Source: Ottowia beijingensis (GTDB lineage Bacteria; Pseudomonadota; Gammaproteobacteria; Burkholderiales; Burkholderiaceae_C). From it: a stretch of 64,000 nucleotides of DNA. A model generated the notes under the pieces. It saw nothing but the letters and a program-made list of their open reading frames with translations, had not been told where the DNA came from and did no database searches. This document shows, one piece after another, positions 1 to 64,000 of the stretch; the first letter of the stretch is position 1; each line of letters opens with the position of its first letter. The position numbers and the translations under genes were made by a program. The stretch is from the NCBI RefSeq assembly GCF_013423955.1, contig NZ_JACCKX010000001.1, positions 3,596,001 through 3,660,000 on the forward strand, written 5' to 3'.

Positions 1-819
1 GGCGACGAGATCACGGCGCTGGTGCTGCGGCATCTGGAGCCGCTCTCCGACGGCGACCGGCAGCAACTGCGCGACTTCGGCGCGCGCCACGGCATCCAGT
101 GGTGGCTGCAGCCCAAGGGGCCGGACACGGTGCACCGGCTGGAAGAGGGCGGCCCGCCGCTCGCGTACGCGCTGCCCGAGTTCGGCATCGCCATGCCGTT
201 CAAGCCGACCGACTTCACCCAGGTCAACCCGCACATCAACCGCGTGCTGGTCACGCGCGCGCTGCGGCTGCTGGGCGCGCAGCGGCACGAGCGCGTGATC
301 GACTGGTTCTGCGGCCTGGGCAACTTCACACTGCCCATTGCCACGCAGGCCGGGCAGGTGCTGGGCGTGGAAGGCAGTGCCGCGCTGGTGGCGCGCGCGC
401 GGCAGAATTGTGAACAAAATCAGGCTTCAGCGCCTGCCCATCAAGCGCTGGCAGCTACTGAATTTGCAGCACGCAACCTGTTCGACATGACCGCCGCGCA
501 ACTGGTGGCCGACGGCACGGCCGACCGCTGGCTGGTCGATCCGCCGCGCGAAGGCGCGTTCGCGCTGGTCAAGGCGCTGGCGGCCATCCACCAGGCGCGC
601 ATCGGCGCCGAGGATGCCGAGCCGCTGCCGCCCGGCGCCGAAGGCTGGCAGCCGCCGCGCCGCATCGTCTACGTCAGCTGCAACCCGGCCACGCTGGCGC
701 GCGATGCCGGCCTGCTGGTGCACCAGGCGGGCTACCGCTGCAGCGCGGCGGGCGTGGTCAACATGTTCCCGCACACCGCGCACGTGGAGAGCATGGCGGT
801 GTTCGACCTGGCCAACTAA
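1..819 (+). CDS. rlmD: 23S rRNA (uracil-1939-C5)-methyltransferase RlmD, 3' part
   Basis: The frame is open from base 1, so the N-terminal part (TRAM domain and Fe-S cysteines in this family) lies outside the window; 272 residues are visible. The S-adenosylmethionine fold is clear: a [11 protein letters not shown] motif I, DPPREGA, and [12 protein letters not shown], which holds the catalytic Cys of the RlmC/RlmD/TrmA family. The enzyme methylates U1939 of 23S rRNA. An extra stretch of about 14 residues ([14 protein letters not shown]) before EFAARNLF is encoded by a copy of the dispersed A repeat (409-470). The gene is convergent with the zinc-ribbon gene 22 bases downstream. The assignment to RlmD rather than RlmC rests on overall similarity in the visible part. 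Confidence 0.93.
409..470. repeat. A-family dispersed repeat inside rlmD
   Basis: AGGCTTCAGCGCCTGCCCAT followed by AAGCGCTGGCAGCTACTGAA has the same layout as the intergenic A copies: GGCT(C)CAGCGC, a short loop, GCGCTGGCAGCTA. Here it lies within the coding sequence and keeps the frame. Confidence 0.75.
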
Positions 820-841
820 AGCCAGGGGCGCCGAAAGGCGC

Positions 842-1559
842 TCAGCCGTCGCCGCTGCCCTGCTGAATCGCCCGCTGCTGCTCGCGCATGCGCACGCACT
901 GCGGGTGCTGCTGCAGCGCGGGCTTGCCGCACTCGCGCTGCAGGCACAGCGCGTGCGCCAGAAAGCGTGAATCGGCGCACAGGCCCGCGGGTGGGCTGGC
1001 GGGCGCGGGCGGTGGCGCGGGCCGGGGCGAGGCCACCTGGGGCGCCGCGGGCGGTGGCGCCGGCGCCGGATCCGGCCGAGGCGCGCGCGGCGCGGGTGCG
1101 GGGCGTGCCGGCTTGGGGGCCGCGGGCCGGGTGTCGATCATGGCCGCCGGTGCGGGTGCCGGGGCAGGGGCACTGGCCGGCGCCACCGCGGGCGTGACCG
1201 GGGCGCGGCGGCCAGGCTGGGTGCCGGCGTCGGCGCCGGTGCCGCGGGCGCGGGGCGCGGGGCGGGTGTGGTTGTCGCCGGTGCCTCGGCCAGCGGGGCG
1301 GGCGTGCGCGCTGCGATGCGGCCGATGCCCCACAGCGCCCCGATGGCGAACACCGCCAGCAGCGCGATCAGCACGGCATGCGGGCGCTTGCCGGGCGCGG
1401 TCGCTTCGCCCTCGGCGGGCCGGCGCTTGCGGCGCCGCTTGCGGGTGCTTCAGGCGGCGCAGGTGCCGGGCCCAGCGCGACCAGCTGGTGCGCGCATTTC
1501 AGGCAGAACTTGGCGGCATCCCGGTTCTCGGCGCCACACTTCGGACAGATCAAGGCCAT
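842..1559 (-). CDS. Zinc-ribbon, single-pass membrane protein with Pro/Ala-rich linker (frame broken)
   Basis: With two single-base corrections the gene codes for about 239 residues. Order: an N-terminal zinc ribbon (CPKCGAENRDAAKFCLKC, two CxxC knuckles), a basic stretch (KRRRKRRP), one hydrophobic helix (VLIALLAVFAIGALW), a long Pro/Ala linker, and a C-terminal segment with four Cys (LCADSRF, ALCLQREC, HPQC). The frame breaks at 1443-1445 (GGG where four are needed) and 1200-1203 (four where five are needed). The start is ATG at 1559, directly before the zinc ribbon; an upstream ATG at 1595 would add 12 residues. Function unknown. The ribbon probably faces the cytoplasm and the Cys-rich tail the periplasm (inference from the basic stretch before the helix). 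Confidence 0.7.
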
Positions 1560-1721
1560 GGGTGATGAAGAGGGGGCAGGCGGCAAGCCGGGCAATCACG
1601 CGCCTGCCAGCCGTCATGCAACAAAATGTACCTCATGCCCGCAGGGTGCGGGTCCACGCGGCGCACCGGCGCGGTCGTGCGCGCCGGCCAAACGCTGGAA
1701 AACTGCACGCAGGCGCCGGCT

Positions 1722-3113
1722 TCAGGCCGCCGTGTCCTCGGCAGGTGGGTTCACCAGGCGGGCGATCAGCCCCTGCTCGGCCGGGCCGTCGATCGGAATC
1801 CACACCCGCAGCGGGTTGCCGGCCGCCACGTCGATGGACTGGCCTTCCGCGTTCTTCATCACGTCGAGCCGCACGGTTCGGTTGCCCTGCGGGGTGATGA
1901 TCTCGATCCAGTCGCCGACGGCGAAGCGGTTCTTGGTCTCGACCTCGGCCCAACCGTCTTTGGCGCTCTTGATTTCGCCCACGAACTGGCTGCGCGTGGC
2001 CACGGAGTGGCCGGTTTCGTAGTTCTGGTAATCCTGCGACGGGCGGCGCTCCAGAAAGCCCGAGGTGTAGCCGCGGTTGGCCAGGCCTTCCAGTTCGGTG
2101 ATGAGGTGCGGGTTGAAGGGGCGGCCGGCCACGGCGTCGTCGATGGCGCGGCGATACACCTGCGCGGTGCGCGCCACGTAGTACAGGCTCTTGGTGCGGC
2201 CTTCCACCTTCAGCGAATCGACGCCGATCTTCGCCAGCTTCTCGACCAGCTCGACCGCGCGCAAATCCTTGCTGTTCATGATGTAGGTGCCGTGCTCGTC
2301 CTCCATGATCGGCATCAGCTGGCCGGGGCGGCCTTCCTCCTCGATCAGGTACACCTTGTCGGCCGCGGGGTGGCGCTGGCCGTTGCCGCAGGTCGAATCC
2401 TGTTCCGCGCGCTCCGCCTCGGCGGCGAAGTTGAAGCCCTGCAACTGCTCGCCCGCCGCCATCGCCTCGCCCGTGTTGGGGTCGACGGCGGCGTCCATCG
2501 TCTTGTAGTTCCAGCGGCAGGCGTTGGTGCAGGTGCCCTGGTTGGGGTCGCGCCGGTTGAAGTAGCCGCTCAGCAGGCAGCGCCCGCTGTAGGCGATGCA
2601 CAGCGCGCCGTGCACGAACACCTCCAGCTCCATGTCGGGGCATTCCTGGCGGATCTGCTCCACCTCGGCCAGGCTCAACTCGCGCGAAAGAATGATGCGC
2701 GCCACGCCCATCTTCTGCCAGAACTTCACCGCCGCCCAGTTGGTGGTGTTGGCCTGCACGCTCAGGTGGATGGGGATGTGCGGCCACTTCTCGCGCACCA
2801 GCATGATCAGGCCGGCGTCGGCCATGATGAGCGCGTCGGGCTTCAGCGCCACCACCGGCTCCAGGTCGCGCAGGTAGGTGCGCAGCTTGTCGTTGTGGGC
2901 GATCAGGTTGCTGGTGACGAAGAATTTCTTGCCACGCGCGTGCGCTTCGGTGATGCCCTGGGCAATCTGCTCCAGGCGGAATTCGTTGTTGCGTGCGCGC
3001 AGGCTGTAGCGCGGCTGGCCAGCGTACACCGCATCGGCACCGAAGTCGTAGGCGGCGCGCATCTTGTCCAGGCTGCCGGCGGGCAGCAGCAGTTCGGGGG
3101 CTTTGGGCGTCAT
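1722..3113 (-). CDS. trhP: tRNA hydroxylation protein TrhP (YegQ, peptidase U32 family)
   Basis: 463 residues, close to the usual length of YegQ/TrhP. The N-terminus (APELLLPAGSLDKMRAAYDFGADAVYAG) and the block RCLLSGYFNRRDPNQGTCTNAC are typical of the U32 family, and GRTKSLYYVARTAQVYR is the conserved C-terminal signature. In Escherichia coli TrhP makes 5-hydroxyuridine at U34 of tRNAs, using prephenate and an Fe-S cluster; the clustered Cys residues here fit that. It was long annotated as a protease or 'collagenase', which is probably wrong for this branch. The reading frame is intact and the gene stands alone between two oppositely oriented neighbours. Confidence 0.9.
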   Translation of the reverse strand: MTPKAPELLLPAGSLDKMRAAYDFGADAVYAGQPRYSLRARNNEFRLEQIAQGITEAHARGKKFFVTSNLIAHNDKLRTYLRDLEPVVALKPDALIMADAGLIMLVREKWPHIPIHLSVQANTTNWAAVKFWQKMGVARIILSRELSLAEVEQIRQECPDMELEVFVHGALCIAYSGRCLLSGYFNRRDPNQGTCTNACRWNYKTMDAAVDPNTGEAMAAGEQLQGFNFAAEAERAEQDSTCGNGQRHPAADKVYLIEEEGRPGQLMPIMEDEHGTYIMNSKDLRAVELVEKLAKIGVDSLKVEGRTKSLYYVARTAQVYRRAIDDAVAGRPFNPHLITELEGLANRGYTSGFLERRPSQDYQNYETGHSVATRSQFVGEIKSAKDGWAEVETKNRFAVGDWIEIITPQGNRTVRLDVMKNAEGQSIDVAAGNPLRVWIPIDGPAEQGLIARLVNPPAEDTAA

Positions 3114-3165
3114 GGGGGCGTATTGTCCGCGTTCCCGGTTTTTCCCGTGCGGCGGCGGCCCATGT

Positions 3166-3208
3166 CTTGACTCGCGTCAAGCCTGCGCCCGGCGCCATGC
3201 GCTATGGT
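3166..3208 (+). promoter_or_regulatory. Possible FNR/CRP-type box and -10 upstream of the macro-domain gene
   Basis: CTTGACTCGCGTCAAG (3166-3181) is a perfect palindrome of the TTGAC-N4-GTCAA type, close to the FNR/FixK consensus TTGAT-N4-ATCAA. A TATGGT hexamer lies at 3203-3208. If transcription starts about 7 bases after it, the palindrome is centred near -41.5, the usual class II activator position. The ATG at 3248 has an AAGGAG ribosome site at 3237-3242. Confidence 0.4.
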
Positions 3209-3247
3209 GTCGGTGAAGAAGTTTGAAACCACCCCCAAGGAGAACAC

Positions 3248-3754
3248 ATGATCCGTGAAGTCGAAGGCGACATTCTGCTCAGCGATGCCCAGGTGATCGC
3301 GCATGGCATTGCCACCGCTGATCCGTTCGATTCCGGCCTGGCACTGGCGCTGCGCGAGCGCTTTCCGTCCATGGTCAAGGACTACCGCCACGCCACGCAC
3401 GCCAAGCAGCCCGACACCGGCGACATCTGGGCCTGGGGCGGCGTCAACGAAGACGGCAGCGTGCGCGGCATCGTCAACCTGTGCACGCAGGGCATGCAAA
3501 GCCAGGCCAAGTCGGCCCGCCCGGTCAAGGCCAAGCTGGAAGACGTGAACCGCACGCTGCGCGAACTGGCGACCTGGGTGCGCAAGGAAGATGTCAAGAG
3601 CGTGGCGCTGCCGCGCCTGGCCACTGGCGTGGGTGGCCTGGACTGGGCCGACGTGAAACCGCTGATCCAGCAGCACCTGGGCGACCTGGGCATTCCGGTG
3701 CTGGTCTACGAGGTGTACCGCAAGGGCGAGAAGGCCGACGAGAAGCTGGCCTGA
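3248..3754 (+). CDS. Macro-domain (ADP-ribose-binding) protein
   Basis: 168 residues forming one macro domain. The start (REVEGDILLSDAQVIAHGIA) matches the first strand and ligand loop, and the conserved loop PRLATGVGGLDWADVKPLI lies near residue 130. Macro domains bind ADP-ribose and many hydrolyse ADP-ribosyl esters or O-acetyl-ADP-ribose. This short, stand-alone type resembles the TARG1/ALC1-like branch, but the substrate cannot be read from sequence. A good ribosome site (AAGGAG) precedes the ATG. The gene is single, followed by a terminator at 3786, and may be under oxygen control if the upstream palindrome is real. Confidence 0.85.
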   Translation: MIREVEGDILLSDAQVIAHGIATADPFDSGLALALRERFPSMVKDYRHATHAKQPDTGDIWAWGGVNEDGSVRGIVNLCTQGMQSQAKSARPVKAKLEDVNRTLRELATWVRKEDVKSVALPRLATGVGGLDWADVKPLIQQHLGDLGIPVLVYEVYRKGEKADEKLA

Positions 3755-3785
3755 CGCACCCCGCCGCGCTGAAGCGGCGATGAGC

Positions 3786-3821
3786 AAAGCCCCGCTGTAG
3801 GCATCCGCCTACCGGGGCTTT
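3786..3821 (+). terminator. Rho-independent terminator after the macro-domain gene
   Basis: AAAGCCCCG (3786-3794) pairs with CGGGGCTTT (3813-3821) around an 18-base loop that itself contains GTAGGC/GCCTAC. The T run is short, so efficiency is uncertain. Confidence 0.6.
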
Positions 3822-3866
3822 GCCGTGCTGGGCGTACGATGGCTCTTTTCTCGACCGCATCGCACC

Positions 3867-4511
3867 ATGAAAGCATCCTTCATCGTACTGCTGGCCGCGC
3901 TGGCCACCAGCGCAGCGCAGGCCCAGGGCCCCACCGGCATGAAAGCCGGCCTGTGGGAAACGCGCACCACCGCCATGAGCCTGGACGGCAAGGACATGCT
4001 GCCGCAGATGCTGGCCGCCCGCGAGGAGATGCGCAAATCCCTGGCCAGCCTGCCGCCCGAGCAGCGCAAGAAGATGGCCGCCATGCTGCCGCCCGAAGGC
4101 GGCGATCCGCTGTCTCAGCGCATGTGCATCAGCCCCGCCATGGCCGCCCGCGACCAGACCATGGTGCCGCGCCCCAAGGGTGCCGAGTGCGACCCGCCCA
4201 AGCTCAACCGCAGCGGCAACCGCACCACGTTCGAATTCGCCTGCAAACAGGGCGGCGGCAAGACCAGCGGCAAGGGCGAGACCGTGGTGGCCGGCGATCT
4301 GGTGACCACCAAGGTCGAAACCACCGGCACCGACGCCAGCGGCGCCAAGCACACCATGCGCGCCGAAACGCAGATGAAATACCTGGGCAGCGATTGCGGC
4401 CAGGTCAAGCCGATCGAGCAACTGGTGAAAGAAGCCGGCGCCACCGCGCCGCGCGGCGCCCCGCCAGGAAGTGATCTTCATCAGGCAGCCACCAGTATGC
4501 TTCTGCTTTGA
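3867..4511 (+). CDS. Secreted DUF3617 domain protein
   Basis: 214 residues from the ATG at 3867; a longer open frame begins at 3825, but the 3867 start gives a clean signal peptide (MKASFIVLLAALATSAAQAQ). The DUF3617 signature MKAGLWETRTTAMS follows the cleavage site, and Cys residues (MCIS, ECDPP, FACK, SDCGQ) are consistent with a disulfide-bonded periplasmic protein. Function unknown. The last residues (GSDLHQAATSMLLL) run into an A-family repeat that supplies the stop; adding one C near 4465 would instead end the protein at about 4474, which looks more natural. The tail is therefore doubtful. Confidence 0.75.
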   Translation: MKASFIVLLAALATSAAQAQGPTGMKAGLWETRTTAMSLDGKDMLPQMLAAREEMRKSLASLPPEQRKKMAAMLPPEGGDPLSQRMCISPAMAARDQTMVPRPKGAECDPPKLNRSGNRTTFEFACKQGGGKTSGKGETVVAGDLVTTKVETTGTDASGAKHTMRAETQMKYLGSDCGQVKPIEQLVKEAGATAPRGAPPGSDLHQAATSMLLL

Positions 4512-4560
4512 TAGCTGCTAGCGCCCATCCGGCGGGGGCTGAAGGCTGTTTTCATATGAA
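4508..4560. repeat. A-family dispersed repeat
   Basis: TTGATAGCTGCTAGCGCCCA, a loop, then GGGGGCTGAAGGCTGTTTTC. It overlaps the stop codon of the DUF3617 gene. Confidence 0.7.
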
Positions 4561-4658
4561 ACCATTTCGCCATGCCCCTGACGGTGGCAGGCCCCGCGCT
4601 GGCCTGACACAATGGGTGTGACCCGCCCCGCATGAATTGCCGAACGAAGGAGAACGCC

Positions 4659-7570
<2,912 letters not shown>

Positions 7571-7704
7571 GTGAAGCCGCGCTGGTTGCGAAATCCGCGT
7601 AGGGCGGAACCCCGAAGGGATTCCGCCGCTTGAGGGTGCGGTGCCCGCATCACGTCTGAATCGCTGCGCGGATCCGACCTACGTTTCGCGATCAAGTTGC
7701 GTGA
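7571..7704. other. Intergenic region with hairpin downstream of acnA
   Basis: GGCGGAA (7603-7609) pairs with TTCCGCC (7621-7627) around an 11-base loop. There is no T run, so it is at most a weak terminator or a small dispersed hairpin. No gene is visible. Confidence 0.4.
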
Positions 7705-8006
7705 CTTCATGCGCTCGGCCGCCACCCCTTCCTCACCGGCTTCATCCTCAGCCTCGCCCTCATCGTGACCATCGGCGCGCAGAACGCCTATGTGTTGCGC
7801 CAGGGCCTGCGGCGCGAGACGTGGGTGTGGTGGCGGCGGTGTGTGCACTGCTCGACGCGGCACTGATGGCGACCGGGATGTTCGGGCTGGGCGCGGTGGG
7901 CGCCAGCCAGCCGGCGGCACTGCGGCCGGTCGTGCTGGATGGGGGCGTGTGGCGACGCTGCTGTCCGGGCATGGCCTGGGGTTTGCTGCGCCCGGCGCTT
8001 GGTTGA
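7705..8006 (+). pseudogene. Remnant of a LysE/ArgO-type amino-acid exporter
   Basis: One frame reads FLTGFILSLALIVTIGAQNAYVLRQGLRRE, the first membrane segment and signature of the LysE/ArgO exporter family. About 7831 the match moves to another frame: VGVVAAVCALLDAALMATGMFGLGAVGAS. After that the similarity fades (VVLDGGVWRRCCPGMAWGLL) and a stop comes at 8006. Roughly 90 codons of a gene that normally has about 200 remain, and no start codon is in frame with the first segment. An A-family repeat begins just after it. Unlike the split genes elsewhere, no single base restores this one. Confidence 0.7.
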
Positions 8007-8010
8007 TATG

Positions 8011-8077
8011 GTTTTGATAGCTGCTGGCGCTTGCCTGACAAGCGCTGGAGCCCGATTTGGCCTCAAGCCACAGCCAG
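8011..8077. repeat. A-family dispersed repeat
   Basis: TTGATAGCTGCTGGCGCTTG, CTGACAAGCGCTGGAGCC, then GATTTGGCCTCAAGCCA: a near-complete copy of the element. Confidence 0.8.
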
Positions 8078-8135
8078 CGCCCAAGCTTGCCCAATGTCAG
8101 CAATTAGTGGCAACGCGCACGGCACAATCGGCGCC

Positions 8136-9335
8136 ATGAGCACCCCTTTGCAATTGTTGATTGCCGGTGGCGGCATCGGCGGGCTGGCGGCCGCGCTGGC
8201 CGTGGCGCGCGCCGGCTGGGAAGTTCGCCTGTTCGAGCGCGCGCCTGAATTCACCGAGGTGGGCGCCGGCGTGCAACTTGGCCCGAATGTGACGCGCATC
8301 CTGCGCGCCTGGGGCCTGGAGGACGAGCTGCACGCCGTCGCCGCCTTCCCCGACCGGCTGCAGGTGCGCAACGCCACCAGTGGCGCCGACCTGGGCACGC
8401 TGGCGCTGGGCGCACGCGCCGTGGAGCGCTATGGCGCGCCGTACGCCACCATCCACCGCGCCGATCTGCACCGCCTGCTGTGCCGCGCCGCCTTGCAGCA
8501 GCACGGCGTGCACCTGAACCTGGACCACTGGGTGGCCGGCCTGCACGACGACGGCCGGGCGGTGACGCTGACCACCGTGGCGGGCCAGCAGATCGAAGGC
8601 GATGCGCTGCTGGGCGCCGATGGCGTGTGGAGCCACGTGCGCCAGCAGCTGCTGAACGACGGCCCGCCGCGCGTGACCGGGCACCTGGCCTACCGCACCA
8701 TGCTGCGCCAGTCGGCGCTGCCGGCGGCGCTGCGCACGGCGCAGGTCACGGCTTGGCTGGGCCCGCGCCTGCACGTGGTGCAGTACCCGGTGCGCCGGGG
8801 CGAGTGGATGAACGTGGTGGCCATCGTGCACGGCCAGCCGCCGGCCGACGCGCAGGGGTGGGACCACGGCGCCAACCATGCCGATTTGCAGCACGCGCTG
8901 GGCGCCACCTGCGCGCCGCTGCGCGAGCTGATCGCCGCCGTGCCCGAGGCCACGGTGAACGACCACGCCTGGCGCCTGTGGGCGCTGGCCGACCGCGCGC
9001 CGGTGCAGGGCGCCGAGCAGATGGCGCGCGGCCTGGTGGCGCTGCTGGGCGATGCCGCGCACCCCATGCGGCCGTACCTGGCGCAGGGCGCCGGCATGGC
9101 GATAGAGGACGCGGCCGAACTGGCCCGCGCCCTCGCCATGGACGCCGTGGACGTGCCCACGCGCCTGAAGCGCTACGCCCTGGCGCGCTGGCAGCGCTGC
9201 GCGCGCGTGCAGGCAAGGTCGATCCGCAATGGCAGCATCTTCCATTCCACCGGGCTGGTGCGCTTTGGGCGCGATGCGTCGATCAAGCTGCTGGGCGAGC
9301 GGGTGCTGGATGTACCCTGGCTGTACGGCGGTTGA
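8136..9335 (+). CDS. FAD-dependent monooxygenase (salicylate/3-hydroxybenzoate hydroxylase type)
   Basis: 399 residues from ATG 8136; upstream in-frame codons run through an A repeat and are unlikely to be coding. The group A flavoprotein monooxygenase motifs are all present: the dinucleotide fold IAGGGIGGLAAALA at residues 8-21, the DG motif LLGADGVWSHVR in the middle, and the GD motif LLGDAAHPMRPYLAQGAGMAIEDA. Such enzymes use NAD(P)H and O2 to hydroxylate an aromatic ring. Closest by appearance are salicylate 1-hydroxylase and 3-hydroxybenzoate 6-hydroxylase. No aromatic-degradation gene or regulator is adjacent, so the substrate is unknown. Confidence 0.85.
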   Translation: MSTPLQLLIAGGGIGGLAAALAVARAGWEVRLFERAPEFTEVGAGVQLGPNVTRILRAWGLEDELHAVAAFPDRLQVRNATSGADLGTLALGARAVERYGAPYATIHRADLHRLLCRAALQQHGVHLNLDHWVAGLHDDGRAVTLTTVAGQQIEGDALLGADGVWSHVRQQLLNDGPPRVTGHLAYRTMLRQSALPAALRTAQVTAWLGPRLHVVQYPVRRGEWMNVVAIVHGQPPADAQGWDHGANHADLQHALGATCAPLRELIAAVPEATVNDHAWRLWALADRAPVQGAEQMARGLVALLGDAAHPMRPYLAQGAGMAIEDAAELARALAMDAVDVPTRLKRYALARWQRCARVQARSIRNGSIFHSTGLVRFGRDASIKLLGERVLDVPWLYGG

Positions 9336-9403
9336 TGCGAATTGGGCTTAAAGAATGCTCGAACATCAAGAAGCCTCCGAAGCCGCGCGGATCGCATCCG
9401 CTG

Positions 9404-9479
9404 TGTGGGAGCGGGCTTGCCCGCGATCAAGCGTTCGTGGCGACGAGGCGCCTCATCGCGGGCAAGCCCGCTCCCACAA
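9404..9479. repeat. REP pair (REPIN) copy 1
   Basis: Two REP arms in inverted orientation: TGTGGGAGCGGGCTTGCCCG... (9404-9427) and its reverse complement (9455-9479), around a 27-base loop. The loop and arms are identical, in reverse complement, to the copy at 38614-38690. Confidence 0.9.
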
Positions 9480-9570
9480 CGTTGTCTGACACTGGTGACT
9501 CCGCCGCCCCCGTGCGGGCATGCCGGCACTGGCAGGCACGACGGCCGCTGCCGGCAAGCAGCTTTTTTGC

Positions 9571-9630
9571 ATCTCCCTTGCATACTGGCTGCCAGCGCCC
9601 GTCAAATAAGCGCTTAGCATGGATACTCCC
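9571..9630. repeat. B element, copy 1 (degenerate)
   Basis: ATCTCCC (9571-9577) and ATACTCCC (9623-9630), CTCCC to CTCCC distance 53 bp, flank AGCGCCC (9594-9600) and AAGCGCT (9608-9614). Layout is the same as at 9717. Confidence 0.6.
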
Positions 9631-9716
9631 TATGTTTTTCACCAGCGCGCGCTGAGGGCGCCTGCCGTTCGGGGGCAGCAAGCCGGTGTGCATCGGCAGG
9701 GCGCGATACTTTCTTG

Positions 9717-9778
9717 ATACTCCCCGTCATGTGCGTTGTGAGCGCTTATGGGGAAAGCGCTGGGAACGAATACTCCCC
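9717..9778. repeat. B element, copy 2 (best preserved)
   Basis: ATACTCCCC at 9717-9725 and again at 9770-9778 (period 53 bp) in direct orientation. Between them lies a perfect hairpin, AGCGCTT (9741-9747) and AAGCGCT (9755-9761). The spacer from the hairpin to the second repeat is 8 bases. Confidence 0.75.
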
Positions 9779-9889
9779 TTATAGTTGAGAGCATACGCCC
9801 AGCCATTCCATCGTTCGCGGCCCTGCAAGCCGATGCCTGTCGGCGTGCTCTGCAGCCCGCAGCCCGCGGACCGGGCGCCATGGCAGGGC

Positions 9890-9918
9890 TTGTCATTTGT
9901 CTTTGTTGGGTATATATA
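9890..9918 (+). promoter_or_regulatory. Candidate sigma-70 promoter of the Xre antitoxin gene
   Basis: TTGTCA (9890-9895), 17 bases, TATATA (9913-9918). The surrounding stretch is strikingly AT-rich for this genome, and the promoter ends 25 bases before the ATG, as expected for an autoregulated antitoxin. Confidence 0.55.
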
Positions 9919-9942
9919 TTGTCTCTATTGATGGAGACTGCC

Positions 9943-10437
9943 ATGCCCGCCACGCTTTCCGCCCATGCCCCTCAGGTGTCTGATCGCCTCGGCAGTTACC
10001 ACGTGCCCGCCCGCGGCACGGCGGCTTACTGGCTGTCGCCCATGGAGCGCTCGCAGCTGGTGAAGCAGGGCGTGCCGGCGCGCGAGGTGGTGGCGCTGGC
10101 CGACGCCATGGCGGTGCCGCGCGACCAGCTCATGCGCGTGCTGGGGCTGGCGCGCTCCACCGTGGAGCGCAAGATCGCCCAGCGCGGCCCGCTGTCGCAG
10201 CACGAGAGCGAAAAGATGGTGGGCATCGAGCGCCTGATCGGCCAGGTCGACGCCATGGTGCGCGAGGCCGGCGAAGCGCCCGACGACTTCGACGCCGCGC
10301 ACTGGTTCGCCCGCTGGATGGCCGACCCGGTGCCCGCGCTCGGCGGCCTGGCGCCGCAGGAACTGCTCGACACCGCCGATGGCCGCGAGGCCATCAGCAC
10401 GCTGCTTTATCAGATGAAATCGGGCGTGTATGCATGA
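9943..10437 (+). CDS. Xre/MbcA/ParS-type antitoxin of a RES-Xre system
   Basis: 164 residues. The middle holds a helix-turn-helix-like region (REVVALADAMAVPRDQLMRVLGLARSTVERKI) and the C-terminus the toxin-binding DUF2384 domain (DFDAAHWFARWMADPVPALGGLAPQELLDTADGREAI), the usual make-up of antitoxins paired with RES toxins. It should neutralise the toxin and repress its own promoter. ATG 9943 is chosen because GGAG sits 7 bases upstream; ATG 9931 would add four residues. The toxin gene follows after an unusual 150-base gap filled by a repeat. Confidence 0.88.
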   Translation: MPATLSAHAPQVSDRLGSYHVPARGTAAYWLSPMERSQLVKQGVPAREVVALADAMAVPRDQLMRVLGLARSTVERKIAQRGPLSQHESEKMVGIERLIGQVDAMVREAGEAPDDFDAAHWFARWMADPVPALGGLAPQELLDTADGREAISTLLYQMKSGVYA

Positions 10438-10565
10438 CACCCCCTGAGTCGCTTCGCGCTTTCCCCCTCTGCGGCGCCAGGGGGACAACGCCAGTGCCCG
10501 GCGCCGGCCCGGGCACGGCGTTCGCTGGCAAGGCCTGCTCCGCGGCCGCTGGCGTGGCGTGATCA
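10438..10565. repeat. GC-rich dispersed repeat between antitoxin and toxin
   Basis: CCCCCTGAGTCGCTTCGCGC, CCAGGGGGACAACGCCAGTG and GCCGGCCCGGGCACGGCGTT form several short hairpins and end in GCGGCCGCTGGCGTGGCG. I recognise it as a type of intergenic repeat common in Comamonadaceae; a shorter relative lies inside the acyl-CoA dehydrogenase gene near 61.95 kb. No ribosome site for the next gene is visible in it. Confidence 0.5.
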
Positions 10566-10587
10566 AGCCCGCCTTGGCAACGCCTGA

Positions 10588-11103
10588 ATGGCCATGACCG
10601 CCGCCACCGAATCCGGCACCGTCAGCGTCTGGCGCATCGCCACCGACACGCCCGACTACACCGCCGACGACCTGAGCGGCGCCGGCGCGCGCATCACCGG
10701 CGGCCGCTGGAACGCGCGCGGCACGCCCCTGCTGTACGCCAGCACCTCGCGCGCGCTGGCCTGCCTGGAGACGGTGGTGCACCTGGGCGGCGGCGTGGCG
10801 CTGCCGCTCAACCGTTACCTGGTGCGCATCGACGTTCCGGCCGCACTGTGGGCCGCGCGCACCGTGTTCGATGCCGACCAGCATGTCGGCTGGGATGCCT
10901 TGCCGGCGGGCCGCGTGAGCATCGCCTGGGGCACGGCCTGGGCGGCGCAGGGCGGCAGCCTGCTGGCGCAGGTGCCCTCGGTCATCGTCCCCGAAGAGCA
11001 CAACCTGCTCATCAACCCCGCGCACCCGCAGGCCGGCAAGCTGCGCGTGGCCAAGCTGCGCCGCTGGCTGTACGACCCGCGGGCGCTGCGCCTGCCGCTG
11101 TGA
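10588..11103 (+). CDS. RES-domain toxin (NAD+-depleting type)
   Basis: 171 residues covering one RES domain: VWRIATDTPDYTADDLSGAGA with the conserved Arg, then GGRWNARGTPLLYASTSRALACLETVVHL with the conserved Tyr, Ser and Glu, and a late PSVIVPEEHNLLINPAHP block. Known RES toxins (e.g. MbcT) degrade or phosphorolyse NAD+ and stop growth. The partner antitoxin lies upstream. Two start codons are possible (10588 and 10594); neither has a clear ribosome site, so the toxin may be weakly translated. The frame is intact with no sign of decay. Confidence 0.88.
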   Translation: MAMTAATESGTVSVWRIATDTPDYTADDLSGAGARITGGRWNARGTPLLYASTSRALACLETVVHLGGGVALPLNRYLVRIDVPAALWAARTVFDADQHVGWDALPAGRVSIAWGTAWAAQGGSLLAQVPSVIVPEEHNLLINPAHPQAGKLRVAKLRRWLYDPRALRLPL

Positions 11104-11132
11104 GGCACGCGCGGGCTCCCTAGAATGCCCGC

Positions 11133-12125
11133 ATGATCACCGCCGCACGCCCCCACGTTCTCATCGCCCGCGCCGTCTTCCCCGAAGTCGTCGACAAGCT
11201 CCGCCAGCATTTCGAAGTCGAGGCCAACGCGGCCGACGACATCTGGCCACGCGAGGAGCTGATCCGCCGCCTGCAGGGCAAGCAGGGCGTGTTCACCACC
11301 GGCAGCGAGCGCATCGACGCCGAACTGCTGGCCGCCTGCCCGGGCCTGAAGATCTGCGCCAACATGGCCGTGGGCTACAACAACTTCGACGTGCCCGCGA
11401 TGACGGCCGCCGGCGTGCTGGCCACCAACGCCCCCGGCGTGCTGACCGAGACCACCGCCGACATGGGCTTTGCGCTGCTGATGGCCGCCGCCCGCCGCGT
11501 GGCCGAGGGCGAGCACTACCTGCGCGCCCGCAAGTGGGACCGCTGGGCCTACGACATGCTGATTGGCCAGGACGTGCACGGCAGCACGCTCGGCATCATC
11601 GGCATGGGCCGCATCGGCCAGGCGATTGCGCGGCGCGGTGCGTTGGGCTTCGGCATGAAGGTGATCTATCACAACCGCTCGCGCCTGCCCGCCGCCGACG
11701 AGGCCGCCGTGGGGGCCCGCTACGTGAGCAAGGAAGAATTGCTCAGGACCGCTGACCACGTGGTGCTCGTCGTGCCGTACAGCGCGGAATCGCACCACAC
11801 CATTGGCGCCGCAGAACTGGCGCTGATGAAGCCTACCGCCACGCTGGTCAACATCGCCCGCGGCGGCATCGTCGACGACGCCGCGCTGGCCCAGGCCCTG
11901 CGCGAAGGCCGCATCGCCGCGGCAGGGCTGGACGTGTTCGAGGGCGAACCCAAGGTGCATCCTGATCTTTTGACAGTGCCCAACGTGGTGCTCACCCCGC
12001 ACATCGGCAGCGCCACCGTGCCCACGCGCAAGGCGATGGCGAATCTGGCGGCGGACAACCTGATCGGCTACCTGGCGCAGGGCAGGGCGGTGACGCCGTT
12101 GAATCCTGAAGTCATCGGTGCATGA
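11133..12125 (+). CDS. D-2-hydroxyacid dehydrogenase (glyoxylate/hydroxypyruvate reductase B-like)
   Basis: 330 residues. The cofactor fold is GIIGMGRIGQAIARR near residue 155, and the catalytic residues are visible as Arg in NIARGGIVDD, Glu in DVFEGEPKVH and His in TPHIGSAT. Overall it is closest to GhrB/gluconate 2-dehydrogenase, which reduces glyoxylate, hydroxypyruvate or 2-keto-gluconate with NADPH. The start at 11133 gives a standard N-terminus (HVLIARAVFPEVVDKL). It stands alone 29 bases after the RES toxin gene. Substrate preference cannot be settled from sequence. Confidence 0.85.
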   Translation: MITAARPHVLIARAVFPEVVDKLRQHFEVEANAADDIWPREELIRRLQGKQGVFTTGSERIDAELLAACPGLKICANMAVGYNNFDVPAMTAAGVLATNAPGVLTETTADMGFALLMAAARRVAEGEHYLRARKWDRWAYDMLIGQDVHGSTLGIIGMGRIGQAIARRGALGFGMKVIYHNRSRLPAADEAAVGARYVSKEELLRTADHVVLVVPYSAESHHTIGAAELALMKPTATLVNIARGGIVDDAALAQALREGRIAAAGLDVFEGEPKVHPDLLTVPNVVLTPHIGSATVPTRKAMANLAADNLIGYLAQGRAVTPLNPEVIGA

Positions 12126-12131
12126 GCGGGG

Positions 12132-12186
12132 TTTCAAGTCGTTTTGGCCGGCAGCGCCCGTCCAACAAGCGCGAGCAGCTATGTTT
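12132..12186. repeat. A-family dispersed repeat
   Basis: TTTCAAGTCGTTTTGGCCGG, CAGCGCCCGTCCAACAAGCG and CGAGCAGCTATG: a copy in reverse orientation, abutting the REP pair at 12189. A further fragment (CCAGCTATTGAATCAAGAGC) lies at 12309-12330. Confidence 0.75.
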
Positions 12187-12188
12187 TT

Positions 12189-12263
12189 GTAGGATCGGGC
12201 TTGCCCGCGATGCGGCCTCCGCGCGGTGCGATACGCAGCATCGCGGGCAAGCCCGCTCCCACA
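12189..12263. repeat. REP pair (REPIN) copy 2
   Basis: Left arm GTAGGATCGGGCTTGCCCGC (12189-12211, diverged GATC) and right arm ATCGCGGGCAAGCCCGCTCC (12240-12263) around a 28-base loop unlike that of copies 1 and 3. Confidence 0.8.
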
Positions 12264-12332
12264 ATCCATGATCGTTTTCAGGCTGCGGCGCTGGTGTAGA
12301 GCGCGCGGCCAGCTATTGAATCAAGAGCATTC

Positions 12333-13860
12333 ATGAATTCCGAACTCCCGCATGGCTGCCCTGGTTGGCGCTGGCCGGCCTGCTGATCAACGCGCTGCTG
12401 CTGGTGGTGCTGCTGCTGCGCCGCCCGCGCCGGCCCGACGACGTGGCGTCTCGCGGCGAGGTGCAGCAGCTCATCGGCGCGGCCGTGGGCCAGCACGGCG
12501 AGCGGCTCGAGCGCGAGCTGCGGCAGGAGATCGGCGGCAGCGCGCGCGAGGGCCGGCAGGAGCTGGCGCATTCGCTGGCCACGTTTCAGGACGCGGTGGT
12601 GCGCCAGGGCGCCGAAGCCAACCGCACGCAGAACGCGCAAGTCGATGCGCTGGCGGCGCAGCTCACGCAGCTGCGCGGCACGCTGGGCGACACGCTGGTG
12701 GCGCAGCTGCAGGCGCTGGGCTTGTCGATGGCACAGCAGGCGCAGGAAACCACGCGCACACAGAACGCGCAGATCGACGCCTTCGCGCAGCAGCTGGCGC
12801 ACCTGCGCGGCTCCTTGAGTGAAACGCTGACGCAGCAGCTGCAATCCTTGAGCGAAACCAACGCCCGCCGCATGGCGGAGGTGCGCGCCACGCTGGAGCA
12901 GCAACTGGCGCAGCTGCAGGCCACCAACACCGCCAAGCTCGACGAAATGCGCCAGACCGTGGACGAGAAGCTGCAGTCGACGCTGGAGGCGCGCCTGGGC
13001 GAGAGCTTCAAGCAGGTGGCCGACCGGCTGGAGCAGGTGCACAAGGGCCTGGGCGAGATGCAGACGCTGGCGCAGGGCGTGGGCGACCTGAAGCACCTGC
13101 TGAGCAACGTGAAGAACCGCGGCACCTTTGGCGAGGCGCAGCTGGGGACATTGCTGGAGCACGTGTTCGCGCCCGAGCAGTACGCGGCGCAGGTGTGCAC
13201 GCGCCCGGGCAGCCGCCATTTGGTCGATTTCGCCATCCGCCTGCCGGGCCGCGGTGCTGCGGCTTCAGGCGCATCGGAGCCGGTCTGGCTGCCGATCGAT
13301 GCCAAGTTCCCGAACGAGGACTACGAGCGCCTGCTGGACGCACAGCAGCGCGCCGACGTGGCGGGCGCCGAGTCGGCGGCCAAGGCGCTGGAGGCGCGCA
13401 TCCGGCTGGAGGCGCGCGGCATGGCCGAGAAGTACGTCGAGCCGCCGCACACCACCGACTTCGCCATCCTGTTTCTGCCCACCGAGGGCCTGTACGCCGA
13501 GGTGCTGCGCCGCCCGGCCTGATGGAGGCGCTGCAGCGCGAGCACCGCGTGACGCTGGCCGGGCCGACCACGCTGCTGGCGATGCTCAATTCGCTGCAGA
13601 TGGGCTTTCGCACGCTGGCGCTGGAAAAGCGCAGCAGCGAGGTGTGGCAGGTGCTGGGCGCGGTGAAGACCGAGTTCGGCAAGTTCGGCGACGTGCTGGC
13701 GCGCGTGAAGACCCAGACCCAGACCGTGCTGAACACGCTGGACGCGGCGCAGACGCGCACCAACGTGATGAACCGCGCGCTGAAGAAGGTGGAGGCGCTG
13801 CCGGATGGCGAATCGCAGGCGCTGCTACCGGGGTTGGGGGAAGAGGAGGCGGATGGGTGA
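12333..13860 (+). CDS. rmuC: DNA recombination protein RmuC (frame broken)
   Basis: Corrected length 509 residues. An N-terminal hydrophobic helix (LPWLALAGLLINALLLVVLLL) is followed by a long coiled coil with repeated QTQ/TRTQNAQ heptads, then the RmuC domain with VKNRGTFGEAQLGTLLEHV, PIDAKFPNEDYERLL, and TDFAILFLPTEGLYAEVLRRP. RmuC proteins limit recombination between short inverted repeats and are thought to be nuclease-related. The first part is shifted at 12347-12349 (CCC, four needed), so the true start is ATG 12333 (MNSELPAWLPWL), and again at 13513-13515 (CCC, four needed). Two missing bases together give a full-length protein. Confidence 0.9.
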
Positions 13861-13889
13861 ATGGGGCGGTGGTGCTGAGGTGGCGCTTG

Positions 13890-13947
13890 TTCGCGGCTTC
13901 CGCCGCTCCTACGGCGCATGAGATGCAGGAGCGGCGGAAGCCGCGAA
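13890..13947. repeat. REP pair framing the RAYT gene, downstream side
   Basis: TTCGCGGCTTCCGCCGCTCC (13890-13911) and GGAGCGGCGGAAGCCGCGAA (13927-13947) are inverted copies around 15 bases. The core differs from the GGGCTTGCCC REP family elsewhere in the window. Confidence 0.85.
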
Positions 13948-13949
13948 TC

Positions 13950-14405
13950 TCAAACCCAGATCGCATCCCAATGCGAGTAGTCGCCTGCCCGCGCCACCAG
14001 ACCCGCGCGCACCGGGTTGGCGACCAGATAGCGCGCGGCGGCGCGCAGATCCTCGTCGCGTCGCAGGGCGTGGTCGTGAAAGCCGGCTTGCCACAGGGCT
14101 TGTCCCGCGTATCCACGGGCTTGCTGAACCGCTCTCGCTGAACTGGCCTTGAACTGACCCACGGCCTGCGACAGGGTGCCGTGTTCCAGCCGCAGCAGCC
14201 AATGCAGGTGGTCGGGCATGAGCACGTAGGCCAGCGTCTGGCATCGGCCCAGCGCATCGCTTTTCTGCAGTTCACCGATGGTCAGGCGCGCCAGTCAGAA
14301 ATCGGCGAAAACTTGCTCGCGCCTGCGTGTGACGGTGGTGATCTGGTAGACGTAGCCCGGATAGCTGAAGCGGCCCCGGCGCAAGGCATGGGCGTGAGCG
14401 GGCAT
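13950..14405 (-). pseudogene. REP-associated tyrosine transposase (RAYT), interrupted by one stop codon
   Basis: A Y1-type single-strand transposase of the TnpA_REP family, thought to move REP elements. From ATG 14405 it reads RRGRFSYPGYVYQITTVTRRREQVFADF, then TGA at 14295-14297, and continues in the same frame: LARLTIGELQKSDALGRCQTLAYVLMPDHLHWLL to AIWV. The metal-binding HUH-like motif is HLHW in MPDHLHWLLRLE, and the nucleophile Tyr is probably in AARYLVANPVRAG. Total 150 codons, normal for the family, so one nonsense substitution (for example CGA to TGA) is the only lesion. Partial translation from ATG 14225 would give 91 residues. REP pairs flank it on both sides. Confidence 0.85.
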
Positions 14406-14424
14406 GGGCTGTGCAGGGCGTTTT

Positions 14425-14494
14425 GTAGGAGCGGCGGAAGCCGCGAAGGGGCGGGTATCGAGGAAGCCCCATTCGCGGCTACCGCCGCTCCTAC
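14425..14494. repeat. REP pair framing the RAYT gene, upstream side
   Basis: GTAGGAGCGGCGGAAGCCGC (14425-14447) and an inverted copy with one change, TTCGCGGCTACCGCCGCTCC (14472-14494). Same core as the pair at 13890. Confidence 0.85.
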
Positions 14495-14512
14495 AGGCAG
14501 GAGGGGGGGGAG

Positions 14513-14968
14513 TTATTCGATTTCGGCGATCAGCTCGATCTCGACGCAGGCCTCCATCGGGATCTGCGCCACGCCGAACGCACTGCGGGCGTGCTGGCCG
14601 CGTTCGCCAAACACCTCGCCCAGCAGTTCGGAGCAGCCGTTGGTGACGAGGTGCTGCTCGGTGTAGTCGGGCGTGCTGTTGACCAGGCTCATCACCTTGA
14701 CGATGCGCTTGACGCGGTTCAGGTCGCCCACGGCGGCGTGCAGCGTGCCCAGCAGGTCGATGGCCACGGAGCGGGCGGCCTGGGCGCCCTCCTCGGTGGT
14801 GATGTTGTGGCCCAGCTTGCCCACCCAGGGCTTGCCTTCGTGGCGCGCGATGTGGCCCGACAGGAACACCAGCTTGCCCGTCTGCACGAAGGGCACGTAG
14901 GCGGCGGCGGGGGTGGAGACGGGCGGCAGCTGGATGCCGAGCTGCTGGAGTTTGTCGTAGAGGCTCAT
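14513..14968 (-). CDS. RidA family protein
   Basis: 151 residues of the YjgF/YER057c/UK114 fold, of the longer subgroup that starts MSLYDKLQQLGIQLPP. Conserved stretches are VQTGKLVFLSGHIARHEGKPWVGKLG and the end SAFGVAQIPMEACVEIELIAEIE. RidA proteins hydrolyse reactive enamine/imine intermediates from amino-acid metabolism; this subgroup often lacks the catalytic Arg and its substrate is unknown. The ATG lies 3 bases after the stop of the transglutaminase gene, so the two are co-transcribed, and the gene may deal with a by-product of the upstream cluster (inference). Confidence 0.88.
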   Translation of the reverse strand: MSLYDKLQQLGIQLPPVSTPAAAYVPFVQTGKLVFLSGHIARHEGKPWVGKLGHNITTEEGAQAARSVAIDLLGTLHAAVGDLNRVKRIVKVMSLVNSTPDYTEQHLVTNGCSELLGEVFGERGQHARSAFGVAQIPMEACVEIELIAEIE

Positions 14969-14970
14969 GG

Positions 14971-15919
14971 TCAGCGGAAGGGGTCGGTTGGAAGAGGGGC
15001 GCCTCGGCCAGCGAGGCGGCGTCGCAGGGTTCCACTGTAACGCCCACATCCAGCTCGTGGCCCGCGCCGCCGTGGATGACGCCGCGCATGGGCGAGATGT
15101 CGGCGTAGTCGCGGCCCACGGCCAGGCGCACGAAGTCCTCGCCCGGCGCGCCCCAGCCGTGGCGGTCGTTGGTCGGGTCGAGGTCGTACCAGCCGTGGCC
15201 GCCGTGCTGCGCGGCCACGTCGGGCAGGAACACGGCCACCCAGGCGTGCGACGCATCGCTGCCCCCAGGCGCGGCTGGCCGGGCGGCGGCTGGGTGAGCA
15301 GGTAGCCCGACACGTAGCGCGCCGGCAGGCCCAGCGAGCGCAGGCAGGCCAGCATGACGTGGCTGAAGTCCTGGCACACGCCGCGGCGCTGCGCCAGCGC
15401 CTCGGCGGCGGGGGTGTTGATCTCGGTGCTGCGGCTGGCGTAGGTGAAGTCCTGGTGCACGCGCTGCATCAGCTCGCGCGCGGCGTCGATCAGCGGGCGG
15501 CCGGGCGGGAAGGACGGGCGCGCGTAGTCGGCGAACACCTCGCCTGGGTGCACGTAGTGCGATGGGTAGATGAATTCGGCCGCCGGATGCCACTCGGCCC
15601 CCACGTGGTAGACGAAGCTGTCGCGCACGGCATCCCAGGCAAGGGTGCTGCCGACGGGATCGGGCGCGTGGGTCTCGACCAGGCTGCTGGCGCGCACCAG
15701 CAGCTCGTCGTGCGGGCTGGCGATCTCGAAGAAGGTGCGTACGTTGCGGTAGATGTCGAGCGATTCGGTGATCGAGGCGGGCTGCGGGTGCACCTGGAGC
15801 CGGGCGTCGAGCCGGTCCTGGCAGCGCGTGGGCGGCGGCGTCAGGTGCGTCATGTGCACCGCGGTGAGCACGGGCGGCTCGTAGCGGTAGCGGGTGTCGT
15901 GGGTGATGCGCAGGCGCAT
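14971..15919 (-). CDS. Transglutaminase-like cysteine protease/ligase (frame broken)
   Basis: Corrected length 316 residues. The N-terminal Bact_transglu_N region (MRLRITHDTRYRYEPPVL...MTHLTPPPT) precedes a transglutaminase core with the triad in RRGVCQDFSHVMLACLRSLG (Cys), DASHAWVAVFLP (His) and WYDLDPTND (Asp). Frame breaks: 15262-15266 (five C, six needed) and 14996-14999 (four G, five needed). The second correction ends the protein in PTDPFR just before the RidA start. In this family such enzymes are predicted to cleave or form amide bonds, and they almost always travel with alpha-E and ATP-grasp genes, as here (13 bases to the next gene upstream). Confidence 0.88.
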
Positions 15920-15931
15920 GTCGGTCTCCGC

Positions 15932-18541
15932 TCAGGCGCCCACGCTGCGGCCCACCTCGGCGGTGTGGGTGAAGTGGCGCAGGCTGATCTCGTTGGAGAG
16001 CTGGCCGCCGACCTGCATGAAGTGCGCCAGTAGCGCCTGCAGATGGATGAAGTCGCCAATGTGGTCGGACTCGCACAGCGTGGTCAGGTCGTCGGGCCCC
16101 GGGTTGCGCAGGCGTTGCGACAGGTCTTCCAGCGGGTGCGGGTCGTTGGCGTGCAGGCGCCCCAGCTGCCCGCGCAAGCGCTGCACCACCCAGCCGAGCG
16201 AGCGCGGGTTCTGGTGGTTCAGCACCACGTGCTCGATCAGCGCCGCCATCGAGCGGCTGCGCTGGTGGCGCGCATGGAAGGAGATGGTGGAATCGAACAG
16301 GTCCAGCACCACGCCGTGGCCGGCCGCGTCGTGCACGGCGTTGGTGTAGAAGCCGCGCGACAGCGCCTCCGACAGCCAGCTCAGGCGCTCGATCTGGCGG
16401 CCGATGGTCATCAGGCGCCAGCCGTCGTCGCGCCACATGCGGTCCTGCTGCGCGCCGGTGACGGCCGCCAGCGTGCGCGACAGCTGGCCCAGCGCGTGCA
16501 GGGCGTCGGCCTCGGCCAGGGTGGCGCTGCCGCGCAGCGGGCGCATTCCTGCGCAAAGCGGTTCTCGGCCAGCTTGATGAAGCTCCAGTGCTCGGGCGAC
16601 AGGCGCTCGCGCAGCGCCGTGGCGGCCAGGCGCAGCTTGCGCAGGGCGTGGCCCACGCTCGGCAGGTCGGGGTCGGCCAGGTGCTGGATCAGTTGGCGCT
16701 CGAACTCGGCGCAATCCTGCAGCGGCGTGGGCGCGCACTGGGGCACCAGGCCGGCCGATTCGGCCAGCTGGCCCAGCCACATCAGCTGGGCGATGGAGGG
16801 TTCTTCCTCGCCATGCAGCGCGCCCAGCGTGATGCGCGCCAGGCGGGCGCTGTTCTCGGCGCGCTCGGTGTAGCGGCCGAGCCAGAACAGGTTCTCGGCC
16901 GCGCGGCTGGTGACCAGGCGCTCGCGCTGCACCAGCGCGGTGTCGGTGGGGTGATGCCGACCAGCGTGCTGTGGTCGAAGTCGGGCGCTTCCTGCGCCGG
17001 CTCCTCGCCCAGCACCCAGGTGTCGGCGCTGCTGCCGCCCAGCGCCATGGTGGCCAGGCCGGCGCTTTCGCCCACCAGGCGCGTCATGCCGCCGGGCAGC
17101 ACGCGCCAGGCGCCGGCGCCGTCGGTCAGCGCGAACACGCGCAGGATGGCCGCGCGCGGCACGACGCCGGGCTGCGGGCCGCTCTGCCAGGTCGGCATCT
17201 GCGACGGCGGCAGGTAGGCCTGCACGGTGTGCTCTTCGGGCCGGCGGCGGATGCTGTCGGCCCAGGAGGCCAGCACCTCGTCGCTCATCAGCGGGCCCAC
17301 CCCGGCCCGGAAGGTGCCGCGGCTGGTGGACCAGGGGTAGGTGGGCTTGATGACGCACTGGCCCAGCTGCGGCAGCACGTCGCGCAGGGCGGCCGGCTCG
17401 CCGCACCACCAGGTGTGCAGGGCGGGCAGCAGCAGTTCCTCGCCCAGCAGCTCGCGCCCCAGGGCCGGCAGAAAGCCCAGCAGCGCGCTGGATTCGAGAA
17501 AGCCCGCGCCCGGTGCGTTGGCCACCATCACGTTGCCGGCGCGCACCGCCTGCAGCAGGCCGGGCACGCCCAGGCGCGATTCGGGGCGCATTTCCAGCGG
17601 GTCGAGGAAGGCATCGTCCACCCGCTTGATGACGCCGTGCACCGGCTGCAGGCCGTGCAGCGTCTTCAGGTACAGGCGCTGGTTGCGCACCGTCAGGTCG
17701 CCGCCTTCGACCAGCGTGACGCCCAGGTAACGCGCCAGGTACGAATGCTCGAAGTAGGTTTCGTTGTACGGCCCCGGCGTCAGCAGCACGATGTGCGAAT
17801 CGGCGCCGGGCGCCATGGCCTTCAGCGTCTTGATGAAGCCGCGGTAGGTGTCGGCCAGGCGGCGCACGTTCATGGCTTCGAACGCGTCGGGGAACTGGGT
17901 GGACACGGCCGAGCGGTTTTCCAGCAGATAGCCCAGGCCCGAGGGCGCCTGCGTGCGCTGCGACACCACCCACCAGAAGCCCCTGGGCCCGCGCGCCAGG
18001 TCGAACGCCACCATGTGCAGGTGCTGGCCACCCACCGGCGGCACGCCGTGCATGGCGCGCAGGTAGTCGGGGTGGCCCTGCACCAGCGCGGCGGGCAGCA
18101 GGCCGTCCTTCAGCAGGCGGCGCGGGCCGTAGATGTCGGCCATCACAGCCTCGAGCACGCGCACGCGCTGCAGCACACCGGCCTCGATGTGCGCCCAGTC
18201 GTCGGCCGGGATCAGCAGCGGGAACAGATCCAGCGGCCAGGGTCGCTGCAGGTTGGCCTCGTCGGCGTAGACGTTGTAGGTGACGCCGTTGTCGCGCAAC
18301 TGGCGCGCCAGGCGCGTGGCGCGGCGGTTCAGCTCCTGCGGGTCGCCGAGGTCGAAATGGCGGAAGAACTCCTTCCAGGCCGGCGTCAGCGGCAGCGCGC
18401 CGGGCGCCGGCACCGCGGCACCCGCGTCGGCGGCCAGCGCAGGCCGGGCGTGCAACTCGTCGAAGTGGGGGTGTCGGCCAGCGGAAACAAGGGGCTGGCC
18501 GAAGACAGGGGCGCCGTGGCGGGCAGATCCGGTGCGTTCAT
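15932..18541 (-). CDS. Circularly permuted ATP-grasp and alpha-E fusion protein (frame broken)
   Basis: Corrected length about 870 residues. Residues 1-500 are a circularly permuted type 2 ATP-grasp (DUF404/DUF407): GVTYNVYADE, VVLTPGPYNETYFEHSYLARYLG, VDDAFLDPLEMRPESRLGVPGLL, VIKPTYPWSTSRGTFRAG. The rest is an alpha-E (DUF403) domain starting TSRAAENLFWLGRYTERAENSARL. ATP-grasp enzymes form amide bonds through acyl-phosphates; here a peptide ligase is predicted, with alpha-E as helper. Breaks: 18467-18471 (five G, six needed), 16948-16951 (four, five needed), 16539-16541 (three, four needed). A paralogous pair on separate genes lies at 24.8-27.4 kb. Start ATG 18541. Confidence 0.85.
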
Positions 18542-18567
18542 CCTCGGTGGAGGCAGTCAACCTCGTG

Positions 18568-21500
18568 TCATTGTCGCATCCGCACCGCCGTGGTGCGCCG
18601 CAGGTCGAGCGTGCACGGAAATTCGCGGCTGCCGGGCAGGGCCAGCGCGGCAGGCGGCGCGGCCGCGCGCCCCGCCGTGTGCCCCATGGGCGCAAAGCGG
18701 GCCAGGCGCCGGCTTTCGGCCTCGTAGGCATTGATGGGAAAGCTGTCGTAGCTGCGCCCGCCGGGGTGCGCCACGTGGTAGCGGCAACCGCCCACCGAGC
18801 GGCCGTTCCAGGTGTCGAACACATCGAACACCAGCGGCCCGTGCGGCTGGATGGTGGGGTGCAGCGCCGACCAGGGGTTCCAGGCCTTGAAGCGCACGCC
18901 GCAGGCGTATTCGCCCTCGGTGCCGAGCGGCTGCAGCGGCAGGGCCTGGCCGTTGCAGGTGAGGGCGTAGCGGCTGTCGTTGAAGCCCGTCACCCGCAGC
19001 TGCAGGCGCTCCAGCGATGAATCGACATAGCGCGCCGTGGCGCCGCCGGCGCTTTCCTCGCCCATCACGTGCCAGGGCTCCAGCGCGTTGCGCAGCTCCA
19101 GCTGCATGCCCAGCAGCTGCACGTCGCCGACGAAGGGAAAGCGGAACTCGAAATGCGGCGCGAACCAGGCGTCGTCGAAGGCGAAACCGGCCTCGCGCAT
19201 GTCGCGCATCACGTCGGCGAAGTCGGCCTGCACCCAGGCGGGCAGCATGAAGCGGTCGTGCAGCTGCGTTCCCCAGCGCGTGGCGGGCGCGCGGTACGGC
19301 TGGCGCCAGAAGCGCGCCACCAGCGCGCGCATCAGCAACTTCTGGGCGATCGACATGCGGGCGTGCGGCGGCATCTCGAAGGCGCGCAGCTCCAGCAGGC
19401 CCAGGCGGCCGGTGGGACCTTCGGGCGAATACAGCTTGTCGATGCAGAACTCGCTGCGGTGCGTGTTGCCGGTGACGTCGATCAGGATGTTTCGCAGCGT
19501 GCGGTCCACCAGCCACGGTGGCATCGCGTCACCCTGTTCCTCACTTGCCCGGTGGATTTCCTGCAGCGCGATTTCCAGCTCGTAGAGCTGGTCGTTGCGC
19601 GCCTCGTCCACGCGCGGCGCCTGGCTGGTGGGGCCGATGAACAGGCCGCTGAACAGGTACGAGAGCGACGGATGGTTGTGCCAGTAGAGCAGCAGGCTGG
19701 CAGCAGATCGGGCCGGCGCAGGAACGGGCTGTCGGCCGGCGTGGCGCCGCCCAGCACGAAGTGGTTGCCGCCGCCGGTGCCGGTGTGGCGGCCGTCGACC
19801 ATGAACTTCTCGGCCGACAGGCGCGATTCGAACGCCGACTGGTAGAGGAACTCGGTGTTGTCCACCAGCTCGCGCCAGTGGTGCACGGGCTGGATGTTGG
19901 CTTCGATCACGCCGGGGTCGGGCGTGATCTGTAGCATCTTCAGGCGCTTGTCGCGCGGCGGCGGGTAGCCCTCCAGCACCACCGGTAGCTGCAGCTGCTC
20001 GGCCGTGGCCTCGATGGCGGTGACCAGTGCCAGGTAGTCGTCCACCTCGTCCAGCGGCGGCATGAAGATGTAGACGATGCTCGACTGGCCGGGCTTCAGC
20101 GCGTACTTCTCGACCGCCGCCTGGTGCGCGCTGCGCGCGGCGCGTTTGGCGTCGGCGGCCTCGTCGTCGCCTTCGATCTCGGGCAGTTCGGCATCGGCGG
20201 TGTGCGAACGCACCGGGTCGCGCACTTCCACGCACAGCGCGGTGCGCGGCACCCAGCGGGCCGACTCGTGGCGGCGCGGTTCGCGGTCCTCGGGGTCGTG
20301 CGCCCCGAAGGCTCGTCTTCGGCAGCGGCCAGCGCGTCATTGTCGGCATCGTCGGCATACGGGTCCTTGGGGAAGGCCTTGGGCAGGTCCTCATCGGCCA
20401 CCCAGGGCAGGCTGTTCAGCGGCAGCCTGAAGCCCATGGGCGAATCGCCCGGCACCAGCACCAGCCGGTTGTCGCGGAACCACCAGCGGCTGGTGAGCCA
20501 GCGCGGGCGTTCGGCCCCGGCGGGCTGGGCCGGCCGATCCGGCGCGTGCGCCAGCTCGGACGTGCTGCGCAGCGGCAGCAGCCAGCCGACCACCTTGTCC
20601 AGCCCCTGCGTGAACACGCGGCGCAGGCGCGCGCGCTCGGCCTCGTCGGCCAGGCGGCTGTCGAACGGGTCGACGTTGATCGGCAGGCGACGCTCGGCGG
20701 CGATGTAGTGCCAGGCGTCTTCGTAGGCGGGCGCGATGGCGGCCGTGCCCACGCCCAGCCGTTCTGCGAGCGCGCGGATGAAGCGCTCGGCGTCCTCGGG
20801 CCGGGCCTGCTGCGGCTGGCGCTCGTCGGCCTGCAGCGCGGGGTTGCGCCACAGCGGCTGGCCGTCGGGGCGCCAGAACAGGCTGAGCGCCCAGCGCGGC
20901 AACTGCTCGCCGGGGTACCACTTGCCCTGGCCCAGGTGCAGCAGGCCGTTGGGGCCGTAGCGCGCCTTCAGGCGGTGCAGCAGGTCGAGCGCGAACACGC
21001 GCTTGGTGGGGCCCAGCGCGGCGGTGTTCCACTCCGGCCCGTCGCGGTCGTCGATGCCGACGAAGGTGGGCTCGCCCCCATGGTCAGGCGCACGTCGTCG
21101 GCCTGCAGCTGCAGGTCCACCGCGTCGCCCAGCTGCAGGATGTCGGCCCATTGCGCGTCGCTGTAGGGCAGGGTGACGCGCGGCGATTCGTGGATGCGGG
21201 TGACCGCCATGTCGTGGCGGAACTCCACCCGTGCGTCGTCCACCAGCCCCTCGATGGGCGCCGCGCCCGAGGGCTGCGGCGTGCAGGCCAGCGGGATGTG
21301 GCCTTCGCCCGCCAGCAGGCCCGATGTGGGATCGAGCCCCACCCAGCCGGCGCCGGGCAGGTACACCTCGGCCCAGGCGTGCAGATCGGTGAAGTCGACC
21401 TCGGTGCCGCTGGGGCCGTCGAGCGATTTCTGGTCGGCCTTCAACTGGATCAAGTAGCCCGACACGAAGCGCGCCGCCAGCCCGCAATGGCGCAGCAGCT

Positions 21501-22065
21501 GCACCAGCAGCCAGCCCGAGTCGCGGCACGAGCCGCTGGCCTTGTGCAACGTCTGCTCGGGCGTCTGCACGCCGGGCTCCAGACGGATCAGGTAGCCAAT
21601 GTCGTGCTGCAGGCGCTGGTTGAGCCCGACCAGGAAGTCGATGGTGCGCTGCGGGCTGCGGTCGATGCCGGCCACGTAGTGGTTGAACAGATCGCCCTGT
21701 GGCGCCCGCGCCAGGTACGGTGCCAGCTCTTCTTTCAATAGCGGGTCGTAGTCGAACGGGAACTGCTCGGCGCCCGGCTCGAGGAAGAAGTCGAACGGGT
21801 TGTACACCGCCATCTCGGCCACCAGGTCGACCGTGACCTTGAACTCGGTGGTCTTGTCGGGAAACACCAGCCGCGCCTGCCAGTTGGCGAACGGATCCTG
21901 CTGCCAGTTGATGAAGTGCTGGGCGGGCTCGATCTTGAGCGAATACGAGATGATCCTGCTGCGGCAGTGCGGGGCCGGGCGCAGGCGCACCACCTGGGGG
22001 CCCAGTTGAACGGGCCGGTCGTAGCGGTAGTGGGTGACGTGGTGAAGTGCGGCGTGGATGGACAT
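18568..22065 (-). CDS. Transglutaminase-DUF2126 protein (frame broken)
   Basis: Corrected length 1,166 residues. Residues 1-300 are a transglutaminase module ([23 protein letters not shown] at the start; Cys in [19 protein letters not shown]; His in [21 protein letters not shown]). The large remainder is DUF2126, ending [35 protein letters not shown]. The family is always found with ATP-grasp/alpha-E genes, and the gene order here (this gene, 26 bases, ATP-grasp/alpha-E, transglutaminase, RidA) forms one operon. Breaks: 21075-21079 (five C, six needed), 20303-20306 (four, five needed), 19699-19700 (two G, three needed). Biochemical role unproven. Confidence 0.88.
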
Positions 22066-22155
22066 CCGGGCTCTGCCTTGGCGTGGGTTACAAACCATCC
22101 TAGCAAGCGGCAGGCCAGCGGCGGGTAGGCCATCGCCCCGAATCATTATCAGAAC

Positions 22156-22209
22156 GAAATAGGCTTCCAGAGCGCTTGCAGAAATCGCTGACAGCTCCTG
22201 AAATAATAG
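22156..22209. repeat. A-family dispersed repeat in a divergent intergenic region
   Basis: AATAGGCTTCCAGAGCGCTT, then CGCTGACAGCTCCTGAAATA: a copy in reverse orientation. It fills much of the 150 bases between the DUF2126 gene and comEC, so the promoters for both must lie within or beside it. Confidence 0.7.
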
Positions 22210-22215
22210 TGAACG

Positions 22216-24712
22216 ATGGCGTTCGACGTGCATGAAGGCAGCACCGGGGCAGCGACCCTGCGCTGGCGCGGGCAGGCGCTGGCGGCGGCGCTGGCGGGCT
22301 GGGTGCTGGGCACGGCGCTGCAGTTGCAGCAGGGCGCGCTGTGGCCGGCCGGGCGCTACCTGGCGCTGGCGATGGCCGCTGGCGCCGTGGTGGTGCTGGC
22401 GCTGTGGCATCGGTCGCGCCGCCCGGTGGCTGGCGCGGCGTTGCTGTGGCTGCTGGCGGCGGCGCTGGCCGCGTTCGCCGTCACCGGCGGGCGCGCGCAG
22501 CACCGGCTGGCGCAGCAGCTGGCGCCGGCGCTGGAGGGGCGTGACGTGGTGCTGGTGGGCACCATCGCCCGCATGCCGCAGCGCAGCGCGGTGGGCTGGC
22601 GCTTTCGCTTCGACGTCGACGAGGCGCGGCTCGACGGCGCCGCGGTGCGCCTGCCGCCGCGGGTGCAGCTGGCCTGGTACGGCTCGGTCAGCACGGCCGA
22701 CGAAACCGATGCCGCCCGGCCGCTGGCCGCCGACCTGCGCGCGGGCGACCGCTGGCAGCTCACGGCGCGGCTGAAGGCGCCGCACGGCAACCAGAACCCG
22801 CACGGCTTCGACTACGAGCTGTGGCTGTGGGAGCAGGGCCTGCGCGCCACCGGCTACGTGCGCACCGGCCCGCGCGATACGCCGCCGCGCCGGCTGGCGG
22901 TGGGCGGCTGGTCGGTCGAGCGCTGGCGCCAGTCGGTGCGCGACCGCATCCTGGGCGGTGCCAACGCGCAAGACGCCGACGCGCGGCGCTTTGCCGGCAT
23001 CGTGGCGGCGCTGGTGACGGGCGACCAGAACGTGATCGAGCGCGCCGACTGGGACGTGTTCCGCGCCACCGGCGTGGCGCACCTGATGAGCATCTCCGGC
23101 CTGCACATCACCATGTTCTCGTGGCTCGCTGTGGCGCTGGTGGGGGCGTTGTGGCGGCGGCTGGGGCGCTGGGCCGGCAGCGCGCGCTGGAACCCTGCCT
23201 GTGGCTGCCGGCGCCCACGGCGGCGCTGGTCGGCGGCGTGGCGCTGGCGGCGGGCTACGCGCTGTTCAGCGGCTGGGGCGTGCCGGCGCAGCGCACGGTG
23301 CTGATGCTGGCAACCTTCGCGGGGCTGCGGCTGTCGGGCCTGCGCTGGCCCTGGTGGCTGACCTGGCTGCTGGCCTGCGCCGTGGTGCTGGCGGCGGACC
23401 CGTGGGCGCTGCTGCAGGCCGGGTTCTGGCTCAGCTTCGTCGCGGTGGCGATCCTGTTTGCTACTGATTCAAGAGCTTCTGGCGCCCGTGGGGCGGGCGC
23501 TGGAGGCCAATTTTTCATCAAACTTCTGCGCGAGCAATGGGTGGTCACACTGGCGCTCACGCCGCTGTCGCTGATCCTGTTCGGGCAGGCCTCGGTGGTG
23601 GGCCTGCTGGCAACCTGCTGGCGATTCCGTGGGTGACGCTGCTGGTCACGCCGCTGGCGCTGGCGGGGGTGCTGTGGGCCCCGCTGTGGCAAGCCGCGGG
23701 CTGGGCGCTGGCGCCGCTGGCCTGGGTGCTGCAGGCCCTGGCCGCGTGGCCGTGGGCCAGCGTGCAGATGGCGGCGGCGCCGCTGCTGCCGGGCGTGGCC
23801 GCCGTGGCCGGCGGTGTGCTGCTGGCGCTGCGCTGGCCGTGGCCCTGGCGTCTGGCCGGCGTGCCCCTGCTGCTGCCGCTGCTGCTGTGGCAGCCGGCGC
23901 GCCCGCCCGCGGGCCAGTTCGAGCTGCTGGCGGCCGACGTGGGGCAGGGCAGCGCCGTCGTCGTGCGCACCGCCGGCCACACGCTGCTGTACGACGCCGG
24001 CCCGCGCTATTCGCTGGAGAGCGATGCCGGCCACCGCGTGCTGGTGCCGCTGCTGCGCGCTTTCGGCGAGCGGGTGGACATGCTGCTGCTGAGCCACCGC
24101 GACAGCGACCACGTCGGCGGCGCCCGCGCCATCCTGGCCACGCAGCCGGGGGCCAGCGTGCTGTCGTCCATCGAGGACGACCACGAGCTGCAGGGCACGC
24201 GCCCTGCCATGCGCTGCCAGGCCGGGCAGCAATGGACGTGGGACGGCGTCGAGTTCAGCGTGCTGCACCCCGACGCCGCCGACTACGCCACCGCAGCCAA
24301 GTCCAACGCGCTGAGCTGCGTGCTGCGCGTGCGCGCCGGCGCGCGGGTGGCGCTGCTGGTGGGCGACATCGAGACCGCGCAGGAGCTGCGGCTGGCGGCC
24401 CGCCACGACGACCTGCGCGCCGACGTGCTGCTGGTGCCGCACCATGGCAGCCGCACCTCGTCGTCGGCGCCGTTCATCGACGCCGTGCAGCCGCGCTGGG
24501 CTCTGGTGCAGTCGGGCTACCGCAACCGCTTCGGCCACCCGGCGCCGGCGGTGCTGGCGCGCTATGCCGAGCGCGGGGCGCGGGTGGTCGATTCGCCCCG
24601 TTGTGGTGCCATGCGCTGGCACAGCGGGCGCCCCGACGTGGTGCGCTGCCAGCGCGACGAAGCCCGGCGCTACTGGCACCACGAACCGATGCCGCCCATC
24701 GGCGGGCGCTGA
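22216..24712 (+). CDS. comEC: DNA uptake channel protein ComEC/Rec2 (frame broken)
   Basis: Corrected length 832 residues. Order: two N-terminal membrane helices, an OB-like periplasmic domain (DVVLVGTIARMPQRSAVGW), the competence domain with the signature VAHLMSISGLHITMFSWLA, a polytopic channel region, and a C-terminal metallo-beta-lactamase-like domain (LLAADVGQGSAVVVRT, LLLSHRDSDHVGGARAIL, LLVPHHGSRTS). ComEC carries single-stranded DNA across the inner membrane in transformation. Breaks: 23193-23195 (CCC, four needed) and 23609-23610 (GG, three needed). An A-family repeat at 23458-23526 encodes a loop (ATDSRASGARGAGAGGQFF) between membrane segments. Confidence 0.92.
23458..23526. repeat. 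A-family dispersed repeat inside comEC
   Basis: TTTGCTACTGATTCAAGAGC, TTCTGGCGCCCGTGGGGCGG, GCGCTGGAGGCCAATTTTTC: an almost canonical copy, read in frame through the channel domain. Confidence 0.8.
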
Positions 24713-24774
24713 CGCCGCGCTGGCCCGCGCCTTGCTATCCTTGATCGGTTGGGACTGGATTGGAGGTCGTGGTC

Positions 24775-26321
24775 ATGCACCCGTTCGATGAGATGTATGA
24801 AACCCTGGCGGAGGCCGGGACCGCTGGGCATGGCGACGAGGCTGGCCGCCCCATCCGCCCGCACTACCAGGCCTATGCCGGCTGGCTGCGCGCGCAAAGC
24901 CACGACGCCATGCGCGCGCGCCGCGACGAGGCCGAGATGATCTTCCGCCGCGTCGGCATCACCTTCGCCGTCTACGGCGCCAAGGACGAGGACGGCGCCG
25001 GCACCGAGCGGCTGATTCCGTTCGACCTCATCCCGCGCATCATCCCGGCCGACGAATGGGCCATGTTGGAGCGCGGCCTGGTGCAGCGCGTGACGGCGCT
25101 CAACCGCTTCGTCCATGACGTCTACCACGGGCAGGAGATCCTGAAGGCCGGCCTGATCTCGGCCGAGCAGGTGCTGCGCAACAGCCAGTACCGCGCCGTG
25201 ATGCAGGGCGTGGCGGTGCCCAACCAGATCTATTCGCACATCGCCGGGGTCGACATCGTGCGCGCCGGCAGCGAGGGCGGGCGCGGCCAGTACTACGTGC
25301 TGGAGGACAACCTGCGCGTGCCCAGCGGCGTGAGCTACATGCTGGAAGACCGCAAGATGATGATGCGGCTGTTTCCCGGCCTGTTCAGCCAGTACCGCGT
25401 GGCGCCCGTGGCGCACTACCCCGACCTGCTGCTGGAAACCCTGCGCGACAGCAGCCCCGCCGCCACCGCCAACCCCACGGTGGTGGTGCTGACGCCCGGC
25501 ATGTACAACAGCGCCTACTTCGAGCACGCCTTCCTGGCGCAGCAGATGGGTGTGGAACTGGTGGAAGGGCAGGACCTGTTCGTGAAGGATGGCTTCGTCT
25601 ACATGCGCACCACCGCCGGCCCGCAGCGCGTGGACGTGATCTACCGCCGCGTCGACGACGACTTCATCGACCCGCGGGTGTTCCGCCCCGATTCGACGCT
25701 GGGCTGCGCCGGCTTGATGGACGCCTACCGCGCCGGCCACGTGACCATCTGCAACGCCATTGGCACCGGCGTGGCCGACGACAAGTCGATCTACCCCTAC
25801 GTGCCGAAGATGATCGAGTTCTACCTGGGCGAGCAGCCGATCCTGCACAACGTGCCCACCTACATGTGCCGCGACGCCGACGACCTGAAGTACGTCATGG
25901 CCAACATGCACGAGCTGGTGGTGAAAGAGGTGCACGGCGCCGGTGGCTACGGCATGCTGGTGGGCCCGGCCGCCAGCGCGGCCGAGATCGCCGAATTCCG
26001 CCGCGCCGTGCAGGCCCGGCCCGACGGCTACATCGCCCAGCCCACGCTCAGCCTGTCGAGCTGCCCGACCTATGTCGACAGCGGCATCGCCCCGCGCCAC
26101 ATCGACCTGCGGCCCTTTGTGCTGTCGGGCAAGGAGGTGCAGATGGTGCCGGGCGGTCTGACGCGCGTGGCGCTGAAGGAAGGCTCGCTGGTCGTCAACT
26201 CGTCGCAAGGCGGGGGACGAAGGACACCTGGGTGCTGGAGGAAGAGGCGGCAGGTTCGCAGCATCAGACCCAGTCGCAAGCCGGGCAGTCCCAATGGCAA
26301 AGCCAGTCACAAGGCTATTGA
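24775..26321 (+). CDS. Circularly permuted type 2 ATP-grasp protein (frame broken at end)
   Basis: Corrected length 515 residues, the normal size for the stand-alone family. Motifs match those of the fusion at 15.9-18.5 kb: GITFAVYGAKDEDG, VVVLTPGMYNSAYFEHAFLAQQMG, YRRVDDDFIDPRVFRPDSTLGCAGLM, VVKEVHGAGGYGMLVGP and the closing SSQGGGTKDTWVLEEEA. Start ATG 24775 has TGGAGG 8 bases upstream. The frame breaks at 26212-26216 (five G, six needed); the true end is a Gln/Ser-rich tail stopping at 26321. Predicted to form amide or peptide bonds with the product of the next gene; substrates unknown. Confidence 0.88.
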
Positions 26322-26337
26322 GCACCGCGGAGAAAAA

Positions 26338-26484
26338 ATGCTGTCCCGCACCGCCGATCATCTCTTCTGGATGTCCCGCTACACCGAGCGGGCTGTTCTG
26401 TCCGCGCCAGCGGACAGGGTGCGCAGCACCACAACACCGCCGCGCGCGCCAGCGCGCCGGGGTTCGAGGCCTTACTGGAACTGA
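26338..26484 (+). pseudogene. Duplicated 5' fragment of the alpha-E gene
   Basis: Bases 26338-26394 repeat the first 57 bases of the alpha-E gene (26488-26544) with two silent differences (GATCAT versus GACCAC). The 48-codon reading frame starts MLSRTADHLFWMSRYTERA, then diverges (VLSAPADRVRSTTTPPRAP) and stops at 26484. The GGAG ribosome site belongs to this fragment, not to the full gene. It looks like a scar of partial duplication or of an insertion after codon 19. Confidence 0.75.
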
Positions 26485-26487
26485 CCC

Positions 26488-27447
26488 ATGCTGTCCCGCA
26501 CCGCCGACCACCTCTTCTGGATGTCCCGCTACACCGAGCGGGCCGAGAACACCGCCCGCATGCTCAGCGTGCACCACGACACCTCGCTGCTGCCGCAGTC
26601 GGCGGCGGTGTCGCAGCTCGGCTGGCTGGGCGTGCTGTCGCTCAGCGAGCTGCTGCCCGCCTATGCCGCGCGGCATGGCGAGGTCACGCCCGAGGGCGTG
26701 ATGCGCTTCATGGTGCTGGACGAGGAGAATCCCGCCTCCATCCTGGCCTGCCTGAAGGCCGCGCGCGAGAACGCCCGCGCCGTGCGCGGCACGCTGACGA
26801 CCGAGGTGTGGGAGACCCTGAACCAGACCTGGCTGGAGGGCCAGCGCCTGGCGCGCGAGGGCCGCTTCGCGCGCGATCCGGCCGAGTTCTTCGAATGGGT
26901 CAAGTTCCGCTCCAACCTGTCGCGCGGCGTCACGCTGGGCACCATGCTGCAGGACGAATCGTTCCACTTCCTGCGCATGGGCACCTTTCTGGAGCGGGCC
27001 GACAACACCGCGCGCATCCTGGACGTGAAGTTCCACGCCGTGGAAAGCGAGTTCTTCGGCAGCGCCAGCGAGCGCGATCTGGAGTACGACTTCTACCACT
27101 GGTCGGCCATCCTGCGCAGCGTCAGCGCGTTCGAGATCTACCGCCGCGTGTACCGCGACGTCATCGTGCCCGAGCGCGTGGCCGAACTGCTGATGCTGCG
27201 CGAGGCCATGCCGCGCTCGCTGCACCACTGCATGAGTGCCGTGATGGACAACCTGCGCCTGGTCGGCGCCGAGCCGCAGGGCGAAACCATGCGCCACGCC
27301 GGCCGCCTGCGCTCGGACCTGCGCTACGGCCACATCGACGAAATCCTGGCGACCGGGCTGCACGCCTTTCTGACGCAGTTCCTCGACCGCGTGAACCAGC
27401 TGGGCGCGCACATCAGCCGCGATTTCCTGGTGCCTTCGTTGGGGTAA
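26488..27447 (+). CDS. Alpha-E domain protein (DUF403)
   Basis: 319 residues, intact, the usual size. It begins MLSRTADHLFWMSRYTERAENTARML, the family hallmark, and continues all-helical with SRGVTLGTMLQDESFHFLRMGTFLERADNTARILDVKFH and an end TQFLDRVNQLGAHISRDFLVP. It follows the stand-alone ATP-grasp gene, with which it would act. In many bacteria this pair is followed by a transglutaminase and a proteasome-type peptidase (Anbu); here the next gene is mltB on the other strand, so that part is absent or elsewhere. Only GGAA precedes the ATG, because the better ribosome site lies before the duplicated fragment. Confidence 0.9.
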   Translation: MLSRTADHLFWMSRYTERAENTARMLSVHHDTSLLPQSAAVSQLGWLGVLSLSELLPAYAARHGEVTPEGVMRFMVLDEENPASILACLKAARENARAVRGTLTTEVWETLNQTWLEGQRLAREGRFARDPAEFFEWVKFRSNLSRGVTLGTMLQDESFHFLRMGTFLERADNTARILDVKFHAVESEFFGSASERDLEYDFYHWSAILRSVSAFEIYRRVYRDVIVPERVAELLMLREAMPRSLHHCMSAVMDNLRLVGAEPQGETMRHAGRLRSDLRYGHIDEILATGLHAFLTQFLDRVNQLGAHISRDFLVPSLG

Positions 27448-27480
27448 GGCGCGTTTCCGCAGCGTTGGCCGGCTACTCCT

Positions 27481-27570
27481 TGTTTGATAGCTGGTTGCGC
27501 TTGCTGCATATTGATTTCAGAAGAAAATGATCTGAAATCCTTTCTGGGCGTGCGCACGCAGCTATCGTTC
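27481..27570. repeat. A-family repeat, long hairpin form
   Basis: TTGATAGCTGGTTGCGCTTG at the left and CGTGCGCACGCAGCTATC at the right are inverted arms around a 45-base centre that holds TGATTTCAG and GATCTGAAAT. It fills the gap between the convergent alpha-E and mltB genes. Confidence 0.75.
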
Positions 27571-27577
27571 TTGAAGT

Positions 27578-28675
27578 TCAGCCCCGCATCGCCAGCATCA
27601 CCTCCTGCCCCAGGTCGATCACCGACATGGCGTAGTAGCTGCTCCAGTTGTAGCGCGTGATGACGTAGAAGTTCTCGGTGCCGGCCACGTACTCGGGCTC
27701 GTTGCCGGGGCGGGCGGGGTCGCCGTTCTGCAGTTCGATCAGCGCGAACTTGCCGGGGTGCGACAGGCCGCCGTGCATCGGCAGCGCGCCCTTGGCGGCA
27801 AAGCTGTCGGCGCTGAAGGAGGGCAGGATGTCGGGTGCCAGCAAGGCGTCCATCTGCGCCTCGGGTGCCAGCCGCACCGGGTAGTGCGTGCGCAGGCCGG
27901 GCTGCCAGCCGTGGCCGACGAAGTAGTTGGCCACCGAGCCGATCACGTCGGCCTCGCTGTTCCACAGATCGATGCGGCCATCGCCGTCGTAGTCGATGGC
28001 GTACCTGACCCAGCTCGACGGCATGAACTGAGGCATGCCCATGGCGCCGGCGTAGCTGCCCAGGGGGTGAGCGGGTCCATGCCGGTGCGGTGGCTCAAGG
28101 ACAGGAACTGCTCCAGCTCGTCCTGGAAGAAGGCCTGGCGCGCCTGCGCGCGCGGGTGCTGGGGCGGGAAGTCGAAGGTCAACGTGGCCAGCGCGTCGAG
28201 CACGCGGAAGTTGCCCATCACCTGGCCATAGATGGTTTCGACGCCGACGATGCCGACGACGATCTCGGGCGGCACACCGAACTGCGACTGCGCGCGGGCC
28301 AGCGTGGTGTGGTTGCGCTCCCAGAAGCGCACGCCAGCGCGGATGCGCACCGGGTCGATGAAGCGGCTGCGGTACACGCGCCAGTTCTTAGCCGTGCCGC
28401 GCGGCGCCGGCAGCATCAGGCGCGGTACGTTGGGCAGGAACACCGCCTGGCCGATCATGCCGCGCACCCACTCCGCCGGCAGGCCGCGCCGCGCCGCCAG
28501 GTCGTCGGCAAAGCGCATGGCATCCGCGCGCTCGGCGTAGTAGGTCTCGGGAGCCGGCTCGCTGCGCGCCCTTCTTGCACGATTTTGGGCGATGGACGGC
28601 GTGGATACGGCGCTAGCAGCTGCACAAAGTGTAGCAAGCAGGCGCCGACGGTCGAACAGGGGAAGGAGCGGACAT
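27578..28675 (-). CDS. mltB: Lytic murein transglycosylase B (frame broken, start uncertain)
   Basis: Cleaves peptidoglycan glycan strands to 1,6-anhydro-muropeptides in the periplasm. The fold signature is clear: VGIVGVETIYGQVMGNFRVLDAL with the catalytic Glu in GVETIYG, then GSYAGAMGMPQFMPSSWVRYAIDYDGDGRIDLWNS. The frame breaks at 28063-28067 (five G, six needed), between DPLTP and LGSYAG. The N-terminus looks like a signal peptide (FDRRRLLATLCAAASAVSTPSIAQ), but the only ATG upstream (28675) is one frame out, so either CTG 28659 is the start or another base is missing near 28663. About 360 residues. Confidence 0.85.
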
Positions 28676-28683
28676 GAAGAGTT

Positions 28684-30749
28684 TTAGCGCTGGCGCGGCC
28701 AGGCCATGCGTTGAAAGTCGCGCTGCAGTGTAGCGAGGCTGGCACTGCCCGCTGCGGCAGGTGCGTAACGAAGGCGCTCCAGCGCAAGCAGCCAGTCGGT
28801 GAGTTGCTGCCGCAGCTCGGGCGGCAGCGCGCTTTGCGATACGCGCTGCACCAGCGCGCGCGGCGGCGCCTGCGGCGGTGTGTCGATGCCGGCTTCGTCC
28901 AGCCGGCGGCGCGCGCGCGCCAGCAGGCGCAGCCAGGGTCGTGCTGGCTGCGCTCCCAGCGCGCCCAGGCGAAGCCGCCCAGCGCGGCGGCCGCCAGCAG
29001 GCCGGCGATGATGCGGGCCAGGTCCTGCCAGCTCGGGCTTTCGAAGCCCAGGTTCTTGAGCAGGTCGAACTGGCGGCTTTGCGTGTAGTTCAGCACCGAC
29101 TGGTTCCAGCGGTTGTTCACGGCTTCCCAGGTGGCGCGCAACTGCGCCAGCAGCGTGGGGCTGAGCGTGCCGATGGCACCAGCGATGGCGCCATCCGGCG
29201 CGCGCAGACGTTGGTACTGGCCGATGCGGCCCGGCATCACCGAGCCCGTCGGGTCGATGCGTACCCAGCCGCGGCCTTCGAACCACACCTCGGTCCAGGC
29301 GTGGGCGTCGGCGTTGCGCACCGTCCAGTAGCCGTCCACGCTGTTCATTTCGCCGCCCTGAAAGCCGGTGACGATGCGTGCCGGCACGCCGGCGGCGCGC
29401 AGCAACACCACGAAGGCGGAACTGATGTGCTCGCAGAAGCCTTGTTTTGTGTCGAACCAGAACTCGTCGGCCGTGTGCTGGCCGTAGACGCCGGGCTCCA
29501 GCGTGTAGGTGTAGCCGCCGGTGCGCAGGCGCTCCAGTGAGGCGCGCACCACGGCGTCGGGGTCGCCGCCGGTGCTTTGCCGCAGCTCGTCGGCCAGCGC
29601 CAGGGTGCGCGGGTTGAAGCCGTTGGGCAACTGCAGATCGGCCGAAAAGTCGCGCCGCGGGCGCTGGTCCCAGCCTGTCAGCCCGTAGCGAAACTGCGGG
29701 TGGCTCTCGGCGCGGTAGCGCAGCAGGTCGGTGATGGGGCGGTAAGTCAGCCACTGCATGTCGGCCGTCATGCGGGCATGGCGGTTGGCGGGCAGTTGCA
29801 GCGGGGCGCCGGCCACGTCCAGCGTCAGCAGCCAGGGGCGGTTGCTGGGCTCCAGCGTGACCTCGTAGCGGATCGGCTCGCCGCTCACCTGCAGGTCGGC
29901 CGGGCCGGGGGCCAAGGCGGCGTCGAAGCCGTCGCCGCCGCCACGCGATGTCCAGTTGCGGCCGTCAAAGCGGGTCAGCACCGGGCCGCGGAAGTACAGC
30001 TCGCGCTGCGGCGGAGGCGCGCCGTCGAACTTGATGCGCATGGCAATGCCTTCGTCCAGCGCCAGCTCGGCGACGTTGCCTACCTGCATGCTGGACGACA
30101 GCCCGCTGCGCCCGGTGAGCGCATCGCTGGGAATGCCCCACAGCGGCGCAAAGCGCGGGAAGAACACGAACAGCGCAATCATCACCGGCGCGCCCGCCAG
30201 CGCCATCTTGCCGGCCACCCAGGCCGATTCACGCAGGCTGGGCTGGCCCACGGGCCGGTGCGCATTGACCAGCGCCGTCAGCAGGCCCAGCAGCGCCACC
30301 AGCATGGCGGCGGCCACGGGCAGCGACTGCGAGTAGAAAAAGTTGGTCAGCATGGCGAAGAAGCCGAGGAAGAAGATGACCAGCGCATCGCGCCGGGCGC
30401 GCAGTTCCATCGTCTTCAGCGCCAGCAGCATCACCACCAGCGTCACGCCGGCGTCGCGCCCCAGCAGCGTGCGGTGTGTGGCCCAGGTGGCGGCCAGCGT
30501 GACCAGCAGCAGCCCCACCAGCCACCAACGGCCCGGCAGCGGCCGGCCGTTCAGCGCCAGCCAGCCGCGCCACACCAGCACCGCCGCCGCCAGCACGCTG
30601 GCCCACACCGGCAGGTGGGCGACCTGCGGCAGGATGACCCAGGCCACCACGACCAGCAGGAACAGCGTGTCGCGCGTCTCGCGTGGCAGGTGGGCGAAGC
30701 GGCCCAGCAGCGAGGGCCGTGTCGGCGCGGCGGCAGCGGGGCTCAGCAT
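28684..30749 (-). CDS. tgpA: Membrane transglutaminase TgpA (frame broken)
   Basis: Corrected length 688 residues. Six or so N-terminal membrane helices (DUF3488; TLFLLVVVAWVILPQVAHLP first), then a periplasmic transglutaminase core with its triad in TKQGFCEHISSAFVVLLRAAG (Cys), DAHAWTEVWFEGRGW (His) and RIDPTG (Asp), then a membrane helix and a DUF4129 tail. In Pseudomonas aeruginosa TgpA is an essential inner-membrane transglutaminase; the acceptor protein is not known. The break is at 28936-28938 (GGG, four needed; HDPWLRLLARARRR). Its ATG overlaps the stop of the DUF58 gene (ATGCTGA), so translation is coupled. Confidence 0.9.
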
Positions 30750-31728
30750 GTGGCCAACGCCTCCAGGCAGCGCAGGCGCTGGGCCGGGCCGCTGGCCGGC
30801 TTGATCTCGATGCCGGGCAGGCGCAGGCCGTAGTCCAGCCCTTGCTCGTCGGCCAGCAGCACCCAGGCGGCCAGGCGCGAAAGGCGGCCTTCCACGTCCA
30901 GCCCACCGACGCGGGCGAAGTCCAGCCACAGCTCCTGCCGCTGCATGTGCAGCGTGTCGCGGCTGACCAGTTCATCCGACTTGGCGAACTTCTTCCACAC
31001 GATCAGCTTCATCGGGTCGCCGCGCTGGTAGGCGCGCACGCCGTCGAACTCGCCCGAGGCGCGCGCACCGCCGGCCAGGCCCGCGCCCGAGCGCGGCTCA
31101 CCGGGCGGCAGGGCCGGCGGCATGGGCTCTGGCGCCGGCCACACCAGCACCTGCGCAGCCGGGCGCCACACCGTCCAGACGCGGAAGGTGCCGAGCGGAA
31201 AGCGCGTCTCGGCCGTCAGCGTGGGCACGCGGTGCAAGCCGCGCCGCGCGGGCTTGAAGCTGACCTGGACCGTGGCCTCGCCCTGCGCCGGCACGTCGGC
31301 CCACGACCAGTGGTCGGTGTCGAGCAACGCCACGCCAATGGCATGGCGCGGTGTGCGGCGGGCGTTGACCAGCTTCACATCCAGCGTGGCCAGCCCGCCG
31401 GCGAACAGCGGCTGCGGCGGCAGCAGGTGCAGCCGCAGGCCGCGCAGCGTGCCGTGGCACACCACCATGCCGGCCGCCGCGCTGCCGGCCAGCAAAAGGT
31501 GAGCAGGTAGCCCAGGTTGAGTTGGTAGTTGATGCTGCCGATCAGCAGCACGATCAGCGTGCTGGCCAGCATCCAGCCGGCGCGGGTGGGCAGGATGTAG
31601 ACGTTGCGCTGCGTCAGCAGCAGGCTGTCGGACAGCGGCAGCCGGTCGTGCCACCACCGGCGCACGCGCGCACTGGCGCGGGCGCGCAGGGCCCACCAGG
31701 GCAGGGCAGTGGCGGGGGCAGTGGTCAT
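30743..31728 (-). CDS. DUF58 domain protein (frame broken)
   Basis: Corrected length 328 residues. Two N-terminal helices (AGWMLASTLIVLLIGSINYQLNLGYLLTFLLAG) precede a beta-rich part and the DUF58 (vWA-like) signature GEFDGVRAYQRGDPMKLIVWKKFAKSDELVSRD. DUF58 proteins sit between MoxR ATPases and TgpA in a widespread operon and are thought to help assemble or regulate membrane complexes. The break is at 31494-31497 (four A, i.e. four T on the coding strand, where TFLLAG needs five), one of the few shortened A/T runs. It overlaps tgpA by 7 bases. Confidence 0.87.
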
Positions 31729-31789
31729 GGCAGGGATGGAGTCGGCACCGGGCGCGGAGGTTCAACGCGGGCGAATGAAGTTCAATAAA

Positions 31790-31882
31790 GATAGCTGTTC
31801 GCGCTCGTCATTCCTTGATTTCAGATGGTTTTGTCTTGAAATCAAGGTGTGATCAGCGCAAGCCACTATGAAAATAAAAGCA

Positions 31883-31885
<3 letters not shown>
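31790..31885. repeat. A-family repeat, long hairpin form, inside the moxR-tgpA operon
   Basis: GATAGCTGTTCGCGCTCGTC and the inverted GATCAGCGCAAGCCACTATG bracket a second hairpin, CTTGATTTCAGATG and GTCTTGAAATCAAG. It separates moxR from the DUF58 gene and would lie in their common transcript. Confidence 0.75.
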
Positions 31886-32803
<918 letters not shown>

Positions 32804-32855
32804 GCAAGTAAGGTAACGGATATTCCATGCCGTATCGTGAAAAGAGGAGACCATC

Positions 32856-33809
32856 GTGGGTAAAACCGGGTATTTCACACATCCCGATTGCCGCAAGCAT
32901 GAAATGGGTGCAGGGCACCCCGAATGCCCTGAGCGGCTTGACGCCATCGAAGACCGGCTGCTGATCACCGGCGTCAGCGATGCACTCGACCGGCGCGAGG
33001 CCACGCCCGCCGCCATGGGCGAATTGCTGCTGGCGCACGGCCGGCGCCACGTGGCCGCGCTGCGCGGCCTGAACGACATCCTGATCGAGGAAATGGACGC
33101 CGGCGGCCCCGACCGCTACTCGCTCGACCCCGACACCTCGATGAACCGCCACACCTACCGCGCCGCGCTGCTGTCGGCCGGTGCCGCCATCGACGCGGTG
33201 GACGCGGTGGTCACCGGCGAGCTGGAAAACGCCTTCTGCGCCACGCGCCCGCCCGGTCACCACGCCACGCGCAACCAGGCCATGGGCTTCTGCTTCTTCA
33301 GCAACGTGGCGGTGGCCGCCAAGTACGCCTGCGAGCGCCACGGCATGAAGCGCGTGGCCATCATCGACTTCGACGTGCACCACGGCAACGGCACCGAGGA
33401 CATCGTGGCCGGCGACGAGCGCATCCTGATGTGCAGCTTCTTCCAGCACCCGTTCTACCCCGAGGGTGGCACGCTGAAGAACGACGCCAACCTCGTCAAC
33501 TGCCCCGTGCCGGCCTACACCAAGGGCATGGACGTGCGCGAGCTGGTCGAGATGATGTGGATGCCGCGCCTGGAAGAACACCAGCCCGAGATGATCTTCA
33601 TCAGCGCCGGCTTTGACGCCCACCGCGAGGACGACATGGGCCAGCTCGGCCTGACCGAGCAGGACTACGCCTGGATGACCGACCGCATCAAGTCGGTGGC
33701 GCAGCGCTTTGCCAAGGGCCGCATCGTCAGCTGCCTGGAAGGCGGCTACAACCTGTCGGCCCTGGCGCGCAGTGTGGAGGCACACCTGCGCGTGCTGGCA
33801 GATGTCTGA
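32856..33809 (+). CDS. Histone deacetylase family protein (class II-type amidohydrolase)
   Basis: 317 residues from GTG 32856, which has AGAGGAG 6 bases upstream. The zinc site and catalytic residues are visible: RPPGHHATRNQAMGFCFFSN (active-site His pair), IIDFDVHHGNGTEDIV (Asp and His zinc ligands) and ISAGFDAHREDDMG (third ligand). Bacterial members of this class remove acetyl groups from polyamines or small amides (acetylpolyamine amidohydrolase, HDAH); protein deacetylation is less certain. The gene is single and divergent from moxR. Confidence 0.88.
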   Translation: MGKTGYFTHPDCRKHEMGAGHPECPERLDAIEDRLLITGVSDALDRREATPAAMGELLLAHGRRHVAALRGLNDILIEEMDAGGPDRYSLDPDTSMNRHTYRAALLSAGAAIDAVDAVVTGELENAFCATRPPGHHATRNQAMGFCFFSNVAVAAKYACERHGMKRVAIIDFDVHHGNGTEDIVAGDERILMCSFFQHPFYPEGGTLKNDANLVNCPVPAYTKGMDVRELVEMMWMPRLEEHQPEMIFISAGFDAHREDDMGQLGLTEQDYAWMTDRIKSVAQRFAKGRIVSCLEGGYNLSALARSVEAHLRVLADV

Positions 33810-33810
33810 G

Positions 33811-33873
33811 TTTCAAGCCAGATTGGCCTGTAGCCGGCGTGGATGCTGCGCAGGCAGCTATTGAAAACACAGT
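33811..33873. repeat. A-family dispersed repeat
   Basis: TTTCAAGCCAGATTGGCCTG, TAGCCGGCGTGGATGCTGCG, CAGGCAGCTATTGAAAAC: a reverse-orientation copy just upstream of the crotonase-family gene. Confidence 0.75.
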
Positions 33874-33891
33874 GATCGTGAGGCCTTGAAC

Positions 33892-34697
33892 ATGAGCGAT
33901 GCCGCTGCCGAAGTCGACACCCCGGTGCGCCACGAGCGCGATGCGCGCGGCGTGCACCGGCTGACGCTGAACACCCCGAAATCCTTCAACGTGTTGAGCG
34001 AAGCGGTGCTGACCGAGCTGCAGCGCCAGCTTGACCTGATCGCCGCCGACGAGGGCGCGCGCGTGCTGGTCATCGCCGCCGAGGGCAAGGCCTTCTGTGC
34101 CGGCCACGATCTCAAGCAGATGAAGGCCAGCCCGCAGCTCGACTACTACCAGCGCCTGTTCGCCCAGTGCAGCAAGATGATGCTGTCGCTGCTGAAACTG
34201 CCCGTGCCAGTCATCGCGCGCGTGCAGGGCCTGGCCACGGCGGCCGGCTGCCAGCTGGTGGCCCAGTGCGACCTGGCGGTGGCCGTGGATTCGGCGCGCT
34301 TCGGCGTCAACGGCATCGACGTCGGCCTGTTCTGCTCCACCCCAGCGTGCCGCTGGTGCGCAACATGCAGCCCAAGCAGGCCATGGAGATGCTGCTCACC
34401 GGCGGCTTCATCGACGCCGCCGAGGCCAGGGCGCGCGGCCTGGTCAACCGCGTGGTGCCGGCCGAACAGCTCGACGCCACGGTGGACGAACTCGTCGGTG
34501 CCGTCCTGGCCAAGCCGCGCGAGGCCATTGCCACCGGCAAGCAGTTGTTCTACCAGCAGCGCGAACTCGGCATCGAGGCCGCCTACCAGCTGGCCGGCCA
34601 GACCATGGCCTGCAACATGATGTTCGACGCGGCGCAGGAAGGCGTTCAGGCCTTCATCGACAAGCGCGCGCCGGCCTGGCGCCAGGCCGCGGGTTGA
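33892..34697 (+). CDS. Enoyl-CoA hydratase/isomerase family protein lacking both catalytic Glu (frame broken)
   Basis: Corrected length 268 residues with the crotonase fold: VIAAEGKAFCAGHDLKQM forms the first half of the oxyanion hole, and PVPVIARVQGLATAAGCQLVAQCDLAVAVDSARFGVNGIDVG the second. Aligned to rat crotonase, Glu144 (GCELA) is Gln (GCQLV) and Glu164 (QPEI) is Gly (VNGI), so hydration by the usual mechanism is unlikely. The end NMMFDAAQEGVQAFIDKRAPAW matches the ECHDC3-like branch. The break is at 34340-34343 (four C, five needed: STPSVPLVRNM). The etfBA genes follow after 160 bases. Confidence 0.85.
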
Positions 34698-34859
34698 GCA
34701 CGCTGCCTATAATCAAAAAGCACGGTCGTGCGATTCGGCGCGCAGTGTCGCCGGGGCGATGCTGGCGGGCCGCAGCGGCGGGCACTGAACTAGAATGGAT
34801 TTCAGGCCCGGCGCAACGCCCGGCACGCGAACAAACATCAACACAGGAGATTTCCAGAT

Positions 34860-35609
34860 ATGAAAGCACTCGTCGCCGTCAAGCGCGTGGTGGACTACAA
34901 CGTCAAAGTGCGCGTGAAGTCCGACCAGACCGGCGTGGACATTGCCAACGTCAAGATGAGCATGAACCCCTTCGACGAGATCGCCGTCGAAGAAGCCGTG
35001 CGCCTGAAGGAAAAGGGTGTCGTCACTGAAATCATCGCCGTCTCCTGCGGCGACGCCAAGAGCCAGGAAACCCTGCGCACCGCCATGGCCATTGGCGCCG
35101 ACCGCGGCATCCTGGTCGAGACCAGCGAAGAGCTGCAGCCCCTGGCCGTCGCCAAGCTGCTGAAAGCCGTGCAGGACAAGGAGCAGGCCCAGCTCATCAT
35201 CCTGGGCAAGCAGGCCATCGACGACGACGCCAACCAGACCGGCCAGATGCTGGCCGCGCTGGCCGACCTGCCGCAAGCGACGTTTGCCAGCAAGGTCGAG
35301 ATCGAAGGCGACAAGGCCAAGGTCACGCGCGAAGTCGACGGCGGCCTGGAAACCATCGCCATCGGCCTGCCGGCCGTCATCACCACCGACCTGCGCCTGA
35401 ACGAGCCGCGCTACGTCACGCTGCCCAACATCATGAAGGCCAAGAAGAAGCAGCTCGACGTGATGAAGCCCGAGGACCTGGGCGTCGACGTCACGCCGCG
35501 CCTGAAGACCCTGAAAGTCTCCGAGCCGCCCAAGCGCGGCGCCGGCATCAAGGTGCCCGACGTGGCCACGCTGGTCGACAAGCTCAAGAACGAAGCCAAA
35601 GTGATCTGA
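34860..35609 (+). CDS. etfB: Electron transfer flavoprotein subunit beta
   Basis: 249 residues, standard length. The start [22 protein letters not shown] and the loop [20 protein letters not shown] are typical, and the AMP-binding region follows ([21 protein letters not shown]). With EtfA it carries electrons from acyl-CoA and other flavin dehydrogenases to the quinone pool through ETF-ubiquinone oxidoreductase. AGGAG lies 9 bases before the ATG. etfA follows after 19 bases; the long acyl-CoA dehydrogenase gene downstream is a natural electron donor. Confidence 0.96.
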
Positions 35610-35628
35610 ACAAGAGGGTAGACAAGAC

Positions 35629-36561
35629 ATGACCGCACTCGTCATCGCCGAACACGACAACGCCAGCATCAAGGGCGCCACCCTCAACACCGTCACCGCC
35701 GCCGCAGCCTGCGGGGGCGACGTGCATGTGCTGGTCGCCGGCCACAACGCCGGTGCCGCCGCCGAAGCCGCATCGAAGATCGCCGGTGTGGCCAAGGTGC
35801 TGCACGCCGACAGCGAAGCCTTCGCCCACGGCCTGGCCGAGAACGTGGCCGCCCAGGTGCTGGCCGTGGCCGGAAACTACAGCCACATCCTGTTCCCGGC
35901 CACCGCCAGCGGCAAGAACGTCGCCCCGCGGGTGGCCGCCAAGCTGGACGTGGCCCAGATCTCCGACATCATCAAGGTCGACGGCCCCGACACCTTCGAG
36001 CGCCCGATCTACGCCGGCAACGCCATCGCCACCGTACAGAGCGCCGACGCCACCAAGGTCATCACCGTGCGCACCACCGGCTTCGACGCCGCTGCCGCCT
36101 CGGGCGGCAGTGCCGCGGTCGAGACCGTCAGCGCCACCGCCGACAGCGGCAAGAGCAGCTTCGTCGGCCAGGAAATCGCCAAGAGCGACCGCCCCGAGCT
36201 GACCGCGGCCAAGATCATCGTCTCCGGCGGCCGCGCCCTGGGCAGCGCCGAGAAGTTCAATGAAGTGATGACCCCGCTGGCCGACAAGCTGGGTGCCGCC
36301 ATCGGCGCCAGCCGCGCCGCCGTGGATGCGGGCTACGCGCCCAACGACCTGCAGGTCGGCCAGACCGGCAAGATCGTGGCGCCGCAGCTGTACATCGCCG
36401 CGGGCATCTCGGGCGCGATCCAGCACCTGGCCGGCATGAAGGACAGCAAGGTCATCGTGGCCATCAACAAGGACCCCGAGGCGCCGATCTTCAGTGTGGC
36501 CGACTATGGGCTGGAGGCCGATCTGTTCACGGCGGTGCCGGAGCTGGTCAAGGCCCTTTGA
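35629..36561 (+). CDS. etfA: Electron transfer flavoprotein subunit alpha
   Basis: 310 residues. The FAD-binding C-terminal domain carries [49 protein letters not shown] and the end [34 protein letters not shown], both standard. It pairs with EtfB and holds the flavin. Co-transcribed with etfB; a hairpin terminator candidate follows at 36606. Confidence 0.96.
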
Positions 36562-36605
36562 TCCGGGGCGCGCCCCGCTGGCCGGGGCGCCACCTGTTGT
36601 CTTGC

Positions 36606-36635
36606 AAGGGCATCGTGCGCGATGCCCTTTGTTTT
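36606..36635 (+). terminator. Terminator after etfA
   Basis: AAGGGCATCG (36606-36615), loop TGCG, CGATGCCCTT (36620-36629), then TGTTTTCC. A GC-rich inverted repeat, GGGGCGC near 36565-36591, precedes it. It would partly separate etfBA from the dehydrogenase gene. Confidence 0.65.
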
Positions 36636-36663
36636 CCGGAAGAACCCGTTTGAGGAGCGAGCA

Positions 36664-38454
36664 ATGAGCTACAAGGCCCCCGTCAAGGACATGCTGTTCA
36701 ACATCGAGCATCTGGCGCGCATCGATCAGGTCGCGCAGATGCCCGGCTTCGAGGATGCCGGCCTCGAGACCGCGCAGGCCGTGCTGGAAGAGTGCGCGCG
36801 CTTCAACGAGGAGGTGGTGGCGCCGCTCAACTTCGAGGCCGACAAGGCGCCCTCCAGCCATTCGGGCACCAGCGTCACCACCAGCAAGGGCTTCAAGGAA
36901 GCCTACAAGCAATACACCGAAGGCGGCTGGCAGGGCCTGCAGCACCCGGCCGATTTCGGCGGCCAGGGCCTGCCCAAGACCATCGGCTCGGCCTGCGGCG
37001 AAATCCTGAACTCGGCCAACCTGAGCTTTGCGCTGTGCCCGCTGCTGACCGACGGCGCCATCGAGGCGCTGCTGACGGCCGGCGGCGACGAGCTGAAGGC
37101 CACCTATCTCGAGAAGCTGATCTCCGGCGAATGGACCGGCACCATGAACCTGACCGAGCCGCAGGCCGGCAGCGACCTGGCCGCCGTGCGCTCGCGCGCC
37201 GAGCCGCAGCCGGACGGCACCTACAAGGTCTTCGGCACCAAGATCTTCATCACCTACGGCGAGCACGACATGGCCGACAACATCGTGCACCTGGTGCTGG
37301 CCCGCGTGCAGGGCGCGCCCGAGGGCGTGAAGGGCATCAGCCTGTTCGTGGTGCCGAAGTTCATGGTGAACCAGGACGGCTCGCTGGGCGATCGCAACGA
37401 CGTCTACTGCGTCAGCATCGAGCACAAGATGGGCATCAAGGCCAGCCCCACCGCCGTGCTGCAGTACGGCGACCACGGCGGCGCCATCGGCTACCTGGTG
37501 GGCGAGGAGAACCGTGGCCTCGAATACATGTTCATCATGATGAACGCCGCGCGCTACGCCGTGGGCGTGCAGGGCATCGCCATTGCCGAGCGCGCCTACC
37601 AGAAGGCCGTGCAGTACGCGCAGGAGCGCGTGCAGAGCCGCCCGGTCGACGGCAGCGTGAAGGGCGCCGCCACCATCATCCACCACCCCGACGTGCGCCG
37701 CATGCTGATGACCATGCGCGCCCTCACCGAAGGCTGCCGCGCCATGTCCAGCGTGGCCGCCGCCGCCTACGACGCCGCGCACCACCACCCCGATGCGGAA
37801 GTGCGCAAGCAGAACCAGACCTTCTACGAATTCATGGTGCCGCTGGTCAAGGGCTACAGCACCGAGATGAGCCTGGAAGCCACCGACCTGGGCGTGCAGG
37901 TGCACGGCGGCATGGGCTTCATTGAGGAAACCGGCGCCGCGCAGTATTACCGCGACGCCAAGATCCTGACCATCTACGAAGGCACCAGCGCCATCCAGGC
38001 CAACGACCTGGTCGGCCGCAAGACGGCGCGCGACGGCGGCCAGACCGCCAAGGCCATTGCGGCGCAGATCGAGGCGACCGAGAAGGAACTGGCCGCCGGC
38101 AGCGCCGATGCACAGGCCGTCGCCCGCCGCCTGAAAGCCGCGCGCCAGGCCTTCATCGACGTGGTCGACTTCATCGCCGCGCAGGCCAAGGCCGACCCCA
38201 ACGCCGCCTACGCCGGCAGCGTGCCCTACATGCTGCTGGCCGGCAACCTGGTGGCTGGCTGGCAACTGGGCCGCGCGCTGCTCGTGGCCGAGAAGGCGCT
38301 GGCCGGCGGCAGCAACGATGCCGGCTTCATGAAGGCCAAAATAGCCACCGCGCGCTTCTACGCCGACCACATCCTGACCCGCGCCCCCGGCACGCGCGAC
38401 GCCATCGTGGAAGGCGCGGACAGCGTGATGGCGCTGCCGATGGACGCGTTCTGA
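36664..38454 (+). CDS. Acyl-CoA dehydrogenase, long (about 600-residue) type
   Basis: 596 residues, of the FadE/DmdC-like family that carries a C-terminal extension beyond the 380-residue core. Motifs: GEWTGTMNLTEPQAGSDLAAVRSRA (substrate and FAD), GTKIFITYGEHDMADNIVHLVLAR, YRDAKILTIYEGTSAIQANDLVGRK (adenine pocket, with the Glu in YEGTSAIQ used as base in this group). GAGGAG precedes ATG 36664. Position after etfBA suggests direct electron transfer to that flavoprotein. Chain-length preference is not visible. A paralogue with a disrupted-looking loop lies at 61.2-63.0 kb. Confidence 0.92.
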   Translation: MSYKAPVKDMLFNIEHLARIDQVAQMPGFEDAGLETAQAVLEECARFNEEVVAPLNFEADKAPSSHSGTSVTTSKGFKEAYKQYTEGGWQGLQHPADFGGQGLPKTIGSACGEILNSANLSFALCPLLTDGAIEALLTAGGDELKATYLEKLISGEWTGTMNLTEPQAGSDLAAVRSRAEPQPDGTYKVFGTKIFITYGEHDMADNIVHLVLARVQGAPEGVKGISLFVVPKFMVNQDGSLGDRNDVYCVSIEHKMGIKASPTAVLQYGDHGGAIGYLVGEENRGLEYMFIMMNAARYAVGVQGIAIAERAYQKAVQYAQERVQSRPVDGSVKGAATIIHHPDVRRMLMTMRALTEGCRAMSSVAAAAYDAAHHHPDAEVRKQNQTFYEFMVPLVKGYSTEMSLEATDLGVQVHGGMGFIEETGAAQYYRDAKILTIYEGTSAIQANDLVGRKTARDGGQTAKAIAAQIEATEKELAAGSADAQAVARRLKAARQAFIDVVDFIAAQAKADPNAAYAGSVPYMLLAGNLVAGWQLGRALLVAEKALAGGSNDAGFMKAKIATARFYADHILTRAPGTRDAIVEGADSVMALPMDAF

Positions 38455-38489
38455 GCGCCAGCCGGCGCCGCTTGAACGAGCGCTTGCTT

Positions 38490-38585
38490 CGATAACAGGA
38501 GCTGCTTGCGCCTTCTGCCATTGGTTTTCAAGTCGATTCGATGCTGAAATCCTTGATGGACGAGCGCAAGCAGCTATCAAAATAG
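38490..38585. repeat. A-family repeat, long hairpin form
   Basis: AGGAGCTGCTTGCGCCTTCT and the inverted ACGAGCGCAAGCAGCTATC flank a centre with GGTTTTCAAGTC and GCTGAAATCCTTGATGG. It lies just upstream of REP pair copy 3. Confidence 0.75.
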
Positions 38586-38613
38586 CTTGACTATCAAGAA
38601 GTCCCAGATAGCG

Positions 38614-38690
38614 TTGTGGGAGCGGGCTTGCCCGCGATGAGGCGCCTCGTCGCCACGAACGCTTGATCGCGGGCAAGCCCGCTCCCACAA
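38614..38690. repeat. REP pair (REPIN) copy 3, inverted twin of copy 1
   Basis: Arms TTGTGGGAGCGGGCTTGCCC (38614-38638) and its reverse complement (38666-38690), loop 38639-38665. The whole 76-base unit is the exact reverse complement of 9404-9479, including the loop. Confidence 0.9.
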
Positions 38691-38786
38691 CACTGCTGAG
38701 CCTTGTTGCCGATCAAGAAAAATAGATGACGGACAGGCCGCAACCTGCCCGTTCTCCCGCATCCACCCCTCCGCGAGAAAGCCACC

Positions 38787-39755
38787 ATGTCGCGCCTGCC
38801 CCCGGTTCTGCAGCAACTGAAGTTTCCCGTCATCGGCTCGCCGCTGTTCATCATCAGCAACCCCAAGCTGGTGATCGCGCAGTGCACGTCCGGCGTGGTC
38901 GGCTCCATGCCGGCGCTCAACGCGCGGCCGGCGGCGCAACTCGATGAATGGCTGGCCGAGATCACCGAGGCACTCGCGGCCTGGGACAAGGCGAACCCCG
39001 ACAACCCCGCCGCGCCCTTCGCCATCAACCAGATCGTGCACAAGAGCAACGACCGGCTGGAGCACGACATGCAACTGTGCGCCAAGTACAAGGTGCCCAT
39101 CGTCATCACCAGCCTGGGCGCGCGCGAGGACGTGAACCAGGCCGTGCATGGCTGGGGCGGCGTGGTGCTGCACGACGTCATCAACAACGTGTTCGCGCAC
39201 AAGGCCATCGAGAAGGGCGCCGACGGCCTGATCCCGGTGGCGGCCGGCGCCGGCGGCCACGCCAGCGCCAAGAGCCCGTTCGCCATGGTGCAGGAAATCC
39301 GCGAATGGTTCGACGGCCCGGTGGCGCTGTCGGGCGCCATCGCCTCGGGCGGCGCCATCCTGGCGGCGCAGGCGTGCGGGGCCGACTTCGCCTACATCGG
39401 CTCGGCCTTCATCGCCACCGAGGAAGCGCGCGCCGTGGATGCCTACAAGCAGATGATCTGCGACAGCGACTCCGACGACATCGTCTACAGCAATTTCTAC
39501 ACCGGCGTGCTGGGCAACTACCTCAAGGGCAGCATCCGCAACGCCGGCATGGACCCGGACAACCTGCCCGAGAGCGACCCGAGCAAGATGAACTTCGGCA
39601 GCGCCAGCGGCGATGCGCGCGCCGCCAAGGCCTGGAAGGACATCTGGGGCTGCGGCCAGGGCATCGGCGCCATCAAGCAGGTGGTGCCGGCGGCCGAGCT
39701 GATCGCCCGCTTCAAGCGCGAATACGCCGAGGCAAGGCAGCGGCTGGCGCTGTGA
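38787..39755 (+). CDS. Nitronate monooxygenase family flavoprotein
   Basis: 322 residues, FMN-binding TIM barrel of the 2-nitropropane dioxygenase family. Visible: FPVIGSPLFIISNPKLVIAQCTSGVVGSMPALNARP at the N-terminus, DGLIPVAAGAGGHASAKSPFAMVQEIREWFDGPVALSGAIASGGAILAAQACGADFAYIGSAF with the catalytic-region His and the phosphate-binding GG/GS loops. The enzymes oxidise nitronates such as propionate-3-nitronate to the aldehyde and nitrite. The ATG at 38787 is preceded by GAGAAAGCC. The gene is single, with repeats on both sides. Confidence 0.9.
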   Translation: MSRLPPVLQQLKFPVIGSPLFIISNPKLVIAQCTSGVVGSMPALNARPAAQLDEWLAEITEALAAWDKANPDNPAAPFAINQIVHKSNDRLEHDMQLCAKYKVPIVITSLGAREDVNQAVHGWGGVVLHDVINNVFAHKAIEKGADGLIPVAAGAGGHASAKSPFAMVQEIREWFDGPVALSGAIASGGAILAAQACGADFAYIGSAFIATEEARAVDAYKQMICDSDSDDIVYSNFYTGVLGNYLKGSIRNAGMDPDNLPESDPSKMNFGSASGDARAAKAWKDIWGCGQGIGAIKQVVPAAELIARFKREYAEARQRLAL

Positions 39756-39816
39756 TGCTGTGACCTCGCGCGCGGCGCCAGCAGGACCTGGCAGGGCGGC
39801 GCAATGCCCCTGTGGT

Positions 39817-39889
39817 GTGGGAGCGCGCTTGCCCGCGATGGGCGCGTCCGCCGCATCACCGCCCCATCGCGGGCAAGCCCGCTCCCACA
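39817..39889. repeat. REP pair (REPIN) copy 4
   Basis: GTGGGAGCGCGCTTGCCCGC (39817-39839, one change in the core) and ATCGCGGGCAAGCCCGCTCC (39866-39889) around a 26-base loop. Confidence 0.85.
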
Positions 39890-39943
39890 GGGTAGGGGGC
39901 CATCAACGGCGGCGCATGCGGGCGAGATGCAGAGCAAGGGTGC

Positions 39944-40003
39944 ATACTCCCTGTACGTCATCCTGTAACGCCTGTTTATTGGGCGCATGAGACAGATACT
40001 CCC
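39944..40003. repeat. B element, copy 3
   Basis: ATACTCCC at 39944-39951 and 39996-40003 (period 52 bp) flank a weaker hairpin, ACGCC and GGGCGC (39968-39986). Confidence 0.65.
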
Positions 40004-40209
40004 TCGTCAATGATGGCGTGGCGCACCGGGCACCCGCCCGCATCATCGGCAGTGGCCACGCCCGCGCATCGGCGCGCGTCATCGAGCGAAGCCCGTCCGC
40101 GGGTCCTCTGCGCGCATCCTCAGACGGCGCCCGACCCTCGCAGCGCGCCGTCACGCTGGCCGCCAACGGCCGGCGGTAACATCGCCCCATCTTCAGCAAG
40201 GGGCAGGCC

Positions 40210-41277
40210 ATGAGCATCCTGGACTTCATCAAGAAAGAACTCATCGAGATCATCGAGTGGACCGATGACTCGCGCGACACGCTGGCCTACCGCTGGCCCG
40301 ACGACGACAAGCAGATCAAGAACGGCGCCCAGCTCATCGTGCGCGAATCGCAGGTGGCGCAGTTCGTGGCCGCCGGCCAGTTCGCCGACCTGTTCGGCCC
40401 CGGCCGGCACCGGCTGACGACCGAGAACATCCCCGTGCTCTCCACCATCTACGGCTGGAAGTACGGCTTCGAGGCGCCGTTCAAGTGCGACGTCTACTAC
40501 CTCAACACGCGCCTGTTCACCGGCAACAAGTGGGGCACCGCCAACCCGGTGATGATGCGCGACCCCGACTTCGGCATGGTGCGCCTGCGCGCCTTCGGCA
40601 CCTACGACTTCCGCATCGTCGAGCCGGCGCGGTTCCTGAAGGAGGTGGCCGGCACCGACCACAACTTCCGCCTGGAGGAGTTTGCCGACACCATGCGCTC
40701 GCGCATCGTCAGCGTGTTCACCGAGGCGCTGGCCACCGCCCACGTGCCCGCGCTCGACGTGGCACGCCGCTACGCCGAGCTGGGCCAGGCGCTGCTGCCC
40801 ATCATCAACCCGGCGATGGGCGAGAAGTACGGGCTGGAGATCACCGCCTTCGTGATCGAGAACATCTCGGTGCCGCCCGAGGTGGAGAAGGCCATCGACG
40901 CCCGCTCGTCGATGGGCGCCATCGGCGACCTGAACGCCTACGTGAAGTACCAGATGGGCGCCGGCATGACGCAGGGCGGTGAAGGTGCCGCGGCCGCGGC
41001 CGTGCCGGCGCAGATGGCCATCGGCTTCGGCATCGCGCAGGAGATGATGAAGAACATGCAGCCCGGCGCCGCGGCCGCCCAGCCTGCCGCGGCCACGGCT
41101 GCCGCCGCCGTGCCCGGCCTGGAAGTGCTGACGCCCGAGCAGGCCGCGCAGGCGCTGGGCGTGGCGGTGGAGGACGTCATGGCCGCCATCGACGCCGGCG
41201 AGCTGAAGGCGCGCCGCATAGGCAGCGCCACGCGCATCGCGCGCGAGGCGCTGCAAGCCTTCCTGCGCGGTGAGTGA
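40210..41277 (+). CDS. SPFH/Band-7 domain protein with C-terminal helix-turn-helix-like tail
   Basis: 355 residues. The N-terminal SPFH domain spans about residues 1-240 (ESQVAQFVAAGQFADLFGPGRHRLTTENIPVL; MRDPDFGMVRLRAFGTYDFRI; LGQALLPIINPAMGEKYGLEITAFVIENISVPPEVEKAID). An Ala-rich linker follows, and the last 60 residues (VLTPEQAAQALGVAVEDVMAAIDAGELKARRIGSATRIAREALQAFL) look like an excisionase/MerR-type DNA-binding helix pair. No membrane anchor is evident, unlike stomatins. This YdjI/virion-core-like branch has no known function. It overlaps the next gene by 8 bases, so both are translated together. Confidence 0.85.
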   Translation: MSILDFIKKELIEIIEWTDDSRDTLAYRWPDDDKQIKNGAQLIVRESQVAQFVAAGQFADLFGPGRHRLTTENIPVLSTIYGWKYGFEAPFKCDVYYLNTRLFTGNKWGTANPVMMRDPDFGMVRLRAFGTYDFRIVEPARFLKEVAGTDHNFRLEEFADTMRSRIVSVFTEALATAHVPALDVARRYAELGQALLPIINPAMGEKYGLEITAFVIENISVPPEVEKAIDARSSMGAIGDLNAYVKYQMGAGMTQGGEGAAAAAVPAQMAIGFGIAQEMMKNMQPGAAAAQPAAATAAAAVPGLEVLTPEQAAQALGVAVEDVMAAIDAGELKARRIGSATRIAREALQAFLRGE

Positions 41278-42412
41278 GCGCGGCGCGACCGGCCTGAGCG
41301 CCCCCGCACCCGCGCCCGTGGGCCTGGCGCTGGGCAAGCACCCGTGCCCCGAATGCGGCGGCGACCTGGAGTGGAACGCCGCCCGGCAGGCGCTGCGCTG
41401 CCCCTACTGCGGCACCGTGGCCCAGGCGGCACCGCAGGCGGGCGAGGGCGCCGCGCCCATCGTCGAGCACGACCTGGCCGCCGCGCTGGCCAACCCCGCC
41501 AGCGGTCGCGGCTGGGGCACGGCGCGGCGCGAGGTCATGTGCCAGAGCTGCCACGCCATCTCGGTCTTCGTCGACGGGCGCGTGGCGCAGCGCTGCGACT
41601 TCTGCGGCTCGCCCGCCATCGTGGCGCACGAATCGCAGGGCGACGCCATCACGCCGCAGAGCGTGCTGCCCTTCAAGGTGGGCGAATCGCAGGTGCGCGA
41701 CGCCATCCGCCGCTGGTACGGCACGCGCTGGTTCGCGCCCAACCGCTTCAGGCGCGCCGCGCTGACCGACACGCTGCACGGCATCTACCTGCCGTACTGG
41801 ACCTTCGACGCCCACGTGGCGGCCGACTGGACGGCCGAGGCCGGGCACACCTACTACGTCAGCGAAAGCTACATGGAGAACGGCCAGCACCGCACGCGCC
41901 AGGTGCCGCGCGTGCGCTGGGTGCCGGCCGCGGGCAGCCTGCGCCACTTCTTCGACGACGAACTGGTGCCCGGCAGCACCGGCGTGCACGCGCCGCTGCT
42001 GCGGCAGGTGGAGCCGTTTCCCACCCGCACCGACCTGCGCCCCTACGCGCCCGAGTTCGTGCGCGGCTGGACGGTCGAGCGCTACCAGATCGACCTGCGC
42101 CGCGCTGCCGAGCTGAACATGGCCGACATGCAGCGCCAGACCCGCGCCCTGTGCGCCGCCCAGGTGCCCGGCGACACGCAGCGCAACCTGCAGGTGCGCA
42201 GCCGCTACCAGGGCCGCAGCTTCAAGCACGTGCTGGTGCCGGTGTGGCTGGTGCGCTACCGCTACGGCAGCCGCGACTTCCAGATCCTGGCCAACGGCTA
42301 CACCGGCCAGGTGGCCGGCGAGCGGCCGTACAGCTGGGTGAAGATCGCCCTGGCGGCGCTGCTGGCACTGGCCGTGCTGGCGCTGCTGGTGGTGTTCGGG
42401 CAGGGCGGGTGA
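41270..42412 (+). CDS. Zinc-ribbon membrane-anchored protein
   Basis: 380 residues from GTG 41270 inside the end of the SPFH gene. Two zinc ribbons: CPECGGDLEWNAARQALRCPYCG near residue 28 and CQSCHAISVFVDGRVAQRCDFCG near residue 90. A middle region follows (YLPYWTFDAHVAADWTAEAGHTYYV), and there is one C-terminal membrane helix (IALAALLALAVLALLVVFG). Automated pipelines often label this family a primosomal or TFIIB-like protein because of the ribbons. Its function is unknown, but the coupling to an SPFH protein suggests a membrane-associated complex. Confidence 0.8.
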   Translation: MSERGATGLSAPAPAPVGLALGKHPCPECGGDLEWNAARQALRCPYCGTVAQAAPQAGEGAAPIVEHDLAAALANPASGRGWGTARREVMCQSCHAISVFVDGRVAQRCDFCGSPAIVAHESQGDAITPQSVLPFKVGESQVRDAIRRWYGTRWFAPNRFRRAALTDTLHGIYLPYWTFDAHVAADWTAEAGHTYYVSESYMENGQHRTRQVPRVRWVPAAGSLRHFFDDELVPGSTGVHAPLLRQVEPFPTRTDLRPYAPEFVRGWTVERYQIDLRRAAELNMADMQRQTRALCAAQVPGDTQRNLQVRSRYQGRSFKHVLVPVWLVRYRYGSRDFQILANGYTGQVAGERPYSWVKIALAALLALAVLALLVVFGQGG

Positions 42413-42490
42413 AAGGTGAGGCGGCGCGCGTCGGGACCGAAGGCAGGCGCTGCGCCTCAACCAAGCGCAATCATCACCCCTCAAGATAAT

Positions 42491-42552
42491 GGGGAGTATA
42501 TGCCTACAGCGCTTGATAGACGGGCGCTGACGGATGGTATGTGTTGGAGTAT
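42491..42552. repeat. B element, copy 4 (opposite orientation)
   Basis: GGGGAGTAT (42491-42499) and GGAGTAT (42546-42552) repeat with a 53-bp period. AGCGCTT (42509-42515) and GGGCGCT (42522-42528) form the hairpin. Confidence 0.7.
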
Positions 42553-42622
42553 ATGGCCATGCCCGCCGGCTGGCACGGCTTGGCTGCACCTGATTCCATT
42601 GCGGCTTCTGAACGTGAACGAT

Positions 42623-42695
42623 CGTCATCCCGGCGAACGCCGGATCCCTGCCGCCCACGCGCGTCGTCTGGATTCCGGCGTTCGCCGGAACGACG
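42623..42695. repeat. REP-like hairpin (CGTCATCCCGGCGAACGCCGG type)
   Basis: CGTCATCCCGGCGAACGCCG (42623-42647) and TTCCGGCGTTCGCCGGAACG (42670-42695) are inverted copies. It resembles a hairpin repeat widespread in proteobacteria. Confidence 0.8.
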
Positions 42696-42744
42696 AAATC
42701 CATGTCGTCGCGATCTGAAAATGGGTTGAACCCGACCTCGGCAC

Positions 42745-42773
42745 AAAAAAGCCTGCGCGCGGCAGGCCTTTTC
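42745..42773 (-). terminator. Rho-independent terminator of the cphA operon
   Basis: On the minus strand AAAAGGCCTGCC, loop GCGC, GCAGGCTTTTTT: strong stem and a six-T run, 24 bases after the cphA stop. The A-rich side could also stop transcription from the left. Confidence 0.85.
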
Positions 42774-42796
42774 ATTGGTGGCGGATCAGGGCCGCA

Positions 42797-45471
42797 TCAC
42801 AGGTGCAGTGCCAGCGCGCCCGCCGCCTCGGCGATCTTGCTGCGCTTGGGTGCGCGGGGCCGCGCTGCCTTGCGGGCAACGGTTTTCCTGGCCGCGGGCG
42901 CCGGCGTGGCCGTCTGCACCCGGCGCTGGATGTGGGCCAGCGCCTCTTCCACCTGGTCGATCAGGATCAGGCACAGGTCGCCGGGCTTGAGGCGGTCCAT
43001 GGCGCGGTCGATGGCGGTGAACTCGCCGTGGATCTCTTCCACCTTCGACGTGCGCGGCGCGCCTTCCAGGCCTTCGCGCAGCAGGCGCAGCACCTCGCCG
43101 TCGGCGCGGCCGCGCTGGCAGGCATCCTGGTATAGGATCACGTCGTCGAACGCCGCGCCCAGAATGCGCGTCTGTCCGCGGATGTCCTCGTCGCGCCGGT
43201 CGCCAGCACCGCTGATGACCACCGAGCGGCGCTTGGCCGGCATGTTCTCGACGCCCGCCACCAGCGCCGCGATGGCATCCGGGTTGTGGCCGTAGTCGGC
43301 AATCACGGTGGCGCCGCGGTAGTCGAACACGTTGAAGCGGCCGGGCACGCCGTGCAGGTCGCTGATGAAGCTGGCCAGGCCTTTCTGGATCGCGTCCCAC
43401 GGCGTGCCCACGGCCCAGGCCGCGGCCACCGAGGCCATCACGTTCTCGACCTGGAAGCCGATCTGCCCCTTGCGCGTGAGCGGCACGCGCGCCAGCGGCA
43501 GGCGCTTGATGAAGGCGCCCTCGACGCAGACCACGTCGCCCCGATCCACGAACACCACGCGCTTGCCCTGCGCCATGTGCGTGGCGATGACGGGGTGGTG
43601 TCCGTCCTGCGCGAAGAAGGTCACGCTGCCGGGGCAGTGCGGCGCCATGGCCACCACGGCCGGATCGGCGGCGTTGAGCACGGCGGTGCCGGTGGGCGCC
43701 ACGTTGAGCACGATTACGCGCTTGAGCACCTTCAGGTCTTCCAGCGTGGTGATGTAGTTCAGGCCCAGGTGGTCGCCGCCGCCCAGGTTGGTGACGATGG
43801 CGACGTCGCACTGGTCGAAGGCCAGGCCCTCGCGCAGCAGGCCGCCGCGCGCGGTTTCCAGCACGGCGGCGTCGACGTCGGGGTGCGCCAGCACGTTGCG
43901 CGCGCTGCGCGGGCCGGAGCAGTCGCCGCTGTCGATCTGGCGGCCGTTGACGTACACGCCGTCGGTGTTGGTCATGCCCACGCGCAGGCCCTGGCTTTTC
44001 AGCAGGTGGGCCGTCAGGCGCACGGTGGTGGTCTTGCCGTTGGTGCCGGTGACGGCGATTACCGGCACGCGGCCGTTGCCGCCATCGGGGTACATGTGGT
44101 CGATCACCGCCTTGCCCACGTCGCGGCCCTTGCCGAACGAGGGGCTGACGTGCATGCGCAGGCCGGGCGCGGCGTTGACCTCGACAATGCCGCCGTTCTG
44201 CTCTTCCAGCGGCTTGATGACGGTTTCGCACACCACGTCGACGCCGCAGATGTCCAGGCCCACGGTTTGCGCGGCTTCGATGGCGCGCGCGGCCACTTCG
44301 GGGTGCACGCTGTCGGTCACGTCGGTGGCGGTGCCGCCGGTCGAGAGGTTGGCGTTGTTGCGCAGGATGACGCGCTGGCCGGGGATCGGCACCGAATCCG
44401 GCGTGAGGTTCTGCGCCGCCAGGCGCGCCTCGGCGATGGCGTCGATGCGGATCTTGGTGAGCGAGGTGCCGTGGCCCTCGCCGCGGCGCGGGTCCTTGTT
44501 GACCTCGGCCACCAGCTCGCGCACGGTGTGCTGGCCGTCGCCGATGACCAGCGGCGGATCGCGCCGGGCGGCGGCCACCAGTTGGTTGCCCACCACCAGC
44601 AGGCGGAAGTCGTGGCCGGGCAGGTAGCGCTCGACCATCACGGCGCCGTAGCGTGCGGCCTCGGTGTAGGCGATGTCGAAATGGGCGCGGTCGACGATGC
44701 CGACGGTGACGCCCTTGCCCTGGTTGCCGTCCTGCGGCTTCACCACCACGGGCAGGCCGATGTCCTGCGCGGCGGCCCAGGCGTCTTCCAGGTCGGTGAC
44801 CGGGCGACCCAGCGGCACCGGCACGCCGGCCGAGTGCAGCAGCTTCTTGGTCAGGTCCTTGTCCTGGGCGATGGATTCGGCGATGGCGCTGGTGCCATCT
44901 ACCTCGGCGGCCTGGATGCGGCGTTGCTTACTGCCCCAGCCGAACTGCACCAAGCTGCCACGCGTCAGGCGCTTGATGGGGATGCCGCGCTGCAGGGCGG
45001 CGTCGACGATGGCGCCGGTGGACGGGCCCAGGCGCTCGTCCTCGTCCAGCTCGTGCAGCTCGGCCAGCACGGCGGCGACGTCGAAAGGCTCGCCTGCGGC
45101 GGCGGCGCGACACAGCGCCTGCGCCTTCTCGAAGGCCAGGCGGCCCACGGCTTCCTCGGTGTACTGCACGGCGACCTGGAAGGTGCCTTCGATCTCGGTG
45201 GGGTGGTGCGGCTGAAGGTGACGGGGCAGCCGGCCTGCGCCTGCAGCGCCAGCGTGGTCAGCTCCAGCGCGTGCGCCATCGAGATCGGCGTGCTGGGCTT
45301 GTTGGCGTGCAGCGCGCCCACCTTGGGAAACAGCTCGCGCAGGCGCTGCTCGAATTCAGGGGTGGTGTGCAGGTCGCGCTCGGCCGCGTCGCAGGTGATG
45401 ACGGCTTCGATCGCCGTGTGGCGGCTCCACAGGTTGGGGCCGCGCAGCGCGCGAATGCGGGTGACTTCCAT
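42797..45471 (-). CDS. cphA: Cyanophycin synthetase CphA (frame broken)
   Basis: Corrected length 891 residues, the normal size for CphA. N-domain MEVTRIRALRGPNLWSRHTAIEAVI; ATP-grasp domain with LPVVVKPQDGNQGKGVTVGI and GGIVEVNAAPGLRMHVSPSFG; Mur-ligase-like domain with an intact P-loop VIAVTGTNGKTTTVRL, then VLETARGGLLREGLAFDQCDVAIVTNLGGGDHLGL. It joins Asp to the backbone and Arg to the side chain, making the storage polymer multi-L-arginyl-poly-L-aspartate without ribosomes. The break is at 45200-45203 (four G, five needed). An Ala/Lys/Arg-rich tail (VARKAARPRAPKRSK) follows. It is the second gene of a two-gene operon. Confidence 0.93.
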
Positions 45472-45519
45472 GGGATGTCCTGATGACGATGACTTAGGGA
45501 AAACGAGCTGGGAGGCGTT

Positions 45520-47735
45520 TCAGTGGACAGCCGGCGCCGCCTGCACCTCACAAAAATGCAACAAACTGGCACGGATCAGGTCGGGCGGCACGCCCAGCGC
45601 CCAGGCCGCGCCCACCGCCGCCAGCACGTGCGGGCGCACGTCGCCCGGCAGGCGGGTGGTGAGTTCGGTGAACACAGGTGCTGACAGCTTGACCAGGCTG
45701 GTTTCATCGGCGCCGGTGGCCAGCACGATGTCGTCGCCACGCGCCAGCACGGCCCGGCCCTTGCGCGCACGGTGCGCGGCCACGTCGGCCTGGCCGGGGT
45801 CGATGCTGTAGAGGATGACCTCGCCGTCCGAGTAGTCGGCCAGCGCCAGCACCTCGGCGTCGTCGGCGTTCAGCACGGCCGCGCCCTGCGGCAGCACCAC
45901 GTCGATCTGCGTGCGCACGATGTTGGGCATCTGCTCGGCGTCGGTGACATACAGGTCCTGCAGGCCCTCGGGGCCGGGCATGGCCATGACCACGCCGACC
46001 TGGCAACGGTCGTAGGGCAGGCCTTCGGCCAGGATGTGGCGCGGCGAGGTCTCGAACACCGCCGCCTGCACGGTGCGGTTGATCAGCATGCGCTCGCCGG
46101 GCTCGTAGCCCAGCGCGCTGGCCTTGGACAGCTGGCGCGCGCCCAGGAACAGGCCGTCGCCGCAGGCCAGCGCGGTCTGCTGGCCTTGCAGTTGCAGCAG
46201 CGCTGCGATCAGCCGCGAGGCCAGCGCGCTTTCGCCGTCGCCGATCAGGCCGACGATGGGCACGCGGCCGGTGCCGTTGCCGGGGAACAGGTGCTCGGCA
46301 ATGGCCTCGCCCACCGGCTGGGCGCGGCCCACGGCCGGCTTCAGGTGCATCAGCAGGCCGGGGCCGGCGTTGACCTCGACGATGGCGCCGCCCTGGGCGC
46401 GAAGCGGCTTGGCGATGTCTTCCACCACCAGGTCGATGCCGGCGATGTCCAGCCCCACCACGCGGGCGGCCAGCGCCATCTGCTCGGCGATGTCGGGGTG
46501 CACCTGGCCGGTGACGTCGATGGCCATGTTGCCGGTGCGCTGCACCACGGCGGTTTCGCCGCGCGGCAGCACGCTGTCAGGGTCAGGCCTTGGCGTTGCA
46601 GCAGCAGCAGCAGCACGGCGTCGCCCGCGCGCAGGGTTTCCAGCGGCAGGTGTTCTTCTTCGCCGCGGCGCGGGTCGGTGTTGACCTGGGTGTCGATCAG
46701 CTGGCCGATGGTCGATTTGCCATCGCCGCTGACGTGGATGATCTCGCCGCGCGTGGCCGCCACCACCTTGCCGCCCACCACCAGCAGGCGGTGTTCCTGG
46801 CCGGGGATGAAGCTTTCGACGATGACCTCGGAGCCCTCGGCCTCGGCGGCGGCGAAGGCGTGCATGACTTCCTCGCGCGTCTTCAGGTTCAACGACACGC
46901 CGCGCGCATGGTTGCCGTCGGACGGCTTGACGACCACGGGCAGGCCGATGTCCTCGGCGGCTTCCCAGGCGTCTTCGGCCGATTCCACGGTGCGCCCCTC
47001 GGGTACCGGCACGCCGGCGGCGGCCAGCAGCTGCTTGGTCAGGTCCTTGTCGCGCGAGATGCCTTCGGCGATGGCGCTGGTGCGGTCGGTCTCGGCGGTC
47101 CAGATGCGGCGCTGCGCGGCGCCGTGGCCCAGCTGCACCAGGTTGCCGTCGTTCAGGCGGATGTGCGGGATGCCGCGTTCGGTGGCGGCATCGACGATGC
47201 AGGCGGTGCTGGGGCCCAGGCACTGGCGATCCACCAGGTCGGTCAGCCGGGCGATGGTGGCGGCGACGTCGTAGGGGCGGTCGTTGATGGCCGCCATGAC
47301 CAGGTCGCGGGCGGATTCGATGGCCAGTTTGCCGACCGCCTCGTTGCGGGTGCGGATGACCACCTTGTAGACGCCGTGTTCGCCCGTCATGCGCGCCTTG
47401 CCAAAGCCGGTCTTCATGCCGGCCTGGGTCTGCAGCTCCAGCGCCACGTGCTCCAGGATGTGGCCGGGCCAGGTGCCGTCGCGCAGGCGCATCAGAAAGC
47501 CGCCGCGCCGGCCGACGCTGCAGCGGTGCTCGATCAGGCCGGGCAGCCAGGCGGTGAGCCGCTCGTAGAAGCCGGGCAGGGCGTTGGAGGGGTAATCCTC
47601 CAGCTCGCCGATGTCGACGATGGCCTCGATGACGGCGCGGTAGGTCCAGATGTTGGGGCCGCGCAGGTGCGCCATGCGGCGGATCACGATGTCGGCGAAA
47701 GTGCGCTGCGGCGCTGCCGCCGAGGCCGGCGCCAC
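45520..47735 (-). CDS. Cyanophycin synthetase paralogue with degenerate Mur domain (frame broken)
   Basis: Corrected length 738 residues, about 150 shorter than its neighbour. The N-domain (MAHLRGPNIWTYRAVIEAIVDIGELED) and ATP-grasp (LPVVVKPSDGNHARGVSLNL; GGAIVEVNAGPGLLMHLKPAVG) are well kept. The Mur-like part has lost its P-loop: GLIGDGESALASRL replaces GTNGKTT, and the final Mur domain is missing. It fits the CphA'/CphA2-like paralogues and probably uses only the ATP-grasp site. The break is at 46580-46582 (GGG, four needed: LTPDSVLPRGE). Start is GTG 47735 or ATG 47672. The cphA gene follows after 48 bases. Confidence 0.87.
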
Positions 47736-47851
47736 GGCAGCGCTGACGCCGGGGGCCGAGGATACAATCCGCCACCGCTCGAGGGGCCGTGCTCGTTCTG
47801 GTCGATTCTCCGCATCGCGCTGTGCTCGCTTTCAGTGTCTGATTCGTTGTA

Positions 47852-47880
47852 GGGGCCACTTCCTGCGCTTGCGTGGCCCC
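47852..47880. promoter_or_regulatory. Hairpin in the divergent cphA/ABC transporter leader
   Basis: GGGGCCAC (47852-47859) and GTGGCCCC (47873-47880) can pair around 13 bases, just before ATG 47894. It could affect translation of the transporter or end a transcript. The 137-base region must hold promoters for both directions. Confidence 0.4.
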
Positions 47881-47893
47881 GTTGCTGAATTCC

Positions 47894-50209
47894 ATGTCGT
47901 CTCGTTCCATCCCCGATCCCGTTGGCTCCGCACCGGCCTGGCCGGCGGCAGATCGGGCGGGAATGCCGCTGCGATCCTCAGAAAACGCGTTGGGATCGCT
48001 GGAAGTTGACTTGAACCACCGGCTGCGCTTTGGCAGCGGTGAACTGGTCATTACAACCCAGCGGCTGATGGCGAGGTTTCCGGATGAAACAGCCTGGAAT
48101 GCCTGGGAACTGGCCCCCGATCTGGCCCTGAGCCACCACGACCACGCCGGTGTGGGCACGCTGGAACTGCGCGACGCCACCGGCCGGCTGGCGGGCTGGC
48201 GCTACACCCTGGGCCGCAACCCGGCGGCGCTGCGCTTTCTGGGCCAGTTCGAGCAGGCGATGGCGGGGCTGGCGTCTGCCGGCGGCCCGGTGCCGCACGA
48301 AATCGGTGCGCCCGAAGCCCGCCCCGAGCCCTTCGACACCGAAGACAGCGCCGAAGGCGCAGAAGACAAGCCGCCCTCGACGTGGACCCTGTTTCGGCTG
48401 TGGCGCTTCGCCCGGCCATACCAGTGGCAGCTGCTGGCCGGCTTTCTGCTGACGCTGGCCGCCACGGCCGCCACCCTGGTGCCGCCGTACCTGACGATGC
48501 CGCTGATGGACAAGGTGCTGATCCCGTTCCAGAACGGCCAGCAGATCGACACCGGCTATGTGGCGCTGCTGCTGTCCGGCTTGGCTGGCGCGGCGCTGCT
48601 GGCCTGGGGCCTGGGCTGGGCCAAGACCTACATCCTGGCGCTGGTATCGGAGCGCATCGGCGCCGATTTGCGTACAACGACTTACGAACACTTGCTCAAG
48701 CTTTCACTCGAGTACTTCGGCGGCCGGCGCACGGGCGACCTGATGGCGCGCATCGGCTCGGAGACCGACCGCATCAACGTGTTCCTGTCGCTGCACCTGC
48801 TGGACTTCGCCACCGACGTGTTGATGATCGCCATGACGGCGGCCATCCTGTTCTCCATCGACCCCACGCTGGCGCTGGTCACCCTGGTGCCGCTGCCCAT
48901 TATCGGCTGGCTGATCCACGTGGTGCGCGACCGCCTGCGCACCGGCTTCGAGAAGATCGACCGCGTCTGGTCGGAAGTGACCAACGTGCTGGCCGACACC
49001 ATTCCCGGCATCCGCGTGGTGAAAGCCTTCGCGCAGGAAGACCGCGAAGCCGGGCGCTTCCGCGAAGCCAACCGCTACAACCTGGCCGTCAACGACAAGC
49101 TCAACAAGCTTTGGTCGCTGTTCTCGCCCACCGTCACGCTGCTCACTGAAATCGGCCTGCTGGTGGTGTGGGCGGCGGGCATCTGGCTGGTCAGCCGCGG
49201 GCAGATCACGGTGGGTGTGCTGACGGCCTTCATCGCCTACATCGGGCGCTTCTACAGCCGGCTGGATTCGATGAGCCGCATCGTCTCGGTGACGCAGAAA
49301 GCGGCCTCGGCCACCAAGCGCATCTTCGAGATCCTGGACCACGTCTCCAGCGTGCCCGAGCCGAAGAACCCCGTGCCGCTAGAGCACGTGCAGGGCCGCA
49401 TCGAGATCAGGAACGCCGCGCTGCGCTACGGCAACCGCTCGGTCATCCGCGGGCTCAACCTGAGCATCGCGCCCGGCGAGATGATCGGCCTGGTGGGCCA
49501 TTCGGGCTCGGGCAAGAGCACCATGGTCAATCTGATCTGCCGCTTCTACGACGTGACCGAGGGCGCCATCGAAGTGGACGGCGTGGACCTGCGCCAGGTG
49601 CGCGTGGCCGACTACCGGCGCCACATCGGCCTGGTGCTGCAGGAGCCGTTCCTGTTCTTCGGCACCATCGCCGAGAACATCGCCTACGGCAAACCTGATG
49701 CGACACGCGAGGAGATCGTCGCCGCCGCGCGCGCCGCCCACGCGCACGAGTTCATCCTGCGGCTGCCGCAGGGCTACGACTCGCTGGTGGGCGAGCGCGG
49801 GCAGGGCCTGTCGGGCGGCGAGCGCCAGCGCATCAGCATCGCGCGCGCGCTGCTGATCGACCCGCGCATCCTGATCCTCGACGAGGCCACGGCCTCGGTC
49901 GACACCGAGACCGAGCGCGAAATCCAGAAGGCGCTGGACAATCTGGTGCGCGGGCGCACCACCATCGCCATCGCGCACCGCCTGTCCACCCTGCGCAAGG
50001 CCGACCGGCTGGTGGTGATGGACAAGGGCCTGAAGGTGGAAGAGGGCACGCACGAGGCGCTGATGGCCCGGCGCGGCGCCTACTGGCGGCTTTATGAAGC
50101 GCAGGCGCGGCAGGAGAAGGCCGAGCGCGAGCGCATGCTGGTGGTTGACGACGCGGAACTGGCGCCACCCGCCGTGTCTGTCGCCGGCCCGAGGGAGGAG
50201 CGGCCATGA
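47894..50209 (+). CDS. Cyanophycin-associated ABC transporter (fused permease-ATPase)
   Basis: 771 residues from ATG 47894; a GTG at 47873 lies inside a hairpin and is less likely. An N-terminal 140-residue soluble domain ([23 protein letters not shown]) is followed by six membrane helices of the exporter type and an ATPase with Walker [11 protein letters not shown]-loop [21 protein letters not shown], signature LSGGERQR, Walker [12 protein letters not shown] and H-loop AHRLSTL. Half-transporters like this dimerise. Its stop overlaps the DUF1854 start (ATGA). Databases recognise this pair as linked to cyanophycin metabolism; the cargo is unknown. Confidence 0.9.
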
Positions 50210-50679
50210 GCGTTCTCACCGTGTTCGACCTGCGGCGCGATGCCTTCGGCCGCCTGGTGCTTACCGACGCCGAGGGGCGCGAGCATGTCGGCGTCGTTGC
50301 CGTGCGCGCTTTCCCTATCTCAGCGCCCGACGAGGGCGTGAGCGTGGTCGACGGCGACGGCCACGAACTGGCCTGGGTGCCGCGCCTGGACGCGCTGGAC
50401 GAAGCCCGCCGCACGCTGCTGACCGAGGCGCTGGAGCAGCGCGAGTTCATGCCGCGCCTGCTGCGCGTGACGGCCGTCAGCAGCTTCGCCACCCCCAGCA
50501 CCTGGAGCGTGGAAACCGACCGCGGCCCGACCAGCTTCGTGCTGAAGGGCGAGGAAGACATCCGCCGCCTGGGCCCAGGGCTGCTGATCGTGAACGACGC
50601 GCACGGCGTGCAGTACCTGATCCAGGACCTGCTGGGCATGGACAAGCACAGCCGCAAGCTGCTGGACCGCTTCCTCTGA
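50206..50679 (+). CDS. DUF1854 protein, cyanophycin-associated
   Basis: 157 residues: DLRRDAFGRLVLTDAEGREHVGVVAVRAFPISAPDEGVSVVDGDGHELAWVP and a conserved end GLLIVNDAHGVQYLIQDLLGMDKHSRKLLDRFL. No signal peptide or membrane helix. Translation is coupled to the ABC transporter by a 4-base overlap. The family has no known biochemical function but is restricted largely to cyanophycin loci; it may regulate the transporter or bind the polymer (inference). Confidence 0.88.
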   Translation: MSVLTVFDLRRDAFGRLVLTDAEGREHVGVVAVRAFPISAPDEGVSVVDGDGHELAWVPRLDALDEARRTLLTEALEQREFMPRLLRVTAVSSFATPSTWSVETDRGPTSFVLKGEEDIRRLGPGLLIVNDAHGVQYLIQDLLGMDKHSRKLLDRFL

Positions 50680-50727
50680 CGGCCGCCGCGGCAGGCGCGT
50701 GGCCAGGGCAGGGGGACCTGCTGAATT

Positions 50728-50795
50728 TTTTGATCAAAGAAAAATGCTCTGGCGCCCAATAGATGGGCGCAAGCAGCTATTAATTTCATTTCGTC
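50728..50795. repeat. A-family dispersed repeat
   Basis: TTTTTTGATCAAAGAAAAAT, GCTCTGGCGCCCAATAGATG, GGCGCAAGCAGCTATTAATT: near-canonical, between convergent DUF1854 and eptA genes. Confidence 0.85.
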
Positions 50796-50836
50796 TATCG
50801 GCGTCAAGTGTCTATCGCTTGATTTACAGCATGTGA

Positions 50837-50991
50837 GGTGACTCCGCCGCTGCGCGGCGTGATGACGAAATGATGAAATGACGAAAAAGACGTCAGTGAG
50901 TCGCGGAATGCCTCGCACCTGGCGGGCGTCATGGCGGCGCAGCCGCCGTCATCGAAGCGCAGCGAGGTCATTTCGTCATCGCGAAACAGTA
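50837..50991. repeat. D-type GC-rich hairpin repeats
   Basis: GCCGCTGCGCGGCG with ATGACGAAATGA, then GTCATGGCGGCGCAGCCGCC continuing to 50952. The 25-base unit at 50928-50952 recurs exactly at 63224-63248. It fills the space up to the eptA stop. Confidence 0.6.
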
Positions 50992-52685
50992 TCAGGCCGC
51001 GCCCGCGTGGCAACTGGTGAACACATCGCGCCCCGCGTCGTGCACCTGGGTCTGCACGCCCAGCAGCCCCAGTGTGGAATGGAAATAGTGGTCGTGCGAC
51101 AGCTGCTCGTCGCGCTGCCGCGCCAGGCAGCCCTGCGTGATGTGGTGCTGCTGCTCGAACGTGGGTGAGAGCCAGAAGATCCACGGCACGTGCTTCTGCG
51201 CATCGGGCGCAAAGCGGTAAGGCAGGCCGTGCAGGTACAGGTTGTTCTCGCCCAGCGATTCGCCATGGTCCGACAGGTATTCCATCGCCGGCGCCCAGGC
51301 GCCCTCGTGCTGCTTCAGCCATCCGATGGTCGAGGCCAGGAAGTGGTCGGTGTAGAGGAGGGTGTTGTCGTACGCGTTCACCACCTGCTCGCGCGGGCAC
51401 TGCTGCAGCGCATTGGTGGTGCACTCGGCCATGAACTGCTTGAAGCCGGTCGGCGTGCGCCTGTAGTACGCCGGGCCGTGGCTGCCCATCTGGTGCATGA
51501 ACACCACCACGCCGCGCGCGCGCCGCTCGGCCGGCAGCTGGGCAATGCGCTCGTCCAGCCCGCGCAGCATCACCTCGTCGAAGCACTCGTCGTCGGCGCA
51601 CAGGTCGGCGCCGTTGGCCTGCAGCTGTTTGTAGTCCACCTTGGGCACGCGGTCGCACACGCCCTTGCAGCCGCCGGGCTGGTTGTCGAGCCACAGCACC
51701 GCCAGGCCGGCGCGCTGCAGCACGTCCACCAGGCCTTCGGTGTTGGTCTGGCGGTTCTCGAAGGCTTCGCGCCCCAGGTTGGAGAACATGCACGGGACCG
51801 AGGCGGCGGTGTTGGTGCCGCACGACCAGACGTTGCGCAGGCTCACCACGCGCTCCTGCGCCAGGCGCGGCGTGGTGTCGCGCGCGTAGCCGTTCAGGCC
51901 GATGTGGTCGGCGCGCGCCGTCTCGCCCAGCACCATGATCAACAGCGGCGGCCTGGCGCCCGCTGCCAGCGCGGGCAGGTGCGCGTCTTCACCCAGCGGC
52001 GCCACGGCCACGCCGCTGCGCTGGATCGGCTTGCGCCCCATGATGGCCAGCGCGTAGAACGAATTGAGCGGGTTGACCAGATAGCGCAGCTGCGTGTGGT
52101 TGCGCATGGTGGCTGAAAAATCCTGAAAGAAAATGCCTCCAGCGCCCGCCAGTACGGCGCAGGAAGCTATCAATAAAATAGCGTTCTGACCCGTCTGTCG
52201 CAGCGGCGTGGCCCAGCGCAGCGGCGTGCGCCACAGCAGCGCCAGCGGCAGCGCACCCAGCAGCAGCAAGGCGCCCAGCATGCGCCAGCTCAGCAGCTCG
52301 CGCGCCTCGCGCGTGTCGGTCAGCAGCACGTTGACCATCATGGTGCGGTCGATCACCACGCCGTAGGTCAGCATGAAATACGCACCGACCGCGGCCGACA
52401 GCAGCACCAGCGCCAGCACCGGCGAGCGTCCAGCGCCAGGCCAGCAGGCTGAGCAGCGCCACGTGCACGGCGGCAATCATGACGCCGAAGGCGATGCCGA
52501 AGGCCAGCCCGCGGCCGTTGGCCAGCTCCGGCAGCCCCGCCAGCGCGCGCCACAGCGCCAGGTTGGCGATGCTGGCGATCCACAGCGCGGCCAAGATGAT
52601 CGCGGTGGCGGGCCGCAGGGCGCCGCGGGGTGGGCGTGTCAGGGGCCGGGCTCGGCCCAGGTGGGGATGCGGAATTGGCCAGCAT
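50992..52685 (-). CDS. eptA: Phosphoethanolamine-lipid A transferase EptA (frame broken)
   Basis: Corrected length about 565 residues. Five N-terminal membrane helices, then a periplasmic sulfatase-fold domain: VLGETARADHIGLNGYARDTTP (Glu zinc ligand), WSCGTNTAASVPCMFS (Thr nucleophile), EYLSDHGESLGENNLYLHGLPY (Asp and His ligands). It adds phosphoethanolamine to lipid A and can lower polymyxin sensitivity. The first 90 codons are shifted twice, each time by two bases: near 52430 and at 52627-52630 (four G where six fit). The segment AILLIASCAVLAGAGGIFF in a membrane helix is encoded by an A repeat. Start ATG 52685. Confidence 0.87.
52106..52180. repeat. A-family dispersed repeat inside eptA
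   Basis: On the minus strand: TTTTATTGATAGCTTCCTGC, CGGGCGCTGGAGGCATTTTC, TTTCAGGATTTTTC. It is read in frame as part of the last membrane helix before the catalytic domain. Confidence 0.8.
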
Positions 52686-52743
52686 GGCCGCGCAGTGTGG
52701 CGATGCTGGCTGAAGCTTGGCTTAAGGTGGCGCGCGACGCCCC

Positions 52744-53744
52744 TCATGGCACCGTGATGACGACCTTGCCCTTGGCCCTGCCGGTTGCCACGTAGGCCAG
52801 GGCGTCTGCCGCCACGTCCAGCGGGAAGACGCGATCCACCACCGGCTTGATGGCGCCCGCCTCGATCAGCGCGGTGATGTCGCGCAACTGGCCGCCGTTT
52901 GCTGTCATGAAGAGGAATGCGTAGCGGATGCCGCGCTGCCGCGCCTTGGTTCGGATGCCGTGGCTGAGCAAGCGCAGGACTTGCCTGATGGGCCACGACA
53001 GCCGCAGCTGGTCCGCCATGTCCGCGGTGGGCGGGCCGGAGATGGAGATGAGTTGGCCGCCGGGCTTGAGCACCTGCAGCGACTTCTCCAGTTCGTCCTT
53101 GCCCAGGCTGTGCAGCACGACGTCGTAGTCGCGCAAGACGGTTTCGAACGCCTGCTGCTTGTAGTCGATGACGACGTCCGCACCCAGCGCCTTCACCGCG
53201 TCGACGTTGGCCGTGCTGGTGGTGGTGGCGACATGGGCGCCCAGGTGCCTGGCGAGCTGGATGGCGATGGTGCCCACCCCGCCGGAACCGGCATGGATGA
53301 AGACCTTCTGGCCGGCTTTCAGCTGCGCGATCTCGACCAATGCCTGCCAGGCCGTGAGGCCGACCAGGGAATCGACGCGGCCTGCGCCATGCTCAGGTTG
53401 CGCGGCTTGGGGGCCACATCGTCTTCGCGGACGGCGATGAACTGGGCGAAGGTGCCGATGCGCTCCTGATCGGGGCGGGCATACACGGCGTCGCCGGGAT
53501 GGAAGCGGCGCACGCGCGGGCCGACGCGCACGACCGTGCCGGCCATGTCGTTGCCGAGGATCAAGGGCAGGCGGTAGCGGAGGATCGGCTTCAGCGCGCC
53601 GGAGCGGATCCGGATGTCCAGCACGTTGACGCTGGCCGCGTGGATCTGCACCAGAACGTCATCGTCGCGCAGTGCGGGCTCAGGCATGTCGGCGATCTGG
53701 CCGACTTCGTTCTTGCCGTAACGATGGATGACGAAGGCTTTCAT
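52744..53744 (-). CDS. NADPH-dependent quinone oxidoreductase-type medium-chain dehydrogenase (frame broken)
   Basis: Corrected length 333 residues of the zinc-independent MDR superfamily: MKAFVIHRYGKNEVGQIADMP, HAASVNVLDIRIRSG, LPLILGNDMAGTVVRVGP, and the cofactor fold KVFIHAGSGGVGTIAIQLARHLGAHVATTTS. No Cys/His zinc set is visible, as expected for quinone oxidoreductases (QOR-like). The break is at 53367-53369 (GGG, four needed: ASIPLVGLTAWQALVE). It is the last gene of a MarR-MFS-oxidoreductase unit and may detoxify a compound that the regulator senses. Confidence 0.87.
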
Positions 53745-53841
53745 GTCGAGGGGGCGTGTTGGAGTGGAGGGTGAGCTTGGTGTGCTGCGCGCCGTGCTTG
53801 CTGCGCACCGTTGCCGAGCCAGCGCCTGCAAACAGGCCGGC

Positions 53842-55023
53842 TCACCGCAGGGCAAGGAACGCGAGGAACGCCAGCGTCAGGCTGGCGGTCAGGATGATGC
53901 CGAACAACGTATAGGCCGGCGCATCGAGCGCCGCACCGGCGCTGATGGCCACGGCCGCACAACCCATCTGCAGAAAGCCGAGCAGCGCCGAGGCGGCACC
54001 CGCCTGGCGGCCGAAGGGCTGCAGCGCGATGGCGGTGCCCAGCGGGTTGATCATGCCCATGCCCAGCAGGAACACCGTCAGCGCGGCTGAAAAAGACGAT
54101 CTCCTGCCGGCCGAGCAGGATCGCCACGCCGCCGAGCAGCGCGATGCCGATGCCGGCGCGGGCCGCCCGCACGGCGCCCCAGCGGCGGGCCACGCGAGGC
54201 GCCAGCCAACCGGCGCCGAACACCACGAACACGGTGGACGCGAAGAAGATGCCCAGCCCCCACGGCGAGAAGTGGAAGCCGGTCATCAGGATCGCCGGCG
54301 CCATCGCGAAAAAGGCGTATAAGGCCCCGATGACGAGGCTCACCGCCAGCGCCGGCGTGATGAAGCGCCGGTCGGCCAGCAGACCGCCGTAGGTGCGCAG
54401 GATGGCGGCCACGGAGAAGGCCGCGCGCCGGTCGGCCGCATGCGTTTCGCCCAGCCTGGCGTGGTAATGAATGGCCAGCACCACGGCCAGCACGGCGACG
54501 AAACCGAAGCTGGATTGCCAGCCCAGCCCGCTGTTCAATGCGCCGCCGAGCAGCGGCGAAAACCCGGTGCGGCCGCCATCGCCACCATGATGAGCGCGAG
54601 CGTGCGCGCCAGCGCCTCCCCGTCGAACAGGTCGCGCGCAATGGCGCGCGACAGCACGGAGGTCGCGCACACGCCCAGCGCCTGCACCACGCGCCCGCCA
54701 ATGAGCTGCGGCAAGGTGGTGGCGAGCGCGCAGATCGCGCTGCCGGCAACGAAGATGGCGAGGCCGGACAACACCAGCCACTTGCGGCCGAACCGGTCCG
54801 ACAGCGGCCCGACGAAAAGCTGGCCCACCGCGAAGGCCACGAAGAAACTGCTGAGCGTGGCGCTCAGGTCGAGCACCGAGGTGCCAAGATCGGCCGCCAT
54901 GTCGGGAAAGGCCGGCAGGATGATGTTGGTGGCCAGTGCGCCCAGCGCCGCCAGGCCGGCCAGCAGGAACAGCTGTTCCGGGGACAGCCTGGCCGGCGTC
55001 TGCCGCGTCTCATCGGCTGGCAT
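53842..55023 (-). CDS. Bcr/CflA-type drug efflux transporter, MFS (frame broken)
   Basis: Corrected length about 394 residues with 12 membrane helices. The family signature between helices 2 and 3 is FVGPLSDRFGRKWLVLSG, and the opening LAGLAALGALATNIILPAFPDMAADLG is typical of Bcr/CflA multidrug exporters. Breaks: 54559-54562 (four A, five needed: PGFSPLLGGAL) and about 54085-54105, where two bases appear to be lost before LTVFLLGMGMINPLGTAI. ATG 55023 is chosen; ATG 55044 is possible. Directly downstream of a MarR regulator that probably controls it. Confidence 0.85.
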
Positions 55024-55051
55024 AAGAGGAGTTCGCTCCTGCATCGTGCGC

Positions 55052-55567
55052 TCAGGTGGACGGTTGTGTCTGGCGGCGCCGGTGGCGGCCACTTTCGTCA
55101 ACCGGTGCAGCGGCGTCTTCCGCGGTGCCATCGGCGCCTTCGTCAAGGCAGGCGATGCAGGTGTCCAGCAGGGCATGCAGCGCTGCCACGCGCTGCGTTC
55201 CAAGGCGCTGGTTGAGCGCCAGCTGGGCCGCCTTCCAGGCGCGCTGCCCTTCGGCGCGCTTGGCGCGGCCGGCCTCGGTGGCTTCGACGAGGCGGCTGCG
55301 CGCATCGCTGCCCGCGCCGATGCTCAGCCAGCCCTGGGCCACCAGGGGCTGCAGGTTGCGGGTCAGGGTCGAGGCATCCATGTGCATGCGCCTGGCCAGT
55401 TCGCCCGGGCGCACCGGCCCCAGCCCGACCACGTGCGACAGCAGCGCATACTGGGTGTTCTTCAGGCCCGTCTCGGCGACATGGCGGTCGTAGTGGCGCG
55501 TCACCATGCGCGTGAGCTGGCGCAGCTTGAGGTTCGTGCACCCTTGGGGCGTGGCGGCGTTCTGCAT
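55052..55567 (-). CDS. MarR family transcriptional regulator
   Basis: 171 residues from ATG 55567. The winged helix is PVRPGELARRMHMDASTLTRNLQPLVAQGWLSIGAGSDARSRLVEATEAGRAK, with the usual wing DxRSR. MarR proteins repress efflux and detoxification genes and release DNA on binding an aromatic ligand. An upstream ATG at 55606 would place the start before the promoter, so 55567 is preferred. Downstream lie the MFS exporter and the oxidoreductase, all on the same strand with 28- and 97-base gaps. Confidence 0.88.
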   Translation of the reverse strand: MQNAATPQGCTNLKLRQLTRMVTRHYDRHVAETGLKNTQYALLSHVVGLGPVRPGELARRMHMDASTLTRNLQPLVAQGWLSIGAGSDARSRLVEATEAGRAKRAEGQRAWKAAQLALNQRLGTQRVAALHALLDTCIACLDEGADGTAEDAAAPVDESGRHRRRQTQPST

Positions 55568-55573
55568 GCGAAA

Positions 55574-55604
55574 GATTGTATCTGCAAGTGTTGTATATGC
55601 AATC
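55574..55604 (-). promoter_or_regulatory. Promoter and candidate operator of the marR-MFS unit
   Basis: On the minus strand TTGCAT (55597-55602), 16 bases, TACAAT (55575-55580). The same stretch is bounded by GATTG and CAATC inverted halves. The -10 lies only about 7 bases before ATG 55567, so the transcript would be nearly leaderless. Confidence 0.5.
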
Positions 55605-55673
55605 ATTATCGAGCGATCCGTCGTCGCTGGCGGTTCATGGCCTCAGCGGTGAGCGGGCCCGGGCGATCAGCAG

Positions 55674-55706
55674 AAAAACCGCCACGGCCGGTTCGGGCGT
55701 GGCGGT
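55674..55706 (-). terminator. Rho-independent terminator after dnaJ
   Basis: On the minus strand ACCGCCACG, 11-base loop, CGTGGCGGT (55678-55706), then TTTTT. Strong stem and T run. Confidence 0.85.
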
Positions 55707-55732
55707 CGGGACCGGTCAGGGGTGGGTGGTGG

Positions 55733-56862
55733 TCAGGCCCCGAAGAAGCTCTTGAGCCGGTCGGTCCAGCTTTCGGTGCTGGGCGAATGCTTGGCGCCGC
55801 CTTTTTCAGCGACTCGTCGAACTCCTTCAGCAGCTTGCGCTGGTGTTCGGTGAGCTTGACAGGCGTTTCGATGCTGATGTGGCAGTACAGGTCGCCCGGG
55901 TAGGACGAGCGCACGCCCTTGATGCCCTTGCCGCGCAGGCGGAACTGCTTGCCGGCCTGCGTGCCGTCGGGGATGTCGATGGCGGCCTTGCCGTTCAGCG
56001 TGGGCACCTCGATCTCGCCGCCCAGCGCCGCCTGCGCGAAGCTGATCGGCACCACGCAGTGCAGGTCGTCGCCGTCGCGCTCGAAGATGTCGTGCTTCTT
56101 GGTGCGGATCTCGATGAACAGATCGCCCGGCGGGCCGCCGTTGGTGCCGGGCTCGCCGTTGCCGGCCGAGCGGATGCGCATGCCGTCGTCGATGCCGGCG
56201 GGGATCTTCACCTCCAGCGTCTTCTGGTTCTTCACCTTGCCCTGGCCGTGGCAGTTGCCGCAGGGGTCCTTGATCAGCTTGCCGGTGCCGCGGCAGTGCG
56301 GGCAGGTCTGCTGCACGCTGAAGAAGCCTTGCCGCATCTGCACCACGCCCTGGCCATGGCAGGTGCCGCAGGTGGTGGCGCTGGTGCCGGGCTTGGCGCC
56401 CGAGCCGTGGCAGGTGTCGCATTCGTCCCAGCTGGGGATGCGGATCTGCGCGTCCTTGCCGGCGGCGGCTTCCTCCAGCGTGATCTCCATGGCGTAGCTG
56501 AGATCGGCGCCGCGGTATATCTGATGGCCGCCGCGCCCGCCACGGGCGCCGCCGAAGATGTCGCCGAAGATGTCGCCAAAGGCCTCGGCAAAGCCGCCGA
56601 AGCCTTCCGGCCCGCCGCGCATGTTCGGGTCGACACCCGCGTGGCCGTACTGGTCGTAGGCGGCCTTCTTCTGCGGGTCGGACAGCATCTCGTAGGCTTC
56701 CTTGGCCTCCTTGAACTTGACCTCGGCGCTGGCCGCCGCCTCACCCTGGTTGCGGTCAGGGTGGTATTTCATCGCCAGCTTGCGATAGGCCTTCTTGATC
56801 TCGTCGTCGGACGCATTCTTGGGAACGCCCAGGACTTCGTAATAGTCGCGCTTGGTGGCCAT
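55733..56862 (-). CDS. dnaJ: Chaperone DnaJ (frame broken near the end)
   Basis: Corrected length 376 residues. J domain with HPD ([11 protein letters not shown]), Gly/Phe-rich linker ([18 protein letters not shown]), four zinc-finger repeats ([32 protein letters not shown]), and the C-terminal substrate domain. It delivers substrates to DnaK and stimulates its ATPase. At 55802-55806 five T stand where six are needed (six A on the coding strand: [15 protein letters not shown]); without this the frame runs on to 55606 with a false tail. Start ATG 56862. Third gene of grpE-dnaK-dnaJ. Confidence 0.95.
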
Positions 56863-56891
56863 CAACGTTTCTCGAAACTGCTCAGACAAAC

Positions 56892-56927
56892 GCCGCGCAG
56901 CCGATTCCGGGGAATCTTCTGCGCGGC
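56892..56927 (-). promoter_or_regulatory. Long hairpin between dnaK and dnaJ
   Basis: GCCGCGCAG (56892-56900) pairs with CTGCGCGGC (56919-56927), and an inner GATTCC/GGAATC stem extends it. It lies in the 111-base dnaK-dnaJ gap, has only GTTTG after it, and could lower dnaJ expression or stabilise the dnaK message. Confidence 0.55.
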
Positions 56928-56973
56928 GGCAAAGGCGGTGCGCGGGCGGTGGTCACCGGCGCACGCCGTGGCT

Positions 56974-58911
<1,938 letters not shown>

Positions 58912-58993
58912 GTTGTTCTCCGTGAATGCTCAAAAAGGTTGAATGCTTTGAAACTGCGGTTGCGCGGGGGCTTTTCAAGCCGGGCGCAGGGCT

Positions 58994-59572
58994 TTATTTG
59001 GGCGCGGTGACCGTGACCAGCGCCGGGCGCAGCACGCGGTCGGCAATGGTGTAGCCCTTCTGCAGCACGCTGACCACGGTGTTGGCTTCCTGGTCGGCGG
59101 GCACCATGCTGATGGCCTGCTGGTTGGCGGGGTCGAAACGGTCGCCGGCGGCGGGGTTCACCTCGACCACCTTGTTGCGCTCCAGCGCGGCCAGCAACTG
59201 GCGCAGCGTGGCCTCGGTGCCTTCGCGCAGTTGTTCGGCGCTGGCGTTGTCCACCTTCAGGCCGGCCTCCAGGCTGTCGAGCACGGGCAGCAGGCTTTCG
59301 GCGAAGGATTCGACGGCGAACTTGCGGATCTTGGCGATCTCGTCGTCGGCGCGGCGGCGGGCGTTCTGGGCTTCGGCCTGGGCGCGCAGCGCCTGGTCGG
59401 TCAGCTCGGCCACCTTGGTCTTCAGGGTCTCGACCTCGCCCAGGGCGTTGTCGAGTTGGGCTGCCGCATCAGCCTCGTTGGCGGCGGCTGCGGCCTCCAG
59501 CTCTTCAGGGCTCATGGGCGGGTCCATGGGGTCGAAAAAGGGGGCTGGGGGCGTGTTCCGAGGGTCTGACAT
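58994..59572 (-). CDS. grpE: Nucleotide exchange factor GrpE
   Basis: 192 residues. An acidic N-terminus is followed by a long helix ([57 protein letters not shown]) and the beta domain ([43 protein letters not shown]). GrpE releases ADP from DnaK. First gene of grpE-dnaK-dnaJ, behind a candidate sigma-32 promoter; ATG 59572. Confidence 0.96.
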
Positions 59573-59620
59573 GCTCTGCAACAGAAAAACGGTCTGGTGG
59601 AGGATAAGGCTCGTGTTCTC

Positions 59621-59648
59621 AGATGGATGCGGCCCAAGGCTTTTCAAG
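59621..59648 (-). promoter_or_regulatory. Candidate sigma-32 heat-shock promoter of grpE-dnaK-dnaJ
   Basis: On the minus strand CTTGAAA (59642-59648), 14 bases, TCCATCT (59621-59627), against the consensus CTTGAAA-N13-15-CCCATNT: perfect -35 and one change in the -10. It lies about 50 bases before the grpE ATG. Confidence 0.75.
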
Positions 59649-59717
59649 TGTTTTTCGGGGCGAAAAGCGCTGCCAATGCGCCTGAAAACCGCCGGAAAAC
59701 ACCCCGCAGAAAGCAAC

Positions 59718-59739
59718 AGGCCGCCCGAAACGGCGGCCT
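59718..59739 (-). terminator. Terminator candidate after the FKBP gene
   Basis: On the minus strand AGGCCGCC, loop GTTTCG, GGCGGCCT, then GTTGCTTTC. The stem is strong but the T run weak. Confidence 0.55.
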
Positions 59740-59769
59740 GAATGGGTTGGCGCGGACCGAGCTGGCGCG

Positions 59770-60117
59770 TCAGCCCGAGACTCCGAGCAGCTCGACGTCG
59801 AACTTGAGCGTGGCGTTCGGCGGAATCACGCCGCCGGCGCCGCGCGCGCCATAGCCCATCTCGGGCGGGATGATGAGGGTGCGCTGGCCGCCCACCTTCA
59901 TGCCGGCCACGCCTTCGTCCCAGCCCTTGATGACCATGCCGGCGCCCAGCGGAAACTGGAACGGGTCGCCCCGGTCGCGGCTGGAGTCGAACTTGGCGCC
60001 TTGCTCGCCATCGTTGTAGAGCCAGCCGGTGTAGTGGACGGTGACCGTGGCGCCTTTCCTGGCCTCGGCGCCGGTGCCGGGCTTGACGTCGGTGATCTGC
60101 AGGCCGGTGTTGCTCAT
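59770..60117 (-). CDS. FKBP-type peptidyl-prolyl cis-trans isomerase
   Basis: 115 residues, one cytoplasmic FKBP domain: [86 protein letters not shown]. The active-site residues (Tyr, Asp, Phe, Val-Ile, Trp, Tyr, Phe) are all in place. No signal peptide. An A repeat lies directly upstream, inside what should be its promoter region. It accelerates proline isomerisation in folding and sits beside the heat-shock operon on the same strand. Confidence 0.93.
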
Positions 60118-60130
60118 GATTTTGCTTCTG

Positions 60131-60185
60131 TGTTGATAGCTGCTGGCGCTTGATGGGCGCCGGTTGCAGCCGGATTTGATTGAGA
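60131..60185. repeat. A-family dispersed repeat
   Basis: TTGATAGCTGCTGGCGCTTG, ATGGGCGCCGGTTGCAGCC, GGATTTGATTGAGAAAG, 14 bases upstream of the FKBP start codon. Confidence 0.8.
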
Positions 60186-60266
60186 AAGAAAAGGCGGCCA
60201 TGTGCCGCCTGTGAAAACAGGGGGAAGGGCGCCGGCCAGGCCTGCGCATTCACCCCTGGGGTTCGA

Positions 60267-60574
60267 TCACTTCTTCTTCGATTGCGCCGCCACCCACTTG
60301 GTGGCGAAAGCCTGCAGATCCGACAGGCGTTTGACCAGGTCGGTGCCGCTGAGCGTGAGGCTGTAGCCGTCGGAGCCGTGCGTGACCAGGTTGGCGGCGC
60401 GCAGCTCTTTCAGGCGGGTGTTCAGGGTGTTGGGGTGATGCCGCCCACGCTGTCCTGCAGCAGGCGGAAGGTCTGGGGATGGCCATCGCGCAGCGCCCAC
60501 AGCACGCGGATGGCGTAGCGCGCTTCGAGCAGCGCCAGCAACTGGCCTGTGGCGGCGTTTTCTTTGGAACTCAT
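60267..60574 (-). CDS. HxlR-type winged-helix regulator (frame broken)
   Basis: Corrected length 102 residues. [73 protein letters not shown] is a small winged helix of the HxlR/MarR kind, with the recognition helix at [12 protein letters not shown]. The break is at 60432-60435 (four G, five needed), right in that helix. The target is unknown; no divergent partner gene is adjacent. Start ATG 60574, and the protein ends AAQSKKK. Confidence 0.8.
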
Positions 60575-60722
60575 GTCAGGCTTCTCCTCAGGTTCGCTAG
60601 GTGCGTCAGGCGGACTATATCGCAAATTGGTAGCACGCTAGCAGTTTCATAGCTCCTCAAGCCAGCAGGCCGTGGGGTTGGCGCTACAAAATTACGCACC
60701 CCTCTGGCGGGGCGGGAAAACC

Positions 60723-61205
60723 CTAGCCAAGGTAGAGCTTCTGCAGCAGGCGGATCAGCGTGCGGCGCTCGGCGGTGGTCAGGGCCTGGGTGGACTGCGC
60801 TTCCAGCCCGGCCACGGCCAGTTCGGCCTGCTGCATCAGGGCCCGGCCCTCGGCGGTGAGCTGCAGGCCCAGGGCGCGGCCGTCCTGCGGGTGCGGGTGG
60901 CGCACCAGCAGGCCGCGCTTTTCCAGCGTGCCGATCTTGCCCACCAGGTTGGGCGGCAGCAGGTTGAGGGCACCGCACAACTGCTTCGAAGTGATACCCG
61001 GGTTGTGAAAAATGATCGAAAGTATCGAAAAATCAACGATGCGCAGCCCGAACCTGGCCATGCCCGGCAGGATGTGGCCGATGACGGCCAGCGCTGCCAT
61101 GCGCGCGTTGTAGCCGACCAGGGTTTGCAGGTAGCTGCTGTCCACCGTGTCGACGGCGGCCGGCGCGGGGTCGAGGTCGGCGCTGGGGTCGGCGGCGGTG
61201 TTCAC
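60723..61205 (-). CDS. MarR family transcriptional regulator
   Basis: 160 residues. The winged helix covers FSILSIIFHNPGITSKQLCGALNLLPPNLVGKIGTLEKRGLLVRHPHPQDGRALGLQLTAEGRALM, with the wing DGRA in place of the usual DRR. Its ATG overlaps the stop of the acyl-CoA dehydrogenase gene by 4 bases, so both are made together and the regulator probably controls that gene (inference). Confidence 0.88.
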   Translation of the reverse strand: MNTAADPSADLDPAPAAVDTVDSSYLQTLVGYNARMAALAVIGHILPGMARFGLRIVDFSILSIIFHNPGITSKQLCGALNLLPPNLVGKIGTLEKRGLLVRHPHPQDGRALGLQLTAEGRALMQQAELAVAGLEAQSTQALTTAERRTLIRLLQKLYLG

Positions 61206-62983
61206 GGGGCGGCCACGGGCAGTCGCTGGCTGATGATGGCGCAGCGCATGTCGAACTCGGGCAGCACCCAGCGGCCCAGGGCCTGGGTCGCGGCGCGCCA
61301 GCGCTGCGGCTCGGGCGCCGCGTCGGCGGCGGCCTCAAGGCGCGCGCCGGCCCAGCCGAGCAGGGCGATGGCGACGGCGCGCAGGTAGTCGTCGGCCACC
61401 CAGTAGGCCAGGGTGGCGTCGTGCGCGCAGGCGCCGGCCAGCGCGCGGGTAAGGGCCTGCAGGCGGTCGAAGCAGGCCGACACGGGGGCGGCCAGGGCGC
61501 CCGAGCCCAGGTCGGCGCAGGCGTGGTCCAGCAGCGCGCACAGGCCGGCGCCGCCGTCGGCCAGCACCTTGCGCACCAGCAGGTCGATGGCCTGGATTTC
61601 GTTGGTGCCCTCGTAGATCATGGCCACGCGCGCGTCGCGCACATGCTGCTCGATGCCCCATTCGCGCACGTAGCCGTGGCCGCCGAAGACCTGCAGGCAG
61701 TCCGATCCGCCGTGGAAGGCCTGGTGGGTGCAGGCGCTTTTCAGCACGGGTGTGGTCAGCGCGCACCAGCGCTCGGCCTGCTGGCGGCGCGCCGGGTCGG
61801 GGTGGTGTTTGGCGATGTCGAGTTCCAGCGCGGTCTGGTAGGCCAGCACGCGGCTGGCGTCGAGCCAGGCGCGCTGGGTGTTCAGCGTGCGCTGCATGGC
61901 GGGGTGTTCGATGATGAAACTGGCCCCCACGCTTGCCGCTGCGCGGCTGCGCTGCCCCCGAGGGGCGCTCGCGGCTCGGGGCGGCCCGTCGCCGCTCGGG
62001 CTGGTTTCCTTCGCCCCCGGCGCGCGCATCTGCTTGCGCTCGTGCGCGTAGGCGTCGGCCTTCTGCCAGGCGGCCGACAGCAGGCCGATGCCTTGCAGCG
62101 CCACGTGCAGGCGGGCGGCGTTCATCATCACGAACATCGCATTCAGGCCCTTGCCGGGCGCGCCGACGATCCAGCCGCGCGCGTCGTCGAAGCGCATGAC
62201 GCAGGTGGGCGAGCCGTGCAGGCCCATCTTTTCCTCTATGCGCTCGCACACCACGGCACTGCGCGAGCCGTCGGCGTAGAACTTCGGCACCAGGAACAGC
62301 GACAGGCCCTTGGGCCCCGGCGGTGCGTCGGGCAGGCGGGCCAGCACCAGGTGCACGATGTTGTCGGTCAAATCGTGCTCGCCGCCGCTGATGAAGATCT
62401 TGGTGCCGTTGAGCAGATAAGTGCCGTCGGCCTGCGGCAGCGCGCGGGTGGCGCACAGGCCCAGGTCGCTGCCGGCGTGCGGCTCGGTCAGGCACATGGT
62501 GGCCAGCCATTCGCCTGTGGCGATCTTCTGCAGGTACTGGCTTTTCAGCGCCTCGCTGCCGTGGTGCTTCAGGCATTCGTAGGCGCCGTGCAGCAGGCCG
62601 GGCGCCATGGTCCAGCCGTGGTTGGCGGCGGAGAGGCTTTCGTACAGCGCCGCATCAAGCACTGCGGGCAGGCCCTGGCCGCCGTCTTCGGGCGCGGCGC
62701 TGAGCGCCGGCCAGCCGGCCTGCCAGAAGGCCTGGTAGGCGTCGCGAAAGCCGGGCGGCATGGTGACGGCGCCGCCGTGCCACTGGGCTCCGAGCTCGTC
62801 GCCCACGCGGTTGAGCGGGGCGATGCGGCCGCTGACGAGCTTGCCCATCTCATCGAGCAGCTGGCGCATCAGCGCCTCGTCGGCCTCGGCGAAGGCGGGC
62901 AGGGCGGCCAATTGCCGAGGCGCCTGCAGCACATTGAACAGGATGTGGTTCAGCGCATCGACGGGGACTTGGTAGGCGTTCAT
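61202..62983 (-). CDS. Acyl-CoA dehydrogenase, long type, with a repeat-encoded loop
   Basis: 593 residues, paralogous to the protein at 36.7 kb. Motifs: GEWLATMCLTEPHAGSDLGLC, NGTKIFISGGEHDLTDNIVHLVLARL, DARVAMIYEGTNEIQAIDLLVRKVL. Between ERKQMRAPGAK and FIIEHPAMQRTL an extra Pro/Ala/Arg-rich loop of about 27 residues (ETSPSGDGPPRAASAPRGQ...) is encoded by 61930-62010, which resembles the GC-rich intergenic repeat at 10.4 kb. The frame is kept, so the protein may still fold. It oxidises acyl-CoA and passes electrons to ETF. ATG 62983; coupled to the MarR gene. Confidence 0.9.
   Translation of the reverse strand: MNAYQVPVDALNHILFNVLQAPRQLAALPAFAEADEALMRQLLDEMGKLVSGRIAPLNRVGDELGAQWHGGAVTMPPGFRDAYQAFWQAGWPALSAAPEDGGQGLPAVLDAALYESLSAANHGWTMAPGLLHGAYECLKHHGSEALKSQYLQKIATGEWLATMCLTEPHAGSDLGLCATRALPQADGTYLLNGTKIFISGGEHDLTDNIVHLVLARLPDAPPGPKGLSLFLVPKFYADGSRSAVVCERIEEKMGLHGSPTCVMRFDDARGWIVGAPGKGLNAMFVMMNAARLHVALQGIGLLSAAWQKADAYAHERKQMRAPGAKETSPSGDGPPRAASAPRGQRSRAAASVGASFIIEHPAMQRTLNTQRAWLDASRVLAYQTALELDIAKHHPDPARRQQAERWCALTTPVLKSACTHQAFHGGSDCLQVFGGHGYVREWGIEQHVRDARVAMIYEGTNEIQAIDLLVRKVLADGGAGLCALLDHACADLGSGALAAPVSACFDRLQALTRALAGACAHDATLAYWVADDYLRAVAIALLGWAGARLEAAADAAPEPQRWRAATQALGRWVLPEFDMRCAIISQRLPVAAP
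61928..62012. repeat. GC-rich dispersed repeat inside the acyl-CoA dehydrogenase gene
   Basis: CCCCCACGCTTGCCGCTGCG, CCCCCGAGGGGCGCTCGCGG and GGGCGGCCCGTCGCCGCTCG form nested hairpins and have base composition unlike the rest of the gene. It is related to the element at 10438-10565. Confidence 0.55.
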
Positions 62984-63321
62984 GGGCTGGTCAAATGACT
63001 GCAATGACGCCGCCGCTGCGCGGCGGGCAGGACGAAATGAAGGAGACGGGCGGGGTGGATGAGACAGATCAGGCGATAGCCATTTGGCGCAGCATGCCAA
63101 TATCAAAAAGAAGCTGCTTGCGCCCGGTGGATGGGCGCTAGCGGCCTTTTTCATGGAGAGAAAAATTTAGAAGGTCCCCCCACTTTCATGACGCCAGCGC
63201 TTGTGCTTGGCGGGCCGCGCCCTGTCATGGCGGCGCAGCCGCCGTCATCCACGCCGCGCAGCGGCGAAGTCATGGCGCGCCAGCGCCGTCATCGCCGCCA
63301 TCGCCGCGCGCGTCGGTTGGT
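62984..63321. other. Intergenic region made of repeats
   Basis: Holds D-type hairpins (GCCGCTGCGCGGCG near 63010; the 25-base unit 63224-63248; GCGCGCCAGCGCCGTCAT near 63275) and an A repeat at 63101-63155. No gene is supported. Confidence 0.6.
63101..63155. repeat. A-family dispersed repeat
   Basis: TATCAAAAAGAAGCTGCTTG, CGCCCGGTGGATGGGCGCTA, GCGGCCTTTTTCATG: near-canonical copy. Confidence 0.8.
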
Positions 63322-64000
63322 TTACTTCTCCACCTTGAACTCGCCGCCGGTCACCCGCATCATCACGCCGGTGTCGTCGGTGTAGCCCCAGTGGTCCTGC
63401 GCCGTCCAGTTCAGCACGCCGTGGGCCAGGGTGGTCTTGCCAATCTTCTCGAAGGCGTCGCGCAGGGCGGCGCGGAACTCGGGCGTGCCGGGCTTGGCGG
63501 TTTTCAGCGCAATCGGCACGGCCTTTTCCATCACGATGATGGAGTCGTAGGCGTGGCCGGCGAACTGGTTGCGCGAGCCGGGGCCGTAGGCCTTCTCGTA
63601 CTGCTGCACGAACTTGATCGCCTCGCCGCGGGCGGGTGCGAATCGGGCAGCTGCTCGGCCAGCACCGCCGGGCCGCTGACAACGAAGCCGCCCTCGACCG
63701 ACTTGCCGCCCACGCGCATCAAATCGCGCGTGGCGGCGGCGTGGGTCTGGTAGATCTTGCCCTTGTAGCCGCGCTCGACCAGCGCCATCTGCGGCATGGC
63801 CGCGCCCGAGCCGGAGGCGACGACCAGCATCGCATCGGGGTTGGCCGACACGAGCTTGAGCACCTGGCCGGTCACGCTGGTGTCGGCGCGGGCAAAGCGC
63901 TCGACCGGGCCGAACTTGATGCCGGCCTTTTCGGCCTGCGGGCGGAAGTCGTTGAGCCAGGTCTCGCCATAGGCGTCGCTGTAGCCCAGGAAGCCGACGC
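63322..64000 (-). CDS. Branched-chain amino-acid-type ABC transporter binding protein, 3' part (frame broken)
   Basis: The gene enters the window from the right; about 226 C-terminal residues are visible. VGFLGYSDAYGETWLNDFRPQAEKAGI, VTGQVLKLVSANPDAMLVVASGSGAAMPQMALVERGYKGKIYQTHA and SRNQFAGHAYDSIIVMEKAVPIALKTA are typical of the LivJ/LivK (Peripla_BP_6) fold. Such periplasmic proteins bind branched-chain amino acids, amides or aromatic acids for import. The break is at 63630-63632 (GGG, four needed: HPPRGEAIKFVQQYEKAYG). The partner permease genes are not in the window. Confidence 0.88.
   Translation of the reverse strand, partial: RRLPGLQRRLWRDLAQRLPPAGRKGRHQVRPGRALCPRRHQRDRPGAQARVGQPRCDAGRRLRLGRGHAADGAGRARLQGQDLPDPRRRHARFDARGRQVGRGRLRCQRPGGAGRAAARFAPARGEAIKFVQQYEKAYGPGSRNQFAGHAYDSIIVMEKAVPIALKTAKPGTPEFRAALRDAFEKIGKTTLAHGVLNWTAQDHWGYTDDTGVMMRVTGGEFKVEK

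Follow-up and report, generated by a model that had tools for sequence, protein, structure and literature searches.

A copy of a dispersed repeat of about 66 bp is read in frame within an eptA-type gene of Ottowia beijingensis, where it encodes most of the membrane helix preceding the catalytic domain, and the helix is older than the copy, which seems to have overwritten it instead of adding it. We favor, with a probability of about 0.45, the reading that an older helix was overwritten in this way and that two versions of the segment then spread mainly by short-tract recombination and loss.

The eptA Gene and the Repeat Copy It Carries

The window, i.e., the whole stretch of 64,000 nucleotides that was analysed (contig NZ_JACCKX010000001.1, positions 3,596,001 to 3,660,000), contains a frame of 494 aa (Table 1) in which a membrane domain is followed by a catalytic domain of sulfatase fold. 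PF08019 (EptA_B_N) matches its residues 19-144 (140.4 bits, cut-off 22.3) and PF00884 its residues 177-474 (185.2 bits, cut-off 25); the NCBIfam domain model NF028537 scores 523.1 bits, above its cut-off of 500, and the Neisseria EptA structure (PDB 5FGN) is matched with an E value of 1.2e-90. Judging from these matches, the host gene is a member of the EptA/MCR-type phosphoethanolamine transferases. The NCBIfam EptA equivalog NF008619 stays below its cut-off (491.4 vs 660 bits) with this frame, which is devoid of the N-terminal part: the first 68 positions of NF028537 are missing from it, and what appears to be the N-terminal part lies in another reading frame. The eptA of relatives is a single longer open frame, unlike the gene of the window. 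The 5′ frame break (at about 52429-52612) means that the gene is broken either in the assembly or in the organism itself.

The repeat tract falls inside the PF08019 match. On the minus strand, 52120-52185 encodes residues 98-119 (NAILLIASCAVLAGAGGIFFQD), and 52126-52182 translates to AILLIASCAVLAGAGGIFF, residues 99-117 of the ORF 50992-52476. A covariance model of the repeat (R1), built from 29 other copies with the eptA copy excluded, recovers this copy with an E value of 1.1e-15 within the DNA scanned; over positions 1-54, it agrees at 41 of 54 positions with a consensus drawn from 54 other copies, exactly as the median copy does. In 20,000 synonymous redraws of the 22 codons according to the codon usage of the gene, the observed repeat score was never reached, and the third-position GC content is 0.50 in the tract vs 0.93 in the gene. 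The codons of the tract fit the repeat far better than its amino acids demand. Moreover, searching the entire genome at the DNA level gave 25 other places that match part of the eptA stretch (E ≤ 1e-3). The original prediction of a repeat read in frame in EptA at 52106-52180 is thus borne out by the R1 score and by the codon resampling, its interval overrunning the repeat by 14-20 nt at the low-coordinate end.

Table 1. Position of the eptA frames and of the repeat copies in the window, and loci with in-frame copies in other genes
Feature	Position in the window, or locus	Strand	Score or basis
EptA-type phosphoethanolamine--lipid A transferase frame, 494 aa	50992..52476	-	Pfam, NCBIfam and 5FGN matches
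Apparent N-terminal part of eptA, other reading frame (frame break), ends approximate	52429..52612	-	Three-frame translation by eye
In-frame repeat copy in eptA, model positions 1-66 (best 4-57)	52120..52185	-	R1 66.9 bits; codon resampling
In-frame repeat copy in RumA/RlmD-type methyltransferase frame (rumA), residues 136-158, antisense frame	408..473	-	55.2 bits; PF05958
Repeat copy, no spanning ORF ≥120 aa	4496..4561	+	66.4 bits
Repeat copy, no spanning ORF ≥120 aa	8002..8067	+	60.4 bits
Repeat copy	12132..12196	-	46.5 bits
Repeat copy; scanned ORF over it without Pfam match	23457..23522	+	67.3 bits
Weaker repeat copy	33811..33876	-	39.3 bits
Repeat copy downstream of eptA	50730..50795	-	43.0 bits
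Repeat copy, apparently just upstream of FKBP-type isomerase gene	60121..60186	+	49.0 bits
In-frame repeat in dapF	L103		
In-frame repeat in thiL	L093		
In-frame repeat in ligD	L092		
In-frame repeat in rlmJ	L007		
In-frame repeat in E2 gene	L091		
In-frame repeat in aldehyde dehydrogenase family gene	L095		
In-frame repeat in aminotransferase gene	L111		

The Repeat Family

R1 matches the genome at least 150 times, 6 of the 150 scored matches being on three small, apparently redundant contigs. These contigs (C2, C3, and C4 of G000) have equal repeat scores, 73.5 and 60.4 bits each, which suggests that they are near-duplicates of one another. The 31 aligned copies, the eptA copy included, are 66 nt long each and align without gaps. 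Their core motif, ATAGCT-GCGC-GCGGGCGCT, is strongly conserved; the family also has a conserved 3′ end, GGCTTGAAA, which eptA lacks. A match in a signal-peptide region (L079:1199-1264) lies under the score threshold of 25 and was excluded from R1. The consensus fold is weak, with 6 predicted pairs over 66 columns, -2.5 kcal/mol, and 0 compensatory changes; no Rfam family matches anywhere in the window, and the GC content of the window copies is 0.42-0.56. At E ≤ 1e-6, the repeat was detected in 20 of the 29 genus genomes and, within the family, in 7 of 10 selected genomes. In the order, R1 matched 2 of 150 genomes, both from the family of the window, at E ≤ 1e-8, a stricter filter that loses weak matches.

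Other repeats occur in the same window. Inverted pairs resembling TGTGGGAGCGGGCTTGCCCGCGAT are found at 9404-9478, 12188-12263, 38615-38689, and 39816-39889; they look like REP of the Pseudomonas type. There is also a 56-nt direct repeat (26338-26393 and 26488-26543), the copies of which are 96% identical, stand 150 bases apart, and both start with ATGCTGTCC.

Helix Residues Were Replaced, Not Added

In an AlphaFold model obtained with 12 sequences, a single helix (residues 91-126) spans the tract, at a modest confidence (block-mean pLDDT of 58, 60, and 54); this model was used, the mean pLDDT of the single-sequence model being only 40.2. Together with the in-frame copy, it agrees with what had been predicted, namely that the repeat encodes most of the helix preceding the catalytic domain. 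Across this helix, the window protein aligns gaplessly to 5FGN and to MCR-1, the alignments of relatives show 0 gaps among the EptA sequences that cover the helix in the right frame, and indels are found in 0 of the 12 Ottowia orthologs tested. This rules out added residues in EptA: since the helix is gapless across homologues, the repeat replaced codons and some residues, and added none. In most relatives, the DNA of the helix shows no detectable similarity to the repeat. The mean hydropathy of the helices that bear the repeat (2.09-2.73) does not stand out from that of 92 relatives without it (mean 2.37, sd 0.34).

The idea that the repeat supplied the helix is not supported, the helix being ungapped to 5FGN and MCR-1 and repeat-less in most relatives. 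The original prediction had asked whether, relative to species without the repeat, the residues are replaced or added; they are replaced, with no change of length in EptA. It had also named two observations that would speak against it. One of them, a homologous helix encoded by unrelated DNA in most relatives, is what we observed; the other, the lack of statistical similarity to the repeat at the nucleotide level, is contradicted by the E value and the resampling given above.

Distribution of the Tract among EptA Loci

EptA searches gave matches in 139 of 200 genomes of the family and in 17 of 29 genomes of the genus, and 12 more loci came from genome contigs. Among the family matches listed, 90 were read as DNA (30 loci plus 60 fetched), the weaker ones being left out. 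The 118 EptA loci examined comprise 107 with a usable motif (11 without) and 101 distinct ones, the duplicates L055, L056, L057, L061, L062, and L166 having been dropped before counting. Repeat-like DNA (score >15) lies in the helix of 9 of these 101 distinct loci, which belong to four genera: L009 (the window gene), L044, L010, L046, L043, and L040 in Ottowia, and L119, L013, and L017, one in each of three other genera. In all nine bearers, the tract is at the same site (offset 0), in the same frame, and on the same strand.

Codon resampling was applied to 14 EptA genes. The observed score was reached in 0 of 20,000 draws for each of the nine bearers and in 4 of 20,000 for L024, from the genus of L013; the results are not significant for L122 (689), L015 (2064, with a repeat score of -1.1), L039 (12,290), and L049 (13,534). 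A chance likeness between a hydrophobic helix and the repeat could be imagined because the preferred codons for IASCALLAG resemble the GC-rich half of the repeat, as in L015; the contrast between the nine genes and L015 in these resamplings leads us to reject it, its probability being practically negligible.

The Ottowia bearers do not form one clade, and L010, L044, and L046 do group together. On a tree of 90 EptA genes, which omits L013 through the motif filter, the presence of the repeat needs 6 changes, vs a mean of 7.8 and a minimum of 6 after shuffling; the clustering of the bearers is thus weak and the presence scattered.

A repeat-like tract was also seen at a second site of eptA in another genus (G085 and G187), antisense and just before the DHGES motif. 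It lies at L115:1110-1175 (coding orientation) and at the corresponding site of L121, with scores of 36.0 and 31.8, neither of which was reached in 5000 synonymous draws.

Divergence of the Tract and of the Rest of the Gene

Of the other 18 EptA matches in the genus, 12 entered the comparisons of tract identity and of drift, L048 and L050-L054 having been left out for their lower identity or lack of the helix. L039, the sister of the window gene, is the closest relative found. Outside the tract, the two share 89% identity, and 91% in either flank of 18 codons, vs 56% in the 18-codon tract, which is the lowest of 410 windows. With L044, which belongs to the other clade, L009 shares 81% identity outside the tract and 91% inside, and the same codon is used at 14 of the 14 shared amino acids. 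Between the two, AT-ending codons are kept in 8 of 8 cases in the tract vs 6 of 22 elsewhere, with a p value of 3e-5 that is optimistic since L044 is the best retained of the 12 relatives. The helix evolves fast without the repeat too, L045 and L047 being 74% identical in the tract and 90% elsewhere.

Drift was simulated with a per-nucleotide null, using the base-change rates of each pair, at the 1% level. Four of the 12 EptA orthologs lie above expectation and 6 below, L040 and L049 being between; these counts are indicative only, as the null borrows its rates from the rest of the gene. With a whole-codon null, which we judged too harsh and to which we preferred the per-nucleotide one, L044, L046, and L010 remain above expectation (0, 1, and 0 of 3000); L043 gives 38 of 3000. 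Simple vertical decay is a poor fit, both tails of the drift test being populated; indeed, one event followed by neutral decay should give a single mode.

The tracts were also compared with 94 repeats sampled from four genomes, a minority of the copies, in which those of the other genomes are the best-scoring ones. The L009 tract differs from that of L044 by 5 mismatches of 51, and from each of the 94 sampled repeats by at least 11; the L044 tract is at least 11 mismatches away from 20 repeats of its own genome. This distance of 11 is about the usual spacing among repeats, since the median nearest-neighbour distance in the sample is 10 mismatches. For L009 and L044, and for that pair only, these distances support shared ancestry or exchange of the tract. 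The nearest eptA tract to L046, L010, and L043 is at 13, 13, and 15 mismatches, and the nearest sampled repeat at 12, 14, and 15; exchange from eptA to eptA is therefore not favored over copying from the repeat pool for these three. The codon GTA occupies positions 31-33 in 6 of the 9 eptA tracts vs 2 of the 94 repeats, the nine tracts not being independent of one another, and this sharing may come in part from a conserved valine.

The Same Repeat in Other Genes

Among the at least 150 copies of the genome, 60 were examined with their context, and Pfam was run on 20 ORFs that span a copy. Besides EptA, in-gene copies are carried by LigD (in an interdomain linker), a class I/II aminotransferase, ThiL, DapF, RumA/RlmD, the 2-oxoacid dehydrogenase E2 (in a linker), an aldehyde dehydrogenase family protein, and RlmJ. 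The FKBP, SDR, and AIRS N-terminal matches, which look like upstream DNA within long ORFs, were not counted as in-gene, nor were the DUF2145 and third LigD matches, which lie outside the matched domain. Six of the 9 host genes read the repeat in its antisense frame (KxNQxPAPASQAQAAI), where stops are rarest (14 of 54 copies). The hydrophobic sense frame (xLIAxxALLAGAGGxF), in which 23 of 54 copies have stops, is the one read in EptA, ThiL, and the aminotransferase.

The repeat sites of DapF, RumA, and ThiL are common to orthologs across the genus. In DapF, the tract contains an indel in 7 of 17 orthologs, and five orthologs that have no repeat are shorter at this place by 10-17 aa, so that an insertion is likely in this gene. 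Tract indels are found in 5 of 25 RumA and 4 of 21 ThiL orthologs, most being equal in length; for ThiL, 21 of 27 other loci were used, and the fragments or split matches L241-L246 were left out, of which L241 and L246 score 55.1. The drift test on gap-free orthologs places 12 of 20 above expectation and 4 below in RumA, 8 of 17 above and 4 below in ThiL, and 4 of 10 above and 1 below in DapF. In these three genes, the higher retention of AT-ending codons depends on the choice of repeat-bearing orthologs; with all RumA orthologs taken together, it does not clearly exceed the rest.

It is conceivable, if somewhat doubtful, that the in-gene repeat behaves as a self-maintaining, exchangeable cassette, the helix or loop segments of the conserved enzymes EptA, RumA, ThiL, and DapF being kept as the repeat, or rewritten to it, by recombination. 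Were it so, conservation would be stronger in the DNA of the repeat than in the encoded amino acids.

Origin and Spread of the eptA Tract

In the reading that we favor, a copy of this family-restricted, high-copy repeat would have overwritten the helix codons with the length unchanged. Such an overwriting would have been tolerated because the sense frame is hydrophobic enough, the plain helix of L039 sharing 9 of 18 residues with it, and it was presumably neutral for the function of the enzyme. The helix segment would have existed thereafter in two versions, repeat-type and plain, and its patchy spread would result mainly from short-tract recombination, with the eptA genes of related bacteria as the most likely partners, plus loss. 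Short-tract exchange or conversion would account for the divergence data better than one insertion followed by neutral decay; the clade formed by L010, L044, and L046 suits inheritance and counts against exchange. A single ancient overwriting or insertion, inherited vertically and eroded neutrally at differing speeds, would indeed explain this clade, the common site and frame in four genera, the nearness of the L009 and L044 tracts and the GTA codon common to 6 of the 9 tracts, as well as the sites shared by the DapF, RumA, and ThiL orthologs. We nevertheless hold it to be unlikely, since the scores of EptA, RumA, ThiL, and DapF are two-tailed instead of being centred on drift and since the sharp difference between L009 and L039 is confined to the tract. 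Slightly less probable again is that each lineage converted its own eptA from its own repeat pool, guided by the resemblance of the IASCAVLAG codons to the repeat. Such conversion would suit the way in which repeat-less lineages stand between the repeat-bearing ones, the 98 to at least 150 copies in the genomes of the five stronger Ottowia bearers, and the distances of the L046, L010, and L043 tracts, which are much the same to sampled repeats and to other eptA tracts. It is opposed by the L009-L044 distance, which is well under that to any sampled repeat (5 vs at least 11), by the two genomes (G113 and G042) whose eptA carries the tract with only 4 and 5 repeat matches genome-wide, and by four others (G202, G211, G216, and G223) that are rich in repeats (80 to 149 copies), yet have plain eptA helices.

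The repeat could also be a functional DNA or RNA site, such as a protein-binding site or an mRNA element, with the tract under selection at the DNA level. The above-drift retention in EptA, RumA, ThiL, and DapF (4/12, 12/20, 8/17, and 4/10) and the conserved core motif point in this direction; we regard it as quite improbable given that several repeat-carrying genomes have no repeat in eptA, that the consensus fold is weak, and that Rfam gives no match in the window. Finally, eptA itself might be the source, the repeat family having descended from the helix segment, as the presence of the tract at this site in genera that hold very few repeats (those of G113 and G042) would allow. This is very improbable, the conserved 3′ end of the family being missing from eptA and the helix being without detectable repeat similarity in most relatives.

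Comparison with Known Systems

The cited papers describe dispersed repeats that code for protein as inserts or fusions, as far as their available text goes (PMC2229807, PMC2759123). According to that text, the Rickettsia palindromic elements (RPE) are dispersed short repeats found in frame in conserved genes and tolerated by the proteins; they are inserts of 105-146 bp with long stem-loops (PMC2229807). Like them, the Ottowia repeat is in frame in several conserved genes (EptA, LigD, aminotransferase, ThiL, DapF, RumA, E2, aldehyde dehydrogenase family, and RlmJ). Unlike them, it is about 66 bp long and weakly palindromic, with 6 predicted pairs and no long stem-loop, and it adds no residues in EptA. 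Among the literature matches listed, which largely leave aside subscription journals, we found no other account of this family; by analogy, it may be said to resemble RPE, and no match to a described family was found.

A beta-proteobacterial repeat element (BRE) has been reported in Comamonadaceae among others (Hot et al. 2011, PMC3110155). In the available part of that report, BRE is about 90 bp long and usually intergenic, some copies being wholly within coding sequence, and its GC content is 63.7-78.9% in Bordetella, with no figure for Comamonadaceae. The Ottowia window copies, in contrast, are about 66 bp long with 42-56% GC, below the Bordetella range. The two differ in length and in GC content, and they might nevertheless be related.

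The original prediction had called a repeat that supplies a structural helix unusual, which is fair, though there is a precedent. In enterobacterial ERIC/RU-1f fusions, a hydrophobic frame of the repeat gives predicted transmembrane segments (Delihas 2007, PMC2759123), just as the hydrophobic frame of the Ottowia repeat forms a predicted membrane helix. In the text available, these fusions are mostly small loci and no repeats are reported within the conserved domains of superfamily proteins (PMC2759123), whereas the Ottowia tract lies inside a conserved PF08019 match. Compared with the other EptA/MCR-type transferases, too, repeat-type DNA in the pre-catalytic helix is particular to 9 of 101 distinct loci. 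In EptA, the repeat overlies a membrane helix that is part of a conserved domain, with the length unchanged, and several core enzymes carry the same repeat at sites shared across the genus. Gene by gene, one can thus examine whether such a repeat owes its persistence to recombination or to selection acting on the DNA, and how freely the amino acids of a membrane helix may vary.
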